Part shown: piece after piece, positions 1-64,000 of the stretch
Numbering within the stretch: the first letter of the stretch is position 1
Layout of the letters: every line of letters starts with the position of its first letter
Source of the DNA: an uncultured Prevotellaceae bacterium
GTDB lineage: Bacteria; Bacteroidota; Bacteroidia; Bacteroidales; Bacteroidaceae
Direction: 5' to 3'
Assembly (NCBI GenBank): GCA_900319225.1
Contig: ONNV01000009.1
Span: forward strand, 48,043-112,042
Length of the DNA: 64,000 nucleotides
Translations under genes and position numbers: made by a program
The notes under the pieces: generated by a model
What the model was told of the DNA's origin: nothing
Database searches by the model: none
Seen by the model: the letters and a program-made list of their open reading frames with translations, nothing else

Positions 1-41
1 ACTAATACAGCTGATGCTATAATCAAATTATACTTTTTCAT
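1..41 (-). CDS. 5' end of an exported protein, cut by the window edge
   Basis: Only the first 13 codons are present. They begin MKKYNLIIASAV, which looks like the start of a signal peptide. The gene lies 37 bp downstream of the fimbrillin gene that ends at 79 and on the same strand, so it is probably the next gene of the fimbrial operon, perhaps another fimbrillin or tip protein. Nothing more can be said from the window. Confidence 0.6.
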   Translation of the reverse strand, partial: MKKYNLIIASAVL

Positions 42-78
42 ATTATTTGTTTTTTTTGTTTAATACCTAATGTAGCAA

Positions 79-1230
79 TCACTGTACGATTACAGTTTCG
101 TCAGTAGCAGGTGTAAACCCTTCTACACTTTCAACATCGAACTCAATCTTGGCAGGTTTAATATTCACAACCAGGTAATAGAAGTAGTTCTCAACGAAGT
201 TTATTGATGCAGATCCCGTTGCTGTCTGACTCTCTATTGTCGGATTATTGGCGTCATCGTGATAGTTAATTTCGTACTTAACTTCAAGTAACATACTATG
301 TTTCTGTGAGTCGACCTGGCCAGCAGGCAGAATGTTCGGTGTTACAATGTACTGCTTTGCTCCATTAATAACGGCGGCTGATGTGTTTACCTCCTGTCCG
401 GTGCCATTGCTGTATACAATTGTCTTCGTTGTGCTAGCAGTAGGCTGAGAAAGTGTACTCTCGCTGTTGCCGTTATCATATGATATTGAACCAGCATCTG
501 CATTCTTCGCAGTCTGTGTCCATTTTACGTTGCTGGCTGAAGGGAATGCTATCTTGAGCTCTTTTAATGTTACTGTGTACGCATCCTCAAACCCTTCACT
601 CTTAACTTTGAATGCTAGTTTTGAAAGAACGTGATTAAAAATAAATGAAACGTGTCCCTCATATGTTACAATTGTGTTGGAATGATTGTGACATTTTGTA
701 TAGTCAGTATTCTCTACACGAGCGACACAAAGATCAACAGTTGCAGCATCGCTAGCGTCTGCAACGACTTGACTACCTAAATCGTATACGAAACCTGTTG
801 TTGTTGAAGGCGATACGGCTGTTCTTACGAAAGAGGCAGCTGTAGATGAATATGGAGCATAAGCATAGAAATAATATCCGTTTTTATTATCATTATCTGC
901 AACTAGTGACTTATCCCAATAGCGAACATTTTGGTGAGTCCAATCGTTGGGATTCACTGTGCCATCAAATTTGACTTCCTCGTTACTGAAGAGAGAAATG
1001 GTCTGGGGGTCAGTAGATCCTTCTTTATGTTTCCAACCATATACGCCAAATGCGTTATTGACGGTTTTAAACCAATTGATGTCAATTTCTGCTTTGGTCT
1101 GCTTTTCAGAATACTGGCTTTCAAAACCAATTGATACTTCTTGATTCTTGATTTCCTTAAAGGTGTCGTTGCCCATGCAAGCTGTCAGCAGTGTGGCAGC
1201 AGCTGCGATCATCAAATAACTCTTTTTCAT
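79..1230 (-). CDS. Fimbrillin family lipoprotein (Mfa/FimA-like pilus subunit)
   Basis: A 383-residue secreted protein with a lipoprotein signal at residues 1-18 (MKKSYLMIA...LLTAC). Bacteroidales fimbrillins are lipidated, moved to the cell surface, cleaved by a gingipain-like protease and polymerised by strand exchange. The text fits the family: an early 'FGVYGW' strand, then 'RYWDKS' and 'YYFYAYAPYS', a middle 'FNHVLSKLAFKV' strand and a late 'YIVTPNILPAG' strand. It follows a similar fimbrillin gene after a 66-bp gap, probably in one operon. Its signal peptide nearly matches that of the gene upstream (MKKSYLM), which suggests duplication. Family call is secure; whether it is a stalk, tip or accessory subunit is unknown. 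Confidence 0.85.
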   Translation of the reverse strand: MKKSYLMIAAAATLLTACMGNDTFKEIKNQEVSIGFESQYSEKQTKAEIDINWFKTVNNAFGVYGWKHKEGSTDPQTISLFSNEEVKFDGTVNPNDWTHQNVRYWDKSLVADNDNKNGYYFYAYAPYSSTAASFVRTAVSPSTTTGFVYDLGSQVVADASDAATVDLCVARVENTDYTKCHNHSNTIVTYEGHVSFIFNHVLSKLAFKVKSEGFEDAYTVTLKELKIAFPSASNVKWTQTAKNADAGSISYDNGNSESTLSQPTASTTKTIVYSNGTGQEVNTSAAVINGAKQYIVTPNILPAGQVDSQKHSMLLEVKYEINYHDDANNPTIESQTATGSASINFVENYFYYLVVNIKPAKIEFDVESVEGFTPATDETVIVQ

Positions 1231-1296
1231 AATTCTCTTTTCTTTAATTGTTTATAATTGTTTTTGTTTTTTCTCTATTTGATTAGTGTTAGGGTT

Positions 1297-2454
1297 CTAA
1301 ATCTTGACATCATAGCTCAAATCTGCCCATCCGTAAGCGCTTGCATCAAATGTGATGACGCTGGGACCTATTGTGAATGTCAGATTGTAGTTGTAGCGGT
1401 CAAAGAATTCTGTAAATGCATCCTTTAAATCCAGTACGTAGGTGTATCCCTCTGAATTGATATGATACTTGACAGTAACCTTTGCGTCGTTGGGTATAGT
1501 CTGAGGTATTACCAGAGACTCTATAAAGTAAAGGGGATTTACCTTATAGGTGTCAGGACCGTCTGTGTCGGGAAGATAAGGCTCTCCTGCTGATGTCTCA
1601 TATTTGAGAACGTAATTGTCATCGTTGTTTGCTGCGGCAGGAGCCCATCCGCTTACGCGAGGTGTGCTTACGCCGTCATAGATGCTTTCTGCATATGAAC
1701 CTTTATCAACAAGTTTAGTGATAGTAACCTCGTCGATTAATACATTCTCATTGTCAAGAGTCTCAGACTTTCCAATTATAACGTTGATCTTTGACAAGAT
1801 GTGCTTGAATGTAAGCTGAACTGCAGTATGAACAGTTCCAAGCTGTGACTGTGCTGCAGATGTCATCAGGTCAAGATCCTGATTGTTTACGTTGAATCCC
1901 TTGTTCTTGGCTGCTGCAGTTGCTTTTGCCTGCAGATTCTTGCCGGTGAGAATGTAATCAGTGGCTACAAAATCGTTGCCGGCATCTCCGACCTCTGCTC
2001 CTACAGCATTGTACTTGTAGCGAAGCGGATTTGAATCCAGAGCAGGAGCGTAGGCTATAAAGTCATATTCTGCCTGTCTGTCCCAGTAACGGAGATCGGT
2101 GTAACTCCAGTTTGAACCGTAGAATGAAGCGTTTGCATCGCCTGTGTATGTGCAAGCGGTGCCGGCTTTTACTCCAGCGGTTGTAGCTGCAGATTCTCCA
2201 AATACATATTCCTTATCATGTGTCTGGGTGTGCTCTTTTGTGCCATACACTGCAAATGTGTTGTGGAAGTACTCCAGGTTGAGGATGTTGGCGCTGTTGC
2301 CATCATCGCCCTTAGTGGCTTTCTCTGAGTAGGAACTGAATCCGATAACCTTGGGTTCAGTGGTGTCTTTAAGATCGGCGTTGATCTTGTCGGTCTGTGC
2401 GCAAGATGCCAGGATTGTGGCGGTTGCGGCTAACATCAGATAACTCTTTTTCAT
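1297..2454 (-). CDS. Fimbrillin family lipoprotein, second copy
   Basis: A 385-residue protein if translation starts at 2454 (MKKSYLMLAATATILASC), which gives a clean lipoprotein signal with its cysteine at residue 18. An in-frame ATG 12 codons earlier would put a basic, non-hydrophobic tail before the signal, so I reject it. Fimbrillin hallmarks are 'FAVYGTK', 'LRYWDRQAEYDFIAYAP', 'FKHILSKINVIIG' and 'ESLVIPQTIP'. It lies between a mini membrane protein gene and another fimbrillin in the same direction. The two fimbrillins differ strongly after the signal peptide, so they are probably different pilus subunits rather than a recent duplication. Confidence 0.87.
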   Translation of the reverse strand: MKKSYLMLAATATILASCAQTDKINADLKDTTEPKVIGFSSYSEKATKGDDGNSANILNLEYFHNTFAVYGTKEHTQTHDKEYVFGESAATTAGVKAGTACTYTGDANASFYGSNWSYTDLRYWDRQAEYDFIAYAPALDSNPLRYKYNAVGAEVGDAGNDFVATDYILTGKNLQAKATAAAKNKGFNVNNQDLDLMTSAAQSQLGTVHTAVQLTFKHILSKINVIIGKSETLDNENVLIDEVTITKLVDKGSYAESIYDGVSTPRVSGWAPAAANNDDNYVLKYETSAGEPYLPDTDGPDTYKVNPLYFIESLVIPQTIPNDAKVTVKYHINSEGYTYVLDLKDAFTEFFDRYNYNLTFTIGPSVITFDASAYGWADLSYDVKI

Positions 2455-2496
2455 AAGTCCTTGTTTTTTGTTGTTTATACTTTTTTTCATTTAAAC

Positions 2497-2700
2497 TCAA
2501 TTAATGAATCGCATTGTGGTTTCATTAAACTGCGTGTACCTGCCGGTAGTCTGGCCATTCTTGCGGTTTACGCTATCCTGCATACCTCTTGGCGAGTTTG
2601 CGGAGAATAGCGACACCAATGCTGCTACAGCGAGCGAGGCCACGGCTGCAATTAGCATGTAGCGCCATTTGCCTTTTTCTTGTTCTGTAAACATACTCAA
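2497..2700 (-). CDS. Small single-pass membrane protein of the fimbrial operon
   Basis: A 67-residue protein with a charged N-terminus (about residues 1-13), one transmembrane helix (about 14-34, MLIAAVASLAVAALVSLFSA) and a polar tail. It lies 28 bp downstream of the DUF5119 lipoprotein gene and 42 bp before the fimbrillin gene, all co-directional, so it is probably co-transcribed. I do not recognise the family. The position suggests a role in pilus export or anchoring, or as a small regulator, but that is inference. The tail (about 33 residues) could lie in the periplasm. Confidence 0.65.
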   Translation of the reverse strand: MSMFTEQEKGKWRYMLIAAVASLAVAALVSLFSANSPRGMQDSVNRKNGQTTGRYTQFNETTMRFIN

Positions 2701-2728
2701 TTATTTTTAATTATTATCTTGTTTGACA

Positions 2729-3937
2729 TCAAATAGTTACCTCAGCGTTAACTTCATTGGACCAATCCTCAACACTTGCGTTGAAACCGCCTCCTGTGGT
2801 CTCCTGTTTCTTGTCCAGGAGTTCCTGCGGTATCTCAGCTCCATCAATATATATAGTAATGATACCACCGGTAGGCTTCTCGTGCATCTGGTCGGTGATA
2901 TCGCGTGTAACCGTGTATGTGTATCCGTTACGGAGTGTGAATCCTATTCCTATGTAGTTCTTGTCAAGTTCTGCGGCCTTGGTACCTGCCTTTGTCGTCT
3001 CCAGAGGAATTATTCCGGGAAGACCCCATGTGAGTACGCGGGCAGCCATGATGTCGGCGCTGTCTGCTTTTGATACGCCGTCGGCCAGGACTACATCGGC
3101 GTGCCTCTGCATGGGCTTGATGCTGTCAGTTGATATTGATATGGTATTTATGAATGTCTTGCGGGTAAATAGCTCAACGCCCTGGGCAAGACCGGTAACG
3201 GTAAGGCCCTTGGCACCAACTATGCGGCTGCCTTTCTCATCTGTATTGTTGAGAACGATTATCTGATACAGATAGATGAAAGAGTAGGGGCGCAGCGCGG
3301 CGTCTACACGGTAGATGTATGTGATGTTGCCGTCAGCGTCATATTCTTTCTCATACTCTGACGGGTCCTCATTTATGACAAGGTCAGTAACCAGTGTGCC
3401 GAACAATTCATCAGGCTGGTTGTAGTCAATGTATGAACGTGTGGTGTCAGGCATGTCACTATGCTCATTCTCGGCACGGGTGCGAACCCATGAAGGCTGA
3501 GAACTGGCTCTGGTGTATGCGGTGTATGTCTCCATATCGTCGGACTGGTAGAAGTTTGTGTACTCAGTACCGAAATTGTAGAACATCATATCATAAACAG
3601 AACCGGCGGTCAGTGATACACGGCCTCCGTTTGAATCAAATATCTTAAAGAATGAGCTGAAACGCTTTCTGGTTGAAGGGTCAACGTTGTAGATGATACC
3701 CTTGATGAGCTCAGGCTTGGTGTAGCCTATCTGGCCGTACTGCTTAGAGGTGATGTCCCAGTTGTACTGCCAATTGAGGTCCCAATCAATACCCCAGAGC
3801 AGATCCAGACGTACGTCATAGATCTCAACGAATATCTGTGTCTGGTCAACGCGCAGGTAAAGGTCCTTACGGCAAGATGAGAAGCTAAGCGGAAGCAAAA
3901 GGATTGCAAGACACAGAACTTTCTGTATCTTTGCCAT
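2729..3937 (-). CDS. DUF5119-type lipoprotein, likely pilus anchor or accessory protein
   Basis: A 402-residue protein starting at 3937 (MAKIQKVLCLAI...SFSSC). The cysteine after 'SFSS' fits a lipobox. An ATG at 3967 would add ten residues and lies within the likely leader; the start at 3937 places the signal peptide correctly. The N-terminal half has the aromatic pattern 'DLLWGIDWDLNWQYNW' that I associate with DUF5119 proteins, which occur next to fimbrillins. It is the first gene of the fimbrial operon, the usual place of FimB/Mfa2-type anchor lipoproteins. A role in anchoring or limiting pilus length is inferred from position. Family assignment is moderately sure. Confidence 0.72.
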   Translation of the reverse strand: MAKIQKVLCLAILLLPLSFSSCRKDLYLRVDQTQIFVEIYDVRLDLLWGIDWDLNWQYNWDITSKQYGQIGYTKPELIKGIIYNVDPSTRKRFSSFFKIFDSNGGRVSLTAGSVYDMMFYNFGTEYTNFYQSDDMETYTAYTRASSQPSWVRTRAENEHSDMPDTTRSYIDYNQPDELFGTLVTDLVINEDPSEYEKEYDADGNITYIYRVDAALRPYSFIYLYQIIVLNNTDEKGSRIVGAKGLTVTGLAQGVELFTRKTFINTISISTDSIKPMQRHADVVLADGVSKADSADIMAARVLTWGLPGIIPLETTKAGTKAAELDKNYIGIGFTLRNGYTYTVTRDITDQMHEKPTGGIITIYIDGAEIPQELLDKKQETTGGGFNASVEDWSNEVNAEVTI

Positions 3938-3998
3938 CAACTTGTTTGTTTTTGTTCCGCTTAACATTTAAAAATCTTCTTTTCGTTAATTTCCATTA

Positions 3999-4006
3999 CA
4001 AAGGTA
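3999..4006 (-). promoter_or_regulatory. -7 box of the fimbrial operon promoter
   Basis: On the minus strand the sequence reads TACCTTTG, matching the Bacteroidetes -7 consensus TAnnTTTG. It sits about 60 bp before the chosen start of the DUF5119 gene. The rest of the 275-bp divergent gap (3968-4242) is AT-rich and contains an imperfect inverted ATTGTTGAATTAACAAT near 4132-4150 that could bind a regulator. Confidence 0.6.
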
Positions 4007-4207
4007 CGCGTATTATATGTCGAAATTCTAACATTTACAATCCGCTTTCTAAAAATCACAAAACTAATTTTAAACAATAGTTCAAATATCAACAGAGGAT
4101 GTTCAATATGCGTATTGATAGATAAAATAACAATTGTTGAATTAACAATTGGTATGAAATTATACAATTAATTGCATTTGATTGTATTCACGAGGGGATT
4201 TTAGGTG

Positions 4208-4215
4208 TATATTTG
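4208..4215 (+). promoter_or_regulatory. -7 box for the AraC-family gene
   Basis: TATATTTG matches TAnnTTTG. It overlaps a possible upstream TTG start codon, so translation must begin downstream at the ATG at 4243, which is preceded by a GAAGGA-like ribosome site. Confidence 0.65.
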
Positions 4216-4242
4216 CATATCAATAGAATTGAAGGACTAAAT

Positions 4243-5454
4243 ATGTTAGGCGTATTTATTTCACAGCTCCCTTTTTCAGTTTGTGTGGTGTGGCTGATTC
4301 TTGTCCTGTTTAGAGGGCATAAGAGCTACTCCAACAGGCTTTTTATGTGGATTATGGTGCTGCTGGCAGTGAGCTTCTGGGCCGGTTCCAATCATAAACC
4401 CCCGTTCCTGGATTTCAGGAAACTGGTTTATGTGGATATCGTAATGCAGTTCTCAACCATAGCCGTATTCCCGCTCATTTGCTTTTATATAAGGTCTCTT
4501 TATGATGAGACCAATCTCAGTGTAAACGCATACCTTCTGTATCTGCCAGCAATCCTGCTTACTACATCGGCAATTGTGGTTACTATACTACTGGGTGAGG
4601 ATCATTGCTCAGAGCTTATACAGTCAATTTACAGCAATAATCTCGTGCTTGACCAGTTTGAAGTGGTAGATAGGGCATACATAGTCCTGACCTACAAGCT
4701 ATACAGAATAGTTTTCTTTGTATCTCTGGCGCTTTCTTTCATTTACGTATTTTCACGACTCTTTACGGGTAAGTTTAAAATTGTACATTTTTTATCTTTT
4801 TTGAGAGGGCAGAAATCGAGTTTTGTAGCAAACATACTCTGTTTGTTTTTCATCATCTACTTTGTGCTCTGGGCACTTTGCGTGATTTTTGCCGATGTGT
4901 TCATGAATGCGCTCTCCATTTGGTCAACCTTATGGTGTGCTACTTCGGCTTTCCTGCTTTTTCTTATCGGTTACGTATCGGCCATACCTCCGCTTCCGGG
5001 CGGTTATATGAACCTGGACCGTATGCGTCATCCGTTCAGCGCCATGAAGCAGTCACGCCAGGAGTTCCTGCAGAGTATTGATTCTGGTCCTGTCACTGAG
5101 ACTCCGGTATCAGGTTACGATAAGATAATGGAATCTTTCAAGCAGCTTATGATTACGGAGCAGGGTTTTCTTAACCCCTCTATGACTATTGATGAGATTG
5201 CAAACCGTCTGAATACCAACCGTACATACGTATCCAAGCTGGTCAATATATATTATGGTATGCCGTTCCGCGAATACCTTAACGGTCTTAGGATGGATTA
5301 TGCCAAGCAGCTTATGATTGACGAGCCTGATGCCGTGATAGATTATGTTGCGGCCAAGAGTGGATTCCAGAGCTCTACCCAGTTTATCAGGAAGTTCCGG
5401 GAGATTGAGGGTACTACCCCCACGGTCTGGAAAGCGTCGCATCGACAGAAATAA
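4243..5454 (+). CDS. Membrane-anchored AraC-family transcription regulator
   Basis: A 403-residue protein. The first about 265 residues hold roughly seven hydrophobic helices with short loops; a linker rich in charged residues follows, then a C-terminal AraC-type double helix-turn-helix (about residues 315-400), with 'TIDEIANRLNTNRTYVSKLV' and 'DYVAAKSGFQSSTQFIRKFR' as the two recognition helices and a final 'GTTPTVWKA'. Bacteroidales have many such membrane AraC proteins, presumed to sense a signal at or in the membrane. It is divergent from the fimbrial operon, so control of pilus expression is a reasonable inference. A terminator follows directly. Confidence 0.85.
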   Translation: MLGVFISQLPFSVCVVWLILVLFRGHKSYSNRLFMWIMVLLAVSFWAGSNHKPPFLDFRKLVYVDIVMQFSTIAVFPLICFYIRSLYDETNLSVNAYLLYLPAILLTTSAIVVTILLGEDHCSELIQSIYSNNLVLDQFEVVDRAYIVLTYKLYRIVFFVSLALSFIYVFSRLFTGKFKIVHFLSFLRGQKSSFVANILCLFFIIYFVLWALCVIFADVFMNALSIWSTLWCATSAFLLFLIGYVSAIPPLPGGYMNLDRMRHPFSAMKQSRQEFLQSIDSGPVTETPVSGYDKIMESFKQLMITEQGFLNPSMTIDEIANRLNTNRTYVSKLVNIYYGMPFREYLNGLRMDYAKQLMIDEPDAVIDYVAAKSGFQSSTQFIRKFREIEGTTPTVWKASHRQK

Positions 5455-5459
5455 GTATT

Positions 5460-5484
5460 AACCTCCGTCAAGGAGGTTTTTTTA
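5460..5484 (+). terminator. Rho-independent terminator after the AraC gene
   Basis: AACCTCC-GTCA-AGGAGGTT forms a 7-bp stem with a 4-base loop and is followed by a T run. It starts 5 bp after the stop codon. Confidence 0.85.
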
Positions 5485-5515
5485 TTCCTTTTTAACGCAT
5501 TTATAATTTTATTAT

Positions 5516-5523
5516 TATATTTG
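5516..5523 (+). promoter_or_regulatory. -7 box for the CXXX-repeat operon
   Basis: TATATTTG, 45 bp before the ATG at 5569, in an AT-rich stretch. No other TAnnTTTG box was noticed in the short gaps up to 9460, so the five genes are probably transcribed from here. Confidence 0.6.
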
Positions 5524-5568
5524 CGATAATTATTCATTTGCCTTTAGGTTTAAACAATACATGCTTCT

Positions 5569-6459
5569 ATGAGACGTTGTTTATTTTTGGCTTTATTCCT
5601 GTCCCTGTTATTTTCAGGCCTTACATCTGCGCAGTCTCAATATCGTGTAACTGCAAATAAACTGAATATTAGGGAAATACCTTCTACTCGAGGAGGAACC
5701 CTTGGCAGTCTGTCTAAGGGAGATACTATTCAAGTGCTATCTATCCAACAGGGATGGGCTTCTTTGCTATATAAAAGTCGTACAGGATATGTCAGTTCTT
5801 CTTACTTGGAAGAGTTGATAGTATTAACAGATACTTTGCCCCCTGTTTCTGATACGGTTAGTGTTATATCTCAGTTTCACGATTCTATTGTTTATGCACC
5901 ATTGATTAAAGATAGTGATTCAAAAAAGGATGATTTATCCAGCCGAATTGATGAATTGATTAGAAAAATTCAATTCTTTGGACAGTTGGATCTGGGTGTA
6001 TCAGACTTTGTTTGTTATGATGTTAATCCAAAAGCCGGACTTGGATTCGGATTATCATTTGGAGGCCGTTTGGATTATTCTTTGTATTCTTTCTATAATG
6101 TCCAGTTAGGAGGCAGTGAGTTTACTTTAGGCTATCATCTAAGAGGTAGTGCCGCTTTACCTATTAAATACCTTGAACTTAGGATAATTCCAATTTTGGC
6201 CCGTTATCCAGTTGGTGCGTACACTTTGATTGGTAAGGTTGGGCTTAATTTGGGTTATCCTATTTCTAATGTTAAAACAAAAACTAAAGAGCATGACGCA
6301 TCAGGTGATGTGGGACTATCATTGGGCTTAGGAGTGGAAACAGGTCAAAAATATGGATTATCTCTATCTCTTGAAAGGGGATTTTGCGATGTGACGAATG
6401 ATGGAGAAGTTGAACTTAATAACATCGGTTTCTTTGTTTCATTCATGTATTTTTTTTGA
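5569..6459 (+). CDS. Secreted SH3-domain / outer-membrane barrel protein
   Basis: A 296-residue protein with a signal peptide (residues 1-22, ending SAQS), a bacterial SH3b domain at about 24-82 ('YRVTANKLNIREIPS', 'GWASLLYKSRTGYVSSSYL'), a linker, and a C-terminal part (about 140-296) of alternating short strands rich in Gly and aromatics that ends in 'FFVSFMYFF', the typical aromatic end of an outer-membrane beta-barrel. Only 16 bp separate it from the Cys-repeat precursor gene, so it is probably part of that operon. It might place or hold the modified protein at the envelope; this is inference. I know of no fixed association of this protein with CXXX systems. Confidence 0.65.
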   Translation: MRRCLFLALFLSLLFSGLTSAQSQYRVTANKLNIREIPSTRGGTLGSLSKGDTIQVLSIQQGWASLLYKSRTGYVSSSYLEELIVLTDTLPPVSDTVSVISQFHDSIVYAPLIKDSDSKKDDLSSRIDELIRKIQFFGQLDLGVSDFVCYDVNPKAGLGFGLSFGGRLDYSLYSFYNVQLGGSEFTLGYHLRGSAALPIKYLELRIIPILARYPVGAYTLIGKVGLNLGYPISNVKTKTKEHDASGDVGLSLGLGVETGQKYGLSLSLERGFCDVTNDGEVELNNIGFFVSFMYFF

Positions 6460-6475
6460 CAAATAATAATAGCAT

Positions 6476-7222
6476 ATGGACGAAGAGTTATACAATAGAA
6501 GAGAATTCTTCAAGAAGGCTATTTCCAAGTCTTTGCCTTTTCTGGCGGGAATAATAATAGGTCCATCTATTTTATCCTGCGATACGGAGGATGATGAACT
6601 TGAGAGAAAATTAGATTGTGGCGGTAGTTGCTCCTCTGCTTGCTCAGAAGGGTGCTCGACTTCCTGTTCTGGAAGTTGCAGTTCTTCCTGTTCAGGAGGT
6701 TGCAGTACTACCTGCAAATCTACATGTAAAGGTGGTTCTACATCCAGTACCTGTAGTAGCTGTTCAAACAACTGCTCATCTACGTGTTCCGGTGGTTGTT
6801 CTGGCGGTTGCAGTACTTCATGTACGTCAACATGTAAGGGATCATCTACGTCTAGTTCATGTAGTGGTTGTGCAAACAATTGTTCGTCAGGTTGTTCAAC
6901 GGCATGTAAGGGAACATGTACTGGAGCATGTGGTAATGGCTGCTCTAATGATTGCCAAAGGAACTGTGGCACTACTTGTACGACAGCGTGTGCTGTATTA
7001 TGTGCAGATGGTTGTTCTGAATCCTGTGGTAGTTCATGCTCTGATTCTTGTTCAAGTTCTTGTGTCGGTGGTTGTAAGGGTAATTGTTCAGGAGGCTGTG
7101 GATACGGTTGTGGCGGTGGCTGTTCTTCTAGTTGTGGTGCTTGCGATAACACTTGTTATGGCCGTTGTCCCGGTGCTTGTTATACAACTTGTGTAGGTAC
7201 TTGTGCTTATTTTATGAGTTGA
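6476..7222 (+). CDS. CXXX-repeat radical SAM target protein (modified Cys-rich lipoprotein precursor)
   Basis: A 248-residue protein. Residues 1-35 hold a twin-arginine-like motif (NRREFFKKA), a hydrophobic stretch and a lipobox-like 'SILSC', so it looks like a Tat-exported lipoprotein. After an acidic linker comes about 200 residues with roughly 48 cysteines, nearly all spaced as C-x-x-x, the x residues mostly Ser, Gly, Thr and Asn. Two longer gaps (KGGSTSST and KGSSTSSS) mark an internal duplication of about 32 residues. The family is named for its Cys-Xaa-Xaa-Xaa repeats and is found next to a dedicated radical SAM enzyme, here the next gene, whose ATG overlaps this stop codon. The chemistry of the modification is not known to me. 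The long antisense reading frame here is a by-product of the repeats. Confidence 0.9.
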   Translation: MDEELYNRREFFKKAISKSLPFLAGIIIGPSILSCDTEDDELERKLDCGGSCSSACSEGCSTSCSGSCSSSCSGGCSTTCKSTCKGGSTSSTCSSCSNNCSSTCSGGCSGGCSTSCTSTCKGSSTSSSCSGCANNCSSGCSTACKGTCTGACGNGCSNDCQRNCGTTCTTACAVLCADGCSESCGSSCSDSCSSSCVGGCKGNCSGGCGYGCGGGCSSSCGACDNTCYGRCPGACYTTCVGTCAYFMS

Positions 7223-8436
7223 TGGATAAAATAAAGAGTGGACAGAACCAATGGCAGGGTGGCATGGCGAAAAATATTACGTTCATTGTCACTAAAGATT
7301 GTCAATTGGCGTGTAAGTATTGCTATTTAGTCGGGAAGAATATCAAAGAAAGAATGACATGGGAAACTGCAAAGTCATTTATTGATATGATCCTAAGCAA
7401 TGAAAAAGAGTTTAAGGAAGAGAGTGTAGTTTGGGAATTTATTGGTGGCGAGCCTTTCCTGGAGGTGGAACTGATAGATAAGATATGTGATTATCTTAAG
7501 GTTCGTATGTATGAACTAAATCATCACTGGTTTAACAGCTATCGTTTTTCTATCTCAACAAATGGAATTAACTATCATACGACTGAAGTTCAAAACTTTA
7601 TTAGAAAGAACCAGAATCATCTTTCAATTGGGATAACCATTGACGGTACACAAAAGAAACATGATTTGAATCGTGTTTACAAAATAACAGAGAGGGGATC
7701 CTACAAAGATGTGCTACGTAACATCCCCTTGTGGTTGGAACAATTTCCTTATGCAGGAACTAAAGTGACAATAAGCAGTTCAGACATTCCTTATATCTCA
7801 GAAAGTGTAATACATCTATTTGCCATTGGTATACACATGATTAACATTAATGTTGTTTTTGAAGATGTTTGGAATGAGGGTGATGATGTGTTATTTGAGA
7901 ACGAGTTGATAAAGTTGGCCGATATCATCATTGATAGAGGTTATTATCAGGATTATGTATGTTCTTTCTTCTCTGAAAATATTGGTAAACCTTTGGACGT
8001 AATACATGACAATCAAAACTGGTGTGGGGCAGGTAGAATGCTTAGTGTGGATTCGGCGGGAAACTTATATCCTTGTACCCGTTTTGCACAATATTCTCTC
8101 AGAGATAAGAAAGCGTGGATAATTGGTAATATTAAAGATGGAATAGATGACAATAAACTGCGCCCGTTCTTAACTCTTGATAGAATAAGTCAGAGTAAAC
8201 CGGAGTGTATCTCTTGTGAGGTAGCTAGCGGATGCGCTTGGTGTCAGGGAGAAAATTATGATGCTGCAAAAACTCATACTGTTTATGAACGTTCTACGGC
8301 GATTTGTAAGATGCACAAAGCAAGAGTACGTGCTAACAATTATTATTGGAATAAACTCTATCGTAAACTTGAACTAGAAGGTTTGCGTGAACAGTTTGAA
8401 GCAAATAAACGTGTGGTGAAACCTGATTTGTGCTGA
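7222..8436 (+). CDS. Radical SAM/SPASM peptide maturase of the CXXX-repeat system
   Basis: A 404-residue enzyme from the ATG at 7222, which overlaps the precursor's stop (TGATG). Earlier in-frame starts lie inside the precursor gene and are rejected. The radical SAM cluster motif CQLACKYC (Cx3Cx2C) lies at about residues 31-38, followed by 'WEFIGGEPFLE' and 'SISTNG' typical of the TIM barrel. A C-terminal SPASM region has cysteines at 'NWCGAG', 'LYPCTRF', 'PECISCEVASGCAWCQG' and 'AICKMH', able to hold two extra FeS clusters. Such enzymes cleave S-adenosylmethionine and make radical changes in ribosomal peptides, often Cys thioether links. The substrate is surely the adjacent repeat protein; the bond made is not known to me. 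Confidence 0.92.
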   Translation: MDKIKSGQNQWQGGMAKNITFIVTKDCQLACKYCYLVGKNIKERMTWETAKSFIDMILSNEKEFKEESVVWEFIGGEPFLEVELIDKICDYLKVRMYELNHHWFNSYRFSISTNGINYHTTEVQNFIRKNQNHLSIGITIDGTQKKHDLNRVYKITERGSYKDVLRNIPLWLEQFPYAGTKVTISSSDIPYISESVIHLFAIGIHMININVVFEDVWNEGDDVLFENELIKLADIIIDRGYYQDYVCSFFSENIGKPLDVIHDNQNWCGAGRMLSVDSAGNLYPCTRFAQYSLRDKKAWIIGNIKDGIDDNKLRPFLTLDRISQSKPECISCEVASGCAWCQGENYDAAKTHTVYERSTAICKMHKARVRANNYYWNKLYRKLELEGLREQFEANKRVVKPDLC

Positions 8437-8439
8437 CCT

Positions 8440-9432
8440 ATGTTGCAATATCTTGTTATATTGTTGGATGATACCAGCGTGTCTTACTGCCATGCGGATA
8501 ATCCATTAAAAGAGCGTTGCTTAATGCCGCTTGATGTCCTGAAGAAAGCAATCGTCTTTGGAATGAAAGAGAACCTGATGATTCAGTATGTCTTTCCTGA
8601 TTACGAATTACCTGAAACATACAACGATGTCATTGACAGTATAGACAATACCAAGATTTATCGTTCTGGCAATAAACCGATCACAGGTGTGAAGGAAACA
8701 GGTGATGCAGATGTCGAGGTGACGGATGGTGTTCCGGAATTGTTGTCTTGCAAGAACGTGGTTTTGCGTCTAAGCTTAAAAGATGTCATCGGCAATAAGA
8801 ATAAGATTGCTGATTTATTTAGGTCCGGAGCCAGATTAAATATTTGCATTACTGATGTGGAAAAATTCAGTGATAATGATATCAGTACATACAAGTTGCT
8901 GTTGGAAGATTGGAACCTTTCTTTATTGCAAATCTTTAAAGAAGGATTGTCTCCTCAGGTGAATATATTGACAGACAGATTGTTCCTTGATAAAATGCGA
9001 AACTGTGATGCGGGTGTGACATCAATTACTGTCGCTCCGAATGGAAGGTTCTACATTTGCCCGGCATTCTACTATGATGAAAGGATGAAGGTGGATAATA
9101 TGATGAATCATAAAAAACCCGATTTTGATAATTCTGTTGGAGATCTTACCATAGGACTAGAGATTGAAAACCAGCAGCTTTTAAGGCTTGATCACGCTCC
9201 GTTATGCAGAAATTGCGATGCATTCCAGTGCAGACGGTGCATTTGGTTAAATAGGAAACTGACATGGGATTGTAATACTCCGTCACGTCAGCAATGTGTT
9301 ATTTCTCATCTGGAAAGGAATGCCAGCAGGAGTTTGATGATTTTGCTTCAGAAATCTGGATTGTTCAGACAAAACAACAAAATAAAGGATATTGATTATC
9401 TGGATCCTTTTGACGTGAGAGAAAGAAAATAG
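8440..9432 (+). CDS. CXXX-repeat peptide maturase partner (SPASM-like, no radical SAM core motif)
   Basis: A 330-residue protein starting 3 bp after the radical SAM gene. No CxxxCxxC motif is present, but the C-terminal third has a SPASM-like pattern: 'SITVAPNGRFYICPAFYYD' and then 'APLCRNCDAFQCRRCIWLN' and 'WDCNTPSRQQCVI'. This fits the family annotated as CXXX repeat peptide maturase, which always sits beside the radical SAM enzyme. It may bind FeS clusters and the substrate, and act as a complex with the enzyme. That role is inferred. Short spacing suggests translational coupling. Confidence 0.82.
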   Translation: MLQYLVILLDDTSVSYCHADNPLKERCLMPLDVLKKAIVFGMKENLMIQYVFPDYELPETYNDVIDSIDNTKIYRSGNKPITGVKETGDADVEVTDGVPELLSCKNVVLRLSLKDVIGNKNKIADLFRSGARLNICITDVEKFSDNDISTYKLLLEDWNLSLLQIFKEGLSPQVNILTDRLFLDKMRNCDAGVTSITVAPNGRFYICPAFYYDERMKVDNMMNHKKPDFDNSVGDLTIGLEIENQQLLRLDHAPLCRNCDAFQCRRCIWLNRKLTWDCNTPSRQQCVISHLERNASRSLMILLQKSGLFRQNNKIKDIDYLDPFDVRERK

Positions 9433-9459
9433 AACTAATTAATATAAACCAATTAAAGA

Positions 9460-9735
9460 ATGAAGACTAAAGTAGGACAGGTTACTCCTGAAGAAAAAGT
9501 AGAAATACAGCGTCTGTTTGAGCGTCGTAATGGATTAAATGAATTGGCAAAGATTCTTACTGCAGATAATACAGATTTGTATGAGAAACTGGTAAAAGAT
9601 ATGGGAGAAACCAGCGTGAAGTTTCAGACATGGTGGGATAAGATGGGTGAAAAGTATAAATGGAAGTCTATAGAGGGCGCAAATTGGGAGATTGATTTTG
9701 ATACACGTGATATCTATCTTGTAACGAAAGAGTGA
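9460..9735 (+). CDS. CXXX-repeat peptide modification system small protein
   Basis: A 91-residue soluble protein, largely helical by composition, with two Trp residues in 'QTWWDKMGEKYKW' and a terminal acidic segment. It has no cysteine, signal peptide or membrane helix. Position (27 bp after the SPASM-like gene, last in the operon) and length match the small accessory family annotated as CXXX repeat peptide modification system protein. It might be a substrate-recognition or chaperone protein; this is inferred. The operon ends here against a convergent gene. Confidence 0.8.
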   Translation: MKTKVGQVTPEEKVEIQRLFERRNGLNELAKILTADNTDLYEKLVKDMGETSVKFQTWWDKMGEKYKWKSIEGANWEIDFDTRDIYLVTKE

Positions 9736-9768
9736 TATCGGGTATAATCAGTTCTGGAATTGTTTGTG

Positions 9769-10278
9769 CTATTTCTGCTCTGAGATAGATTTGAAGTTGC
9801 TGAGGACTTCATTTCTAAGAATCTGCACCAGAGGTAGGTGTTGGTCTCTAAGAAGAAAATGAGCATAGAACGTTTGCTGGGGTTGGGTCGATCTCATTTC
9901 AATTTCTATATCGGACCAATGATCTCCTGCAATGGTACTGTACCGTTGAAACAGAAGCTTGAATAGATTGTTCCTGTATTCCTGGTAGGTTTGTTCTTTT
10001 CCGGCTCTTTGATACGGTATTTCTTCTGTTATGTCACAGAAATAATAAAGCACTGTATTTGGGTTGTCTTGGGCGATAGAAATCAGGACTTGGGCAATTT
10101 TCCCGAATACTTCAATGTTGATGGGACCGTTTCCTGCCTCACGGATAATAGTTATTTCAACTATTTCCAGTTGTGGGAAACGGTCTCCAATTAATTGGGT
10201 AATATATGGATAGAAAGAAGTAAGGGAAACTATTATTTTGTCTCCCTCTTTAGTTATGACATCAAACGACAGATTCAT
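9769..10278 (-). CDS. Hypothetical protein, DUF6169-like at a guess
   Basis: A 169-residue soluble protein. The middle reads 'TVLYYFCDI' and later 'YRNNLFKLLFQRY' and 'FYAHFLLRDQH', a pattern I loosely associate with DUF6169 proteins of Bacteroidales; I am not sure of that. Its ATG overlaps by one base the stop codon of a 46-residue gene upstream (TAATG), so the two are translationally coupled. It ends 33 bp from the end of the convergent CXXX operon. A toxin-antitoxin or defence role is possible from the two-gene layout but nothing in the sequence proves it. Confidence 0.6.
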   Translation of the reverse strand: MNLSFDVITKEGDKIIVSLTSFYPYITQLIGDRFPQLEIVEITIIREAGNGPINIEVFGKIAQVLISIAQDNPNTVLYYFCDITEEIPYQRAGKEQTYQEYRNNLFKLLFQRYSTIAGDHWSDIEIEMRSTQPQQTFYAHFLLRDQHLPLVQILRNEVLSNFKSISEQK

Positions 10279-10418
10279 TATACTTGAATGCTGAACGTAT
10301 GTGTCTCCTTATCTAAAAGTTCTTTGCGCTGAGCTTCTTTCTTCTGGCGCATCTTCTCTACGAAATCCCATACCTTCTTAGGCGGGTTTTCAATTACTAT
10401 TTTCTCATTGCTTTCCAT
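10278..10418 (-). CDS. 46-residue hypothetical protein coupled to the next gene
   Basis: Reads MESNEKIVIENPPKKVWDF then a strongly charged helix rich in Lys, Glu, Gln and Arg, ending in SIQV. The 'NPPKKVWDFVEKM' segment could fold on a partner and the helix is like an antitoxin tail, but this is only suggestive. The stop overlaps the start of the 169-residue gene. A promoter box lies about 70 bp upstream. Confidence 0.65.
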   Translation of the reverse strand: MESNEKIVIENPPKKVWDFVEKMRQKKEAQRKELLDKETHTFSIQV

Positions 10419-10485
10419 AGTGTATTTCTTTATAAGGAGTGTCGCTGTTTATGTAAAATGCACGTTTACATTGTTTTGTATGATG

Positions 10486-10493
10486 CAAATATA
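10486..10493 (-). promoter_or_regulatory. -7 box for the two-gene unit at 9.8-10.4 kb
   Basis: TATATTTG on the minus strand, matching TAnnTTTG, 68 bp before the 46-residue gene. Confidence 0.6.
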
Positions 10494-10597
10494 CATGATT
10501 CCCGGATTATTATGCTATGTCTCGGTGAAAAATGTGTTTCGATATAATAATCTTTGTTTTTTTACGGCTATTACGGAGGTGGTTTGGGGGATTTGAT

Positions 10598-10605
10598 TAT
10601 ATTTG
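10598..10605 (+). promoter_or_regulatory. -7 box for the V-ATPase operon
   Basis: TATATTTG, 54 bp before the subunit E start. The 241-bp gap 10419-10659 holds this box and the divergent one; nothing else was recognised. Confidence 0.65.
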
Positions 10606-10659
10606 CGATTCTGTATGTGCAAGCATACTTTGAACACAGAGAATTATCAATAATAACCT

Positions 10660-11250
10660 ATGAATACCAAGATCCAGGAACTTACCGACATTATATATAA
10701 TGAAGGTGTTGCTAAAGGTCAGGCTCAGGCCGACCAGATTCTGGCACAGGCCCAGGAACAAGCCCAAAAGTTGATTCAGGATGCACGTAAGGAGGCTGAC
10801 AGCCTTCTGGCTGCCGCCAAGAAAGAGAGCGCCGATAACGCTGAGAATGTACGCAAGGAGCTTAAGCTCTATGCTGCTCAGGCTTTGGAGTCTCTCAAGA
10901 GCGAGATTGCAAGCGTGGTTACTGACAAGATCGTGTCTGAGTCTGTAAAGGGCTTTACCGCTGACCAAAAGGTTTTCAACGAGTTTATCCTTAAGCTGGC
11001 CCAGGAGTGGGGCAAGAACCAGAGTATTGAGATTCAGGCTGCCGATGCTGAGAATCTTAAGAAATACTTTATGGCCAATGCAAAGGATCTGCTGGACAAG
11101 GGCGTTAAGATTACCCAGGTGAACGGCCGCGAGACCGCATTCAGCATCCTGCCTGCCGACGGTTCATATAAGGTGAACTTTGGCGCCGAGGAGTTTGAGA
11201 ACTGGTTCAAGTCAATCCTGCGTCCGCAGTTGGTTGAAACCTTATTCTGA
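10660..11250 (+). CDS. atpE: V-type ATP synthase subunit E
   Basis: A 196-residue protein. Residues about 1-80 form a long Ala/Gln/Lys-rich coiled coil ('GQAQADQILAQAQEQAQKL'), the N-terminal arm of the peripheral stalk; the rest is a compact alpha/beta head that binds the catalytic part. It is the first gene of a seven-gene V-ATPase operon. Its stop overlaps the next start (TGATG). Length fits subunit E. Sequence conservation in this family is low, so the call rests on the coiled coil and the operon. Confidence 0.85.
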   Translation: MNTKIQELTDIIYNEGVAKGQAQADQILAQAQEQAQKLIQDARKEADSLLAAAKKESADNAENVRKELKLYAAQALESLKSEIASVVTDKIVSESVKGFTADQKVFNEFILKLAQEWGKNQSIEIQAADAENLKKYFMANAKDLLDKGVKITQVNGRETAFSILPADGSYKVNFGAEEFENWFKSILRPQLVETLF

Positions 11251-12041
11251 TGCGTAACTACTATTATCTTGTAGCTGGCCTGCAGGATCTTCAGATTGAA
11301 GACAGCAAGGTTCCGGTAGCTGTGGCTCAGTTCCGCGATGAGGTCTATGAGAGCCTTGCCGGTGCTGACCGCAAGCTTATCGACCTGCTCGTGCTGGAGA
11401 ACTCATGCCGCAACTTTATAGGCTCTGAGCGTATGCAGGAGCTGACAGCCGTTGTCAAGGCACAGGAACCGTGTCCGGATGGGGTGCCGCAGTTCATGTA
11501 TGATTTTGTGCAGGAGTATCTGGATGAGAGTTGGCACGATTATGCTGATTTTGCCGATGACCGTCTGTGGAGCCTGTTCTATCAGTATGCCATGGGTTGC
11601 GGAAACCGTTTTGTCCGTGACTGGTACAGGTTCAACCTGGACCTGAACAATATCCAGACTGCAATTACGGCACGCAAGTATGACCTGGACGTACGCCGCC
11701 TGCTGGTGGGTGACAATGAGGTTGTGCAGGCTTTGCGTACAAGCGGTGCACGTGACTGGGGACTGAGCCAGGAGGTGCCGTTCTGGGATGATATAATGAG
11801 GCTGCAGGAGGCTGCTGACCTTAATGACCGTGAGCGTAAGACTGACATGCTGCGCTGGCAGTGGCTTGAGGATAACAGTTTCTTCTGTTTCTTTACCATT
11901 GAGCAGCTGTTTGCGTATATGGTACGTCTGGGTATAGTGGAGCACTGGTGTGATATGGATGCCCAGAAGGGACAGCAGTTGTTACGCCAGCTGATAGGAA
12001 CTCTAAAGGACCAGACTGAGGTCCCGGCAGAGTTCAAATAA
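11250..12041 (+). CDS. DUF2764 protein, probable V-ATPase subunit C equivalent
   Basis: A 263-residue, Trp-, Asp- and Leu-rich helical protein beginning 'MRNYYYLVAGLQDLQ'. Proteins of this kind (DUF2764) occur in Bacteroidales V-ATPase operons where other bacteria have subunit C, the socket that joins the central stalk to the membrane ring. No membrane segment or signal is present, as expected. It overlaps the subunit E gene by one base and lies 26 bp before subunit A. The role is inferred from position and overall shape (helical, similar to a shortened subunit C). Confidence 0.8.
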   Translation: MRNYYYLVAGLQDLQIEDSKVPVAVAQFRDEVYESLAGADRKLIDLLVLENSCRNFIGSERMQELTAVVKAQEPCPDGVPQFMYDFVQEYLDESWHDYADFADDRLWSLFYQYAMGCGNRFVRDWYRFNLDLNNIQTAITARKYDLDVRRLLVGDNEVVQALRTSGARDWGLSQEVPFWDDIMRLQEAADLNDRERKTDMLRWQWLEDNSFFCFFTIEQLFAYMVRLGIVEHWCDMDAQKGQQLLRQLIGTLKDQTEVPAEFK

Positions 12042-12067
12042 ATTGAATATAGAAAACAGTAATATAT

Positions 12068-13825
12068 ATGGCTACAAAAGGTATTGTTAGCGGAGTCATT
12101 GCCAACATGGTCACACTCAAGGTGGACGGCCCTGTGGCACAGAATGAGATCTGCTATATAGAGACAGGAGGTGACAGACTCATGTCGGAGGTCATAAAGG
12201 TGGTAGGCGAGAACGTCTACGTACAGGTGTTTGAGAGCACCCGTGGCCTTAAGGTTGGTTCACCTGCCGATTTTACCGGTCACATGCTTGAGGTAACTTT
12301 GGGTCCGGGTATGCTGTCACACAACTTTGACGGTCTGCAGAATGACCTGGACAAGATGACGGGCGTGTTTCTTAAGCGCGGTGAGTACACTTATCCGCTG
12401 GATAATGACCGTCTGTGGAAATTTGAGCCTATCGTGAAGGTGGGTGACAAGGTGCGTTCATCGGACTGGCTGGGTAAGGTTGAGGAGAATTTCCAGCCGC
12501 TCAAGATCATGGCTCCGTTCCAGCTGGAGGGGGAGTATACCGTTAAGAAGATTGCAGCAGAGGGTGAGTACCGTATCATTGATGAGATTGCGGTGCTGGA
12601 GAACGCCAAGGGTGATACCGTAAGCGTGAACATGATCCAGAAATGGCCGGTTAAGGTGGCTATGACAAACTACCGCGAGAAACCGCGTCCATTCAAGCTG
12701 CTGGAGACAGGTGTGCGTTCTATCGATACCCTGAACCCGATAGTTGAGGGCGGTACAGGATTCATTCCCGGCCCGTTCGGTACAGGTAAGACCGTGCTGC
12801 AGCACGCAATTTCAAAGCAGGCTGAGGCCGATATCGTTGTTATTGCTGCCTGCGGTGAGCGTGCCAATGAGGTTGTGGAGATATTCACTGAATTCCCTGA
12901 GCTGGATGACCCGCACACAGGACGTAAGCTGATGGAGCGTACCATCATCATAGCCAATACATCAAACATGCCGGTGGCTGCCCGTGAGGCATCTGTATAT
13001 ACCGCAATGGCAATTTCTGAGTATTACCGCTCAATGGGTCTTCGCGTCCTGCTGATGGCTGACTCCACTTCACGTTGGGCTCAGGCTCTGCGTGAGATGT
13101 CAAACCGTATGGAGGAACTGCCCGGTCCGGATGCGTTCCCTATGGATATATCATCTATTATTGCCAACTTCTACGGCCGCGCAGGTTACGTTTACCTGAA
13201 CAACGGCCAGCCGGGTTCCATCACGTTCATCGGCACAGTATCACCTGCGGGTGGTAACCTTAAGGAGCCTGTGACCGAGAATACCAAGAAGGTGGCCCGA
13301 TGCTTCTACGCACTGGAGCAGGAGCGTGCCGACCGTAAGCGTTATCCGGCCATCAACCCCATTGACTCATATTCCAAGTATCTGGATTATCCGGAATTTG
13401 ACAAGTATATCACTGACCGTATCAATGACGAGTGGCTGAGCAAGGTGAACGAGCTCAAGACACGTCTGCTGCGCGGTAAGGAGATATCGGAACAGATTAA
13501 CATCCTGGGTGATGACGGCGTTCCGGTAGATTATCACGTAACATTCTGGAAATCAGAGCTGATTGACTTTATCGTGCTGCAGCAGGATGCGTTTGACGAG
13601 ATTGATGCCGTAACTCCGATGGAGCGTCAGGAGACAATCGTGAACCGTGTGATTGACATTTGCCACACCGAGTTCAAGTTTGACACATTCCTGGAGGTTA
13701 TTGATTACTTTAAGAAGGTGATTAACCTGTGCAAGCAGATGAACTACCAGCCGTTTGAGTCAGAAAAGTATTTTGAGTATGAGAAAGAGCTGAACGCCCT
13801 TATCGCAGAACGTAAAACCGCATAA
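12068..13825 (+). CDS. atpA: V-type ATP synthase catalytic subunit A
   Basis: A 585-residue catalytic subunit. The P-loop GPFGTGKT lies at about residues 236-243, preceded by 'IVEGGTGFIPG'. Other hallmarks are the inserted non-homologous region ('KVGDKVRSSDWLGKV' onward), 'ACGERANEV', 'LMADSTSRWAQALREMSNR' and 'GSITFIGTVSPAGG'. It binds and hydrolyses or makes ATP in the A3B3 head. Length is normal for the family. It is followed after 11 bp by subunit B. Confidence 0.97.
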   Translation: MATKGIVSGVIANMVTLKVDGPVAQNEICYIETGGDRLMSEVIKVVGENVYVQVFESTRGLKVGSPADFTGHMLEVTLGPGMLSHNFDGLQNDLDKMTGVFLKRGEYTYPLDNDRLWKFEPIVKVGDKVRSSDWLGKVEENFQPLKIMAPFQLEGEYTVKKIAAEGEYRIIDEIAVLENAKGDTVSVNMIQKWPVKVAMTNYREKPRPFKLLETGVRSIDTLNPIVEGGTGFIPGPFGTGKTVLQHAISKQAEADIVVIAACGERANEVVEIFTEFPELDDPHTGRKLMERTIIIANTSNMPVAAREASVYTAMAISEYYRSMGLRVLLMADSTSRWAQALREMSNRMEELPGPDAFPMDISSIIANFYGRAGYVYLNNGQPGSITFIGTVSPAGGNLKEPVTENTKKVARCFYALEQERADRKRYPAINPIDSYSKYLDYPEFDKYITDRINDEWLSKVNELKTRLLRGKEISEQINILGDDGVPVDYHVTFWKSELIDFIVLQQDAFDEIDAVTPMERQETIVNRVIDICHTEFKFDTFLEVIDYFKKVINLCKQMNYQPFESEKYFEYEKELNALIAERKTA

Positions 13826-13836
13826 CACACGCAGCT

Positions 13837-15156
13837 ATGACAACAAAGGCATTCCAGAAAATTTATACCAAGATAAGCCAGATTACAAAGGCTACCTGCT
13901 CGCTACGTGCGCAGGGTGTGGGTTATGATGAGCTGGCCATGATTGACGGCCGTCTGGCTCAGGTGGTTAAGATTGCGGGCGATGACGTGACTCTGCAGGT
14001 GTTTGAGGGTACCGGCGGTATCCCCACCAACGCAGAGGTGGTGTTCATGGGTAAGGCTCCCAGCTTGAAGGTGAGCGACAGTCTCTCAGGCCGATTCTTC
14101 AATGCATACGGTGACCCCATTGACGGCGGCCCGCAGGTTGAGGGTAAGGAGGTTGAGATTGGCGGTCCGTCAGTGAACCCCGTAAGGCGTAAGCAGCCGT
14201 CAGAGCTGATTGCTACCGGTATTGCGGGTATAGACCTGAATAACACATTGGTATCCGGACAGAAGATTCCGTTCTTTGCTGATCCTGACCAGCCGTTCAA
14301 CCAGGTTATGGCAACCGTGGCCATGCGTGCCAAGGCCGATAAGATTATCTTGGGCGGTATGGGTATGACCAATGATGACTACCTCTACTTTAAGAACGTG
14401 TTCTCAAACGCAGGTGCCATGGACCGTATCATAGGTTTCATGAACACCACTGAGGATCCTGCCGTAGAGCGTCTGCTGGTACCTGACATGGCTCTTACCG
14501 CAGCTGAGTATTTTGCTGTTGAGAAGGATGAGAAGGTGCTGGTGCTGCTCTCTGATATGACATCGTACGCCGATGCACTGGCTATCGTAAGTAACCGTAT
14601 GGACCAGATTCCTTCCAAGGACTCAATGCCGGGCTCACTTTACTCTGACCTGGCCAAGATCTATGAGAAGGCTGTGCAGTTCCCAAGCGGCGGTTCAATT
14701 ACAATCATCGCTGTGACAACGCTGTCCGGCGGCGATATCACTCATGCCGTGCCTGATAACACCGGTTATATCACCGAGGGTCAGCTGTTCCTGCGTCGTG
14801 ACAGTGACATAGGTAAGGTTATTGTTGACCCGTTCCGTTCACTGTCTCGTTTGAAACAGCTGGTTAACGGTAAGAAGACGCGTGCCGATCACCCGCAGGT
14901 GATGAACGCCGCCGTACGTCTGTATGCCGATGCATCGAACGCCAAGACCAAGGTTGAGAACGGTTTTGACCTGACGGATTATGATGAGCGTACACTGGCG
15001 TTTGCTCATGATTACAGTGAGAAACTGCTGGCCATTGACGTGAACCTGGATACTACAGAGATGCTTGATGTTACATGGGGACTGTTTGCCAAGTACTTCA
15101 AGCCCGATGAGGTTAACATCAAGGCTGCATTAGTAGAGCAATATTGGCCAAAATAA
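13837..15156 (+). CDS. atpB: V-type ATP synthase regulatory subunit B
   Basis: A 439-residue non-catalytic nucleotide-binding subunit. It opens with 'AFQKIYTKISQITKATCSL', has 'IATGIAGIDLNNTLVSGQKIP' and lacks a P-loop (the equivalent region is 'GQKIPFFADPDQPFN'). 'LLSDMTSYADAL' and 'ITHAVPDNTGYITEGQ' are family motifs. It forms the A3B3 ring. Directly after its stop is a 35-bp inverted repeat pair (15158-15260) before subunit D. Confidence 0.96.
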   Translation: MTTKAFQKIYTKISQITKATCSLRAQGVGYDELAMIDGRLAQVVKIAGDDVTLQVFEGTGGIPTNAEVVFMGKAPSLKVSDSLSGRFFNAYGDPIDGGPQVEGKEVEIGGPSVNPVRRKQPSELIATGIAGIDLNNTLVSGQKIPFFADPDQPFNQVMATVAMRAKADKIILGGMGMTNDDYLYFKNVFSNAGAMDRIIGFMNTTEDPAVERLLVPDMALTAAEYFAVEKDEKVLVLLSDMTSYADALAIVSNRMDQIPSKDSMPGSLYSDLAKIYEKAVQFPSGGSITIIAVTTLSGGDITHAVPDNTGYITEGQLFLRRDSDIGKVIVDPFRSLSRLKQLVNGKKTRADHPQVMNAAVRLYADASNAKTKVENGFDLTDYDERTLAFAHDYSEKLLAIDVNLDTTEMLDVTWGLFAKYFKPDEVNIKAALVEQYWPK

Positions 15157-15157
15157 G

Positions 15158-15260
15158 AAGGGCACAAAAGGGACGGTTCTCTCTGTGCCCTTAATGAGAG
15201 AACCTGACCTAAGTAAAATTTAAACAAGGGCACAGAGAGAACCGTCCCTTTTGTGCCCTT
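15158..15260. repeat. Perfect 35-bp inverted repeat pair inside the V-ATPase operon
   Basis: 15158-15192 and 15226-15260 are exact reverse complements (35 bp arms, 33-bp loop). Each arm contains GGGACGGTTCT and is itself bounded by AAGGGCAC/GTGCCCTT. It belongs to the GGGGAC-type palindrome family seen at six other places here. As RNA it would fold into a very stable hairpin between subunits B and D. Confidence 0.9.
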
Positions 15261-15275
15261 GGAAACTGAGAGAAA

Positions 15276-15896
15276 ATGGCTATTAAGTTCCAATATAACA
15301 AGACCTCGCTGCAGATGCTGGAGAAGCAGCTGAAGGTGCGTACGCGAACCCTGCCCATCATAAAGAGTAAGGAGAGCGCGTTGCGCATGGAGGTCAAGAA
15401 ATGTAAGGATGACCTGGTTAGGCTGGAGCGTGAGCTGGAGGAGGGTATAAACCACCACGAATCCATGTTCGCCCTGTGGAACGAGTTCAATCCGGAGCTT
15501 GTCAGGATAAAGGATGTGCATCTGACCGTGCGTAAGATTGCCGGCACACGTATCCCTATCCTGGATAAGGTGGATTTTGAGGTCGCTAAGTTCAGCCTGT
15601 TCAGCCAGCCCGGATGGTACTATGACGGCATCAACATATTGCAGGGCCTGGCACATGCGGCTATCCTGGTGGAGTTCACCACCGCTAAGCTGCAGCTGCT
15701 GGAGAAAGCCCGCAAGAAGACTACCCAGAAGGTGAACCTGTTTGAGAAGGTACAGATTCCGGGTTATGAGGATGCCATACGTAAGATAAAGAGATTCATG
15801 GAGGATGAGGAGAACCTGTCCAAATCCAGCCAGAAGATACTTAAATCTCTGTTGGAAAAACGTGAAACCGATAAACAGGAGGAGGCAGAGCTATGA
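15276..15896 (+). CDS. atpD: V-type ATP synthase subunit D
   Basis: A 206-residue protein of two long coiled-coil segments (about 8-75 and 125-200) around a short middle part ('GWYYDGINILQGLAH'), the central rotor shaft that passes through the A3B3 head. 'KFQYNKTSLQMLEKQLKVR' at the N-terminus is typical ('P/NTK..L..L...L'). It begins 119 bp after subunit B, beyond the inverted repeat, and overlaps subunit I by 4 bp (ATGA). Confidence 0.93.
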   Translation: MAIKFQYNKTSLQMLEKQLKVRTRTLPIIKSKESALRMEVKKCKDDLVRLERELEEGINHHESMFALWNEFNPELVRIKDVHLTVRKIAGTRIPILDKVDFEVAKFSLFSQPGWYYDGINILQGLAHAAILVEFTTAKLQLLEKARKKTTQKVNLFEKVQIPGYEDAIRKIKRFMEDEENLSKSSQKILKSLLEKRETDKQEEAEL

Positions 15897-17746
15897 TTAC
15901 CAAGATGAAGAAACTTGTATTCCTGGTTCACAGCAAGGAATATGACCTGTTCCTGGAGCAGTTGCGCTCTGTGGGCGTGGTGCACGTGGTCCGCAAACAG
16001 CAGGGTGCCGTTGAAGATGCCGGTCTGCAGGATGACATAAACCTCCTGAACCGCTGCAAGGCCGCTCTCAAGGAGCTTGAGCCTATGCTGAGCCATCCTG
16101 AGCTGGACTCTCCCAATGACGCCACCCGTGGTTTCAAGTTTGATACACCGGCCAAGGTACTTGAGCGTTGTGAGATAATCAATGCCGATAAGCTGGTCCA
16201 GGAGCAGACCCTGCAGGCCTTGACGCGTGACAGGGCACAACTGTTGCCATGGGGCGATTTTGATCCGCACCAGGTTGACAAGCTGCTTGATGCCGGTTAC
16301 AAGATGCTGTTCTGGAGCTGTCCGGCACGTGCTTTCAATGATGAATGGACCGCCAAGTACGGTGTGGTTGAGATTGCGCGTGACCAGCAGAAGGTTAATT
16401 TCATTACTCTTACCCACAGTGATGTGAATCCTGATATCGATGCTGAGCAGGTGCGCCTGCCGGCCATGTCATTGAGTAAGATTGATGATGAGATAGCAAA
16501 GACTAAGGCAAGTATTGATGCCGTTCCGTCCAAACTGGCACATCTGGCCATTCAGGGCGTGCCGGTATTGAAAGATGCAATACGTGACCTTGAGAACAGG
16601 ATAGATTTCAGTAACGTACGTCTTACCGGTGAGTCTCTTGCCGCCGATACGCTGCTGCTCCTGGAGGGCTGGGCCCCGGCCCAGGATGTGGACCGTATAA
16701 GTCATGAGCTGGATATGCGCGGCGTGTTCTATGACGTGCAGGATCCCGTTCCGGGCGATGACATCCCCATCAAACTCAAGAACAACCGTTTTGCGCGTCT
16801 GTTTGAGCCGCTTACCGAGATGTATTCATTGCCGAATTACTACGAGCTGGATCCTACGGCGGCATTCGCCCCGTTCTTCATGCTGTTCTTTGGACTTTGC
16901 ATGGGTGACGGCGGATACGGTCTGATAATATTCCTGGCATGTACGTTTGCCAAGAAGAAACTGCCTGCTCTCAAGGGTTTCATGGCATTGGGTCAGTGGC
17001 TGGGCATATCGACCATAATAGTGGGACTGCTTACGGGTATGGTATTCGGCATATCATTGGATACAGTTGCGTGGCCGTGGCTTGCCGGAGTGAAGGACCT
17101 GTTCATTACCGATAACAACTACAGCGTGATGGGTTACAGCCCCATGATGGCTTGTGCCATTGCAGTCGGTGTCCTGCAGATACTTTTCGGTATGGGATTC
17201 AAGATCGTACGTATCACTATACAGTATGGCATTAAGTACGCTCTCAGTGATATCGGATGGCTGGTAGTGTTGATAGATATGCTTGTAATGCTGTTCCTGA
17301 AGGCTGCCGGTACAGATATGTCACCTATGGTCATGAACCTGATTTGGGGTATTGCATGTTTGTGCGGTGTATTTATACTGTTTTTCAATACTCCCGGCAA
17401 GAATCCGTTCGTGAATCTGGGATCGGGCCTGTGGGGTACATATAACATGCTTAGTGGCCTTCTTGGCGATGTGCTTTCATACATACGTCTGTTTGCACTT
17501 GGCTTGGCCGGCGGTATCCTGGGTGGCGTGTTCAACAGCCTGGCATTCCAGGCCGGAGGTGCCCTGCCTATATGGATAGGGTGGCTGCCTACGGCATTCA
17601 TCCTGCTGTTTGGACACGGTCTGAACCTGTTCCTCTGTATTATCAGTGCCTTGGTACATCCTATAAGACTTACGTTTGTGGAGTTCTTTAAGAACGCAGG
17701 TTTTGAGGGTGGCGGAAAGGCCTATAAACCGTTTGTAAAGAAATAA
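15893..17746 (+). CDS. atpI: V-type ATP synthase membrane subunit I (a)
   Basis: A 617-residue stator subunit. Residues 1 to about 320 are a soluble domain of alpha/beta and coiled coils that connects to the peripheral stalk; residues about 330-600 hold roughly seven to eight membrane helices. Key region 'LGDVLSYIRLFALGLAGGILG' contains the conserved Arg of the ion half-channels. 'GDGGYGLIIF' near residue 345 is also typical. It overlaps subunit D by 4 bp. Ion type cannot be told from this subunit alone. Confidence 0.95.
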   Translation: MITKMKKLVFLVHSKEYDLFLEQLRSVGVVHVVRKQQGAVEDAGLQDDINLLNRCKAALKELEPMLSHPELDSPNDATRGFKFDTPAKVLERCEIINADKLVQEQTLQALTRDRAQLLPWGDFDPHQVDKLLDAGYKMLFWSCPARAFNDEWTAKYGVVEIARDQQKVNFITLTHSDVNPDIDAEQVRLPAMSLSKIDDEIAKTKASIDAVPSKLAHLAIQGVPVLKDAIRDLENRIDFSNVRLTGESLAADTLLLLEGWAPAQDVDRISHELDMRGVFYDVQDPVPGDDIPIKLKNNRFARLFEPLTEMYSLPNYYELDPTAAFAPFFMLFFGLCMGDGGYGLIIFLACTFAKKKLPALKGFMALGQWLGISTIIVGLLTGMVFGISLDTVAWPWLAGVKDLFITDNNYSVMGYSPMMACAIAVGVLQILFGMGFKIVRITIQYGIKYALSDIGWLVVLIDMLVMLFLKAAGTDMSPMVMNLIWGIACLCGVFILFFNTPGKNPFVNLGSGLWGTYNMLSGLLGDVLSYIRLFALGLAGGILGGVFNSLAFQAGGALPIWIGWLPTAFILLFGHGLNLFLCIISALVHPIRLTFVEFFKNAGFEGGGKAYKPFVKK

Positions 17747-17761
17747 ATCAGTAACAATTAA

Positions 17762-18223
<462 letters not shown>

Positions 18224-18244
18224 TTTACGCATAGATTGAGTAAT

Positions 18245-18271
18245 AAAAAAGCCGGCATCGCCGGCTTTTTT
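18245..18271 (+). terminator. Rho-independent terminator after the V-ATPase operon
   Basis: AAAAAAGCCGGC-ATC-GCCGGCTTTTTT is a perfect stem flanked by A and T runs, so it could work in both directions. Confidence 0.93.
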
Positions 18272-18286
18272 ATTATATAAAAACTG

Positions 18287-18294
18287 TAACTTTG
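18287..18294 (+). promoter_or_regulatory. -7 box for the glycogen synthase/phosphorylase genes
   Basis: TAACTTTG, 28 bp before the ATG at 18323. Confidence 0.65.
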
Positions 18295-18322
18295 CGGTCT
18301 GAAAAATCTGGTAAAAAGGATT

Positions 18323-19996
18323 ATGAGTAGTACCAATAGGAAACCAAGTTTTATTTTTTCCGTGAGCTGGGAGGTCTGCAATAAGATAGGAGGCATCTAC
18401 ACGGTTCTGTCTACTCAGGCTAAGACGCTCAAGGAGGAGAGCAATGCTACGCTCATTTATGTAGGCCCCGATCTGTGGGAGGGCAAGAACAATCCGCTGT
18501 TTATTGAGGACAAATCACTTTACTCACTCTGGAGAGATTATGCACGTGACACCAACGGTATACCGGTTAGGGTGGGATACTGGAACATTCCCGGTCGTCC
18601 CATTGTGATACTGGTCAACTTCATGTCATGCTACTCACTCAAGAATGATATATACGGCCGCGCCTGGAAACTGTTCGGCGTAGATTCCATGCATGCATAC
18701 GGTGATTATGATGAGGCGTCAATGTTCTCATACTGCGCGGCTATGGCAGTGAAGAGTTTCTATAACTTCAATATCGGCCCTAATGAGACTGTGGTTTATC
18801 ATGCACATGAGTGGATGACCGGTCTGGGTGCCCTGTTCCTTAAGTACTACATTCCGCAGATTGCAACGGTATTTACAACTCACGCCACATCCATAGGGCG
18901 CTCCATTTGCGGTAACGGTAAGGCTCTGTATGAGTTCTTTGACGGTTATAACGGTGACCAGATGGCACGTGAGCTGAATATGGAGTCCAAACACTCCATT
19001 GAGAAACAGACCGCACACCTGGTGGACTGCTTTACCACTGTGAGTGACATCACAGCCCGTGAGTGCACGCAGCTGCTGGAGCGTACTCCCGATGTGGTTA
19101 CTGTGAACGGATTTGAGGATGGATTCCTGCCTGAGCCGTCACGTTTTGAGGGTGCCCGCGCAGAGGCCCGCTACCATATTCTGAGTATTGCCAACAAACT
19201 GTTTGGCACCAACTGGGGTAATGAGACGGTGATTGTGGCTACCGGAGGGCGTTATGAGTTCCGTAACAAGGGTATTGACCTGTTCCTGGAATCCATGCGT
19301 ACGCTGCGTGACAACCGCAAGACAAAGGATGCCCATATACTGGCACTGATTAACGTGCCGGCATGGGTTAAGGAGCCCCGCCGTGACCTGCAGGACCGCA
19401 TAGAGGGTGCAGACAACACTACCACACCTCTTACAATGCCGCTCACCACGCACTGGCTGCATAATATGGAGCAGGACCGCGTGATCTGCACCCTGCAGTC
19501 TATGGGATTCCGCAATGAACCTGATGACAATATCAAGGTGCTGTTTGTGCCGTGCTATCTGGACGGTAATGACGGTATCTTTAACAAGACATATTATGAC
19601 CTGCTTATAGGGCAGGATCTGGCTCTTTTCCCGTCATACTACGAGCCCTGGGGGTACACTCCGCTTGAGAGTGCCGCATTCAAGGTTCCTACGGTGACAT
19701 CGGACCTGGCCGGATTCGGACTGTGGGTGAACAGCGTGCTGGGACATGACGGTGAGATTGAGGATGGAGTGAAGGTGGTTCACCGCACGGACAGCAACTG
19801 GTATGAGGCCGCCGCCGATATAAGCCGCCAGATAGAGAAGTGGGTGGCAATGGATTTCCGACAGCGTGAGTCTGCCAGACAGAGTGCCGGAAAGATTGCA
19901 GAGAAGGCACTGTGGAAACATTTTGTCAAGTACTACCTGGAGGCTTATGACTTTGCGGTAGATAAGACATGGAGCAAGATTTACAACAACAGATAA
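18323..19996 (+). CDS. Glycogen synthase, eukaryote-like (GT3-type)
   Basis: A 557-residue cytoplasmic glucosyltransferase that elongates alpha-1,4-glucan. The opening '[22 protein letters not shown]' has the lysine-containing KxGG donor-site motif. '[13 protein letters not shown]', '[13 protein letters not shown]' and the late '[16 protein letters not shown]' (the E-x7-E-like catalytic segment) resemble the animal/yeast GT3 enzymes more than bacterial GlgA. Bacteroidales are known to use this type. It lies 22 bp before an alpha-glucan phosphorylase gene, so storage-polymer synthesis and breakdown are encoded together. Confidence 0.92.
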
Positions 19997-20018
19997 CGAA
20001 CTTATTTTTCTACTAAAT

Positions 20019-22583
20019 ATGAAGATTAAAGCTAGCAATTCCAATCAGCCTTCATGGCGCGAGATTTATGTGAAATCAAGCGTACCTGAGGCATTGCAGA
20101 AACTTGATGAACTGGCTCACAACATCTGGTGGGTATGGAATGAGGACGCTAAGGCCCTGTTCAAGGAGATTGACCCCGAGATGTGGTCCAAGGTTCGTCA
20201 CAATCCTATCATGATGCTCCAGAGTCTGGGTTATGACAAGCTGGAGGAACTGGCCGGGGATAAGATTTTCCTGGACAAGATGAATGCCATTTATGACAAA
20301 TTCCGCAAATATATAGACGTTAAACCTGACCAGAACCGTCCGTCAGTTGCATACTTCTGCATGGAGTACGGTCTTACACATGTGCTTAAGATCTACTCGG
20401 GTGGTCTGGGCGTTCTGGCCGGTGACTATATGAAGGAGGCTAGTGACAGTAACGTTGATATGTGCGGCGTAGGTTTCCTGTACCGTCACGGTTACTTTAC
20501 ACAGACCCTGTCCATGGACGGTCAGCAGATTGCCAACTATGAGCCGCAGGATTTCAACACACTGCCGCTGGAGCGTGTATATGACAAGAACGGACAGCCT
20601 CTGGTTGTGGCTGTGCCTTATATCAACTATACCGTTTACGCTGCCATCTGGAAGGTGAACGTGGGCCGTGTGCCTCTGTATCTGATGGATACCGATATTG
20701 ATATGAACAGCGGTTATGACCGTCCCATCACGTCACAGCTTTACGGCGGTGACTGGGAGAACCGTCTTAAGCAGGAGATCCTGCTGGGTATAGGCGGTAT
20801 GCTTACCCTTGAGGCCCTGGGCATCAAGAAGGATATCTACCACTGCAATGAGGGACATGCCGCTCTGTGCAACCTGTACCGTCTTACACAGTACGTAAAG
20901 CAGGGCCTTACATTCAACCAGGCTATGGAGGTGGTTCGTGCATCGTCACTCTACACCGTTCATACTCCGGTTCCTGCAGGTCATGACTACTTTGACGAGG
21001 GCCTGTTCGGCAAGTATATGGGCGGTTACGCTCAGCAGCTGGGCATAAGCTGGGGCGAGCTCATGGATATGGGCCGTACCAATCCGGGTGATCCTAGTGA
21101 GAGGTTCTGCATGTCCACATTCGCATGTAACACCTGCCAGGAGGTTAACGGCGTAAGCTGGCTGCACGGTGAGGTGTCAAAGAAGATGTTCAGCGGTATC
21201 TGGAAGGGTTACTACCCCGAGGAGAGCCACGTAGGTTACGTGACCAACGGTGTTCATATGCCTACATGGGCATCAAAGGAGTGGCAGGCTCTCTATGCCA
21301 AGTATTTTGACAAGAATTTCCTGTCCGACCAGTCAAATGAGAAGATGTGGGAGGATATCTATAAGGTGCCCGATAAGGTGGTTTGGGATCTGCACAATGA
21401 CCTTAAGAAGCAGCTTATTGAGTTTATACGTCAGCAGTTCAAGGACAGCTGGCTCAAGAACCAGGGTGATCCGTCACGCGTAATGTCACTTATGCAGAAA
21501 ATCAACCCGAATGCGCTGACTATCGGATTCGGCCGCCGTTTTGCCACTTACAAGCGTGCACACCTGCTGTTCACTGACCTGGACCGTCTGGCCAAGATCG
21601 TGAACAACCCTGACTATCCGGTACAGTTCTTCTTTACCGGTAAGGCTCATCCGCACGATGGTGCCGGTCAGGGGCTGATAAAGCAGATCATAGATATCAG
21701 CCGCCGTCCGGAGTTCCTGGGTAAGATCATATTCCTGGAGAACTATGACATGCATCTGGCACGCCGTCTTGTATCGGGCGTAGATATCTGGCTCAATACT
21801 CCTACACGTCCGCTGGAGGCATCGGGCACATCGGGCGAGAAAGCCCTTATGAACGGTGTGGTAAACTTCTCAGTGCTGGACGGCTGGTGGTACGAGGGTT
21901 ATCGTGAGGGTGCCGGCTGGGCCCTGACCGATAAGCGTACATACAACAATCAGGCTTATCAGGATCAGCTGGATGCCGCTACAATCTACAGCATCCTGGA
22001 GAATGAGATACTGCCGCTCTACTACAACAAGAATGCCGAGGGCGTTTCTGAGGGTTGGGTATCAACTATGAAGAACTCAATCGCGCAGATTGCTCCGCAC
22101 TATACTATGAAGCGTCAGCTGGATGACTATTTCAGCAAGTTCTACTGCAAGATGGCTGAGCGCTCACATATGCTTCAGGCTAATGACTTTGCCAAGGCTA
22201 AGGAGATTGCCGCCTGGAAGGAGACCGTGGCCGAGCGATGGGATCAGATTGAGGTGGTAAGCTCCAACAAGACCGAGACCGTGCTGCAGGGCCTGTTTGA
22301 AACCGGCAAGTCTTATGAGATGGAGTACGTGATTGATGAGAAGGGTCTGGAGGATGCAGTTGGCGTTGAGATGGTTGTGACCGGTTACGATGCCGATGGT
22401 GATGAGAAACTGCAGAAGGTTGTTCCGCTGGAGCTTGTTAAGCGTGAGGGTAACCTCTACACGTTCCGTGGTACCATCAAGAATGACCTTCCCGGTGCAT
22501 TCCGCATAGCATACCGCATGTATCCCAAGAACGCAGACCTGCCTCACCGTCAGGATTTCTGCTACGTTAAGTGGTTCTATTGA
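20019..22583 (+). CDS. glgP: Alpha-glucan (glycogen/maltodextrin) phosphorylase
   Basis: An 854-residue GT35 enzyme that releases glucose-1-phosphate from alpha-glucan using pyridoxal phosphate. Residues about 15-110 match the N-terminal DUF3417 segment ('[16 protein letters not shown]'), seen in the Thermus/Thermotoga-like branch. 'NEGHAAL', '[13 protein letters not shown]' and '[11 protein letters not shown]' are substrate-site motifs; the cofactor Lys is in '[14 protein letters not shown]' (canonical text is 'GTSGMKA'). The gene follows glycogen synthase in one unit and ends at a terminator. Confidence 0.94.
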
Positions 22584-22610
22584 TTTTTAGTATTGTACTA
22601 TACTGGTGGA

Positions 22611-22650
22611 AGAGGCTGCTCTTTGGTGAGCGGCCTCTTTTTCTTTTTCT
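22611..22650 (+). terminator. Terminator after glgP
   Basis: AGAGGCTGCTC-TTTGGT-GAGCGGCCTCT stem followed by a T-rich run. Confidence 0.85.
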
Positions 22651-22806
22651 CGCGGGGTGCTGGTGGGCCTTAGGGAACTGTAGCGCACGTAGCGCCATTT
22701 TCATCCCTAAGGTAAGCAGGAAATACGTGATATCGCGGGTTGCCGGTGGACCTTAGGGAAGTGTAGCGCAGGTGGGGGCGATTTCTTCCCTAAGGTGGGG
22801 GTAGAT
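22651..22806. repeat. 83-bp palindromic repeat family, two units
   Basis: CCTTAGGG at 22668 and 22751 (spacing 83) alternate with CCCTAAGGT at 22704 and 22787, in the reverse orientation relative to the larger arrays at 34.0 and 63.6 kb. It fills most of the 272-bp gap between glgP and ruvC. Confidence 0.85.
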
Positions 22807-22855
22807 TTACGTCCGATAAGTATCGACCGCTCAAGCCCTGAAGGGGGTTGGGCGG

Positions 22856-23449
22856 TTAGTCTTGGGACGCGGTTTTGCGCTTGGAGACCTTTGAGGGGTT
22901 GCTGCTGATGAACTCTTTCCAGGTTTTGGGGCCTTTCTTGCCGGTGTCTGGGCGACCCATCTGCAGGTAGTGGCAGTAGGCGGCGGCCAGGGCGTCAGTT
23001 GCATCCAGGAACTTGGGCATCTCTGCGGGGTCCAGATGCAGCATGCGCTGCAGCATTCCTGCCACCTGCTCCTTGCTGGCGGTACCGGTTCCGGTTATGG
23101 CCATCTTGATTTTCATGGGGGCGTACTCCGTGATGGGCACGCTATGGTTGATGGCAGCGGCTATGGCTACGCCCTGGGCACGGCCCAGTTTGAGCATGGA
23201 CTGCACGTTCTTGCCAAAGAAGGGGGCCTCAATGGCCATCTCGTCTGGTAGATATGAGTCAATGATGCCGTTTACGCGCTGGAAAATGTGGCCTAGCTTG
23301 AGGTACATGTCGCCCTCCTTACGCATGTCAATAACACCCATGGTAACTATTGATGCCTTGGTGCCCTCTACCTTGATGACGCCATAACCCATCACGTTTG
23401 TGCCGGGATCTATGCCCAGGATGATTTTTTCTGCTACGGGCTTTATCAT
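22856..23449 (-). CDS. ruvC: Crossover junction endodeoxyribonuclease RuvC
   Basis: A 197-residue Holliday-junction resolvase. The first catalytic Asp is in 'ILGIDPGTNVMGYGVI', the Glu in 'EMAIEAPFFGKNVQS', and the last acidic pair in 'DATDALAAAYCH'. It cuts four-way junctions after RuvAB branch migration. The C-terminal about 25 residues are Lys/Ser-rich and extend past the core. A TATATTCG box on the minus strand just upstream is a probable promoter, divergent from the tRNA. Confidence 0.96.
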   Translation of the reverse strand: MIKPVAEKIILGIDPGTNVMGYGVIKVEGTKASIVTMGVIDMRKEGDMYLKLGHIFQRVNGIIDSYLPDEMAIEAPFFGKNVQSMLKLGRAQGVAIAAAINHSVPITEYAPMKIKMAITGTGTASKEQVAGMLQRMLHLDPAEMPKFLDATDALAAAYCHYLQMGRPDTGKKGPKTWKEFISSNPSKVSKRKTASQD

Positions 23450-23498
23450 TTACTCAATTTTTCTGGTGCGAATATAGCAATTATTCAATCCTAATCAT

Positions 23499-23506
23499 TA
23501 CCTTTG
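23499..23506 (+). promoter_or_regulatory. -7 box for tRNA-Ala
   Basis: TACCTTTG, 20 bp before the mature tRNA 5' end. Confidence 0.65.
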
Positions 23507-23526
23507 CAGCCGAAATAATCAAGGAC

Positions 23527-23600
23527 GGGGCATTAGCTCATCTGGCTAGAGCGTTTGACTGGCAGTCAAGAGGTGACGAGTTCGAGTCTCGTATGCTCCA
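23527..23600 (+). tRNA. tRNA-Ala (anticodon GGC)
   Basis: A 74-nt cloverleaf. The acceptor stem GGGGCAT pairs with ATGCTCC and contains the G3:U70 pair that marks alanine tRNAs. The anticodon stem TTTGA/TCAAG encloses loop CTGGCAG, anticodon GGC. The T arm is GACGAG-TTCGAGT-CTCGTA-like. Discriminator A at 23600; CCA is not encoded. A hairpin near 23609-23635 (GCCCTACAG/CTGTGGGGC) followed by T-rich DNA is a likely terminator. The 3' end serves as one copy of a 15-bp direct repeat (see 23587-23601). Confidence 0.95.
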
Positions 23601-23601
23601 C
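23587..23601 (+). other. att-like direct repeat, left copy (tRNA-Ala 3' end)
   Basis: TCTCGTATGCTCCAC is identical to 27636-27650. A tRNA 3' end repeated downstream is the usual mark of site-specific integration. The tRNA stays intact on the left side. Confidence 0.7.
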
Positions 23602-23776
23602 GAAAAACGGCCCTACAGGTATCTGTGGGGCATTTTACGTTTTTTAACAATACTGAAACCTTACTGAATTTTTCAGCTTTATCCACAAATTATCGGAATA
23701 ATACCTTCTGTTTAAGATACTGAATTGATCAATATAGTAAGTTCCGCCAAAGTTGGCAAAAATTAGCGAGTTTGGC

Positions 23777-25204
23777 TTAATACTCCTCTGTGTTCTCTAC
23801 AAATAAATCTTTAAGAGTCAGTACTTTGGCAAAATCGTCACTATGCTCTCCTTGCGTCAACCCCTTGGTCGTAACCAATACAGTTCGGATTGATTCGTGA
23901 TCCTTGTATTCGCTTTGAAAGGCCTGTATCCTGCGTTCCAGCTTTTTACTCTCATCGGCATCCTGTGTGTATTCGTACCGTGAATACTTCATCTCGCAGA
24001 TGTCAGTTATTCCGTCAGCTCTTTCTATAATCATGTCAATCTGACCTGCTGGCTTACCGGGCTTGTTGCGCCAAGAATAGTATTTGGTAAGCATAGTGTC
24101 CAGCCTAAGTGACTGAATGATTTCCCATATATGAAACATGCAGATTCTCTCAAATGCCAGTCCGTACCAAGTGTTCTGTGTTGGAGTGTTCAATGTGTGA
24201 CGCCAATAGGCACGGTCAGTTACGGTTGTGTTGCAGAATGTCAGATAGAATATTGTAAAGAAATCCACCAGGCGGTATATACCGGAATTCTTTTTACCAC
24301 AAACACTGTTATAACTAATAAGGTCACAATATACAAGATCCTTCAGCATATTGGTAAGGTCTTCTCCCGAACTCATTTTCAGAGCGCTTGCGATCTCTTT
24401 CCGTGTCATCCCCTCGCGGCTTACTGCAAGCAGTTTGATTATATCCGTATATTTTTCAGGATTCCGGAACAGTGATTTATACAAACGTCTGAACTCGTTC
24501 TTGAATTCGGCATCGGTCGAGAAGAAAAGCATGTCAATATTCTCGGCCGCGCTCCTCGTGGGGTCAAGTAGTGAGAAGTAGTAGGGAACGCCTCCCATTG
24601 CAGCATACAACTGCAGAATAGTCATGCGGTCCCACTTAAAGTGCCTTGCCTTGAAATACATCTCTGACTGGTACAGACTGAATGGGCGCAGGTGCATCTC
24701 ATGGGTCGCCCGGCGGTGCAGGCCTCCGCGGTTGTCAATCACATTGCGTATCATCCATGATGTTGCCGAACCGCATATCACAAGGAAAATATTGTCATAC
24801 CATACGGCTATGTCATTCCAGAATATACCTAACTCCTTTACAAAGTTGGAGTACTCATAGTCAAAACATGATATTTCATCAATGAACACAACGCAACGTT
24901 TTTTGCGCTTGCATTTTTTTATGATGCTACCCAGCGCATTGAAAGCCTCGTTCCAGTTCTTTGGCTGTGGCCCGTCATAACCATATTTGATTAGGGCAGA
25001 AAGGAAGGCGTTCTTTTGGTCTTCTTTGTCTCCTTCCAGTACACCGCTGGCAAAGAAGTCAAACTTATCCTTAAAGTAGTAGCGTATAAGTGATGTCTTG
25101 CCTACACGACGACGGCCATAAAGAGCAATGAATTCTGCTTTTCCGCTTTGGTCGTATCTAGCCAGTTTTGCCAGTTCGACATCCCTTCCAATGATTCTAT
25201 CCAT
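23777..25204 (-). CDS. AAA-type ATPase with C-terminal DUF234 nuclease-like domain
   Basis: A 475-residue protein from the ATG at 25204; upstream in-frame codons overlap the promoter box (25221-25228), so a start at 25306 is rejected. The P-loop is 'ALYGRRRVGKTSLI' at about residues 29-42, Walker B 'CVVFIDEISCFD', a sensor-like 'FLVICGSATSWM', then a winged-helix ('EGMTRKEIASALKMSSG'), then DUF234 with 'QIDMIIERADG' and 'DICEMKYS', a PD-(D/E)xK-like pattern. Such ATPases are common solitary genes in Bacteroidetes and archaea with unknown role. The gene lies in the islet next to tRNA-Ala and is bracketed by GTTCCGCCAAA motifs. Confidence 0.88.
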   Translation of the reverse strand: MDRIIGRDVELAKLARYDQSGKAEFIALYGRRRVGKTSLIRYYFKDKFDFFASGVLEGDKEDQKNAFLSALIKYGYDGPQPKNWNEAFNALGSIIKKCKRKKRCVVFIDEISCFDYEYSNFVKELGIFWNDIAVWYDNIFLVICGSATSWMIRNVIDNRGGLHRRATHEMHLRPFSLYQSEMYFKARHFKWDRMTILQLYAAMGGVPYYFSLLDPTRSAAENIDMLFFSTDAEFKNEFRRLYKSLFRNPEKYTDIIKLLAVSREGMTRKEIASALKMSSGEDLTNMLKDLVYCDLISYNSVCGKKNSGIYRLVDFFTIFYLTFCNTTVTDRAYWRHTLNTPTQNTWYGLAFERICMFHIWEIIQSLRLDTMLTKYYSWRNKPGKPAGQIDMIIERADGITDICEMKYSRYEYTQDADESKKLERRIQAFQSEYKDHESIRTVLVTTKGLTQGEHSDDFAKVLTLKDLFVENTEEY

Positions 25205-25220
25205 ACTTTTTCCTTTTTTG

Positions 25221-25228
25221 CAAAGATA
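25221..25228 (-). promoter_or_regulatory. -7 box for the AAA ATPase gene
   Basis: TATCTTTG on the minus strand, 16 bp before the chosen ATG, which decides that start. Confidence 0.7.
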
Positions 25229-25241
25229 AATTGTTTCTTTG

Positions 25242-25288
25242 AATGTTCCGCCAAACTTTGCTTTTTTTTCAAACTTTGGCGGAACATT
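25242..25288. repeat. Inverted repeat over the ATPase promoter
   Basis: Arms of 19 bp (25242-25260 and 25270-25288, one mismatch) around a 9-bp spacer, each carrying GTTCCGCCAAA. Placed just upstream of the -7 box, it looks like an operator. A single related copy (GTTCCGCCAAAGTTGGC) lies beyond the gene's 3' end at 23741-23757. Confidence 0.8.
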
Positions 25289-25403
25289 AATGTGATACTT
25301 TACCATATACCATAGTTACCAATACTTCATAACAGTTTCAAACTGTCTCAAAAATGCAACGTTTTTGCAACGTCTGATCCTTGACAGTTGTAAATATGAG
25401 AAC

Positions 25404-25411
25404 TATTTTTG
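25404..25411 (+). promoter_or_regulatory. -7 box for the DUF4419 gene
   Basis: TATTTTTG, 40 bp before the ATG at 25452. Confidence 0.55.
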
Positions 25412-25451
25412 CAGCAAACAAATGGCAAGACTATAAGTAAAAGTGTTGTTT

Positions 25452-26855
25452 ATGAGTAGGATAAAAACATACATGCTGGCAATGTTGCTGTTAAGCGCAG
25501 CCACAACCGCCAGTGCCGATAAGGCCCGCATTCTGGAACAGAAACAGGGCAGCATAACTTTTGTGGTCGATGAGAATCTGCCCAAACCCAAGAATGATCA
25601 TTTTAACTGGATGTCACAGGCCGACAGGCTTGAAGGTTTAGGCGCATCCACATATTACAATTTAGACAATGGCTACATTGCAGCCAGCTTCTGGGAACAA
25701 CCTTTATCATGTACTGATGCCCCGTTCTTTACAGGAATGGTCCAAGCCTTTGCCGATCATCGGCCCATCACACTATCGCCCGATGTGATCTGGATGCTTA
25801 TATGCCAGGCATTCTCACATGATGTCAATGCCAACCCGGAAAAGTTCCGTGACAAGTTCGTGGATTTTGACGGTAAGACAGACCTGATAGTCCAGACAAA
25901 CAGGAAACTCTATGATCCGGAATTTGACTGGACCGGAACAATAGATGGCTTTGCCAGGAAAATAGACGCCAGCACTAAGAACGATGTCGCCAAACTCATT
26001 ACGGCCGATTTCTCAACCACAGGCACCGTTGAGCGTATGGCATCTGAGATTGTGCTGATGGAGACGACCAAGTCCTTCTTCAACTTCATAATCATGTATG
26101 TGGGTTGTGGCTTCCCTTCAGTCACTTTGACAGGTACAGTGGAGGATTGGCAGTCTATAGTGGATAGAACAGCCCGTTTGCAGGAACTAGGTGCCGGCAG
26201 TTGGGCGGCAGAGCTCAAACCTATACTTGAGCAATTTGTACAGGCCACACAAGGTAATCCGGACCAGGCATTCTGGCAGGATATAGTAATGAAGAACACA
26301 GTGGCAAGCCTGCGTGGCGGAGCCTGCTCATTGGATAAGCCTACAGAGCTTGACGGCTGGTTCCTCAAGTTCATGCCATATGACAAGGACGGTAAGCCCA
26401 CACCGGACAAAGTTCCGCACAATTACGACAATATGCCCAAACAGATGGCATCGGTCCCGGTCAAATACATTGAGGTGGATACAAATACAGGCCAGGTCGT
26501 TGAGACTATAAATCTGAAACTATCAGGCGGTATAGCCGGATACATAGCCGATGAGAAAGATTGCGTGTCATTCCAGCTTGGTTGGACTGTAAACAAGTCC
26601 GATGAGGACGAAGTCATTGACAAACTGAAACAGGAGGCTGATTATGGTGTTACACTCAGTGTAACCAAGGTTCCGGAAGAACTTCGTGCCGTTAAGCACT
26701 ACGGCTCACTGGAACTACGTTTCACAGATGAGGTAGATTTACCCGATTGGATGGACAGTATGGATATAGACAGACTAATCATTCAAGGCAAGATGTCTTC
26801 AGATCGAAAAAAAGAACTGAAGCGCCGCTTTGGAGACCGTATAGAGTTTGAATAA
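25452..26855 (+). CDS. DUF4419 protein, exported
   Basis: A 467-residue protein with a signal peptide ('MSRIKTYMLAMLLLSAATTASA'). The ATG at 25452 is preferred to an in-frame GTG three codons earlier. Text such as 'RPITLSPDVIWMLICQAFSHDV', 'NANPEKFRDKFVDFDGK' and 'GCGFPSVTLTGTVEDWQSI' matches my memory of DUF4419, a family of unknown function found in both bacteria and fungi. No catalytic residues are known to me. It is the middle gene of the islet; 29 bp separate it from the plug-like lipoprotein gene, so the two are likely co-transcribed. Confidence 0.82.
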   Translation: MSRIKTYMLAMLLLSAATTASADKARILEQKQGSITFVVDENLPKPKNDHFNWMSQADRLEGLGASTYYNLDNGYIAASFWEQPLSCTDAPFFTGMVQAFADHRPITLSPDVIWMLICQAFSHDVNANPEKFRDKFVDFDGKTDLIVQTNRKLYDPEFDWTGTIDGFARKIDASTKNDVAKLITADFSTTGTVERMASEIVLMETTKSFFNFIIMYVGCGFPSVTLTGTVEDWQSIVDRTARLQELGAGSWAAELKPILEQFVQATQGNPDQAFWQDIVMKNTVASLRGGACSLDKPTELDGWFLKFMPYDKDGKPTPDKVPHNYDNMPKQMASVPVKYIEVDTNTGQVVETINLKLSGGIAGYIADEKDCVSFQLGWTVNKSDEDEVIDKLKQEADYGVTLSVTKVPEELRAVKHYGSLELRFTDEVDLPDWMDSMDIDRLIIQGKMSSDRKKELKRRFGDRIEFE

Positions 26856-26884
26856 ACTAATGACTCGGAAAAAACATTCACGGT

Positions 26885-27424
26885 ATGAAAATAAGAAGGA
26901 TAAGAATCTGGCTTTCCCGTGGTTGGTACCGCACACTCTGCAGCGTTTCGCTCCTGCTGTTGCCGTTGTTTACATCGTGCTCTTCAAGCAAGTCTGCATC
27001 CAAGAATGCTGGTACTAACAATTCTGAAGTGGCAGAAAACAAAGAAACTGATTTGACAGCGCAAGACGGTCTTTCTGTTTTGTTTAACTCAAATGATGGA
27101 TCCAGTATGCGTCTCATGTACGGAGTTCAACCTCCTACCGACAAGGAGAACTCATACCCATTGATTGTTTTGAATGGAAAAATAATTAATGTAGACAAAG
27201 ACAAACTGGACGTTTTTGATTTTGAGAAAGACATAAACTCCAAGGAGAAAGTAGCAACATTGTTGGATGTTGATGAGAAAACTATTTTTGCATCATGTTT
27301 GATGACGGATCCTTCATCCATCACTATATGGGGAACACGCGGAAGGAACGGAGTTTTTGAAGTGGTTGACAAAAAGAGATACAGACGTTACAAGTCTTAT
27401 AACGACTACCAGCGTCTCAAGTAA
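26885..27424 (+). CDS. Small lipoprotein with a TonB-receptor plug-like motif
   Basis: A 179-residue protein. Signal peptide with lipobox 'LFTSCSSSK' at about residues 25-35. Its C-terminal half has 'YPLIVLNGKIIN' and, later, 'SSITIWGTRGRNGVFEV', which match in order and spacing the plug domain of SusC-type TonB-dependent receptors (typical text: 'PL.V.DG', then 'AT.IYGSRGANGV'). There is no barrel. So it may be a stand-alone plug-like domain tethered to a membrane. Lies 29 bp after the DUF4419 gene. The likeness is by eye; the function is unknown. Confidence 0.65.
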   Translation: MKIRRIRIWLSRGWYRTLCSVSLLLLPLFTSCSSSKSASKNAGTNNSEVAENKETDLTAQDGLSVLFNSNDGSSMRLMYGVQPPTDKENSYPLIVLNGKIINVDKDKLDVFDFEKDINSKEKVATLLDVDEKTIFASCLMTDPSSITIWGTRGRNGVFEVVDKKRYRRYKSYNDYQRLK

Positions 27425-27635
27425 TCGGCAAATCTTTTTACAGTTCACCAAACTATCAGGTAAGGACAATAAGCATTGCTTAGCAGATGGATACAAAAGA
27501 TGTTGGCAATCCTTACTGAATCCTTACTGAAAATTTCACAACTCATCGGAACTCCTCGGAATACGTTTTTTGGGAATTATAACAGTATCAGTAATTTATG
27601 CCAAAAATATATTCCGATAGTTTCCTGCCAAATGT

Positions 27636-27650
27636 TCTCGTATGCTCCAC
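27636..27650 (+). other. att-like direct repeat, right copy
   Basis: TCTCGTATGCTCCAC repeats the tRNA-Ala 3' end. The bases just before it do not resemble a tRNA, so this is a repeat of the end only. It overlaps the start of an inverted repeat, ATGCTCCACAT to ATGTGGAGCAT (27642-27698), that encloses a terminator-like AAAAGAGG...CCTCTTTTT hairpin. Confidence 0.68.
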
Positions 27651-27796
27651 ATGCTAAAAGAGGTCGCAATGCGGCCTCTTTTTGTATGTGGAGCATGTGG
27701 AACCTCTTTTTAGTTTCCTTTCGGAAACGGGCGGCCCTCCGGGACCGCTCTCACCCTCCGGGTTCGCCCCAATACATTTGTTCCTGACGTTATTGA

Positions 27797-27928
27797 TTAT
27801 ATTTCCAACTCTGTAGTCCATTCATAGACAGGCTGGATTTTTATCTTGCGTCCGTCTTGCTCTATCTCACCACTCTCGTGATCGGTCAGCAATAACAGAT
27901 CATCGCATTTGGTCTGTCTAGCGAAAAG
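27797..27928 (-). pseudogene. 3' remnant of an unknown gene
   Basis: Forty-three sense codons read LFARQTKCDDLLLL, then a charged stretch, and end PVYEWTTELEI before a TAA. The frame has no start and is closed upstream by a stop. Composition is normal for a protein end, so this is probably what remains of a gene, perhaps an ATPase of the DUF4143 kind. A second, weaker fragment of 28 codons lies at 28079-28165 on the same strand. The 878-bp stretch 27425-28302 otherwise holds hairpins near 27690-27770 and the iterons listed next. Confidence 0.45.
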
Positions 27929-27940
27929 TATGCATTAAAA

Positions 27941-28024
27941 TGCGATATTTTACAGAAAACGTTTTTATAGGAATGCGATATTTTACAGAAATAGCACACT
28001 AACAAATACGATATTGTGCAGAAT
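27941..28024. repeat. Three direct repeats with exact 33-bp spacing
   Basis: TGCGATATTTTACAGAAA at 27941 and 27974, and a diverged copy TACGATATTGTGCAGAAT at 28007. Equal spacing of 33 bp is about three helical turns, as expected for a cooperative protein binding site. They lie upstream (minus strand) of the gene remnant at 27797-27928. Confidence 0.75.
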
Positions 28025-28188
28025 CGATACTGAATAATACATGTGCATATGAAAAAATCTATCGGCATTACAGATGCTCTAAAGACAGTTTTCTTCTAAA
28101 ACATAACCAACTTTAGTGCCAAATTCTTCTATGTCATAATCACGCACAATTAGAAATATTCTTTATTTGTTATTTTACTCCGAATAAC

Positions 28189-28214
28189 TGACTACAATGA
28201 CAACTTTTCGGAAT
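28189..28214 (+). repeat. 26-bp upstream repeat, copy 1
   Basis: Identical to 29161-29186. It contains GACAACTTTTCGGAAT. It lies 89 bp before the start of the CarboxypepD_reg-like gene, a suitable place for a regulator site. Confidence 0.8.
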
Positions 28215-28276
28215 TCATAGGAAACTTGTAACGATATTGCAGCGCCTAATTGTTGTTTTGACAATCTATCTATGCT

Positions 28277-28284
28277 TACATTTG
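28277..28284 (+). promoter_or_regulatory. -7 box for the gene at 28303
   Basis: TACATTTG, 18 bp before the ATG at 28303; this supports the later start over one at 28237. Confidence 0.6.
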
Positions 28285-28302
28285 TCACAAAAACAAAAGC
28301 AT

Positions 28303-29106
28303 ATGAATGCGCTAAAACTTGTTTTCCTTACGGTGTTGTTGGTTGTTCAGGCTGTAATACCCACGGCGTTTGCTCAGTATAACCCAATGGTGGGTGATAC
28401 AATCTCCGGTGTAATCTGTGATAAAGATGGCCCCGTGATGCTGGTAAACGTGGCGGAGCGTGATTCATCGGGCCGTATAGTAGCTCATGCTATCACTGAT
28501 TTTGGTGGTTATTTCTCTTTTTGTCTGGTAAATCCTGATGACAGGATGCAGATAACCTTTGTTGGTTATGAAACGATGGAAATCCCTATTGACACGACAT
28601 TCTTTGAGATCAAGATGAAGGATGAGGAGTTGATAGAGGATGACTCTACAATACCAGATTCCAGTCCTCACGGCCGTGGAATCATCGGAAGTGAATCCTA
28701 TACAATGGAGGAACTCCAGAAGAATGCTCCACAGGATTACCTTTGCGGGTATGTAATGAAGGATCCATGGGGAAATTATCTATATGGCTTATATCTAGTT
28801 AAGGAAGGAAAGAAATACAGCTTGGTGTATAAGAAACTTGATTACTCTGAAACCAGAAGCATTAAGTCCCGCCAAGCCAGAAAACTGATATTATCTGTTG
28901 AAAACAAAATTGCCTATGCCGATACTCCCAAGAGTACTGCCAATACTGTAAGAAGCAACGGAGTGGTTGTTTATGTGACAACATTTTATGATGGTAACAC
29001 TGCCTACGCAGTTACTCCCGGTAAGGCTGCTTATTACTGGACTAGTGGTTCTGAGGATATTCCGGATGAAACTTGGCAGCAAGAATACTTGAATTTCATG
29101 AGGTAA
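28303..29106 (+). CDS. Exported protein with a CarboxypepD_reg-like domain
   Basis: A 267-residue protein with a signal peptide ending 'PTAFAQ'. A TTG at 28237 would put 22 residues before it and overlaps the promoter. Residues about 30-115 ('DTISGVICDKDGPVMLVNV', 'AITDFGGYFSFCL', 'ITFVGYET') match the beta-sandwich domain found at the N-terminus of SusC-type receptors. The remaining part has 'GYVMKDPWGNYLYGLYL' and no recognised domain. A 26-bp sequence before this gene is repeated before the TonB-like gene that follows, which suggests joint control. Confidence 0.72.
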   Translation: MNALKLVFLTVLLVVQAVIPTAFAQYNPMVGDTISGVICDKDGPVMLVNVAERDSSGRIVAHAITDFGGYFSFCLVNPDDRMQITFVGYETMEIPIDTTFFEIKMKDEELIEDDSTIPDSSPHGRGIIGSESYTMEELQKNAPQDYLCGYVMKDPWGNYLYGLYLVKEGKKYSLVYKKLDYSETRSIKSRQARKLILSVENKIAYADTPKSTANTVRSNGVVVYVTTFYDGNTAYAVTPGKAAYYWTSGSEDIPDETWQQEYLNFMR

Positions 29107-29126
29107 GTTTTCTCAGAATAAAGAGG

Positions 29127-29159
29127 ATGTGGAAAAGGGGACTGTCCCCTTTTCCACAT
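29127..29159. repeat. 33-bp GGGGAC palindrome, left of the TonB-like gene
   Basis: ATGTGGAAAAGGGGAC, T, then its reverse complement; perfect and identical to 29924-29956. The two flank the TonB-like gene. Confidence 0.92.
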
Positions 29160-29160
29160 T

Positions 29161-29186
29161 TGACTACAATGACAACTTTTCGGAAT
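29161..29186 (+). repeat. 26-bp upstream repeat, copy 2
   Basis: Identical to 28189-28214; 60 bp before the start of the TonB-like gene. Confidence 0.8.
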
Positions 29187-29246
29187 AACCACAGAAATAG
29201 GACGTATTTGTAATATTTTGCCGTTCTGAAAGAAAAACAAGATGTT

Positions 29247-29918
29247 ATGAGAATAAATAGAGTTCAATCCTTTACATCTAAAGATTGGTGCTACATGGCA
29301 TTCAGCTTATTCTTTATGATACTGATGACATCCTGCCGCAGCACGGTAAGGCCAGTCTCAGATAAATTGTCTCAAAGTACAATTACTGCTGCAGTTGATG
29401 AATCTTATCAGGAAGATAGCTCTAAAAGAATCGTTTATGCTCCCAACGGCGACATGGTAGATTGGGAAGATATTTATATTGATGATGAACCTACCGATAC
29501 AAACGAAATTTATATGGTAGTTGAAGATTCTCCTCAGTTCCCGGGCGGCTTGCAGGCTTTGTTTGATTATCTGCATGATAACATAAAGTATCCAGAATCG
29601 TGCCGCAGGGATAGTATTCAAGGACGTGTAATTATCTCCTTTGTGGTAGAGAAGGATGGTAGTATTAATAGCGCAGAGATAGTAAAAGGTGTACATGAAC
29701 AACTAGATGCTGAGGCACTGAGGGTTATTGACGCCATGCCTAAATGGAAGCCTGGTAAACAACGCGGTAAGACGGTACGCGTAAAATACGCCATTCCTGT
29801 AAATTTCAGGCTGGACGGCTCTCCAAATCTAACAGACCCAAGATTGACTGACAGGGTAATAGAAAACAAGACAGCCGACATAATAGAAATAGTTGAAGAA
29901 GATTCTTATATCGAATGA
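29247..29918 (+). CDS. TonB C-terminal domain lipoprotein
   Basis: A 223-residue protein. Residues 1-30 form an N-terminal signal with 'MILMTSC' (lipobox-like, cysteine about residue 30). Residues about 95-193 are a TonB C-terminal domain: 'PQFPGGLQALFDYLHDNIKYPE', 'GRVIISFVVEKDGSI' and 'MPKWKPGKQRGKTVRVKYAIPVNF'. Unlike true TonB it has no proline-rich spacer, and the N-terminus looks like a lipoprotein signal rather than an inner-membrane anchor. It may act outside the usual ExbBD-TonB complex. Perfect palindromes flank it. Confidence 0.82.
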   Translation: MRINRVQSFTSKDWCYMAFSLFFMILMTSCRSTVRPVSDKLSQSTITAAVDESYQEDSSKRIVYAPNGDMVDWEDIYIDDEPTDTNEIYMVVEDSPQFPGGLQALFDYLHDNIKYPESCRRDSIQGRVIISFVVEKDGSINSAEIVKGVHEQLDAEALRVIDAMPKWKPGKQRGKTVRVKYAIPVNFRLDGSPNLTDPRLTDRVIENKTADIIEIVEEDSYIE

Positions 29919-29923
29919 ATCTG

Positions 29924-29956
29924 ATGTGGAAAAGGGGACTGTCCCCTTTTCCACAT
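29924..29956. repeat. 33-bp GGGGAC palindrome, right of the TonB-like gene
   Basis: Same sequence as 29127-29159, 5 bp after the TonB-like stop and just before the end of the convergent permease gene. It may also act as a terminator. Confidence 0.92.
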
Positions 29957-29958
29957 TT

Positions 29959-32394
29959 CTATTCACTTTTGATTACCAGGGCGGGGTTTTCGCGGGCGGT
30001 GCGGAAGACGCGGCGGGCTACGGAGGCGAATATCAGGAGTGCCATGAAGAGGAGGATGATGGCGTAGATCCACCAGCGGATGGTGGCTATCTTGGCAAAA
30101 TGCTGTAGCCATGAGTGCATCACTATGGTTCCTGCGGTGAATGACAGGGCGGCCGATACCACCAGCACGACGGCATATTCACGTAGCAGGGAGAGCGCTA
30201 TGTCCTTTACGCTGGCTCCGTGCACTTTACGGACGGCAATCTCGCGTCTGCGCTCCTGGCATGCCAGGGTGATGGCCATGAAGACTCCCAGAATGGCTAT
30301 GATTATGCAGACAAGGCCTGCCACTGTCATCAGCTTAACCAGAGTCCTGTCAGATTTTAGGAACTCATCCATCCAGTCATCCATGTACGATGCATAGGCG
30401 GTCCAAGGAGCCTTTTCTACAAGACTGTCAAGAGCGGCGGCAAACTCCTTTCTCCTGGAGGGGTCAAATTTGGCAATCACGTTATATGATTCACCCGGAT
30501 TATGTGGTGAGCGGAATATATTGGATGTGTTGAAGAATACCAGAGGGGAGGCTTCGGACACAGGGCCGTCAAGATAGAGGTCTTTCAGTACCGCCACGAT
30601 GGTCAGAGGCTTGAGGTTGGGATATCTTAACTGATATATGGTCTTACCAAGCGGGTCATCGATGCCAAGAATACGGCATGTGGCCTCCGTTACCACGATT
30701 TCATCGGGACCTATCACATCGGGGACGGTTCCTTGCAGGACAGTGAAACCGTATGCGCTGTTGCTCGCATCACCCATGATGATTGCCCTGATACTCACGG
30801 GATCAGACAATGCTGATTCATCGGCCACAAACTGATAGGAGCTTGAAAAACTTTGTCTGGATACAAAACTGTAGTTGGTTGTCTTGGCATACTCAACCAT
30901 AGGCAACGAGCTGAGCTCCTGGCTTAACCGGCTGAGATACTGGTTGCGCGTGCTTGTGATGTCTTGCCTTATTGCCTGCTCATCAACCAGTTGGGAGTCT
31001 GCATTATATGTCCGGTTAAAGTAAACGTTGTCATCATTAGTCATCTCTATGTTCACAACGCCGTTTATGCCGATGCCCCAGTTGCTGTTACACAGGAACT
31101 TGATCTGACGTATCAGGACCGATGAGCAGAATATGCAGAAAAGGCTTATGGAAAGCTGTACGGTAAGTCCTGCCATCCTGAACCTCTTGCTGCGTGACTT
31201 GCCCTGGGTCATCATGTTGTTGAGCGAGTCCTTGAGTATGATTGCGATGGTTATTACTCCGGCTGCGAGCGACAATATGAAAGCCGATGCCATGACAATG
31301 AGGCATCCCCAGACTATCATCATGGAATTGCCGCCTATGAATGTGAAATCGGCAAAATGGTCCTTGATAAGAAACAGCCCGCACAATGCCACAATTAGCG
31401 ATATGGTAAACTCAACAGCCATCTCAACAGAGAGCATGACAACCAGTTTCCTGACAGATGAACCGCATGAGCGGCGCAGTCCCATCTCCTTGCGGCGGCC
31501 GGTGATGCGTGTCACGGTCATGGATATGGAGTTGACAATGGCGCACATGATGAGCAACAGGCTGGTCAGGGCGATGAAACGTACGTGCTTGGCGTCCATC
31601 GGACTTTTTATCACTCCTTCATGCAACTTGCTGATATTGACTAGCTTTACTGACGGATAACTGCTGTCGGGATCAACAATGCCGGATATCTCTTTTTCCA
31701 GTTTCTCCATATCGGTGCCTTTGCGAACCTTAAAGAGGACCATCCTGCTATAGTAGTTATAAGGGTTCTGAGATGAAATGTCATCCAAATTTGACTGAGC
31801 CATCATGTTGATATTCAGAGCCTTTAGGAATGAATGGTTGAGGTCACGGAATACTCCCGATACTTTGCAGCCGAACGGTTCATCATCATTACCCACATAT
31901 GTTCCACCTCCCATCACACCTATGGAATTGATTTCACCTGTGGTCATGTTCCTACCCAACTCTACATCGGATCCGAAAGTCCTTTTTGCAGCCGATTCGG
32001 ATATGCAGAGACCGTAATCATCAGGGAGACCTCCCGGCTTTCCTTTAATCACATCAAGTCCTATCATTTCCATAAAGTTACTGTCCATGTTGGCGGCAAT
32101 GGAACCATCCACTAATAAACAGCCCACCATTTCTATATCCTTGAGGCGTTTCAGCTGGGCCAGACTTTCATCGGTAATAGGACTATAAAGGTTGTTCACC
32201 ATCAGGCCGGTACGGACTGTATATATGCGGTCCCAATCCTTGATTGTCTTGTCATAGGTGTTCTCAAACCAATACCAGTATGCCGAAAGGGAGAGAGCAA
32301 TGAAACCTACTGCCAGGCCCAGGACGCAGAGCAGGTTCTGGACTGCAAATTTATGGATATTGCGCAGAGCTACTTTGAGATAATGAAGGATCAT
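29959..32394 (-). CDS. FtsX/MacB-type ABC transporter permease
   Basis: An 811-residue membrane protein with the eight-plus-helix double layout of Bacteroidetes permeases. One helix at about 20-42, a periplasmic MacB-type domain (about 45-240), three helices of the first FtsX domain (about 270-400), a further single helix (about 420-445), a second periplasmic domain (about 450-670), and the second FtsX domain (about 690-800) with 'RRREIAVRKVHGASVKDI'. It would work with a separate ATPase that is not in the window. A TAATTTTG box lies on the minus strand at 32418-32425. Confidence 0.9.
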   Translation of the reverse strand: MILHYLKVALRNIHKFAVQNLLCVLGLAVGFIALSLSAYWYWFENTYDKTIKDWDRIYTVRTGLMVNNLYSPITDESLAQLKRLKDIEMVGCLLVDGSIAANMDSNFMEMIGLDVIKGKPGGLPDDYGLCISESAAKRTFGSDVELGRNMTTGEINSIGVMGGGTYVGNDDEPFGCKVSGVFRDLNHSFLKALNINMMAQSNLDDISSQNPYNYYSRMVLFKVRKGTDMEKLEKEISGIVDPDSSYPSVKLVNISKLHEGVIKSPMDAKHVRFIALTSLLLIMCAIVNSISMTVTRITGRRKEMGLRRSCGSSVRKLVVMLSVEMAVEFTISLIVALCGLFLIKDHFADFTFIGGNSMMIVWGCLIVMASAFILSLAAGVITIAIILKDSLNNMMTQGKSRSKRFRMAGLTVQLSISLFCIFCSSVLIRQIKFLCNSNWGIGINGVVNIEMTNDDNVYFNRTYNADSQLVDEQAIRQDITSTRNQYLSRLSQELSSLPMVEYAKTTNYSFVSRQSFSSSYQFVADESALSDPVSIRAIIMGDASNSAYGFTVLQGTVPDVIGPDEIVVTEATCRILGIDDPLGKTIYQLRYPNLKPLTIVAVLKDLYLDGPVSEASPLVFFNTSNIFRSPHNPGESYNVIAKFDPSRRKEFAAALDSLVEKAPWTAYASYMDDWMDEFLKSDRTLVKLMTVAGLVCIIIAILGVFMAITLACQERRREIAVRKVHGASVKDIALSLLREYAVVLVVSAALSFTAGTIVMHSWLQHFAKIATIRWWIYAIILLFMALLIFASVARRVFRTARENPALVIKSE

Positions 32395-32417
32395 ATCAGG
32401 ACTTTTTGATTATTGCC

Positions 32418-32425
32418 CAAAATTA
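32418..32425 (-). promoter_or_regulatory. -7 box for the FtsX-type permease gene
   Basis: TAATTTTG on the minus strand, 23 bp before the ATG. Confidence 0.55.
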
Positions 32426-32483
32426 TCGGCTCACCGGACATTAATCAAAAGAAATAGTTATGAATTTGCGTTAAGGGGCTGAA

Positions 32484-32519
32484 ATTGTCTAATTTTTGGA
32501 CAATTTGTAGATATCTTTG
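32484..32519 (+). promoter_or_regulatory. mnmA promoter with palindrome
   Basis: TATCTTTG (32512-32519) is only 4 bp before the mnmA ATG. Just upstream, ATTGTC-TAATTTTTG-GACAAT is an inverted repeat overlapping the expected -33 area. If the box is real, the mRNA starts at or next to the start codon. Confidence 0.6.
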
Positions 32520-32523
32520 CGGC

Positions 32524-33906
32524 ATGAAAGTGTGCGTAGGCCTGTCGGGTGGAGTGGACTCCAGCGTAGCGGCTCTGTTGCTTAAGCAGCAGGGGTATGA
32601 CGTGTTTGCCATGTTCATGCAGAACTGGCATGACACCGAGGGCACGCTGCACGGTGACTGCGAGTGGGAGGAGGATCGTCTGGTGGCCGAGATGGTGGCC
32701 AAGAAGATTGGCATCCCGTTCCATTTCGTGGACCTGAGTGACGAGTACCGCCGCCGCGTGGTGGACTATATGTTCTCAGAGTATGAGCAGGGCCGTACCC
32801 CCAATCCCGATGTACTGTGCAACCGCGAGATCAAGTTTGATGCGTTCCTGGATGCCGCCCTCAAGCTGGGCGCTGACATGGTGGCTACCGGACATTACTG
32901 CCGCAAGGAGGTCGTGGACGGGCCTGACGGGAAGCCTATATACCGTATTTTTGAAGGTGTGGATCCGGGTAAGGACCAGAGCTATTTCCTGTGTCAGCTT
33001 AGCCAGGAGCAGTTGTCACGTGCTTTGTTCCCGATAGGGCATCTGCTCAAGAAAGAGGTGCGTGAGATTGCCGCACAGGCTGCTCTGCCATCGGCCAACA
33101 AGAAGGACTCGCAGGGTATCTGTTTTGTGGGCAAGGTGGATCTGCCGGAGTTCCTTAAGCAGAAACTCAAGAGCGTTAAGGGTAACATAGTTGAGGTCTA
33201 CCCGGAGTTCTATACTTCAAATTCACACTTTAAGTTCCAGCAGGAGACGCTCTCCGGCATTACGGCCGATGGCGCCGCCGCAAATATGGTGACGGGTTAT
33301 ATCAGTGAGGACAAGTGTACCGGTACGCTCTGCTCCAACCATTATGACCCGGAAAAGATTGCCCGCTTGGCCGATGAGACCCTGGAGCGTCTGGCCACTC
33401 CTTACCGTTACGATTCCATAAGATTCATTACTGAGACATACCGCTCCGGCCACAAGCACGTTAAGAAAACACGTTACAAGGCCAACCCGTGGGGAAAGAT
33501 CATCGGCACGCATGACGGAGCGCAGTTCTTTACCATCGGCCAGCGTCATGGACTGAATGTGGGCGGGCATGATGATTCACTTTTTGTGATTGCTACCGAT
33601 ATTGACACCAACACAGTCTATGCAGGTGAGGGGCATACCCATCCCGGATTGTCTCGCAGCTGCCTTTGCATAGATGCTTCACAGATACATTGGATACGTC
33701 CGGATTTGGAAATGGGGGTGGGCGAGGTACGCCGTTACCGCGTGCGTATACGCTACCGCCAGCCCCTTCAGGACGCCTGGCTCATACAGCGCCCCACCGG
33801 CCTCTTCATTCTGTTTGACGAGCCCCAGCGCGGCATCACCCCCGGTCAGTTTGCTGTCTGGTATGCTGCAGATGATGAAATGCTGGGCTCCGGCGTAATC
33901 AGATAG
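32524..33906 (+). CDS. mnmA: tRNA-specific 2-thiouridylase MnmA
   Basis: A 460-residue enzyme that puts sulfur on U34 of Lys, Glu and Gln tRNAs. Start chosen at 32524 because a -7 box ends 4 bp before it. The PP-loop is 'GLSGGVDSSVAA' near the N-terminus; the catalytic cysteines are in 'NPDVLCNREIKF' and 'SQGICFVGK'. 'GAQFFTIGQRHGLNVGG' is the central family motif. Between 'KGNIVEV' and that motif are about 100 extra residues ('YPEFYTSNSHFKF' onward) not found in the E. coli enzyme. The gene ends just before a hairpin and an 83-bp repeat array. Confidence 0.93.
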   Translation: MKVCVGLSGGVDSSVAALLLKQQGYDVFAMFMQNWHDTEGTLHGDCEWEEDRLVAEMVAKKIGIPFHFVDLSDEYRRRVVDYMFSEYEQGRTPNPDVLCNREIKFDAFLDAALKLGADMVATGHYCRKEVVDGPDGKPIYRIFEGVDPGKDQSYFLCQLSQEQLSRALFPIGHLLKKEVREIAAQAALPSANKKDSQGICFVGKVDLPEFLKQKLKSVKGNIVEVYPEFYTSNSHFKFQQETLSGITADGAAANMVTGYISEDKCTGTLCSNHYDPEKIARLADETLERLATPYRYDSIRFITETYRSGHKHVKKTRYKANPWGKIIGTHDGAQFFTIGQRHGLNVGGHDDSLFVIATDIDTNTVYAGEGHTHPGLSRSCLCIDASQIHWIRPDLEMGVGEVRRYRVRIRYRQPLQDAWLIQRPTGLFILFDEPQRGITPGQFAVWYAADDEMLGSGVIR

Positions 33907-33915
33907 CGAGCTAAA

Positions 33916-33991
33916 GGGAGCCAAAGGGGACGGTTCTGTTTGGCACCCTTTCGGAAAAAGGGGCCAAACAGAACCGTCCCCTTTGGCTCCC
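33916..33991. repeat. 29-bp inverted repeat, GGGGAC family
   Basis: Arms 33916-33944 and 33963-33991 are exact reverse complements and hold GGGGACGGTTCTGTTTGGC. The loop ACCCTTTCGGAAAAAGGG pairs within itself, so the whole could form one long hairpin just after mnmA. It joins directly onto the array that follows. Confidence 0.9.
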
Positions 33992-34515
33992 TAAGGTGAG
34001 GGGGTAGCCCGCGAGAAAGCGTATTTCCGGCGCACCTTAGGGATGAAAATGGTCCTACGTGCGTTGTGGTTCCCTAAGGTGAGGGGGTAGCCCGCGAGAA
34101 AGCGTATTTCCGGTGTACGTTAGGGATGAAAATGGTCCTACGTGCGCTACGGTTCCCTAAGGTAAGGGGGTAGCCCGCGATATCACGTATTTCCTGCTTA
34201 CCTTAGGGATGAAATCGCTTCTACGTGCGTTACAGTTCCCTAAGGTGAGGGGGGTGGCCCGCGAGAAAGCGTATTTTCCGTGCACCTTAGGGATGAAATC
34301 GCTTCTACGTGCGTTGCAGTTCCCTAAGGTGAGGGGGTAGCCCGCGGGAAAGCGTATTTCCGGCGCACCTTAGGGATGAAAATGGCCCTACGTGCGTTGT
34401 GGTTCCCTAAGGTGAGGGGGTGGCCCGCGAGAAAGCGTATTTCCGGTGCACCTTAGGGATGAAAATGGTCCTACGTACGCTGTAGTTCCCTAAGGTGAGG
34501 GGTGGGCTGCGAGAA
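33991..34515. repeat. 83-bp tandem array, six full units and one part
   Basis: CTAAGGT begins at 33991, 34074, 34157, 34240, 34324, 34407 and 34490, a period of 83 or 84 bp. Each unit has CCCTAAGGTG and, about 37 bp on, CACCTTAGGG, which pair as a hairpin, then a conserved ATGAAAATGGTCCTACGTGCG-like stretch. Units are not identical: changes cluster at two short spots. It fills the gap between mnmA and prs. No open frame is kept through the units. Confidence 0.93.
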
Positions 34516-34580
34516 ACAGTATTGTTGATAAATAATCTAAAATTAGGACAAGTTGGCCCGTAGTGCATGGTAATTATTTG

Positions 34581-34588
34581 TAACTTTG
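34581..34588 (+). promoter_or_regulatory. -7 box for prs
   Basis: TAACTTTG, 37 bp before the prs start and beyond the repeat array. Confidence 0.65.
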
Positions 34589-34625
34589 CACCACTAAATC
34601 AAACTAAACAACTGTCAAATTCCTT

Positions 34626-35573
34626 ATGGATTCAAGCAATTCTTTCCTGGTCTTTTGCGGTACCAACACCATGTACCTGGCCAAAGAGATATGCGATTAC
34701 CTTAACTGCCCCCTGGGCAACATGAATGTGGCACATTTTGCAGACGGTGAGTTTGCAGTATCGTATGAGGAGTCTATCCGCGGTAAGGATGTGTTCCTGG
34801 TACAGTCAACATTCCCCTCGTCGGATAATCTGATGGAGCTTCTGCTTATGGTTGACGCCGCCAAGCGTGCATCGGCCAAGTCAGTAAATGCCGTTGTTCC
34901 TTATTTTGGTTGGGCACGTCAGGACCGTAAGGACAAGCCGCGTGTATCAATAGGCGCCAAGCTGGTGGCCGATATGCTGAGCACCGCCGGTATTGACCGT
35001 CTGATTACCATGGACCTGCATGCAGACCAGATTCAGGGATTCTTTGACGTTCCCGTGGATCACCTCTATGCTTCCATGGCTTTCATTCCTTATGTACAGA
35101 GCCTCAAGCTTGAGGAACTGGTTATGGCTGCTCCCGATGTAGGCGGCAGTAAGCGTGCCAGCGCATATGCCAAGTTCCTGGATGTGCCTCTGGTACTCTG
35201 CCAGAAGACCCGTACCCGTGCAAACGTTGTGGATGATATCCGCATCATAGGTGACGTTCAGGGTAAGAACGTGGTTATTGTGGATGATATAGTTGATACA
35301 GCAGGTACAATCTGCAAGGCTGCCGACGTAATGATGGAGGCCGGTGCCAAGTCTGTACGTGCATTGGCTTCACATTGCGTAATGTCAGGTGATGCTCCCG
35401 TACGCGTTGACAACTCACAGCTGGAGGAGATCATATTCACCAACAGCATACCTTACCGTAACCCCATCCCCTGCAAGAAACTCAAGCAGATATCTATAGC
35501 ACAGATGTTTGCCGAGACAATACGCAGAGTTATCTCAAATGAGTCAATCAGCTCACAATATCTGATAAAGTAA
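34626..35573 (+). CDS. prs: Ribose-phosphate pyrophosphokinase
   Basis: A 315-residue enzyme making PRPP from ribose-5-phosphate and ATP, the precursor for purines, pyrimidines and histidine. 'FVSTFPSSDNLMELL'-like text, 'VVPYFGWARQDRKDKPR' (the catalytic flexible loop region), 'MDLHADQIQGFFDVPVDHLYA' and the PRPP loop 'VIVDDIVDTAGTI' are all present. It ends one base before the start of a TlpA-like gene, so the two are coupled. Confidence 0.96.
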   Translation: MDSSNSFLVFCGTNTMYLAKEICDYLNCPLGNMNVAHFADGEFAVSYEESIRGKDVFLVQSTFPSSDNLMELLLMVDAAKRASAKSVNAVVPYFGWARQDRKDKPRVSIGAKLVADMLSTAGIDRLITMDLHADQIQGFFDVPVDHLYASMAFIPYVQSLKLEELVMAAPDVGGSKRASAYAKFLDVPLVLCQKTRTRANVVDDIRIIGDVQGKNVVIVDDIVDTAGTICKAADVMMEAGAKSVRALASHCVMSGDAPVRVDNSQLEEIIFTNSIPYRNPIPCKKLKQISIAQMFAETIRRVISNESISSQYLIK

Positions 35574-35574
35574 T

Positions 35575-36690
35575 ATGAAAAGGGTTTTATTCTTTGTTTT
35601 TGCTGCGATCCTGCTTGCTGCCTGCGGAGGAAAGGATTCTTACAGGATTAAAGGTACTATTGATGGCGTTAGTGACAGCACTGTTCTTACGCTCTGCATG
35701 TTAGATATGGATGGACTTACACCGCTTGACTCATTTGTGGTTAAGGATGGCAAGTTCTCTTTCAAGGGTCAGATTGATGACGCCCAGATGGCTGCGGTCG
35801 TTTATGAGACCGAGGAGTCTGTGAACGGATGCCAGTTCTTCCTGGAACCCGGAAACATTACCATCATGATGAATGCCGAGACCGGTGAGCAGCACCTGTC
35901 CGGTACTCCTAATAATAAGGCTCTGCAGAAGTTCTTTGATGATACCGAGGCATTCAATGATGAGGCAATGGAGCTGAACGACAAGATCCGTATCACCATT
36001 GCCACTCAGAGTGATGCCAGCGACCTGTATGAGCAGATGGGTGACCTTCAGAACCGTTTCAAGGCTGTCCTGGCGCAGAGCATCAAGGATAATGCCGATA
36101 TGGCTTATGCCTACCACCAGCTTATGGACAATTACAGTCTGTTTGAGCCGGAGGAGGTAATGGAGATGCTTGAGGTATTGGCTCCCACATTCGGCACTGA
36201 CCTCTACTTCAATCAGCTTACAGCAACCATCAACGCTCAACTCAGCACAAGCCTGGGTCGTCCTTACATGGATTTTGAGGCTGCCGTTCTGGACAAGAAA
36301 TACAAGTTTGAGTCCACTGCCAAGCTCTCTGATTACATTGGTAAGAATAAGGTGGTTCTGCTTGATTTCTGGGCCAGCTGGTGCGCTCCCTGCATGAATG
36401 AGGTTCCCAACCTTAAGGCTGCGTACAACAAGTTCAAGTCAAAAGGTTTTGAGATTGTAAGCGTATCTGTTGATGACAATACTGAGGATTGGATCAAGGC
36501 TGTCAAGGACAACGGTATGAACTGGGTTCAGCTCTGGAACGGTGAAGACCTGGAGAACTCAGCCGCTTTCAAGTACTCAATCAGCGCAATCCCGTCAACA
36601 TTCCTGATTGATGCCGATGGCACCATCATCGGACGCAACCTGCGTGACAAGGAACTGGAGGAGGCTCTTGAGGATTTCTTCAGCAAATGA
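35575..36690 (+). CDS. TlpA-like thioredoxin lipoprotein with DUF4369 domain
   Basis: A 371-residue protein with a lipoprotein signal ('ILLAACGGKDS'), an N-terminal DUF4369-like beta domain (about 22-130), a helical middle, and a C-terminal thioredoxin fold with the active site 'FWASWCAPCMNEVPNLK' (WCAPC, about residue 265) and the cis-proline 'SAIPSTF'. Such proteins reduce disulfides or cytochrome c maturation substrates in the periplasm. One base separates it from prs; the reason for pairing is not clear. A terminator follows. Confidence 0.9.
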   Translation: MKRVLFFVFAAILLAACGGKDSYRIKGTIDGVSDSTVLTLCMLDMDGLTPLDSFVVKDGKFSFKGQIDDAQMAAVVYETEESVNGCQFFLEPGNITIMMNAETGEQHLSGTPNNKALQKFFDDTEAFNDEAMELNDKIRITIATQSDASDLYEQMGDLQNRFKAVLAQSIKDNADMAYAYHQLMDNYSLFEPEEVMEMLEVLAPTFGTDLYFNQLTATINAQLSTSLGRPYMDFEAAVLDKKYKFESTAKLSDYIGKNKVVLLDFWASWCAPCMNEVPNLKAAYNKFKSKGFEIVSVSVDDNTEDWIKAVKDNGMNWVQLWNGEDLENSAAFKYSISAIPSTFLIDADGTIIGRNLRDKELEEALEDFFSK

Positions 36691-36710
36691 TTATCACAGA
36701 CAGACAATAA

Positions 36711-36743
36711 AAAAGACGGTCCGTTGGAGACCGTCTTTTTTTT
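36711..36743. terminator. Bidirectional terminator
   Basis: AAAAAGACGGTC-CGTTGGA-GACCGTCTTTTTTTT, between two convergent genes, flanked by A and T runs. Confidence 0.92.
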
Positions 36744-36757
36744 GTCCTGGATAAATA

Positions 36758-37555
36758 TCACGGGCGGCGTGAAATCTTACGCATCAGCTCATTACGACTG
36801 GATTCAAACTGCAGTGTGTTGGCTGCTATTACGTAGTTGTGAGGATCGGAGCAGCTGCGGTATGCAAAGAGCAGGAACTCTGAACGGTTGCTGTCAAACT
36901 GGAATGTCCTGGCCATATCGGCAATCTGACGTGAGGAGAGCAGGCTGCCGCTTACGATCATCTTGGCAAGCTTTTCACGTGTAGAGTCAAATTCCTCATT
37001 CTTGAGGGTCTTGATGATGGCTGTCAGATCAGATGATGTAACCTTGTAAACGGGGGCTCCGTCCCTGACATCCTCAATCTGGTTCTCCATAACGTACTTG
37101 ATTACCTTCTCACGGCTTGAGCTGAACTCAACGGTTGAGAGTACACGGTAGAAATTGTGACGGTCTACGCAGTTGTGATATGCCTGTTTAAGGAACTTTA
37201 CGCGCTCGCTGTCAAAATCAAAGAATTCTGCCACCTGCTTGATTTGAGCCGTAGTCATGTAGCCGCCGGTGCTGAACACCATATCGGCCATCTTAAGGCG
37301 GTTGGAGTCAAAAGACTCGCGGTCAAATGCGCGGATAACCTCACTGTCAACTACTTTTATCTTGGCGGGGACAACCTCCTGGACAATTACTGTGCGCTCA
37401 CCACGACGGAGCTGTGGCTCTGAGCGGCGGACTATGCGGTTATCACGGCGTTCTGTACGTGATCTGCGAACTACTCTGGACTGTGCCTGAACACTCTCGG
37501 TACCTATCAGAAGCGCTGCAACTGCTAGGGTAATCATCATCACTTTTGTTTTCAT
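36758..37555 (-). CDS. DUF4476 protein, exported
   Basis: A 265-residue protein with a signal peptide ('LAVAALLIGTESVQAQ'), a basic Arg-rich stretch (about 25-60), and two similar helical units of about 90 residues with repeats such as 'FDSNRLKMADMV', 'FDFDSERVKFLKQAY', 'FDSTREKLAKMIVSG' and 'FQFDSNRSEFLLFAYRS'. This is the DUF4476 pattern; function is not known. It stands alone between terminator and a glucuronoyl esterase-like gene. Confidence 0.82.
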   Translation of the reverse strand: MKTKVMMITLAVAALLIGTESVQAQSRVVRRSRTERRDNRIVRRSEPQLRRGERTVIVQEVVPAKIKVVDSEVIRAFDRESFDSNRLKMADMVFSTGGYMTTAQIKQVAEFFDFDSERVKFLKQAYHNCVDRHNFYRVLSTVEFSSSREKVIKYVMENQIEDVRDGAPVYKVTSSDLTAIIKTLKNEEFDSTREKLAKMIVSGSLLSSRQIADMARTFQFDSNRSEFLLFAYRSCSDPHNYVIAANTLQFESSRNELMRKISRRP

Positions 37556-37599
37556 CGCTGTAGTATTTAGTGTTTCTACTATAATGACGCAAACGGTCG

Positions 37600-38964
37600 T
37601 TATTTGTTAACTACCTCACGCTCAAAAAAGTCAAGGAAGAAGGGCCAGTTGGGTCCTGCCTCATGGCCGCCATGGTGCTGACGGTAGGTCAGACGGCCAT
37701 CCATCAGACCGTTATCCATGCCGGGGAACAGGTCTGTACCCAGTCCCTTGTAACCGAACAGCTCATATACAGGTGATGCCTTTGAGGCCGATATGAATGA
37801 TCCAACCACATCCTGCCACTTGTCGCCGCTCCAGCTGCCGGTTGATATGAAGCAGGCACGCGGGGCGCACAGGGCTATGAGCTCATGCTGGTCTACAGGC
37901 AGGTCATTCTCAGTGAGGGGGTCAGTACCGTATTTGATAAGGTTACCGCATACCCAGTGGTACTCCTCATTTGATACTATGTTGCCGATGCTCTCACCGC
38001 AGTCACGGCGCCATCCTGCTGCACCGGCCTTACCGGATGAGGCAATGAATCCGGCAGCGATACGCTCCTCAAAAGCCATGGCTACGAGCGATGCCTTTCC
38101 GTAACGTGATACACCCTCGATAGCGCACTTGGTGGCATCGAAAGTATTATCGGTTTCAAAGTAGTCTATCAGACGTGACAGGCCCCAGCCCCATGCACGG
38201 AGTGAACCCCAGTCAGTAGGCTGGCGGAACTCACCCTTGTTGCAGAGTCCGATGATGCCGTTGGTAAGACCGGAACCGGCATCGGCCTGGATGGATGAGG
38301 GGTTGATTGTGGCTGCGGCCCAACCGCGCTCAATGACCATCTGCTGCCATGATGTGCTGCCGGCACGGGTGCGGGTGGGGTCACCGCCTCCGAATCCGAA
38401 CTCTATGATTACCGGGAGCTTGGTGCTGCCGTTATCGGGATATACTACGTTGGCCTGGATCTCTACTGTGATGGAGGGATAGCTGGAGTTGTCAACCACA
38501 CCCTTGAGATAGCGTACCACTACCGGGGTGCCTGCAAAATCCTTCTTCTCCTCACCAGTCACCTCCCATTTTACGCCGGGCACATTCTCAGGGATGCGGC
38601 CGTAGACATTATCCTCAAAGAGTTTTACTATCTCCGGACGGCGGGTTTTCTGCCACATCTTGGCGCTGGTTACCTTCTTGCCGCTCTCTGTTACCAGGAC
38701 TTCGGGGTAGAAGGGGTAGGGGTTGGCTGTCAGCTCGTCATAGTTGGGGTGTTTGCTCTCATCCTGGCTGTTGGGCTGACGGCCCTCACGGGGCTGGTCT
38801 ACACCAACTTTTGCCAGCATATCGGCATAATCGGCAGCCGCAATCTTGCGCAGGCTGTCCTGGCTGGCGCGGTTTCCGCCTCCAAACATCATAAACTGGG
38901 CATTTGCCGTAAAGGGAATAAAGGCCACTAAGGCCGCTGCAAGGATATTCTTCATTGCATTCAT
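37600..38964 (-). CDS. CE15-like glucuronoyl esterase family protein
   Basis: A 454-residue exported alpha/beta hydrolase (start at 38964 or 38955; an upstream in-frame ATG lies beyond the promoter box). Nucleophile motif 'GVSRYGKAS' and the catalytic His in 'HHGGHEAGPN'. The usual Glu, in 'QESG' in fungal enzymes, is here 'IASSGKAG', so it is replaced by Ser; some bacterial CE15 enzymes use another acidic residue. CE15 enzymes cut the ester link between lignin and xylan glucuronic acid. A second family member is at 62246. The two have different active-site text, so substrates may differ. Confidence 0.8.
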   Translation of the reverse strand: MNAMKNILAAALVAFIPFTANAQFMMFGGGNRASQDSLRKIAAADYADMLAKVGVDQPREGRQPNSQDESKHPNYDELTANPYPFYPEVLVTESGKKVTSAKMWQKTRRPEIVKLFEDNVYGRIPENVPGVKWEVTGEEKKDFAGTPVVVRYLKGVVDNSSYPSITVEIQANVVYPDNGSTKLPVIIEFGFGGGDPTRTRAGSTSWQQMVIERGWAAATINPSSIQADAGSGLTNGIIGLCNKGEFRQPTDWGSLRAWGWGLSRLIDYFETDNTFDATKCAIEGVSRYGKASLVAMAFEERIAAGFIASSGKAGAAGWRRDCGESIGNIVSNEEYHWVCGNLIKYGTDPLTENDLPVDQHELIALCAPRACFISTGSWSGDKWQDVVGSFISASKASPVYELFGYKGLGTDLFPGMDNGLMDGRLTYRQHHGGHEAGPNWPFFLDFFEREVVNK

Positions 38965-38987
38965 AAGCACTATTGTTTGTTTTTTCA

Positions 38988-38995
38988 AAGATACG
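38988..38995 (-). promoter_or_regulatory. -7 box for the CE15-like gene at 37.6 kb
   Basis: TATCTTTG on the minus strand, 23 bp before the ATG at 38964. Confidence 0.65.
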
Positions 38996-39087
38996 GTATT
39001 TATCCGTTTGGTACCTCTTGCGGGACGGATAAAAAAAGAGGCCATCAGTGAATTGATGACCTCCTCTTTCTATATTTGTTGAGCGGA

Positions 39088-39678
39088 TTACTTGCCGGGC
39101 TTGTTGTAAGCGGCGTTCAGACCGTTCAGAACCTCTGCAGTGATATCCATGGACTGATCTACGAACAGCAGGGCAGCCTTGTTGATGATAATGTTGTAAC
39201 CGTGTGTCTTGTTGTACTCCTTGATGAAGTTGTCAACGGTCTCATTTATCTTGAGTGAGTTGGCGTCTCTCTCTGCCATGAGCTCCTGTGTGTATTTCTC
39301 GCTCTTCTCCTGGATAGCCTGCTGCTTCTTGGCAAGTCTGTTCTCCTCTGATTGAGCACGCTCGGCCGATGAATAAACACCGTTTCTTACCTTTTTCTGA
39401 TAGTCTTCAACCTCTTTCTGCCACTTGTTGGCCTCCTCGGTCAGGGCCAGACGGTAATTCTCCTCCTTACGGGTAATCTCCTCGGCAAGATCCTGATAGT
39501 ACTGGTAATTGGCCAAAAGAGAGTCTACGTTGATGTATGCAATCTTTAAGCCAACTATCTGCTCTGTACTCTGGGGCTGGGGAGCCTGTACGGTCTCAGT
39601 TGACTGCTGTTTGCACTGGCTGAAGCTGAGAACGGCTGCGGCCGAGAGAATGATTGATGAAACGGACTTGAAGTTCAT
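39088..39678 (-). CDS. OmpH/Skp-family periplasmic chaperone
   Basis: A 196-residue protein with a lipoprotein-like signal ('AAVLSFSQCKQQ') and a long charged helical region (about 70-160, 'YRLALTEEANKWQKEVEDY', 'KKQQAIQEKSEKY'), the tentacle-like coiled coils of Skp. 'IAYINVDSLLANYQYYQDL' is the conserved first strand and helix. Skp holds unfolded outer-membrane proteins in the periplasm. Here the N-terminal Cys suggests it is membrane-tethered. It follows a 70-residue membrane protein gene after 14 bp. Confidence 0.85.
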   Translation of the reverse strand: MNFKSVSSIILSAAAVLSFSQCKQQSTETVQAPQPQSTEQIVGLKIAYINVDSLLANYQYYQDLAEEITRKEENYRLALTEEANKWQKEVEDYQKKVRNGVYSSAERAQSEENRLAKKQQAIQEKSEKYTQELMAERDANSLKINETVDNFIKEYNKTHGYNIIINKAALLFVDQSMDITAEVLNGLNAAYNKPGK

Positions 39679-39692
39679 ATTCGTTTAGTTAA

Positions 39693-39905
39693 TTATTTAC
39701 TGTTTTCATTAACGGCCATCGGGTTTACCTTCTGTGCCTGTGCGTCTTGTGACTCTACGCATCCTATGCCGCGCTTTCTCATGGCTGGGTTCTTTCCAAC
39801 ATGGATATTGGGGAACCGGCCGTTCTTCTTAAGCAGTATGCTAACGGATAACAGGACTACCGCTGCCAGAAGGAAAAGTGTAACTGTCAGAAACGTTTTC
39901 CACAT
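39693..39905 (-). CDS. Small membrane protein, conserved in Bacteroidales
   Basis: A 70-residue protein: one transmembrane helix (about 5-25) and a tail with 'FPNIHVGKNPAMRKRGIGC', then 'VESQDAQAQK'. I recall similar short proteins with this 'FPN.HVG.N..(L/M)RK(K/R)GI.C' pattern from other Bacteroidales, with no known function. It lies 14 bp upstream of the OmpH gene, probably co-transcribed. A TAACTTCG box is at 39914-39921 on the minus strand. Confidence 0.72.
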   Translation of the reverse strand: MWKTFLTVTLFLLAAVVLLSVSILLKKNGRFPNIHVGKNPAMRKRGIGCVESQDAQAQKVNPMAVNENSK

Positions 39906-39954
39906 ACGGACTGCGAAGTTAGATATTTAATTTGAACTATTTGCAAGAATAGTG

Positions 39955-39962
39955 TATTTTTG
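39955..39962 (+). promoter_or_regulatory. -7 box for pepD
   Basis: TATTTTTG, 21 bp before the ATG at 39984; a TTG start at 39960 would overlap it and is rejected. Confidence 0.55.
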
Positions 39963-39983
39963 GAGTTGTTAAGAATTCAAGAC

Positions 39984-41459
39984 ATGGAAAAGACAGATTG
40001 GTCAAAAAAAGTGATGGACATATTCCTGGAGATATGCAGGATACCGCGTCCGTCAGGAAGAGAGGAGAAGATGGGTGAGTACCTGATGAACTTTGCCGCT
40101 GAGCGTGGGCTGACCGCACGCAAGGATGAGGTGGGCAACGTATTGATATCCAAGCCTGCAAGTCCCGGATATGAGGGCTGCCAGACAGTGATCCTGCAGG
40201 CGCATCAGGATATGGTATGTGAGAAAGACGCTACTCTGGACCATGATTTCATGACCCAGCCTATTGAGACCTACGTTGAGGACGGATGGCTCAAGGCACG
40301 CGGCACCACTCTGGGGGCCGATGACGGTATGGGTATAGCCATGGCGCTGGCTGTTCTGGACAGCAAGGAGATAGAGCACGGACCGGTGGAGTGCCTGTTC
40401 ACCGTATCGGAAGAGACAGGACTTACGGGAGCTGAGAACCTGAAACCGGGTATGATGAACGGCAAGATGCTCATAAACCTGGACTCGGAGGATGAGGGTG
40501 AGATATTCATAGGCTGTGCCGGTGGAATCAATTCATCTGTTGAGTTTGACTATAAGAGTGAGGCTGTGCCTGCGGGATACATGTTCCTGCGTGTGGGCGT
40601 GGACAGGCTGCACGGCGGCCATTCCGGTGACGATATAGATAAGGGTTATGCCAATGCCAATAAGGTGCTGGCACGTTTCCTTAACAGCGTTCTTGAGAAA
40701 TATGATTTAAGACTGATCTCTTTGAGCGGCGGTAATCTGCATAACGCCATACCGCGTGATGCCGAGGCTGTGATTGCAGTTCCGTTTGCAGACCGCGAGA
40801 AGATACGCGTTGACTTTAATGTGTTTGCATCGGAAGTACAGGATGAATATCACGTGACCGAGCGTGAGGCTAAGTTCTACATGGAGACCACTGATCCCGT
40901 GACTGAGTGCATTGAGCAGGCTGTGGCACGTAATATCATACGCTCTGTGTTTGCCGTATTCAACGGCGTGTATGCCATGAGCATGGATGTGCCCGGGCTG
41001 GTTGAGACAAGCTCCAACCTGGCCCGCATACGCACGGAGAAGGGTAAGGTTTCCATTATTGCAAGCCAGCGCAGCTCTGTTGAATCTGCTAAATATGCCG
41101 TACAGGAGACTCTGGCAGCATGTTTCCGCCTGGCCGGTGCCAAGGTGGAGCGTAATGACGGATATCCCGGATGGGCCCCCAATACCAAATCGGAGCTGCT
41201 GGATATCGCGGTACGTACCTATAAGGAGCTGTTTGGACGCGATCCCAAGGTGAGGGCTATCCATGCAGGACTGGAGTGCGGACTGTTCCTTACCTCTTAT
41301 CCGGATCTGGATATGATTTCAATAGGACCGACACTCCGAGGCGTACACTCTCCGTCCGAGCGTCTGGAGCTGGCCACGGTCCCCATGGTGTTTGATCATT
41401 TGCTGGCCATCCTGCGACGCATCGGGGACGGTTCTGTTCGCGAACAGAACCGTCCCTAA
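39984..41459 (+). CDS. pepD: Aminoacyl-histidine dipeptidase (PepD, M20)
   Basis: A 491-residue cytoplasmic metallo-dipeptidase that hydrolyses Xaa-His dipeptides. Metal-site text: 'VILQAHQDMVCE', 'LGADDGMGIAMA', 'SEETGLTGAENL', 'LDSEDEGEI' and the last 'HAGLECGLF'. The normal end is near 'MVFDHLLAILRRI'; the final about eleven residues (GDGSVREQNRP) are encoded by an invading GGGGAC-type repeat that starts at 41424. The metal and catalytic residues are intact, so the enzyme should be active. Confidence 0.95.
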   Translation: MEKTDWSKKVMDIFLEICRIPRPSGREEKMGEYLMNFAAERGLTARKDEVGNVLISKPASPGYEGCQTVILQAHQDMVCEKDATLDHDFMTQPIETYVEDGWLKARGTTLGADDGMGIAMALAVLDSKEIEHGPVECLFTVSEETGLTGAENLKPGMMNGKMLINLDSEDEGEIFIGCAGGINSSVEFDYKSEAVPAGYMFLRVGVDRLHGGHSGDDIDKGYANANKVLARFLNSVLEKYDLRLISLSGGNLHNAIPRDAEAVIAVPFADREKIRVDFNVFASEVQDEYHVTEREAKFYMETTDPVTECIEQAVARNIIRSVFAVFNGVYAMSMDVPGLVETSSNLARIRTEKGKVSIIASQRSSVESAKYAVQETLAACFRLAGAKVERNDGYPGWAPNTKSELLDIAVRTYKELFGRDPKVRAIHAGLECGLFLTSYPDLDMISIGPTLRGVHSPSERLELATVPMVFDHLLAILRRIGDGSVREQNRP

Positions 41460-41503
41460 CGCGAACAGAACCGTCCCTAACGCGAACAGAACCGTCCCCT
41501 TTG
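41424..41503. repeat. GGGGAC-family repeat overlapping the end of pepD
   Basis: GGGGACGGTTCTGTTCGCGAACAGAACCGTCCC is a near-perfect palindrome, followed by two more copies of CGCGAACAGAACCGTCCC. It runs from inside pepD to 14 bp before fbp. Confidence 0.92.
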
Positions 41504-41516
41504 CGAAAAACAGACT

Positions 41517-43478
41517 ATGGAAAGGAGTTTAGAGTACCTGCAGCTGCTGGCCAAGAGTTTTCCCAGCATAGCGGCTGCATCGACCGAGATTATAAACCTT
41601 GAGGCAATCCTGAACCTGCCCAAGGGTACTGAGCACTTTGTGACCGATATCCACGGCGAGTACGATGCGTTTGACTACGTGCTGCGTTCTGCATCGGGCG
41701 TTATCCAGCAGAAAATTGACGCTGTGTTTGGCGATGAGCTGAGCGTGGAGGATAAACGCAGCCTGAGTGCCCTGATCAGCTATCCGGAGGCAAAACTGCG
41801 CGTGCTCAAGGCCGATAATGAGAATCTTGACGAGTGGTACAAGGTGACCCTGATGCAGCTGATTGCGGTGCTTACCCGTGTGTCATCACGTTACACCCGC
41901 TCCAAGGTGCGTAAGGCGCTGCCCAAGGATTACGCTTACATCATTGAAGAGCTGATGCATGAAACGCGTAACACGTTTCTGGCCAAGCATAATTATGTCA
42001 AGGCAATCGTGGATACGATAGTCTCTACCGGACGTGCCAGCCATTTCATCACTGCCATCGCCGATGTCACACGTGACCTGGTGATTGACCAGCTTCATAT
42101 AATAGGTGATATCTATGACCGCGGTCCCGGTGCGCACCGCATAATGGATATGCTCTGCAACTACCGCGATTTTGATATCCAGTGGGGTAACCACGATGTT
42201 GTGTGGATGGGTGCTGCCTCAGGTAGTGCCGCCTGCGTGGCAAACGTGATACGTAACAGCATCAAGTATGCCGATATGAGCACGCTTGAGGATGGTTACG
42301 GCATCAACCTGCTGCCGCTGGCAACATTCGCCATGGAGACCTACGCCAATGATGACTGTGAGCTGTTCCGTCCGGTCAAATCAGACCAGACACCTGCCGA
42401 TGATGTGCCGCAGATACGCCTTCTGTCACAGATGCACAAGGCTATTGCCATCATACAGTTCAAGATTGAGGCTGCTGTCATCGGCCGCCATCCGGAGTTC
42501 AAAATGGATCACCGCAACCTGCTGGACAAGATTGATTTCAAGAAAGGCACTGTTATCTGCAACGGTAAGGAGTATGCGTTGCGTGATACCAACCTGCCTA
42601 CGGTTGATCCCTCCGATCCGTTCAGACTTACGCCGGCCGAGCAGAACGTGATTGACCGTCTGGTGCACAGCTTTACCAACAGCAAGGCCCTGGCTCGTCA
42701 TATGGAGTGCCTCTTTGCTCACGGATCACTCTATCTGGTGCATAACAACAACCTGCTTTATCACGGCAGCGTGCCCCTGAATGAGGACGGCACGTTTGCG
42801 TCGATGCAGATTCAGGGCGTTGAATATAAGGGTCGTGAGCTCTTTGACGTGCTTGAGAAAATGGTTCGCACGGCATATTTCTCCACATCGGATGATGAAC
42901 TTAAGGAATACGGCAAGGACCTGTTCTGGTATCTCTGGTGCGGTCCGGTGTCACCACCTTTTGACAAGAAGAGTATGGCCACGTTTGAGCGTTATTTTAT
43001 TGCCGATGCCAGCACGCACGTTGAGGAGAAGGGTAACTATTACCGCCTCAAGAACCGCCGTGACATCTGTGAGATGATTCTGCGCGAGTTTGGCATAACG
43101 GAGATGGAGCATGCCCATATCATAAACGGCCACATTCCCGTCAAGGCTGCCAGCGGTGAGAGTCCCATCAAGGCCGATGGACGCTTGCTGGTGATTGACG
43201 GCGGATTCTCCAAGGTCTACCATCAGACCACCGGAATTGCAGGCTACACCCTGATATACAACTCTCACGGAATGCGTCTGGTTCGCCACCATCCGTTTGA
43301 GTCAATCCAAAAGTCCGTAGCTGAGGGTATGGATGTGATCGCCTCCACCCAGGTGGTTGAGTACACTGACCAGCAGATCCTGGTGCGCGACACCGACAAG
43401 GGCAAGCGCATCATGTCCCGCGTAGAGGATCTCAAAGCCCTCCTGCAGGCCTACCGCACCGGCCTTATCCGCAATTAA
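41517..43478 (+). CDS. fbp: Fructose-1,6-bisphosphatase, class III
   Basis: A 653-residue enzyme of gluconeogenesis, removing the 1-phosphate of fructose-1,6-bisphosphate. It has the calcineurin-like metallophosphatase motifs: 'FVTDIHGEYDAFDYVL' near residue 40, 'IIGDIYDRGPGAHRIMD' and 'DIQWGNHDVVWMGAA', later 'GHIPVKAASGESP' and 'LVIDGGFSKVYH'. Length is standard for the class III type found in Bacteroidales and Firmicutes. The gene begins just after the repeat that overlaps pepD and is followed by another palindrome. Confidence 0.96.
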   Translation: MERSLEYLQLLAKSFPSIAAASTEIINLEAILNLPKGTEHFVTDIHGEYDAFDYVLRSASGVIQQKIDAVFGDELSVEDKRSLSALISYPEAKLRVLKADNENLDEWYKVTLMQLIAVLTRVSSRYTRSKVRKALPKDYAYIIEELMHETRNTFLAKHNYVKAIVDTIVSTGRASHFITAIADVTRDLVIDQLHIIGDIYDRGPGAHRIMDMLCNYRDFDIQWGNHDVVWMGAASGSAACVANVIRNSIKYADMSTLEDGYGINLLPLATFAMETYANDDCELFRPVKSDQTPADDVPQIRLLSQMHKAIAIIQFKIEAAVIGRHPEFKMDHRNLLDKIDFKKGTVICNGKEYALRDTNLPTVDPSDPFRLTPAEQNVIDRLVHSFTNSKALARHMECLFAHGSLYLVHNNNLLYHGSVPLNEDGTFASMQIQGVEYKGRELFDVLEKMVRTAYFSTSDDELKEYGKDLFWYLWCGPVSPPFDKKSMATFERYFIADASTHVEEKGNYYRLKNRRDICEMILREFGITEMEHAHIINGHIPVKAASGESPIKADGRLLVIDGGFSKVYHQTTGIAGYTLIYNSHGMRLVRHHPFESIQKSVAEGMDVIASTQVVEYTDQQILVRDTDKGKRIMSRVEDLKALLQAYRTGLIRN

Positions 43479-43516
43479 AAATGTGGAATTGGGGACTGTC
43501 CCCAATTCCACATTTT
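43478..43516. repeat. GGGGAC-family palindrome after fbp
   Basis: A perfect palindrome: AAAATGTGGAATTGGGGAC, T, then the complement. It overlaps the last base of the fbp stop. The next 80 bp to hisB hold two further short hairpins around GAGTCC/GGAC and GCTAAGCGAAGCGC. Confidence 0.9.
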
Positions 43517-43605
43517 GCTAAGTTTCCAGCTAGGAGTCCGAAGGACGCGACCGGAGGGAGCTAAGCGAAGCGCTTTTGCGTAGCAAAATAAAAAAAGAAA
43601 TGGGA

Positions 43606-44721
43606 CTATAGTACCCCCTTCGAAGAAGGGAGACTATAGTTCCAGATGTCGCGGCGGACGGCCTGTTTGAGGGCGCGGGCAAATGCCTTGAAAATGGCCT
43701 CAATCTTGTGGTGCTCGTTGTCACCCTGGGCCTGGATGTTCAGGTTCATTGCGGCGGCGTCGCTCAGGGACTTGAAGAAGTGCAGGAACATCTCGGTGGG
43801 CATCTCGCCAATCTTCTCACGCTTGAACTGGGCGTCCCAGACAAGCCAACTGCGGCCTCCAAAGTCCAGCACCACCTGAGCCATGCAGTCATCCATGGGT
43901 AGGGCGTATCCGTAGCGCTCTATGCCTCGCTTATCACCCAGGGCCTTGCGGATGCACTCGCCCAGCACGATTCCGGTATCCTCGATGGTGTGATGCTCGT
44001 CTACATAGAGGTCACCCTTAACCTTGATTGTCAGGTCCATACCTCCGTGACGGCCAATCTGCTCCAGCATGTGGTCAAAGAATCCAAGGCCGGTGCTGAT
44101 ATCGCACTTGCCTGTGCCGTCAACGTTCAGCTCAACCAGGATGTCGGTCTCCTTGGTTGCACGGTGGGCCGATGCACGGCGCTCGCCTGCAAAGATGAAC
44201 TCTGCCACCTTCCACCAGTCACGGGTGGCAAGGGCGCAAACGGATTTTACATCGTCCGATAAGCCATCGGCACTGTCCTGAAGCAGGATGGCGCGGCAGC
44301 CCAGGTTGCGGGCCAGCTCCACGTCTGTGGCACGGTCACCAATCACGTAGCTGGCACTGAGGTCATACTCATCGGTCATATATTTGCCGAACATGCCGGT
44401 GCCTGGCTTACGGGTGGGGGCGTTGTCCTCAGGGAAGTGAGGATCAATCAGAATATCATCAAACTCCACACCCTCACCTTTAAGGGTGTTCAGTATGAAG
44501 TTGTGAGTGGGCCAGAAATCAGCCTCCGGGTATGATGAGGTGCCCAGGCCGTCCTGATTGCTGGCCATTACGAACTCAAAGTCGGTGTGGTCGCTCAGGA
44601 ATGAGAGGGCGCGGAATACTCCCGGTACAAACTCCAGCTTGTCAAAGCTGTCAAGCTGCTCGTCGGACGGCTCTACTATTATGGTTCCGTCTCGGTCGAT
44701 GAATAGGACTCTCTTTTTCAT
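43606..44721 (-). CDS. hisB: Bifunctional histidinol-phosphatase / imidazoleglycerol-phosphate dehydratase
   Basis: A 371-residue fusion. Residues about 1-165: HAD phosphatase ('[12 protein letters not shown]', '[12 protein letters not shown]'). Residues about 180-371: dehydratase, with the metal-binding His clusters '[17 protein letters not shown]' and '[15 protein letters not shown]' and the terminal 'SSKGVL'. The zinc cysteines of E. coli HisB near 'CPH...C.CRKP' are absent ('[15 protein letters not shown]'). It does the sixth and eighth steps of histidine synthesis. Last gene of hisGDCB. Confidence 0.96.
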
Positions 44722-44734
44722 ATATGTTTTTTTA

Positions 44735-45002
44735 CCATTCGGCGGGTTGCTCGCTGCTTCGCAGCTCGGTTGTTTTTGGCTTTCTTGGCCTTTGGCCTTG
44801 AAAGCCGCTAGCTGGAAACGTATTATTGTATTAGAAGCATTTTACCTTTTTTTAGTTTGGGGCGGCGACGAAACCAAGCCATTTACGCTTCGCTTTAATG
44901 GTTTGGTTTTACTGGGTGCAGCTGGAATCCTTGTGCGGATTTGGGTCACGCTTGTGGATACGCAGGTGCGATTGTGTTGGTTTTTGGGTGCAACTGGAAG
45001 CC
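44735..45002. repeat. Modular hairpin element in the hisC-hisB gap
   Basis: A chain of short palindromes: CTCGCTGCTTCGCAGC, TTGGCTTTCTTGGCCTTTGG, then a spacer with TATTATTGTATTAGAAGC and GTTTGGGGCGGCGACG, then a GTAAAAC-type hairpin and GGTGCAGCTGGAA. The same order occurs at 46.1 and 47.6 kb and, reversed, at 51.9 kb. Confidence 0.88.
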
Positions 45003-46043
45003 TTAGTTGTTGTAGGCTCTCAGGGCATCCATTAGTGCATTATTCTCTACCACTGTTCCTATGGTAACTCTAAGGCTGTTGCCGCAGAGGGCGATTTTGC
45101 TGCGGTTGCGGACTATGATGCCTTGGTCTACCAGGTAGTTGTAGGTGGCGGCGGCGTCTTTTACGCGGGCCAGGAAGAAGTTGGCATCAGAGGGATAGAC
45201 CTTGATGCAGCAACTGAGCTTGGCGAAATCGGCCATGAGGCGGGTGCGCTCCTTGAGGATGGACTGTACCCATCCCTGGACGCGGTCATGCTGCATCACC
45301 TCCTCCATGGCACGCTGCTGAGTGAGCAGGTTGATGTTGTAGGGATACTTGACCTTGTTCATTATGCCTATGATATCGGGCTGCGCGAAGGCCATTCCCA
45401 GACGGATTCCCGCCATTCCCCATGCCTTGGAGAATGTCTGGAGCACAATCAGGTTGGGACGGCTCTCAAGCTGCTTGAGATATGAAGGCACGCCTGCAAA
45501 ATCTATGTAAGCCTCATCTACAATCACGATTCCGTCAAAACTGTCCAGCACACGGTCAATCACCTCACGGTCAATGTTGTTGGCCGATGGGTTATTGGGC
45601 GAGCAGAAGAATACCAGTTTTGTGTTGGCGTCAATGGCAGAGAGAATCTTGTCGGCGCTGGGCTGGAAGTTCTCATCCATGAGCACGCGACGGTACTCTA
45701 CGTCATTGATATCGGCACAAACCCCGTACATGCCGTAGGTGGGCTCGATGGCCACGGCGTTATCCACGCACGGACGGCAGAATATGCGATACATCAGGTC
45801 TATGGCCTCATCGCTTCCGTTGCCCAGGAAAATGGACTGTTCCTGTACTCCCTTTATCTCGGCAATACGTTTCTTGAGATCACGCTGCAGGGGGTCCGGA
45901 TAACGGTTTACCGGATTGTTGTAAGGGTTCTCATTGGCGTCCAGGAACACCTTGGCGTCCTTGCCCTGGTACTCATCGCGGGCGGATGTGTAGGGGCTTA
46001 GGCTCCAGATGTTGGGTCTTACCAAATCTTTTAGTTGTTTCAT
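45003..46043 (-). CDS. hisC: Histidinol-phosphate aminotransferase
   Basis: A 346-residue PLP enzyme that converts imidazole acetol-phosphate to histidinol-phosphate. '[15 protein letters not shown]' at the start, '[13 protein letters not shown]', '[12 protein letters not shown]', '[11 protein letters not shown]' and the cofactor lysine in '[16 protein letters not shown]' are all present. It is followed and preceded by the same non-coding element. Length is typical. Confidence 0.97.
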
Positions 46044-46056
46044 TTTCTTTATTTCT

Positions 46057-46325
46057 TTCGGTTTCCATCCGGCGGGCTCTCGCTGCTTCGCAGCTCGGGA
46101 GTTTTTGGCTTTCTTGGCCTTTGGCCTTGAAAGCCGCTAGCTGGAAACGTATTATTGTATTAGAAGCATTTTACCTTTTTTTAGTTTGGGGCGGCGACGT
46201 TAGTTTGGGGCGGCGACGCCCCAAACCCGCTTCATTTCATTCCGCTCTGCCGGCCTTCCAGGCCGGGTAAAACCAATCCATTTACGCTTCACTTTAATGG
46301 TTTGGTTTTACTTGGTGCAACTGGA
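46057..46325. repeat. Modular hairpin element in the hisD-hisC gap
   Basis: Same modules as at 44.7 kb, plus a duplicated TTAGTTTGGGGCGGCGACG and an extra GGGCGGCGACGCCCC / GCCGGCCTTCCAGGCCGG pair. Its far end (GGTTTTACTTGGTGCAACTGG) overlaps the stop and the last codons of hisD. Confidence 0.88.
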
Positions 46326-47603
46326 AACAGTAGCTAAACGTATAGATACTGCGTTCTTATGGGCGTCAAGGTACTCGCCGGCGGCCATGGTCTCGATTAC
46401 GGGACCTAGGGTCTGGAGACCCTGCCGGGTGAGCTGCTGGAATGTTATCTTACGCATAAAACTGTCTATGTTCACACCTGAGTAGGCCTTGGCGTAGCCG
46501 CTTGTGGGCAGTGTGTGGTTGGTGCCCGATGCATAATCGCCGGCGCTCTCCGGTGACCAGGGGCCGATGAACACGGAGCCTGCGTTCACAACGCGCTCGG
46601 CCAGTTCATTGGCGTTGGCGGTCTGGATGATCAGGTGCTCGGGGGCATACTCATTGGTCATCTCAATGATCTCATCGTCATTGCTGAGCAGGATCATACG
46701 GCTGTTGCCAAGTGAAGCCTGTGCAATCTCGTTACGTGGCAGCAGAGCAACCTGACGGTCAACCTCGGCCTGCACCTTATCTATAAGTTCAGCTGATGTG
46801 GTGAGCAGGATTACCTGACTGTCACGTCCGTGCTCGGCCTGTGACAGGAGGTCGGCAGCTACGAATGCGGGGTTGGCCTGGGCATCGGCAATGACCTCAA
46901 CCTCAGACGGGCCGGCGGGCATATCAATAGCTACATCCTTGAGTGACACAATCTGCTTGGCAGCGGTAACGTAGGGGTTACCGGGGCCGAATATCTTGGA
47001 TACCTTGGGTACGCTCTCCGTTCCGTATGCCATGGCGGCAATGGCCTGTGATCCGCCCAACTTGAAGAAGCGGTTCACGCCTGCTACCTGTGCGGCGTAG
47101 AGAATGGCGGGGTTGACCTTACCGTTCTGTCCGGGAGGAGTGCAAAGCACAATCTCCTGACAGCCGGCTGTGCGGGCGGGAATGGCCAGCATCAGCACTG
47201 TTGAGAACAGGGGTGCTGTGCCGCCGGGGATATAGAGTCCTACCTTTGTGATAGGTACCGCTTTCTGCCAGCAGGTCACGCCCGGGGTGGTCTCTACCTT
47301 ACCAAGTGAGGGCAGCTGTGACTCGTGGAACTTGCGTATGTTCTGGGCGGCGCGGTCTATGGCATCGCGCAGAGCGGCGGGTACAAGTGCTGCAGCCTCA
47401 TCAAGCTCGGCCTGGCTTACGGCAAGTGAGTCAAGCTGAACCTTGTCAAACTGGAGCTCGTAATCCTTAAGGGCCTGGTCTCCGCCTTGGCGTACGGTGT
47501 CAAGGACGGCCTGGACGCGGTCGTAGAGGCCGGCTACGCTTAGGGCGGGGCGGCTCAGGAGGTCGGGCCACTGGGGCTTTTGGGGGTTCTTTACTATTTT
47601 CAT
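46308..47603 (-). CDS. hisD: Histidinol dehydrogenase
   Basis: A 431-residue zinc enzyme that oxidises histidinol to histidine in two NAD-linked steps. 'GLYIPGGTAPLFSTVLM', 'FKLGGSQAIAAMAYGT', 'KIFGPGNPYVTAAKQ', 'DMPAGPSEVEVIAD' and 'LSQAEHGRDSQ' are family motifs; 'NEYAPEHL' carries the catalytic Glu-His. The last residues (VSSCTK) come from the repeat element that follows and look like an added or changed tail. Confidence 0.97.
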   Translation of the reverse strand: MKIVKNPQKPQWPDLLSRPALSVAGLYDRVQAVLDTVRQGGDQALKDYELQFDKVQLDSLAVSQAELDEAAALVPAALRDAIDRAAQNIRKFHESQLPSLGKVETTPGVTCWQKAVPITKVGLYIPGGTAPLFSTVLMLAIPARTAGCQEIVLCTPPGQNGKVNPAILYAAQVAGVNRFFKLGGSQAIAAMAYGTESVPKVSKIFGPGNPYVTAAKQIVSLKDVAIDMPAGPSEVEVIADAQANPAFVAADLLSQAEHGRDSQVILLTTSAELIDKVQAEVDRQVALLPRNEIAQASLGNSRMILLSNDDEIIEMTNEYAPEHLIIQTANANELAERVVNAGSVFIGPWSPESAGDYASGTNHTLPTSGYAKAYSGVNIDSFMRKITFQQLTRQGLQTLGPVIETMAAGEYLDAHKNAVSIRLATVSSCTK

Positions 47604-47633
47604 ATTCTTTTCATTCTTTCCATTTTATCTATT

Positions 47634-47890
47634 TACATCCGGCGGGCTCTCACCGCTTTGCGGCTCGGCTGTTTTTGGCTTTCTTGGCCTTTGGCCATGA
47701 AAGCCGCTAGCTGGAAACGTATTATTGTATTAGAAGCATTTTACCTTTTTTTAGTTTGGGGCGGCGACGCCCCAAATCCGCTTCATTACATTTCATTCCG
47801 CTCTGCCGGCCTTCCAGGCCGGGTAAAACCAAGAGGTTTTACGCTTTGCTTAAACCTTTTGGTTTTACTGGGTGCAACTGGGATCCTTGT
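47634..47890. repeat. Modular hairpin element in the hisG-hisD gap
   Basis: Third copy in the his operon, with GGGGCGGCGACGCCCC, CCGGCCTTCCAGGCCGG and a long GTAAAACC...GGTTTTAC hairpin. It is followed at once by the palindrome pair at 47896-47992. Confidence 0.88.
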
Positions 47891-47895
47891 GCGGA

Positions 47896-47992
47896 ATGTG
47901 GAATTGGGGACAGTCCCCTTTTCCACGTGTTGATGTTTCCTATAATCGCTTGCTTTAATATGTGGAAAAGGGGACTGTCCCCAATTCCACAT
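47896..47992. repeat. Paired GGGGAC palindromes before hisG end
   Basis: Two palindromes, 47896-47928 and 47961-47992, are also inverted copies of each other (one arm AATTGGGG, the other AAAAGGGG), so they can fold alone or together. They end 3 bp from the hisG stop. Confidence 0.88.
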
Positions 47993-47995
47993 TTT

Positions 47996-48847
47996 TCAGA
48001 GGATCATCTTCTCGATGGGGAGAACAAGGATACCCTCAGCACCGGCGGCTTTGAGCTTGCCGATGATTTCCCAGAAACGTTTTTCGTCGAGAACGGCGTG
48101 AACTGAGCTCCAGCCTTTCTGTGCCAAAGGCATTACGGTGGGGCTCTTTATGCCGGGAAGCTGGGCGATTACCTCTTCCATGCTGTCATCGGGCACGTTC
48201 ATCATTATGTATTTCTTGCCCTGGGCAGCCTTTACAGCATCAAAGCGGAACAGCAGCTCCTCAAGGATGGCCTTCTTATCGGCATCCATACTCGGGTTAC
48301 CGATGAGCAGAGCCTCGGACTGCATTACAACCTCAACCTCACGCAGGTTGTTGCTTACCAGGGTTGAGCCTGAACTTACAATGTCAAAGATGGCGTCGGC
48401 CAGACCTATGCCGGGGGCAATCTCAACGGATCCGGTGATGACGTGAGTCTCGGCCTTGATACCCTTCTCATCAAAGAATGTCTTAAGGATTCCGGGGTAG
48501 GAGGTGGCAACCTTCTTGCCGTTGAACCAGTCAAGACCCGGATAGTCAATGGCCTTGGGGATGGCCAGAGAGAGGCGGCAGCGGCTGAATCCCAGACGCT
48601 TGATTACATCGGCCTTCTCATTGCGCTCCACAAACTCATTCTCACCCACGATACCTACATCGGCAACGCCGCCGGCAACTGACTGGGGTATGTCATCATC
48701 ACGCAGGAACAGTACCTCGACCGGGAAGTTTCCGGCCTGAACCAGAAGTGTTCTCTTGGATACTCCCAGGCTGATGCCTGATTCCTGAAGCAGTTCCATC
48801 GTCTCGTCATACAGACGACCTTTTGATTGTACAGCTATTCTCAACAT
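47996..48847 (-). CDS. hisG: ATP phosphoribosyltransferase, long form
   Basis: A 283-residue enzyme for the first step of histidine synthesis, joining PRPP and ATP. 'LRIAVQSKGRLYDETMELL' at the start, 'DVGIVGENEF', then the PRPP loop 'IVSSGSTLVSNNLREVE'. The C-terminal about 80 residues form the regulatory domain ('MMNVPDDSMEEVIAQLPG'), so this is the long, feedback-inhibited hexamer form that does not need HisZ. First gene of hisGDCB, after the attenuator. Confidence 0.97.
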   Translation of the reverse strand: MLRIAVQSKGRLYDETMELLQESGISLGVSKRTLLVQAGNFPVEVLFLRDDDIPQSVAGGVADVGIVGENEFVERNEKADVIKRLGFSRCRLSLAIPKAIDYPGLDWFNGKKVATSYPGILKTFFDEKGIKAETHVITGSVEIAPGIGLADAIFDIVSSGSTLVSNNLREVEVVMQSEALLIGNPSMDADKKAILEELLFRFDAVKAAQGKKYIMMNVPDDSMEEVIAQLPGIKSPTVMPLAQKGWSSVHAVLDEKRFWEIIGKLKAAGAEGILVLPIEKMIL

Positions 48848-48872
48848 ATCTATTTGGTTTTAATTATTTCAA

Positions 48873-48905
48873 CAAAAAAAGGCTCACCGTTTATCGGCAA
48901 GCCTT
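48873..48905 (-). terminator. his attenuator terminator, with competing antiterminator
   Basis: On the minus strand GGCTTGCCG...CGGTGAGCC is followed by TTTTTTT before hisG. A competing helix is visible: 48932-48941 (reads AUCGGUAGGC in the RNA) can pair over ten bases with 48893-48902 (GCUUGCCGAU), two of them G-U and one U-G, and so block the terminator. Confidence 0.85.
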
Positions 48906-48940
48906 AAGTATGATGTTATACGCCATTATCAGCCTACCGA

Positions 48941-48988
48941 TCAGGATCTGCAGGTATGATGGTGGTGATATACGCTTATCTGTTTCAT
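48941..48988 (-). CDS. hisL: his operon leader peptide
   Basis: A 15-residue open frame MKQISVYHHHHTCRS followed by TGA. Four His codons in a row (48956-48967) are the mark of an attenuation leader. When His-tRNA is low the ribosome would stall there, leaving 48932-48941 free to pair with 48893-48902 and keep the terminator open; when His-tRNA is plentiful it reaches the stop codon and covers that strand. The ATG lies just 9 bp after the -7 box. The match to the E. coli mechanism is by structure, not sequence. Confidence 0.85.
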   Translation of the reverse strand: MKQISVYHHHHTCRS

Positions 48989-48996
48989 TCTGACCG

Positions 48997-49028
48997 CAAA
49001 ATTACTTGCAATAATCGGTATATCCAAA
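48997..49028 (-). promoter_or_regulatory. his operon promoter
   Basis: On the minus strand TTTG (49025-49028), 20 bp, then TAATTTTG (48997-49004): both the -33 and the -7 boxes with consensus spacing. It overlaps the region upstream of the divergent transglycosylase gene. Confidence 0.75.
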
Positions 49029-49097
49029 TTTCTGCTCTGTTTTATGCATTATGTAATGTCATTAATAGGGTATTGGGGATAAGTAAAATTTTTGTAT

Positions 49098-49105
49098 TAT
49101 CTTTG
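49098..49105 (+). promoter_or_regulatory. -7 box for the transglycosylase gene
   Basis: TATCTTTG, 27 bp before the ATG at 49133. Confidence 0.65.
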
Positions 49106-49132
49106 CAGCAGAAATCAGATTTCCGGTATTTG

Positions 49133-49876
49133 ATGGAAGAAACCAAATACAACGGGCCGGAGATGAATTCCAGGAAATTGTTTGTCCTGATCCTGACTGC
49201 GGCCCTGATACTGATGCTGTTCCTGACACGTCCTGGGAATACGGACAGCCTCAGTGATTCTGACAAAGGGACTACTCAACAGCTCACGGAGCAGTACCTT
49301 TATATCTCCCCATTTGACTCTCTGTTCCGTCTGTACGCTGACAGCGTATGTGACTGGAAAATGCTTGCAGCCATTGCTTACGTGGAGTCCAAGTTTGATA
49401 CTACAGCCAAATCACACGTGGGAGCTATGGGCCTGATGCAGATTATGCCGGCCACCTATCACCATATGCTGGCCAAGATGGATGTGCCCGATACATTGGC
49501 GCAGAACGTGGAGCTTGACGTAAGGGTAGCGGTACGTTATCTGGATGAACTGAGCGGGCTGTTCAGTTTTATCAATGAGAACGAGCGTATCAACTACATG
49601 CTGGCAAGTTATAACGGAGGCTCCAACCATATCTTTGATGCCATGCGTCTGGCTCGTAAATATGGTGTGAACCGTTATAGCTGGAGCAGTCTTAGACCGA
49701 TACTCGAGTCGCTGTCGGATTCGGCCGTATACAATGACAGTGTGTGCCTGTTCGGCAAATTTGACGCAACAGAGACAGTGAACTATGTAAACCGTGTAAA
49801 CCGCAAATATAAAGAGTACAGGAGCCAGGAACTGATGTTCCTAGCACTTGAAAAATATGCAGAAAACAACAAGTAA
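49133..49876 (+). CDS. SLT-domain lytic transglycosylase
   Basis: A 247-residue protein from the ATG at 49133 (or 49163); the much longer open frame upstream runs over the his leader and is not supported. An N-terminal helix (about 14-33) anchors or exports it. Residues about 65-190 are a soluble lytic transglycosylase domain: 'IAYVESKFDTTAKSHVGAMG', with catalytic Glu in 'VESKFD', then 'GLMQIMPATY' and 'NYMLASYNGGSNHI'. It cuts peptidoglycan to anhydro-muropeptides. Its stop overlaps the next gene's start by one base. Confidence 0.9.
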   Translation: MEETKYNGPEMNSRKLFVLILTAALILMLFLTRPGNTDSLSDSDKGTTQQLTEQYLYISPFDSLFRLYADSVCDWKMLAAIAYVESKFDTTAKSHVGAMGLMQIMPATYHHMLAKMDVPDTLAQNVELDVRVAVRYLDELSGLFSFINENERINYMLASYNGGSNHIFDAMRLARKYGVNRYSWSSLRPILESLSDSAVYNDSVCLFGKFDATETVNYVNRVNRKYKEYRSQELMFLALEKYAENNK

Positions 49877-51366
49877 TGAGATACATTATTACAATTGATC
49901 AGCGCACATCATCGTCCAAGGCGCTGCTTTTTGATGACAAACTGAATCTGATAGACTGTAAGATGATTCCTCACAAGGTGAACCACCCCAGAGAGGATTG
50001 GGTGGAGGCCGATGCCGAGGAGATTTACAACAATACCGTAGCTGCCGTTAAGCAGCTCAACCTGCCCCAGGATCCCGATACAACATTCTCAATATCAATG
50101 GTTAACCAGCGTGAGACTGTGGTCGTATGGGACAAGAAGACCGGCAGACCCGTCTATCCGGCCGTGATGTGGCAGTGCCGCCGCGGATCGTCTTTCTGTC
50201 AGGAACTCATAGACAAAGGTTACGAGACAACCATAAAGGAACGTACAGGCCTTATCCCCGATACATACTTTTCAGGTAGTGGCGTGAAATGGATTCTGGA
50301 CAACGTACCAAGCGTAAGGGAACGGGCCGACAGGGGTGATATCCTTATGGGAACCATAGATACATGGCTCATCTGGAAACTCACCGGCGGCAAAAATCAT
50401 GTGACTGATTACTCAAATGCATCACGTACCCTGCTGTTCAATATCAACACCCTTGAATGGGATCCCGATATACTGCGTGTGTTCACCATTCCCGCACAGA
50501 TGCTGCCCGAGACCAAACCGTCGGACAGTGTGTTCGGTGAGACCGATATAGAGGGCCTGCTGCCCAAACCCGTGCAGATTGCAGGTGTGCTTGGAAACTC
50601 ACACGGTGCCCTGGTGGGCCAGCTCTGTTTTGAGCCGGGCGAGGGTAAGACCACATACGGAACCGGATCATCAGTGATGTTCAACGTGGGTGAAAGCCCG
50701 GTTGCTGCACCCAACGGTATGGTATGCTCAGTGGGCTACTCCATGTTTGACCGAAACTATTACGTGGTTGAGGGCCATGTGCACTCATCGGGCGCAGTCC
50801 TGGATTGGATTATAGACAATATGGGTCTGGTAGAGTCTATGGATGGTACACAGACTCTGGCACAGAGCGTGCCCAATAACGCCGGCGTCTATTTTGTTCC
50901 GGCATTCTCAGGTCTTGGTTCACCCTGGTGGGTTCCTGATGCCAAGGCCATGATAACAGGTCTTACCATGCAGGCTACACGCGCCCATGTGGTTCGTGCC
51001 GCCCTTGAATCAATAGCATATCAGGTGGCCGATGTTGTGGAACTGGCCATGCGTGACCTCAAGACTCCGCTGCGTGAGCTCTCCATAGACGGCGAGTCTG
51101 CCAAGAATGATTTCCTGATGCAGTTCCAGGCCGATATCCTGGGATTCCCCGTAAAGCGTATGGGACTGGAGGAGGCCTCCGGTCTGGGATCAGCCATTCT
51201 GAACTGCTGCGCCTGCGGCATATTCACATCCGTCCAGCAGATCAAGGAACTCCGAAAGATCAGCGAGATCTGCCTTCCCGACATGAAACCGGACGAGCGC
51301 ATCAAGAACCGCCAGGGCTGGCTCCAAGCCGTCCATGCGGTAATGCTCTCCGCTAAGCATAACTGA
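49876..51366 (+). CDS. glpK: Glycerol kinase-like FGGY carbohydrate kinase, altered active site
   Basis: A 496-residue FGGY kinase very like GlpK: 'NQRETVVVWDKKTGRPVYPA', 'MWQCRRGSSF', 'YFSGSGVKWILDNV', 'GTIDTWLIWKLTGG', 'DYSNASRTLLFNINTL' and 'YGTGSSVMFN'. Glycerol-binding R-E, W and Y positions are kept. But the catalytic aspartate, in 'GDQQAAL' or 'GDSHGAL' of other enzymes, is Asn here (GNSHGAL, residue 241), and the N-terminal phosphate loop DQGT is DQRT. It may be inactive, slow or act on another substrate. It overlaps the transglycosylase gene by one base. Confidence 0.85.
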   Translation: MRYIITIDQRTSSSKALLFDDKLNLIDCKMIPHKVNHPREDWVEADAEEIYNNTVAAVKQLNLPQDPDTTFSISMVNQRETVVVWDKKTGRPVYPAVMWQCRRGSSFCQELIDKGYETTIKERTGLIPDTYFSGSGVKWILDNVPSVRERADRGDILMGTIDTWLIWKLTGGKNHVTDYSNASRTLLFNINTLEWDPDILRVFTIPAQMLPETKPSDSVFGETDIEGLLPKPVQIAGVLGNSHGALVGQLCFEPGEGKTTYGTGSSVMFNVGESPVAAPNGMVCSVGYSMFDRNYYVVEGHVHSSGAVLDWIIDNMGLVESMDGTQTLAQSVPNNAGVYFVPAFSGLGSPWWVPDAKAMITGLTMQATRAHVVRAALESIAYQVADVVELAMRDLKTPLRELSIDGESAKNDFLMQFQADILGFPVKRMGLEEASGLGSAILNCCACGIFTSVQQIKELRKISEICLPDMKPDERIKNRQGWLQAVHAVMLSAKHN

Positions 51367-51370
51367 TTAA

Positions 51371-51885
51371 TTACCATGCGGCGGGTTTGCTCGCGCCTTT
51401 GGCGCTCGGGCGTTTTTGTTTACGTGTCCGTAAACAATCCAGCCAATGAATTGGCTGGCTACCATTATCCAATGCCTACGGCATTAACCTGTGCCGTTAG
51501 GCACATTATAGGGGTAGCCAGCAGTTTCAACTGCTGGTTCTTTCCAAACATAAATACGTTTCCCTGTGCGTATACCTAATTCGCACAAGTTTTCCATCTG
51601 CACACACCAACACGGTCCCCAGCTGCAGTTAAGTAAAACGGAATCCCGACAGCGAAGCGTTGTCGGGATTCCGTTTTACCCGGCCTGGAAGGCCGGCAGA
51701 GTGGAGCGGGATTATATCCCGCGGAACGGGTTTGGGGCGTCGCCGCCCCAAACTAAAAAAGGTAAAATGCTTCTAATACAATAATACTTTTCCAGCTAGC
51801 GACTTTTTAGGCCCAAAGGGCCATAAAAGTCAAAAAAGACCGAGCTGCGAAGCAGCGAGAGCCCGTTGTAAAACTTCAGCCGGCA
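51371..51885. repeat. Modular hairpin elements between glpK and smpB
   Basis: 525 bp with no gene. The right part (about 51640-51885) is the his-operon element in reverse: a GTAAAAC...hairpin, GGGGCGTCGCCGCCCC, CTTCTAATACAATAATA, CCAGCTAGCGAC, GAGCTGCGAAGCAGCGAGAGC. The left part has other palindromes (GTTTACGTGTCCGTAAAC, CCAGCCAATGAATTGGCTGG, CCAGCAGTTTCAACTGCTGG). Confidence 0.85.
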
Positions 51886-51891
51886 AAATTT

Positions 51892-52356
51892 TTATACCCT
51901 GAAAGCCCGAGCCATCTCCCGCTTATCCTCATTCTCTTTGATTGACTGCCGCTTATCATACTCATGCTTACCCTTAGCCAAAGCAATAACCAGCTTGGCC
52001 AGCCCGGTATCGTTGATGAAGAGCCGGGTGGGGACGATGGTGAATCCGGGATTCTTGCTCTCGGCGGCAAGTTTGCGGAGCTCCTTCTTGGTGAGCAGCA
52101 GCTTGCGGTCACGACGGGCGTCGTGGTTGTTGTAGGATCCGTAGAAATACTGGGCTATGTGCATGCCTTTTACCCAGAGCTCACCGTTTATGAATGTGCA
52201 GTAGGTATCGGCCAGGCTGGCTTTGCTTTCACGGATGGATTTTATCTCCGTTCCGGTGAGCACAATGCCGGCTGTCCAGGTATCAAGCAGCTCGTAGTCA
52301 AACGTGGCGCGCTTGTTCTTTATGTTTACGTTCTTGGACGCAGTGCGCTTGGCCAT
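51892..52356 (-). CDS. smpB: SsrA-binding protein SmpB
   Basis: A 154-residue protein that brings tmRNA to stalled ribosomes. '[38 protein letters not shown]' region, 'EL WVKGMHI'-like text, '[20 protein letters not shown]' and a basic core are all there; the quoted parts are in order. The C-terminal tail that becomes a helix in the ribosome is short, ending RAFRV. It lies 6 bp after a NigD-like gene. Confidence 0.96.
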
Positions 52357-52362
52357 GAGTTA

Positions 52363-53205
52363 TCAGAAATCAAGCGGTATAGCAATCTTGGCAGATACCT
52401 TGGGTGAATAGAAGATATCGATTATGGTGTCCTTACCGGTCTCGTCATTCTGGAAAGGTGTGGGTACGCGTACTGAGTCAGGCATGAATACATGCACGTA
52501 CATTGAGTCCTTTCCGTTGAACTTGCTGAGCAGGCTGTCACGACGGTGGTTCTCGGCTGCATCGGCCACGGGATCCCTCAACGATGACATGTCAAAGCAG
52601 AACATGGTCTGGTAGGGGGTTGAATAGGCTGTGGGGTTATAGCAGTCTGTTATATCCGAGTACATGATGAACTCAAGTGTATCCTGTACAACGCCTGTGG
52701 GGTAGAGCATGAATTCAACCTTAGCCTGATCAGTCTTTATGTATACGAACGGGGTCAGGTTGACAAAGTGTCCCTGTGACCATATGGTGGGATACTGCTT
52801 GGTTCCCAGAGTGTATTTCCAGACGGGGTTGAACAGATAGTAGAAATTCATGGTGTCTGCAGGCTGTGACTCTGCTACCTTGCCAACCGGAATCTTATAC
52901 AGGCTGTCAACTGTTATCTTCTGGTTGTCTATTGTTCCTGTAGCGAACAGTCTCATAATGGCCAATACGCGGTCTCCGTTCTGGACTTTGAAGCGTTGCA
53001 TATCGGATGCCGTGCGGAAATTGCGCAGATTGAACTTCTCACCGGTATAGTCTATTTTGAGCGATGCGGCATCATCCTTGTACTGGACTGATGCAAAACG
53101 GGCAAACACCTCCTCATATGTGGATGGTTCCATGGGACTGCACGCCTGGAAAAGGGCCGATGCCATAAATGAGGCAAATAATGTGCATATTATGTTTCTT
53201 TTCAT
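52363..53205 (-). CDS. NigD-like lipoprotein
   Basis: A 280-residue protein with a lipoprotein signal ('SALFQACSPME'). The domain layout (an early 'FRTASDMQRFKVQNGDRV', a middle 'IWSQGHFVNLTPFVYI', a late 'CFDMSSLRDP') recalls NigD-like proteins of Bacteroidales, originally met in a bacteriocin locus and now of unknown function. Assignment is by eye. It is the first gene of a two-gene unit with smpB; a TAAATTTG box on the minus strand lies at 53237-53244. Confidence 0.6.
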   Translation of the reverse strand: MKRNIICTLFASFMASALFQACSPMEPSTYEEVFARFASVQYKDDAASLKIDYTGEKFNLRNFRTASDMQRFKVQNGDRVLAIMRLFATGTIDNQKITVDSLYKIPVGKVAESQPADTMNFYYLFNPVWKYTLGTKQYPTIWSQGHFVNLTPFVYIKTDQAKVEFMLYPTGVVQDTLEFIMYSDITDCYNPTAYSTPYQTMFCFDMSSLRDPVADAAENHRRDSLLSKFNGKDSMYVHVFMPDSVRVPTPFQNDETGKDTIIDIFYSPKVSAKIAIPLDF

Positions 53206-53236
53206 GACTGTCTATGCTTTGTGAATAAATCAACCG

Positions 53237-53244
53237 CAAATTTA
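53237..53244 (-). promoter_or_regulatory. -7 box for the NigD-like/smpB genes
   Basis: TAAATTTG on the minus strand, 31 bp before the ATG. Confidence 0.6.
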
Positions 53245-53287
53245 TTAAAGATAACACAAGTTCTATCCAATAGAAACGAAAAAAGAG

Positions 53288-53295
53288 TAATTTTG
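53288..53295 (+). promoter_or_regulatory. -7 box for the NifU-like/GGGtGRT genes
   Basis: TAATTTTG, 41 bp before the ATG at 53337. Confidence 0.6.
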
Positions 53296-53336
53296 CATCC
53301 TGTTAAGAAATCAACATAAATAACCATATTCCATTT

Positions 53337-54038
53337 ATGATTTACTCAAAAGAAGTTGAAAACATGTGCGTAGTCCAGAAAGGACCCAAGCACGGTCCCG
53401 CTCCCATTCCGGAAGAGGGTAAGTGGATCAAGGCCAAGGAGATTAAGGATATCTCCGGCTATACCCACGGTATTGGTTGGTGCGCTCCTCAGCAGGGTGC
53501 ATGCAAACTGTCTCTGAACATCAAGAACGGTATCATTGAGGAGGCTCTCGTTGAGACTATCGGTTGCTCAGGTATGACTCACTCAGCTGCTATGGCTGCT
53601 GAGATCCTGCAGGGCAAGACTCTGCTCGAGGCTCTGAACACTGACCTGGTTTGCGATGCTATCAACACAGCTATGCGTGAGCTGTTCCTGCAGATCGTTT
53701 ACGGTCGTTCACAGAGTGCTTTCTCAGAGGGTGGCCTGATTGTAGGCGCCGGTCTGGAGGATCTTGGTAAGGGCCTGCGCAGCCAGGTTGGTACCATGTA
53801 CGGCACCAAGGCCAAGGGCGTTCGCTACCTTGAGATGGCCGAGGGTTATGTAAACCGTATCGCTCTGGATAAGGACGATCAGGTTTGCGGTTATGAGTTC
53901 ATCAACTTTGGTAAGCTCATGGATGAGATCAAGAAGGGTACCGATGCCAACGAGGCACTGAAGAAGGTTACTTCAACCTACGGACGTTTCAGCAAGGAGG
54001 CCGGTGCAGTTAAGTTTATTGACCCCCGTAAAGAATAA
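53337..54038 (+). CDS. NifU-like iron-sulfur scaffold protein
   Basis: A 233-residue protein. Residues about 40-115 resemble the IscU/NifU scaffold: 'CAPQQGACKLSLNIKNGII', then 'ETIGCSGMTHSAAMAAEIL' with conserved cysteines, which could hold an FeS cluster. The rest is unlike IscU. Genes of this kind sit beside GGGtGRT genes in Bacteroidales and Clostridia, here after 12 bp. Which FeS protein it serves is unknown. Confidence 0.8.
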   Translation: MIYSKEVENMCVVQKGPKHGPAPIPEEGKWIKAKEIKDISGYTHGIGWCAPQQGACKLSLNIKNGIIEEALVETIGCSGMTHSAAMAAEILQGKTLLEALNTDLVCDAINTAMRELFLQIVYGRSQSAFSEGGLIVGAGLEDLGKGLRSQVGTMYGTKAKGVRYLEMAEGYVNRIALDKDDQVCGYEFINFGKLMDEIKKGTDANEALKKVTSTYGRFSKEAGAVKFIDPRKE

Positions 54039-54050
54039 GGAGATACTACT

Positions 54051-55079
54051 ATGATTAGAGAAGTTAAGTTCGAATCACAGGATCGTCGCATCAAGCAGAT
54101 CCTCGCTGCTCTTAAGGAGCATGGAATCTCCTCAATTGAAGAGGCAAACCAGATTTGTGACAGCTACGGCATCGATCCTTACAAGGCTTGTGAGGAGACT
54201 CAGCCTATCTGCTTTGAGAACGCCAAGTGGGCTTACGTTGTAGGTTGCGCCATCGCTCTCAAGGAGGGTGAGAAGACCGGTGACAAGAGCGCTGTTAAGG
54301 CTGCCGAGAACATCGGTATCGGTCTGCAGAGCTTCTGCATCCCCGGTTCAGTTGCCGATGACCGTAAGGTAGGTCTTGGCCACGGTAACCTGGCTGCCCG
54401 TCTGCTCTCTGAGAAGACACAGTGCTTTGCATTCCTGGCCGGTCACGAGTCATTCGCTGCTGCCGAGGGTGCCATCAAGATTGCCGCTAAGGCCGATAAG
54501 GTACGTAAGCAGCCCCTGCGCGTAATCCTGAACGGTCTGGGTAAGGATGCAGCACAGATCATCAGCCGTATCAACGGTTTCACATATGTTCAGACCAAGT
54601 TTGATTACTACACCGGTAAGCTCAAGGTCGTTAAGACCATTCCTTACAGCGACGGTCCCCGTGCCAAGGTTAAGTGCTATGGCGCTGATGACGTTCGTGA
54701 GGGCGTAGCTATCATGTGGAAGGAGGGTGTTGACGTATCTATCACAGGTAACTCAACCAACCCCACACGTTTCCAGCACCCCGTTGCAGGTACTTACAAG
54801 AAGGAGCGTGTACTGGCCGGTAAGCCTTACTTCTCAGTAGCTTCAGGTGGTGGTACAGGCCGTACCCTGCATCCCGATAACATGGCCGCAGGTCCCGCTT
54901 CATACGGTATGACTGACACCATGGGTCGTATGCACTCTGACGCTCAGTTTGCAGGTTCTTCTTCAGTTCCCGCACACGTTGAGATGATGGGTTTCCTGGG
55001 TATCGGTAACAACCCGATGGTAGGTTGCTCTGTAGCTTGCGCCGTTGACGTAGCTCAGGCTCTTGCTGCCAAGAAGTAA
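54051..55079 (+). CDS. GGGtGRT family protein
   Basis: A 342-residue protein named for its own motif 'SGGGTGRTLHPDNMAAGPAS', here at about residues 265-284. Other conserved text: 'CIPGSVADDRKVGLGHGNLA', 'NPTRFQHPVAGTYKKER' and 'GNNPMVGCSVACAVDVA'. Function is not known. The pairing with a NifU-like scaffold suggests it is an FeS protein or needs one. Codon use is very even, as for a highly expressed gene. A strong terminator follows. Confidence 0.93.
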   Translation: MIREVKFESQDRRIKQILAALKEHGISSIEEANQICDSYGIDPYKACEETQPICFENAKWAYVVGCAIALKEGEKTGDKSAVKAAENIGIGLQSFCIPGSVADDRKVGLGHGNLAARLLSEKTQCFAFLAGHESFAAAEGAIKIAAKADKVRKQPLRVILNGLGKDAAQIISRINGFTYVQTKFDYYTGKLKVVKTIPYSDGPRAKVKCYGADDVREGVAIMWKEGVDVSITGNSTNPTRFQHPVAGTYKKERVLAGKPYFSVASGGGTGRTLHPDNMAAGPASYGMTDTMGRMHSDAQFAGSSSVPAHVEMMGFLGIGNNPMVGCSVACAVDVAQALAAKK

Positions 55080-55101
55080 TCAGGATACTTCAATATAAAG
55101 A

Positions 55102-55131
55102 ATCGGGCCGGCTTCATGAAGTCGGCCCGAT
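55102..55131. terminator. Bidirectional terminator after the GGGtGRT gene
   Basis: ATCGGGCCGGCTTC-ATGAAG...CGGCCCGAT is a long stem (one mismatch), between convergent genes, followed by TGTTTTA. Confidence 0.85.
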
Positions 55132-55136
55132 CTGTT

Positions 55137-56024
55137 TTACAGTACCTGTATCCGGTAGGTGAATGCTGTGCTCTTGCCGGGTTCAAGGCGGTTGATGTAG
55201 TCGCGTCCTGTTATATCACCGTCATAGCCCTGATAGTCACAACGACCCATCCAGGGTTCTATGCATACGAACGGGGCGTTCTTGAAGGGAGGTGACCAGA
55301 GTCCCCATACCGGTGCATCCTGTGTCTCTACCGCTATATATGGTCTGCAATCCTTGTCATAGAGGATTACCTGGTCTATCTGATGCTCCTCAAGCACAAT
55401 GGCGTCATTGTTGAACAGCCCGGGGGTGAGGGGCAGCATGGCATCGGAGTCTAAAGCCATCATTGATGCGTTGTCGCTGCGGTATCCGTCGGGGGTGAGC
55501 AGACCAATGATAAGCTGGCTTACGGGCTCATCGGCCTGGGTGAGACGGAAATATCCGTGTATGGGATCATCCTTGCTGAAATCGCGGTAGTTGAATCCGG
55601 GGTGGGCGCCTATCTGGAAATAGATGGGGTCGGGGCCGGGGTTCTTGATACGCCACTCTACACTGAGAATGTTGTCCGTAAGACGGTATGTGGCCTCTAT
55701 GCGGAAGGGATAGGGGTAGACCTTGAGTAACTGCGGATTTGACTCAAGGCAGAGTACTATGCTGTCTGTATCATTGCAGAGCACCTTGAAATCATTGTCG
55801 CGGGCAAATCCGTGCTGCGGCAGGTTGTATTTGATTCCGTTTACGCTGTACCGGCCGTTCCATACCTTGCCTACAATGGGGAACAGCATGGGTGCGTGAC
55901 GGCCCCAGTATTTATTATCAGCGTTCCATATCAGCTGCTCGTCACTGCCATGTTTTTTCAGACTTGTCAACTCTGCTCCGTGAATGTCAATGACGGCACT
56001 CAGAATATCATTCTCTATAATCAT
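55137..56024 (-). CDS. Aldose 1-epimerase family protein
   Basis: A 295-residue protein of the galactose-mutarotase fold. 'LPQHGFARDNDFKV' and 'FQIGAHPGFNY' hold the two His residues used in catalysis and substrate binding; 'PFVCIEPWMGRCDY' follows near the end with the Glu. This is the LacX-like branch. It converts alpha and beta anomers of a sugar; the sugar is unknown. It begins 8 bp after the end of a lipoprotein hydrolase gene in the tilS unit. Confidence 0.88.
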   Translation of the reverse strand: MIIENDILSAVIDIHGAELTSLKKHGSDEQLIWNADNKYWGRHAPMLFPIVGKVWNGRYSVNGIKYNLPQHGFARDNDFKVLCNDTDSIVLCLESNPQLLKVYPYPFRIEATYRLTDNILSVEWRIKNPGPDPIYFQIGAHPGFNYRDFSKDDPIHGYFRLTQADEPVSQLIIGLLTPDGYRSDNASMMALDSDAMLPLTPGLFNNDAIVLEEHQIDQVILYDKDCRPYIAVETQDAPVWGLWSPPFKNAPFVCIEPWMGRCDYQGYDGDITGRDYINRLEPGKSTAFTYRIQVL

Positions 56025-56032
56025 AGGCGTGT

Positions 56033-57244
56033 TTAAATTGAACCGTAAAACAATGACAAAAAGAAGATCAAACCTTCCGTAACGTGATCACCGTTCTTTA
56101 ACAGATATGTTATATTGGGGTTGTCGGGCATGTTATTCTTTATTTGGTCAACACATTCTATAGGGACTACTTTGTCTGCTTTGGAGTGGTAGAACAGTAT
56201 TGGTGTTGTAGGAGTCCAGCCCTGAGTCAGGTCCAGTTTACTCAACTCATTATACAAATCTGTTGCTGCGGGGCAGTCACCCTGGATTATTTCTTCACGT
56301 AACAGGATGCGGACAGTATTGAAACCTTCTTCCAGAAATATGTCATTTAGTACGTGCGATGGTATCTGCTTATCTTCTATCTTCTTGAGCAGACCGCTCT
56401 CCAATAGTTCAGTAGTGAAAAAGTCCTGCTCGCTGTATCTGGCTCTGAATGTGGGACTTGAAATGAAAATGCTTTTTATGGCGAGCGGGATTGCTACGGG
56501 ATAACTCAGCTTATCATCGGGCTGGGACAAAAAGTTTCTCATCATGATAGTCTGGTCATACGGGCCACCGCCGCAGTAGCTTTTCTTGAGATGTATGATG
56601 CGTTTAAGCTCCGGGTCAGATTCCGTGATGCGGACCAGTGCAAGTGCTATGGAACCTCCCAGAGAATAGCCGTAATTATATGTATGGTACGTGTCTTCAA
56701 GATCCGGTCCAAAATCTTTGATGACCTGGATGGCGGCCTTGAAACAATCCGCGTTCTGCCTTGCCAGTACTATAGAGTTGAAATAGGGATGTGGCAGATC
56801 AGAAGTATATCCCAGCCCCTGATAATCGGCACCTATGAATATGGCATTATTTGATGATGCTATTATCATTCCCGGTTGTGAGGTCTGTGACGGGCATTGA
56901 GCCCAATCGGTGGATGTGTAGTGGTCCTCCAGCCAGATTTCAGAGCATGACTCTGCATTTACGGGCCAGCAGGTGCAACCGGACAGTGTAAGCATGGTGG
57001 TATCAGACATGGAATGATAGTAGAATGAGACTCTTACCATGTCCGGACCGTCAGTTATCATCTTTATGATATCTGAGAATTCAGTTATCATGTCATCACC
57101 TGTCAGGGTATCGGTTTTTATGATCTCATACCATTCGCGTGGCTGAGTGATGCCGTTTGGGGCATCATCATCAGATTCATTTTGACAACCTGACAATATC
57201 AGTACGGCTATGACCAATGCGGTTATTCTAAACAAATATCTCAT
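56033..57244 (-). CDS. Alpha/beta-hydrolase lipoprotein
   Basis: A 403-residue protein with a lipoprotein signal ('LILSGCQNESDDD'). Nucleophile elbow 'NYGYSLGGSIAL' (GYSLG, about residue 196), Asp in 'FYHSKADKVVPIECV' and His in 'NGDHVTEGLIF' give a complete catalytic triad. The fold and the family (a secretory-lipase or prolyl-oligopeptidase-like group) are not further resolved. It overlaps the tilS stop by 3 bp (ATGA) and is 8 bp from the epimerase gene. Confidence 0.82.
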   Translation of the reverse strand: MRYLFRITALVIAVLILSGCQNESDDDAPNGITQPREWYEIIKTDTLTGDDMITEFSDIIKMITDGPDMVRVSFYYHSMSDTTMLTLSGCTCWPVNAESCSEIWLEDHYTSTDWAQCPSQTSQPGMIIASSNNAIFIGADYQGLGYTSDLPHPYFNSIVLARQNADCFKAAIQVIKDFGPDLEDTYHTYNYGYSLGGSIALALVRITESDPELKRIIHLKKSYCGGGPYDQTIMMRNFLSQPDDKLSYPVAIPLAIKSIFISSPTFRARYSEQDFFTTELLESGLLKKIEDKQIPSHVLNDIFLEEGFNTVRILLREEIIQGDCPAATDLYNELSKLDLTQGWTPTTPILFYHSKADKVVPIECVDQIKNNMPDNPNITYLLKNGDHVTEGLIFFLSLFYGSI

Positions 57245-58578
57245 GACAATGTTAGTATCAGTTGCGTTACAGTTGTATCTGTTACGCGGTAGCGGTTATC
57301 GCTACGTTGTCCCAGAATCCATATTATGTCAGATTTGCAGGTGACAACCATCTGCTTCTGTCTTTCAAGAGCGCTGACCTTGCGGTCAGTGAGATAGTCA
57401 CTTACCAGCTTGCGTCCTTTCATGCCGAACGGTATGAACCAGTCGCCCTCCTGCCATCTCCTGATGGTGACGGGTCCTTTTATGAGAGCGGCGTCAAATG
57501 TGGCTATGTCGGGGTTTGCTGATATCGGGGTCCCGGCGGGGGCGGTGCTGACCGTTATCCTGCCGACGGATGGTAGAACCGCTGTGGCTCCATCATCTGT
57601 ATCCAATGTTATACAGTCCTCTGTCTGTGTCTCTAAGGCCGATACTGTGAACCGGTCACGGTCCTTGATAACCTGATGCGTGGCCGACAGGAACCGCGTT
57701 CCGGACTGTGAGTCAAGTGAATGTGCAATGCTGCATATCTGCGCGTCATTGAATCCCAGCGGCGACAGAATCTCAAACAGGAATCCCTGCACGGAGGGTA
57801 CGGAACGCAGTTTTTCTATGCCGATGCTCAATACCCCGTCTTGTTGTGTGATTACGCGGCTGCGGATATCATCGATGGCCGGGGCGTAGAGGTCATATGC
57901 CTGCTGCAGATGACAGGCTGTTGCCATTATGGATTCATCCACTGATGGGTTGATGTCACGCATCAGCGGTAACAGGCCCAGTCGTATCTTGTTGCGTGTA
58001 TAGTCTGTTTCCAGATTGGTGCTGTCTGTCACGTATGGCTGTCTGCACTCCTTGAGCCAGTTCTCAATATCCCGTCTGGATACGCACAGCAGCGGACGTA
58101 TGATATGGCCGTTACGGGGTTTGATTCCGGTGAGTCCCTTGATGCCGGTGCCGCGGATAAGGTTCAGGAGTACGGTCTCAACGGAGTCATCACGATGGTG
58201 GGCTATGCAGACGGCACTTGCTCCGCACTTCTTCATGATGCGGTCAAAATCTGCGTAACGCAGCTCACGGGCGGCCATCTCGATGGATACTGCATGCTCT
58301 GATGCATAAGCCTTGGTATCATATTGGCAGATCTCAAGACTCACTCCCAGGCGGGCGCACAGGTCTGTGACGAACTGCTGGTCGCGGTCACTTTCTGTGC
58401 CGCGCAGATGGAAATTGCAGTGGACGGCCTGCACCTTGTAGCCCAGATGCAGCAGGACCAGAAGCAGAGCCGTGCTGTCCGCACCTCCGCTCAGGCCTAC
58501 AACAACCTTGGCACCATCGTCCAGGAGTTGGTTGCTGCAGATATACTCTTTGATCCTGTCAATGAATGACCCTTGCAT
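57241..58578 (-). CDS. tilS: tRNA(Ile)-lysidine synthetase
   Basis: A 445-residue enzyme that puts lysine on C34 of tRNA-Ile(CAU) so it reads AUA. P-loop 'VVGLSGGADSTALLLVL' near residues 22-38, 'AVHCNFHLRGTESDRDQQF' and 'CIAHHRDDSVETVLLNLIRG' are family hallmarks; the C-terminal TilS domain follows ('RRWQEGDWFIPFGMKGRKLV'). It leads a three-gene unit with the hydrolase and the epimerase. A -7 box ends only 8 bp before the ATG. Confidence 0.95.
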   Translation of the reverse strand: MQGSFIDRIKEYICSNQLLDDGAKVVVGLSGGADSTALLLVLLHLGYKVQAVHCNFHLRGTESDRDQQFVTDLCARLGVSLEICQYDTKAYASEHAVSIEMAARELRYADFDRIMKKCGASAVCIAHHRDDSVETVLLNLIRGTGIKGLTGIKPRNGHIIRPLLCVSRRDIENWLKECRQPYVTDSTNLETDYTRNKIRLGLLPLMRDINPSVDESIMATACHLQQAYDLYAPAIDDIRSRVITQQDGVLSIGIEKLRSVPSVQGFLFEILSPLGFNDAQICSIAHSLDSQSGTRFLSATHQVIKDRDRFTVSALETQTEDCITLDTDDGATAVLPSVGRITVSTAPAGTPISANPDIATFDAALIKGPVTIRRWQEGDWFIPFGMKGRKLVSDYLTDRKVSALERQKQMVVTCKSDIIWILGQRSDNRYRVTDTTVTQLILTLS

Positions 58579-58585
58579 CTGAATG

Positions 58586-58593
58586 CAAATTTA
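58586..58593 (-). promoter_or_regulatory. -7 box for tilS
   Basis: TAAATTTG on the minus strand, 7 bp before the ATG, so the mRNA would have almost no leader. Confidence 0.55.
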
Positions 58594-58624
58594 AAAATAA
58601 TTGTCAATTGTTAATTGCCAATTA

Positions 58625-59602
58625 TCAATTGTTTTTGGCTTTGTAAAGCTGACGGGTGTTGTGGACGTTATGCCAGATGGTGTAGAATCCGCCGGCAACT
58701 GATGCCAGGGGGTTCCAGAACGTATATCCCATCCAGATTCCGAATACGGTATTTTTCTGCCCGCAGGCCTGGCTTGCCTCAATGCGGTTGCCGGACCGTG
58801 CACCAATCCTGCGTCCTACCCAGAACTGGAATATGCAGCAGGTCATGGATGTGAGCGCTATGCCTATAAGAGTCCAGATGCTGCAGTTGCTGTGTATTAT
58901 GGCGCGGGTGCTCATAAGTATTGCAAGGGTGAGTGATACGCTCCACAGGTAGAAACTCAGGTTCATCTTTGAGGCTACCCAGTTGTGGAACCGCGGCATC
59001 AGGTATCGGACTGCCCATGCGCTCAGGCAGGGTAGTATAAGCAGAGGGAATACCTTGGCCAGGATGCGGCTGAATGCAGCTACGAATGTGATATCGGCCT
59101 GGGGATAGAACAGCGGGACGGTTAGTGGAACCACCACCGATACTGCCAGATTTATGAGTATGGTGTACATGACAACCTGTGCCATGTCGCCGCCCAGCTT
59201 GCCGGTAACTACGGCGCAGGCGGTTGCGGTGGGGCATATCATGCAGAGCATGGCCGATTCAAAGAGAATCCTGTGCTTTAGGATCCATGATGCGGCGGGG
59301 CCGGTGGAGTGGATGGCCCAGATTACCATGCCTGAGAGTATCAGGAATGAGAGTATCTGTACCAGCAGGTCCCACGGGTGCCAGCGTTGCAGACGCAGTT
59401 GGCGCGGCTCGATACGGCTGAAACTGATGAACAGCATCAGAAACAGCAGTATGGGTTGGGTCTTGCGGCATATGATCTCAAGAACGGGGCCCGCCGTGTG
59501 AATGGACGGGATCTGCATGTAAATAAGGTATGCTCCGGCGCCGGTAAACATGCCTATCACAAGCATCCAGTCCTTAAAGAATTTGAGTAGACGGGCTTTC
59601 AT
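58625..59602 (-). CDS. BASS-family transporter (bile acid:sodium symporter-like)
   Basis: A 325-residue membrane protein with about nine or ten helices. 'MLCMICPTATACAVVTGKLGGD' and 'ACGQKNTVFGIWMGYTFWNPLA' are the two broken-helix crossing regions that hold the sodium sites in BASS proteins. Substrate (bile acid, steroid or an organic anion) cannot be read from sequence. It stands alone between tilS and a divergent lipoprotein gene; a TATCTTCG box is at 59628-59635 on the minus strand. Confidence 0.82.
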   Translation of the reverse strand: MKARLLKFFKDWMLVIGMFTGAGAYLIYMQIPSIHTAGPVLEIICRKTQPILLFLMLFISFSRIEPRQLRLQRWHPWDLLVQILSFLILSGMVIWAIHSTGPAASWILKHRILFESAMLCMICPTATACAVVTGKLGGDMAQVVMYTILINLAVSVVVPLTVPLFYPQADITFVAAFSRILAKVFPLLILPCLSAWAVRYLMPRFHNWVASKMNLSFYLWSVSLTLAILMSTRAIIHSNCSIWTLIGIALTSMTCCIFQFWVGRRIGARSGNRIEASQACGQKNTVFGIWMGYTFWNPLASVAGGFYTIWHNVHNTRQLYKAKNN

Positions 59603-59693
59603 TTCCGTGTTTCCTGTTTTTAGGCTGCGAAGATACTTTTTATTTGCGATTTACGTTTTATCTTAGCGCATCAATACTCACACAAACATCAAA

Positions 59694-61118
59694 ATGAAGA
59701 GATTCAGGCTGCTGAACATGATGATTGCTGTGCTGATATTCTGGTCATGTACTGATGACTGGAGTTTCAGTACTGACAGCCGTTACAGGCTTGACTTCTC
59801 GGCCGATACCGTAAAGTTTGATACGGTATTTGCGGGTGTGGCATCTCCTACGGGCGGATTCATGATTTATAATGAGAACAGTGAAGGGCTCCGTTTTGAC
59901 GCTGTGATGGGAGGCGGTGCCGCCAGTCCGTTCCGCATGAATCTGGACGGTGAGGGTGGCGCCGTGATTACCGGGCTTGAGATTCCGGCGGGTGACAGCC
60001 TGTTCTGTTTCGTATCGGTCAATATTCCCTGTACGGATGATGTGGCGCTCACGGATGCGTTTGATTCCATAAGGTTCATCCTGGAGAGCGGTAATGTACA
60101 GCATGTGCGCCTGTCGGCCCATGGACAGAACTCGGTATCGCTTAAAGGCCTGAGGGTGGAGAGTGACATGACGCTGACCGCGCGCCTGCCTTACATCATA
60201 TATGACAGCCTTTTCGTGGCCGATGGTACTGTGCTTACGCTTGCCCCCGGAGCCAGTCTCTATTTCCATAGTGACGCCTATCTTGACGTGGCCGGGCGGA
60301 TCGTTGCCCGCGGCAAGGCTGACAGCGTGATCCTGATGCGTGGTGACCGTCTGGACCTTATGCTGCCTAAACTGCCGTATGACTATCTGAACGGGCAGTG
60401 GGGCGGCATCAGGCTGCGTGGCAGCAGTATGGGGAATCTGCTTGAGTACTGTGACATCCACGGCGGAAACTGGGGCGTAAGAGCCGACAGCTCAAGTCTG
60501 GATGATACCAAACTGACTGTCATATCATCAATCATACATAATGTGACCGGAAACGGCATAGAGGCCACAAACAGCAGGATAAGTGTGGCAAACTCACAGA
60601 TAACCGCTGCGGTGGGCCGTTGCGTGGATATCGCCGGCGGAATGTCGGATTTTACATTCTGCACCATTGCAGGTCTCTCCGTGTGGAGTTATTCGGACAA
60701 GACCGTGGTGCTGTCTGACAGACGTGACGGCAGGAGTTATCCGTTGCAGGGCGCATCATTCCGGAACTGCATAATCACCGGCCGCAACGCAACTGAGTTT
60801 GTGACTGATTTTGATGAGACATCGGCCCCCAGCGCACCGTTCAGTGTGAGCAACTCATTGATAATGTGTAAGGACTCAACCGATACGCGTTTCAGTAACG
60901 TGCGTTTTGAGAACCTCAATACCAAGCCTAACGGAGCTTATAACTTTGTGGATCATTCCGTTCAGGGATATAAGTCTGTATATGCGCTGGATTCCACATC
61001 CCGGGCCCGCGGCATTTCCGATGACATGTCAACCCTGTGGACCGTGGATCTGGCCGGCATAGCAAGACCTTCATCCGGTGCAGATGCCGGCTGCTATCAG
61101 TATGTACCATTAGAATAG
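59694..61118 (+). CDS. Right-handed beta-helix lipoprotein
   Basis: A 474-residue protein with a lipoprotein signal ('MMIAVLIFWSCTDDWS'). Residues about 20-150 look like an Ig-like or CARDB-like strand domain, and residues about 165-440 have the repeated short strands of a right-handed beta-helix ('NLLEYCDIHGGNWGV', 'TVISSIIHNVTGNGIEATNS', 'FTFCTIAGLSVWS', 'RNCIITGR', 'NSLIMC'). Such lipoproteins may bind or act on polysaccharide. It ends 8 bp before an EEP-family gene, so both may be one unit. Confidence 0.78.
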   Translation: MKRFRLLNMMIAVLIFWSCTDDWSFSTDSRYRLDFSADTVKFDTVFAGVASPTGGFMIYNENSEGLRFDAVMGGGAASPFRMNLDGEGGAVITGLEIPAGDSLFCFVSVNIPCTDDVALTDAFDSIRFILESGNVQHVRLSAHGQNSVSLKGLRVESDMTLTARLPYIIYDSLFVADGTVLTLAPGASLYFHSDAYLDVAGRIVARGKADSVILMRGDRLDLMLPKLPYDYLNGQWGGIRLRGSSMGNLLEYCDIHGGNWGVRADSSSLDDTKLTVISSIIHNVTGNGIEATNSRISVANSQITAAVGRCVDIAGGMSDFTFCTIAGLSVWSYSDKTVVLSDRRDGRSYPLQGASFRNCIITGRNATEFVTDFDETSAPSAPFSVSNSLIMCKDSTDTRFSNVRFENLNTKPNGAYNFVDHSVQGYKSVYALDSTSRARGISDDMSTLWTVDLAGIARPSSGADAGCYQYVPLE

Positions 61119-61126
61119 ACAAATAG

Positions 61127-62134
61127 ATGAGACCTCTTTTACTCCTCCTTATTGTTTGCACTCTCATTCCTGTATCGTTGAAATCGCAGCAGGGAATGAC
61201 CGTATTGTTCCTTAACACCGAGAACCTTTTTGATCCGGCTGACGACCCCCAGAAGGATGATGATGCATATACCCCCGATGGTGATTACCATTGGAACCGT
61301 ACCCGTTATTGGAATAAGCTGGATGCCATTTCAAGGGTGATCGTTGCGGCCGATGAGGAGTCGGCTCCGGGAATAGTCGGTCTGGCCGAGGTGGAGAATG
61401 AGACGGCGCTGACAGACCTGACGGCACGGTCGGCATTGCGTGAAGCGGGGTACCGTTTCGTGATGACCGACTCACCGGACAGACGCGGCATTGACGTGGC
61501 TCTGCTTTACCGTAAGAACTATTTCCGCATGATAGGGTATGAAAGCCTCAGGGTGAACCTGCGTCCGCTGGGAGGGGGTGCCACACGTGATATCCTGCAT
61601 GTGACAGGTCTGCTGGAGAGTCTGGATACGCTTGATGTATATGTGTGCCACTGGCCCAGCCGTTATGGAGGGACTGGTGAGACTGAGCAACTGAGGATGT
61701 GTGCGGCAGGTGTCGTGAGACACTCTGTAGACAGTGTTTTCAGCGTACGCCGTAAACCGTATGTCATCATTATGGGTGATTTGAATGACGGCCCTGATGC
61801 TCCTGCGTTGCGTGTGGGGCTTAAGGCATACCCGTATTCATCGGGAGCAGATAAGGGAGACCGGGAACTGGTGACCGTGATGGATGCGGTGGAGCAGGGC
61901 AGTTACAAGTATCAGGGAGAGTGGGATACGTATGACCAGTTTGTGGTATCGGCCTCACTCCTGAACGGGTTGGGCTGTGTGGAACTGATTGACGCAGATG
62001 TGCTGGCCGCTCCGTTCCTTCTTATGGATGACGATAATTACGGAGGTGTAAAACCTTTTCGCACCTACAACGGACGCCGTTATCAAGGTGGCTATTCGGA
62101 CCATCTTCCTGTCAAAATGCGCATCGGGTTCTGA
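61127..62134 (+). CDS. Endonuclease/exonuclease/phosphatase family protein, exported
   Basis: A 335-residue protein with a signal peptide (about 1-20, ending LKSQ). EEP motifs in order: 'FLNTENLFDPADD', 'GLAEVENETALTDLT' (metal-binding Glu), 'DVALLYRKNYF', 'CHWPSRYGGTGETEQL', 'IMGDLNDGP' (catalytic Asp-Asn) and 'GGYSDHLPVKMRI' (Asp-His). This fold is used by nucleases and by phospho- or lipid-phosphatases; substrate is unknown. 8 bp after the beta-helix gene. Confidence 0.92.
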   Translation: MRPLLLLLIVCTLIPVSLKSQQGMTVLFLNTENLFDPADDPQKDDDAYTPDGDYHWNRTRYWNKLDAISRVIVAADEESAPGIVGLAEVENETALTDLTARSALREAGYRFVMTDSPDRRGIDVALLYRKNYFRMIGYESLRVNLRPLGGGATRDILHVTGLLESLDTLDVYVCHWPSRYGGTGETEQLRMCAAGVVRHSVDSVFSVRRKPYVIIMGDLNDGPDAPALRVGLKAYPYSSGADKGDRELVTVMDAVEQGSYKYQGEWDTYDQFVVSASLLNGLGCVELIDADVLAAPFLLMDDDNYGGVKPFRTYNGRRYQGGYSDHLPVKMRIGF

Positions 62135-62196
62135 TTTTTTTCTCATTTTTGAATGCTTTAACAATATGGTTGACCCCATATATTATTTATAAAGCC

Positions 62197-62204
62197 TATA
62201 TTTG
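62197..62204 (+). promoter_or_regulatory. -7 box for the second CE15-like gene
   Basis: TATATTTG, 41 bp before the ATG. Confidence 0.65.
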
Positions 62205-62245
62205 AGACCGCTTAGGAGAGTTCATTAACCTATAAACTTACATAA

Positions 62246-63505
62246 ATGAAGAGAATTAAATCCTTATTGGTTGCATCCGCAGTCCTGGTTGCAGCATCAG
62301 TAACAGCTCAGAAATCAATTCCTCTGGTTTATGACCAGGAATTTGCAGGTTCAAAGTATCCCGCTCCCGCTTTCCCGTCTGTAAGTGACGCCAAGGCTCT
62401 GGAGACTCTGCCCAACCCGTTTGAGTTCTCAAACAGCAACAAGCAGGTCAAGAAGTTCAAGGATTGGGAGAAACGTCGTGCCGAGATCGTTCGTGAGCTC
62501 CAGCACTATGAGATTGGTGAGAAACCTATGGTTGACAAGAAGGATATCGAGGCTACTCTTGAGGGCAATACCCTTACCGTAAAGGTTACCCGTAACGGTG
62601 AGACTCTGACCATCAGCGCTCAGATCACTTATCCTGAGGGTGACGGCCCGTTCCCACTTATGATCGGTGCATCAAATAACAGCCTGCCCCGTCAGTTCTT
62701 CAGCGACCGCAAGATCGCTACCATGAACTTCCGCGAGAGCCAGGTAAACAGCTACTCACAGATGGGTGGCTTTGGTGGCGGCGGCCAGAAGAAGGACCGT
62801 GGCGACTATGAGTTTGACCGTCTCTATCCTGAGCTGGTTGACAACGGTGCCTACTCAATGTGGACATGGGGTGTTAGCCGTCTCATCGATGGTTTGGAGA
62901 TTGTCGGTGCTGCCAGCAAGATCGATATGAAGCATATCGGTATCACCGGTTGCTCATATGCAGGTAAGATGGCTCTCTGGTCTGGTGCTATGGATGAGCG
63001 TATCGCTCTTACCATCGCTCAGGAGCCCGGTGGCGGTGGTGCTGCTGCATGGCGTGTATCACAGACCCTTGGTAAGGTTGAGAACCTGGGTTCTACCGAT
63101 GAGCACTGGTTCATGAAGTCCATGTGGGACTGGAAGGATGACAACGTATCAAAGCTTCCGTATGACCACCACGAGCTCTGCGCTCTGGTTTGCCCCCGTG
63201 CCCTCCTGGTACTTGGCAACACTGACTATGAGTGGTTGGCCGATGAGGCCGGTTACGTATCATGCGTAGCTGCACGTGAGGTTTGGAAGAAGTTCGGCAT
63301 CGAGGACCGTATGGGATTCTCAATCCAGGGCGGTCACGGACACTGCCAGCTCCCCCAGAGCCAGTATCCTGAGGTAGAGGCCTTCATTGATAAGTTCCTG
63401 CTTGGCAAGGAGGATGCCAACACTATCATCATGCATGTTGACAAGACCCTCGAGGACAAAGAAGTTCAGAAGTGGATCCCCTGGGCTGATGTCGATTTCA
63501 AGTAA
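62246..63505 (+). CDS. CE15-like glucuronoyl esterase, exported
   Basis: A 419-residue protein with a signal peptide ('LLVASAVLVAASVTAQ'). 'GCSYAGKMALWSGAMDERI' carries the nucleophile Ser; the usual Arg in 'GCSRxGK' is Tyr here. 'TIAQEPGGGGAAAWR' has the canonical Glu, and 'QGGHGHCQLP' the His. The middle 'GVSRLIDGLEIVGAASKID' precedes the nucleophile strand. Such enzymes cleave glucuronic acid esters in plant cell walls. It may be the closer match to fungal CE15 of the two in this window. Codon use suggests high expression. Confidence 0.85.
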   Translation: MKRIKSLLVASAVLVAASVTAQKSIPLVYDQEFAGSKYPAPAFPSVSDAKALETLPNPFEFSNSNKQVKKFKDWEKRRAEIVRELQHYEIGEKPMVDKKDIEATLEGNTLTVKVTRNGETLTISAQITYPEGDGPFPLMIGASNNSLPRQFFSDRKIATMNFRESQVNSYSQMGGFGGGGQKKDRGDYEFDRLYPELVDNGAYSMWTWGVSRLIDGLEIVGAASKIDMKHIGITGCSYAGKMALWSGAMDERIALTIAQEPGGGGAAAWRVSQTLGKVENLGSTDEHWFMKSMWDWKDDNVSKLPYDHHELCALVCPRALLVLGNTDYEWLADEAGYVSCVAAREVWKKFGIEDRMGFSIQGGHGHCQLPQSQYPEVEAFIDKFLLGKEDANTIIMHVDKTLEDKEVQKWIPWADVDFK

Positions 63506-63593
63506 AATGACTTGACGCAGGAATCCCCAACTCCTGTGTGAGATATGAGTCCCCTCTACATCGGTGTGGAGGGGATTTTTTTTGTGCGTCCCT

Positions 63594-64000
63594 CCCCTTA
63601 TGCACCTTAGGGAAGAAATGTCCCGTACCTGCGTTCTGGCTCCCTAAGGTAAGGGGGTGCACCCGCGATATAGCCTATTTTCTGCTCACCTTAGGGATGA
63701 AAATGGTTCTACCTGCGTTCTGGCTCCCTAAGGTAAGGGGGTAGCCCGCGATATAGCCTATTTTCTGCTCACCTTAGGGATGAAAATGGTTCTATGTGCG
63801 TTCTGGCTCCCTAAGGTGAGGGGGTAGCCCGCGATATAGCCTATTTTCTGCTCACCTTAGGGATGAAAATGGTTCTACGTGCTTTCTGGCTCCCTAAGGT
63901 GAGGGGGTAGCCCGCGGGAAAGTGTATTTTCCTATGCACCTTAGGGATGAAAATGGCCCTACGTGCGTTCTGACTCCCTAAGGTAGGGGGTGCACCCGCG
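63594..64000. repeat. 83-bp tandem array, runs off the window
   Basis: CTAAGGT begins at 63644, 63728, 63811, 63894 and 63978 (83 or 84 bp apart) with CACCTTAGGG between them, so it is the same unit as at 34.0 kb but another set of variants (GATATAGCC in place of GAGAAAGCG). At least four full periods; more may follow beyond 64000. Just before it, near 63535-63580, is a terminator-like hairpin with CCCCTCTACATC / TGTGGAGGGG and T residues. Confidence 0.92.

Follow-up and report, generated by a model that had tools for sequence, protein, structure and literature searches.

A small operon of an uncultured Prevotellaceae bacterium encodes a cysteine-rich protein next to a radical SAM maturase, and raises the question of what is done to the cysteines and where the finished protein goes. 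We addressed it in a stretch of 64,000 nucleotides (contig ONNV01000009.1), hereafter the window, and by comparison with related loci. With moderate confidence, we favour the reading that the product of the operon is a Cys-repeat lipoprotein anchored at the cell surface, modified by the radical SAM enzyme and exported through Tat.

Gene content and family assignment

Five ORFs, all on the + strand, make up an operon at 5569-9735, separated by 16, -1, 3 and 27 nt, so that the preliminary description of an uninterrupted five-gene operon with tight or overlapping junctions was borne out. The radical SAM gene starts with the ATG at 7222, sharing 1 nt with the TGA stop codon of the precursor gene, while mechanical calling begins this ORF earlier, at a TTG at 7153. 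The features of the operon and its surroundings are as follows.

5569..6459, + strand: outer-membrane protein with an SH3 domain and a beta-barrel, paired with the lipoprotein-type precursor (PF08239; sub-threshold PF13505)
6476..7222, + strand: Cys-repeat precursor of 248 aa with 49 Cys (TIGR04117 below cut-off; Cys spacing)
6494..6514, + strand: twin-arginine motif N-R-R-E-F-F-K in the precursor leader (RRxF in relatives)
6578..6598, + strand: lipobox Cys (ILSC) with an acidic D-T-E-D-D-E behind it, resembling a Bacteroidota lipoprotein export signal
6617..7204, + strand: CXXX repeat core, rich in Ser, Gly and Thr
7222..8436, + strand: radical SAM/SPASM peptide maturase with CX3CX2C (C27, C31, C34) and seven SPASM Cys (TIGR04115)
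8440..9432, + strand: partner protein with a predicted degenerate radical SAM fold and a seven-Cys SPASM region, without CX3CX2C (TIGR04119)
9460..9735, + strand: small accessory protein, predicted beta-alpha-alpha-beta-beta (TIGR04116)
9769..10278, - strand: 169-aa gene in the same insert as the operon, probably a passenger (no NCBIfam or Pfam match)
10278..10418, - strand: 46-aa ORF beside the 169-aa gene, a possible passenger
5487..10575, no strand: approximate inserted segment between an AraC-family gene (4213-5454) and a V-ATPase operon (from 10660), its ends set by eye and uncertain by tens of bases

The last four proteins had been assigned to the CXXX-repeat families. This stands for the three maturation proteins, all of which scored over the NCBIfam cut-offs (TIGR04115, 612.6 bits against 350; TIGR04119, 216.8 against 150; TIGR04116, 96.2 against 50), and is less firm for the precursor, which stayed below the cut-off of 50 for TIGR04117 (38.7 bits, E 7.8e-10) and that of 20 for TIGR04114 (10.2 bits), albeit with clear CXXX repeats in which the spacing between successive cysteines is exactly 4 in 42 of 48 cases. 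The window thus shares its three maturation families, and the gene order seen in relatives, with the NCBIfam CXXX-repeat system, of which 371 relatives were confirmed in one scan, and differs from it by an SH3/beta-barrel gene in front, the lack of TatAC in the operon and the low-scoring precursor. Across the precursors, the number of cysteines has a median of 15 and a maximum of 74, with evenly spaced runs of up to 52. We found no description of the chemistry of the system in the literature searched.

The protein encoded in front of the precursor matches the bacterial SH3 domain PF08239 (43.9 bits, cut-off 27) and, below the cut-off of 28.7, the beta-barrel PF13505 (21.1 bits). A profile search, seeded by five of the 13 ORFs that it found, placed homologues in just 13 of 109 distinct loci, and fixed membership of this gene in the system is therefore not supported. 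Nevertheless, the gene is tightly tied to one precursor class: in all 11 precursor-adjacent cases among the 13 it lies directly before an acidic-lipobox precursor, the class of the window, to which 24 of the 154 other precursors belong. Going by this association, the SH3/beta-barrel protein may be the outer-membrane partner of the precursor.

The precursor leader and a probable Tat link

Tat substrates carry a twin-arginine consensus, and lipoproteins are recognised by the lipobox rule. The window leader shows both, with N-R-R-E-F-F-K, a hydrophobic stretch and an ILSC cleavage site in succession. The motif RRxF occurs in 184 of 197 Cys-repeat ORFs, a set that includes the window precursor and a few spurious or cut ORFs, and at least one such ORF was present in 103 of 109 distinct loci. 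A hydrophobic stretch follows the motif and, in 133 of 165 cases, an AxA-like or lipobox-like site as well. In our view this Tat signal, absent from the preliminary description, is the most informative feature of the locus.

The genes around the relatives' operons point the same way. Most relatives carry TatA and TatC adjoining the operon; in 86 of the 99 distinct loci that could be assessed, TatC follows the maturation genes within 6 kb on the same strand, as it does in 72 of the 84 loci with at least 6 kb downstream (21/28 in the family set and 51/56 in the named records), against none in 20 controls, regions that surround other radical SAM genes. No Tat gene lies in the window operon, and TatC is missing within 6 kb both here and in 12 other assessable loci. 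Bacteroides congonensis (L098) and Bacteroides sp. GM023 (L122) likewise have no TatC in that range, and both have the barrel gene together with an acidic-lipobox precursor. One locus (L040) has TatA but no TatC within that distance, and in another (L064) TatC is 7.6 kb away. The genome of the window does encode TatC (PF00902, 200.3 bits), with a TatA-like ORF beside it, on a contig (G000:C14) away from the operon, and we suppose that TatAC would be supplied from there. The system had been called complete, which needs qualifying as to TatA and TatC, near-constant beside the relatives' operons and here located elsewhere.

As TatC is common in genomes of the family that lack the system (203 of 266), its presence alone says little. 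At least two TatC genes, counted by eye, occur in 22 of 35 genomes with the system and 15 of 266 others (Fisher p 5e-15, a value that overstates independence, the loci being related), and in a quick tree with several long branches, built with 42 of the 84 available operon TatCs, 35 of the 42 fell into one clade holding none of 21 other TatCs, and the remaining 7 outside it. No TatC was found in one genome with the system (G193), which is 81% complete and has its operon cut by a contig end. No radical-SAM peptide modification system with its own TatA/TatC was found in the literature searched, although Haft and Basu in 2011 may have described such systems, perhaps with a remark on Tat. We know of none that is tied to Tat export with TatA/TatC of its own.

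The twin-arginine motif could instead be a recognition handle for the maturation enzymes, with export proceeding by Sec. RiPP leaders usually bind their enzymes, and a handle of this kind would suit maturation proteins in which family scans recognised no leader-binding domain, nor was one recognised in the model of the small protein. It would explain neither why TatA/TatC genes adjoin the operon in most relatives nor why a hydrophobic stretch and, in the majority of precursors, a putative cleavage site come after the motif, and we regard it as very unlikely.

If the leader directs Tat export, its class suggests the destination. In the six places after the first Cys, 38% of residues are acidic in the lipobox class, where some assignments are probably wrong, compared with 5.9% among AxA precursors. 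The sequence C-D-T-E-D-D-E of the window agrees with the acidic export-signal consensus of Bacteroidota lipoproteins (PMC5080379), being similarly acidic to the published signals and identical to none. The window precursor is plausibly a modified protein of the surface or periplasm, with its leader class favouring the surface. Alternatively, the product could be a secreted RiPP whose core is freed by proteolysis and serves in signalling or as an antimicrobial, as with other radical SAM peptides. Relatives often have short precursors (~80-130 aa) whose leaders are of the AxA type, and in the Anaerococcus relative a 56-aa peptide with four Cys is encoded next to ABC transporter genes, both of which would fit such a product. 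The window precursor, however, is a 248-aa lipobox protein, precursor ORFs reach 470 aa (mechanical start), and no peptidase or peptide ABC transporter family was matched by any of the five operon proteins, so that we consider a secreted RiPP quite unlikely here. We also looked for a second precursor in the genome of the window and obtained no match at E <= 1, a search in which low-complexity sequence could hide one.

Maturation enzymes and the possible chemistry of the repeats

By sequence, the radical SAM enzyme appears closest to thioether maturases. Its CX3CX2C motif and seven SPASM Cys are shared by all 20 aligned sequences, that of the window among them, and the nearest solved relative is the SCIFF maturase CteB (5wgg, E 2e-22), which differs in substrate and in having an N-terminal leader-binding domain, for which the window enzyme has no room in front of its barrel (match from residue 15 versus 95). 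A tree gave no supported set holding the window protein. The enzyme also matches the family of its partner, TIGR04119 (43.6 bits).

The partner had been called SPASM-like, a description that holds and can be made more precise: the predicted fold is that of a degenerate radical SAM protein. In 52 aligned sequences it keeps seven SPASM Cys and lacks CX3CX2C, C17 being the sole invariant Cys before the SPASM region. Its model (pLDDT 89.1) has as best structural match CteB once more (5why, E 2.2e-9, TMq 0.66), and in Anaerococcus prevotii the partner is fused to a radical SAM domain. The predicted fold of the partner is thus that of a thioether-forming radical SAM enzyme, but the SAM-cluster motif is missing, and the protein is probably SAM-inactive. 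In the thuricin CD system, two radical SAM proteins, TrnC and TrnD, form a tight complex in which only one of the two SAM activities is strictly needed (PMC12093266); both of those enzymes are SAM-active, whereas the window partner has no CX3CX2C at all. As for the small protein, the best of five models reached pLDDT 90.3 and the other four 71-73. As a leader-binding (RRE) domain it found no support: the model is built of two long helices with a small sheet, and nothing in the PDB matched it significantly (best E 0.72; Get1 gave helical-hairpin matches at E about 1 with TMq 0.57-0.60).

Among characterised enzymes the nearest family by profile is that of PapB, which matures the ranthipeptide freyrasin from PapA (NF047865, 190.6 bits), albeit the score is under the cut-off of 340. 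In freyrasin, Cys lies four residues from its acceptor (CX3D; PMC9413430), a spacing that recalls the CXXX repeat. The window system nevertheless differs in its separate SPASM partner, its Tat leader and the residue at +4, which is the next Cys within a run, mostly Ser, Ala or Thr at run ends and rarely Asp or Glu. Given that a CX3D or CX3E acceptor occurs at only 9 of 332 run ends, PapB chemistry could not apply unchanged to these sequences.

One might imagine a dedicated Tat-coupled Bacteroidales class in which every Cys of a run bonds to the +4 residue at its beta-carbon, giving a continuous thioether (dithioacetal) ladder. Within a run the +4 residue is the next Cys, and the run ends offer some encouragement: Ser, Ala or Thr stands at +4 in 232 of 332 unique contexts, and Gly, which has no beta-carbon, is scarce there (16/332, or 4.8%, versus 20.3% of non-Cys core residues). 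On the other hand, Ser and Ala are ordinary substitutes for Cys, and Gly is infrequent at +1 (4%) and +3 (8%) too, so that its scarcity is not special to +4. We hold such a ladder to be highly improbable; a Tat-coupled class that lacks it is the reading favoured here.

The cysteines may also be no cross-linking sites at all, and instead bind metal or iron-sulphur cofactors that are acquired in the cytoplasm, with the radical SAM pair making few modifications or maturing the cofactor, and Tat being needed for a metalloprotein. Tat typically exports cofactor-loaded proteins, the precursors are rich in Cys, and the conserved SPASM Cys of the partner could hold or hand over clusters. The nearest characterised relatives of the enzyme are nonetheless thioether formers, and runs of as many as 52 evenly spaced Cys are unlike any cluster ligand set known to us. 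We rate a cofactor-bearing product as unlikely.

For the cross-linked lipoprotein that we favour, the following route can be proposed. In the cytoplasm, the radical SAM/SPASM enzyme, its degenerate partner and the small protein would cross-link the CXXX cysteines, most likely by thioethers to neighbouring residues. Because a cross-linked, rigid protein should not thread through Sec, the product would be exported folded via Tat, as leader and gene context suggest. The leader would then be removed at the lipobox and the Cys lipidated, and the acidic residues may direct the protein to the outer surface, to judge from the leader sequence. The final product might be a stable Cys-rich surface structure, which is a guess. 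If the proposal is true, a widespread family gains a direct test of Tat export, along with a possible reason for Tat, an enzyme partner that is itself a radical SAM relative, probably SAM-inactive, and a candidate for a surface lipoprotein matched to an outer-membrane barrel.

Probable acquisition of the cassette

The suggestion that the operon was transferred is supported by an empty site. An insert of ~5.1 kb holds the operon, the form in which the cassette would have entered the lineage, and the site is empty in all 14 congeneric loci showing both flanks, with 88-166 bp in 11 of them and other short inserts in 3. The V-ATPase gene is present in 35 congeners, counting the window's genome; 15 of their loci were retrieved, among them these 14, and none of the 15 had a match to any of the five operon genes at the site. 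Likewise, TIGR04115 had no match over the cut-off in the 20 other sampled genomes of this genus. Insert ends and target-site repeats were judged by eye, and the ends are approximate.

The operon is indeed lower in G+C than the V-ATPase operon, as had been noted (GC3 of 0.26-0.42 versus 0.59-0.61 in five V-ATPase genes). We rejected low G+C as sufficient proof of transfer and used the empty site instead, since in 77 of 98 loci the G+C content of the core genes is below that of the genes around them, which makes base composition alone weak evidence. The 169-aa reverse gene was likewise dismissed as a part of the system, as it has no homologue in 36 family regions and a match in 4 of 151 genomes, its own included.

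As to possible carriers, 54 pattern-matching stretches in viral contigs included none encoding a relative. The radical SAM enzyme matches 62 plasmid records, the top one among the best 8 being pAPRE01 of Anaerococcus prevotii (47.9%), and this is also the one plasmid record matched by the partner.

The operon and the empty site in congeneric genomes

Five genes are arranged head-to-tail at 5569-9735, and two further genes of the same insert lie behind them on the opposite strand:

5569-6459, +, gene 1, SH3 domain and weak beta-barrel match (Pfam scan)
6476-7222, +, gene 2, precursor
7222-8436, +, gene 3, CXXX-repeat radical SAM maturase (TIGR04115)
8440-9432, +, gene 4, CXXX-repeat maturase, here the partner (TIGR04119)
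9460-9735, +, gene 5, CXXX-repeat accessory protein, here the small protein (TIGR04116)
9769-10418, -, genes for 169-aa and 46-aa proteins

The preliminary description had placed the maturation proteins in the CXXX families, and the NCBIfam profile scan agreed, as genes 3, 4 and 5 all exceeded the curated cut-offs; the precursor matched the target model TIGR04117 below its cut-off.

A search across 37 genomes of the genus recovered the V-ATPase gene adjoining the operon in 35, and 15 congeneric loci upstream of it were retrieved. At E ≤ 1e-4, none of the 15 matched any of the operon's five genes. An AraC-family gene and the first V-ATPase gene were both seen in 14 of them (AraC being partial in L168 and L176), and the interval between the homology ends was 88-166 bp in eleven loci and 612-1239 bp, of other sequence, in three; the AraC/V-ATPase gap in the window is 5205 bp. 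The proposal that the operon was acquired by transfer is thus strengthened by a site lacking it in the 14 congeneric loci that show both flanks. By eye, a terminator-like hairpin after AraC and, on the other side, the V-ATPase upstream region are recognisable, placing the insert at ~5487 to ~10575. Of the products of its two reverse-strand genes, the 169-aa protein had no NCBIfam or Pfam match and is seldom encountered, with 4 genomes out of 151 in the family, one of them the window's own. TIGR04115 exceeded its cut-off in 35 of 301 family genomes and, within the genus, in the window's genome only (1 among 21). The radical SAM proteins most similar to the window's (78-80.5% identity) come from named Bacteroidales records, a set picked for likeness to the window, and not from the family sample. 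We infer that the window lineage gained the operon; loss in all compared congeners is possible but less likely. The gap (5455-10659) may be an insertion spot, L171, L178 and L182 being the loci with 612-1239 bp of other sequence. To the left of the operon, three reverse-strand genes (79-3967) have lipoprotein-like starts, and that at 2729-3967 matches DUF5119 (PF17145).

An alignment of 20 relatives, used to scan named genomes, yielded 371 confirmed relatives, of which the best 80 were retained; by record title, these 80 are Bacteroidota, mainly rumen and gut assemblies, with Hoylesella loescheii, Bacteroides congonensis and Xylanibacter rarus as isolates. Together with 36 family regions and the window, 117 loci were analysed. 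Removal of 8 duplicates with identical radical SAM C-termini left 109 distinct loci, and setting aside 10 with <4 kb downstream and no TatC left 99.

Tat genes are associated with the system

The usual gene order in most loci was precursor(s), radical SAM, partner, small protein, TatA and TatC. In 86 of 99 loci, a TatC gene follows the radical SAM gene at a distance of up to 6 kb and in the same orientation, a count which retains short contigs showing TatC and omits short ones without it; the fairer figure is therefore 72 of the 84 loci having at least 6 kb downstream (family set, 21/28; named set, chosen for similarity to the window, 51/56). Of the 99 loci, 87 were scored for TatA and 97 for the small protein. 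The overlap rule of our script found the partner in 95, the other four partners (L070, L095, L100, L115) being visible by inspection with an extended start. No TatC or TatA was detected at E ≤ 1e-5 in 20 control regions, which surround radical SAM hits below the TIGR04115 cut-off, picked among the better-scoring of those listed, and some of which end at a contig edge; one of them (L193) gave a weak partner-profile match. Counted by eye, at least two TatC genes occurred in 22 of 35 genomes with the system versus 15 of 266 without (p 5e-15), and at least one in 34 of 35 versus 203 of 266 (p 0.003).

We sampled 42 of the 84 operon TatCs for a quick tree, together with 21 TatCs from elsewhere. One clade (SH-aLRT 100) united 35 of the operon TatCs, and operon/non-operon labels changed 2 times versus 17.8 in shuffles. 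The remaining seven clustered with one long-branched non-operon TatC, so the tree does not establish a single origin. The window operon contains neither TatA nor TatC; its genome has TatC on contig C14 with an adjoining TatA-like ORF. Likewise, the seven family genomes without TatC within 6 kb in the region (G219, G197, G011, G134, G110, G259, G077) each have at least one in the genome.

The precursor leaders fit this link. RRxF was found near the N-terminus of 184 of 197 Cys-repeat ORFs from all 117 loci, counted before duplicate removal and including a few spurious or cut ORFs, and 103 of the 109 distinct loci had at least one such ORF. A typical leader reads S-R-R-E-F-F-K-K-A-A, then L-P-I-x-G. 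Export of the precursor would accordingly depend on Tat.

Leader ends and the SH3/beta-barrel companion

Removal of duplicate loci left 165 precursors, whose leader ends were by rule AxA-like (90), lipobox-like (43, likely miscalls among them) or neither (32). Surface lipoproteins of Bacteroidota are described as carrying an acidic signal directly behind the lipidated Cys, the export signal being C-X-K-(D/E)2-X in Capnocytophaga and, as proposed, SDDDD in B. fragilis (PMC5080379). The window leader runs N-R-R-E-F-F-K-K ... G-P-S-I-L-S-C-D-T-E-D-D-E. Under a tighter criterion, which required a lipobox and no fewer than two acidic residues in six, the acidic-lipobox class comprised 35 of the 165 precursors.

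A SH3/beta-barrel profile built from five loci matched 13 ORFs in 13 loci, the seed loci among them. Eleven directly precede a precursor, and all 11 such precursors are acidic-lipobox versus 24 of 154 others, with p 9e-9 being too kind because some of the eleven loci look closely related (L098 and L122, L084 and L086); the other two (L102, L119) stand before the small-protein gene. The outer-membrane gene that the preliminary description counted in the operon is therefore associated with acidic-lipobox precursors wherever it adjoins a precursor, but the profile found it in 13 of the 109 distinct loci, and other upstream partners elsewhere indicate that this position is exchangeable. We infer that the precursor is lipidated and surface-located, where it might serve as a stable Cys-rich structure. 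Big_2 domains were found by Pfam scan in 4 of 61 nearest upstream non-precursor ORFs (61 loci). In L031, L042, L045 and L052, a different upstream companion, Big_2 Ig-like in L045 and a similar-looking ORF in the other three, stands before a separate type of precursor marked by the motif GTA-x-x-GC.

Maturase, partner and putative chemistry

The radical SAM enzyme has a CX3CX2C motif (C27, C31, C34) and seven SPASM Cys (C268, C285, C329, C332, C338, C341, C362), all conserved throughout the 20 sequences aligned, the window's among them. Its nearest characterised profile in the NCBIfam scan was that of PapB, which is described as making thioethers (PMC9413430), and the only solved relative at E 0.001 was CteB, a thioether former by PDB title. 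The enzyme would thus probably introduce cross-links.

Of the 248 residues of the window precursor, 49 are Cys, with a spacing of four in 42 of 48 Cys-Cys intervals, which is plainly not random; among the 165 precursors this spacing accounts for 86%, and the commonest residues are Ser/Thr/Lys at +1, Gly at +2 and Ser/Gly/Thr at +3. PapB joins Cys to Asp/Glu in CX3D/E, other spacings being tolerated (PMC9413430), whereas here position +4 is Cys within runs and most often Ser at run ends. The 332 unique run ends (Ser 147, Ala 46, Thr 39, Asn 29, Gly 16, Asp 6, Glu 3, others) therefore depart from the PapB acceptor rule. The scarcity of Gly at +4 would fit attachment to the beta-carbon four residues on. 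Nevertheless, a continuous thioether ladder, in which each Cys is joined in this way, is quite improbable, because Gly is scarce at +1 (4% of run-end contexts) and +3 (8%) too, and because Cys is commonly replaced by Ser or Ala.

Across 52 sequences, the partner keeps seven Cys with SPASM-like spacing (C189, C207, C256, C259, C264, C267, C286) and lacks CX3CX2C. Its predicted fold (pLDDT 89) best matched CteB (E 2.2e-9, TMq 0.66), followed by sulfatase-maturing radical SAM enzymes; the fold of the small protein is likewise a prediction. In profile comparison (hhalign probability 84, E 7e-6), the SPASM part aligned with the radical SAM family, and the TIGR04119 model gave a below-cut-off match of 43.6 bits to residues 183-373 of the radical SAM enzyme. 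We interpret the partner as having a radical SAM fold whose SAM cluster site was lost; its sole invariant N-terminal Cys, C17, appears to sit at about the position of the third motif Cys. Anaerococcus prevotii carries the two proteins on plasmid pAPRE01 fused into a single one of 728 aa (TIGR04115 at 21-377, TIGR04119 at 505-711, both over cut-off), which supports a physical complex of the enzyme and its partner. Because thuricin CD is described as having a complex of two radical SAM proteins with one SAM activity strictly required (PMC12093266), and PapB as requiring electron hand-over between molecules (PMC10470005), a role of the partner in electron transfer or substrate holding would be reasonable by analogy. 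Neighbouring the fusion are ABC transporter genes, a 56-aa peptide whose four Cys follow the CX3 spacing, and a 41-aa ORF with a below-cut-off match to part of TIGR04116; in the stretches covered, the annotation lists no Tat gene. Class III lanthipeptide genes are annotated next to the fusion and this peptide (L208 1-12000). In L061 and L062, two tandem TIGR04115-family genes precede a single partner gene.
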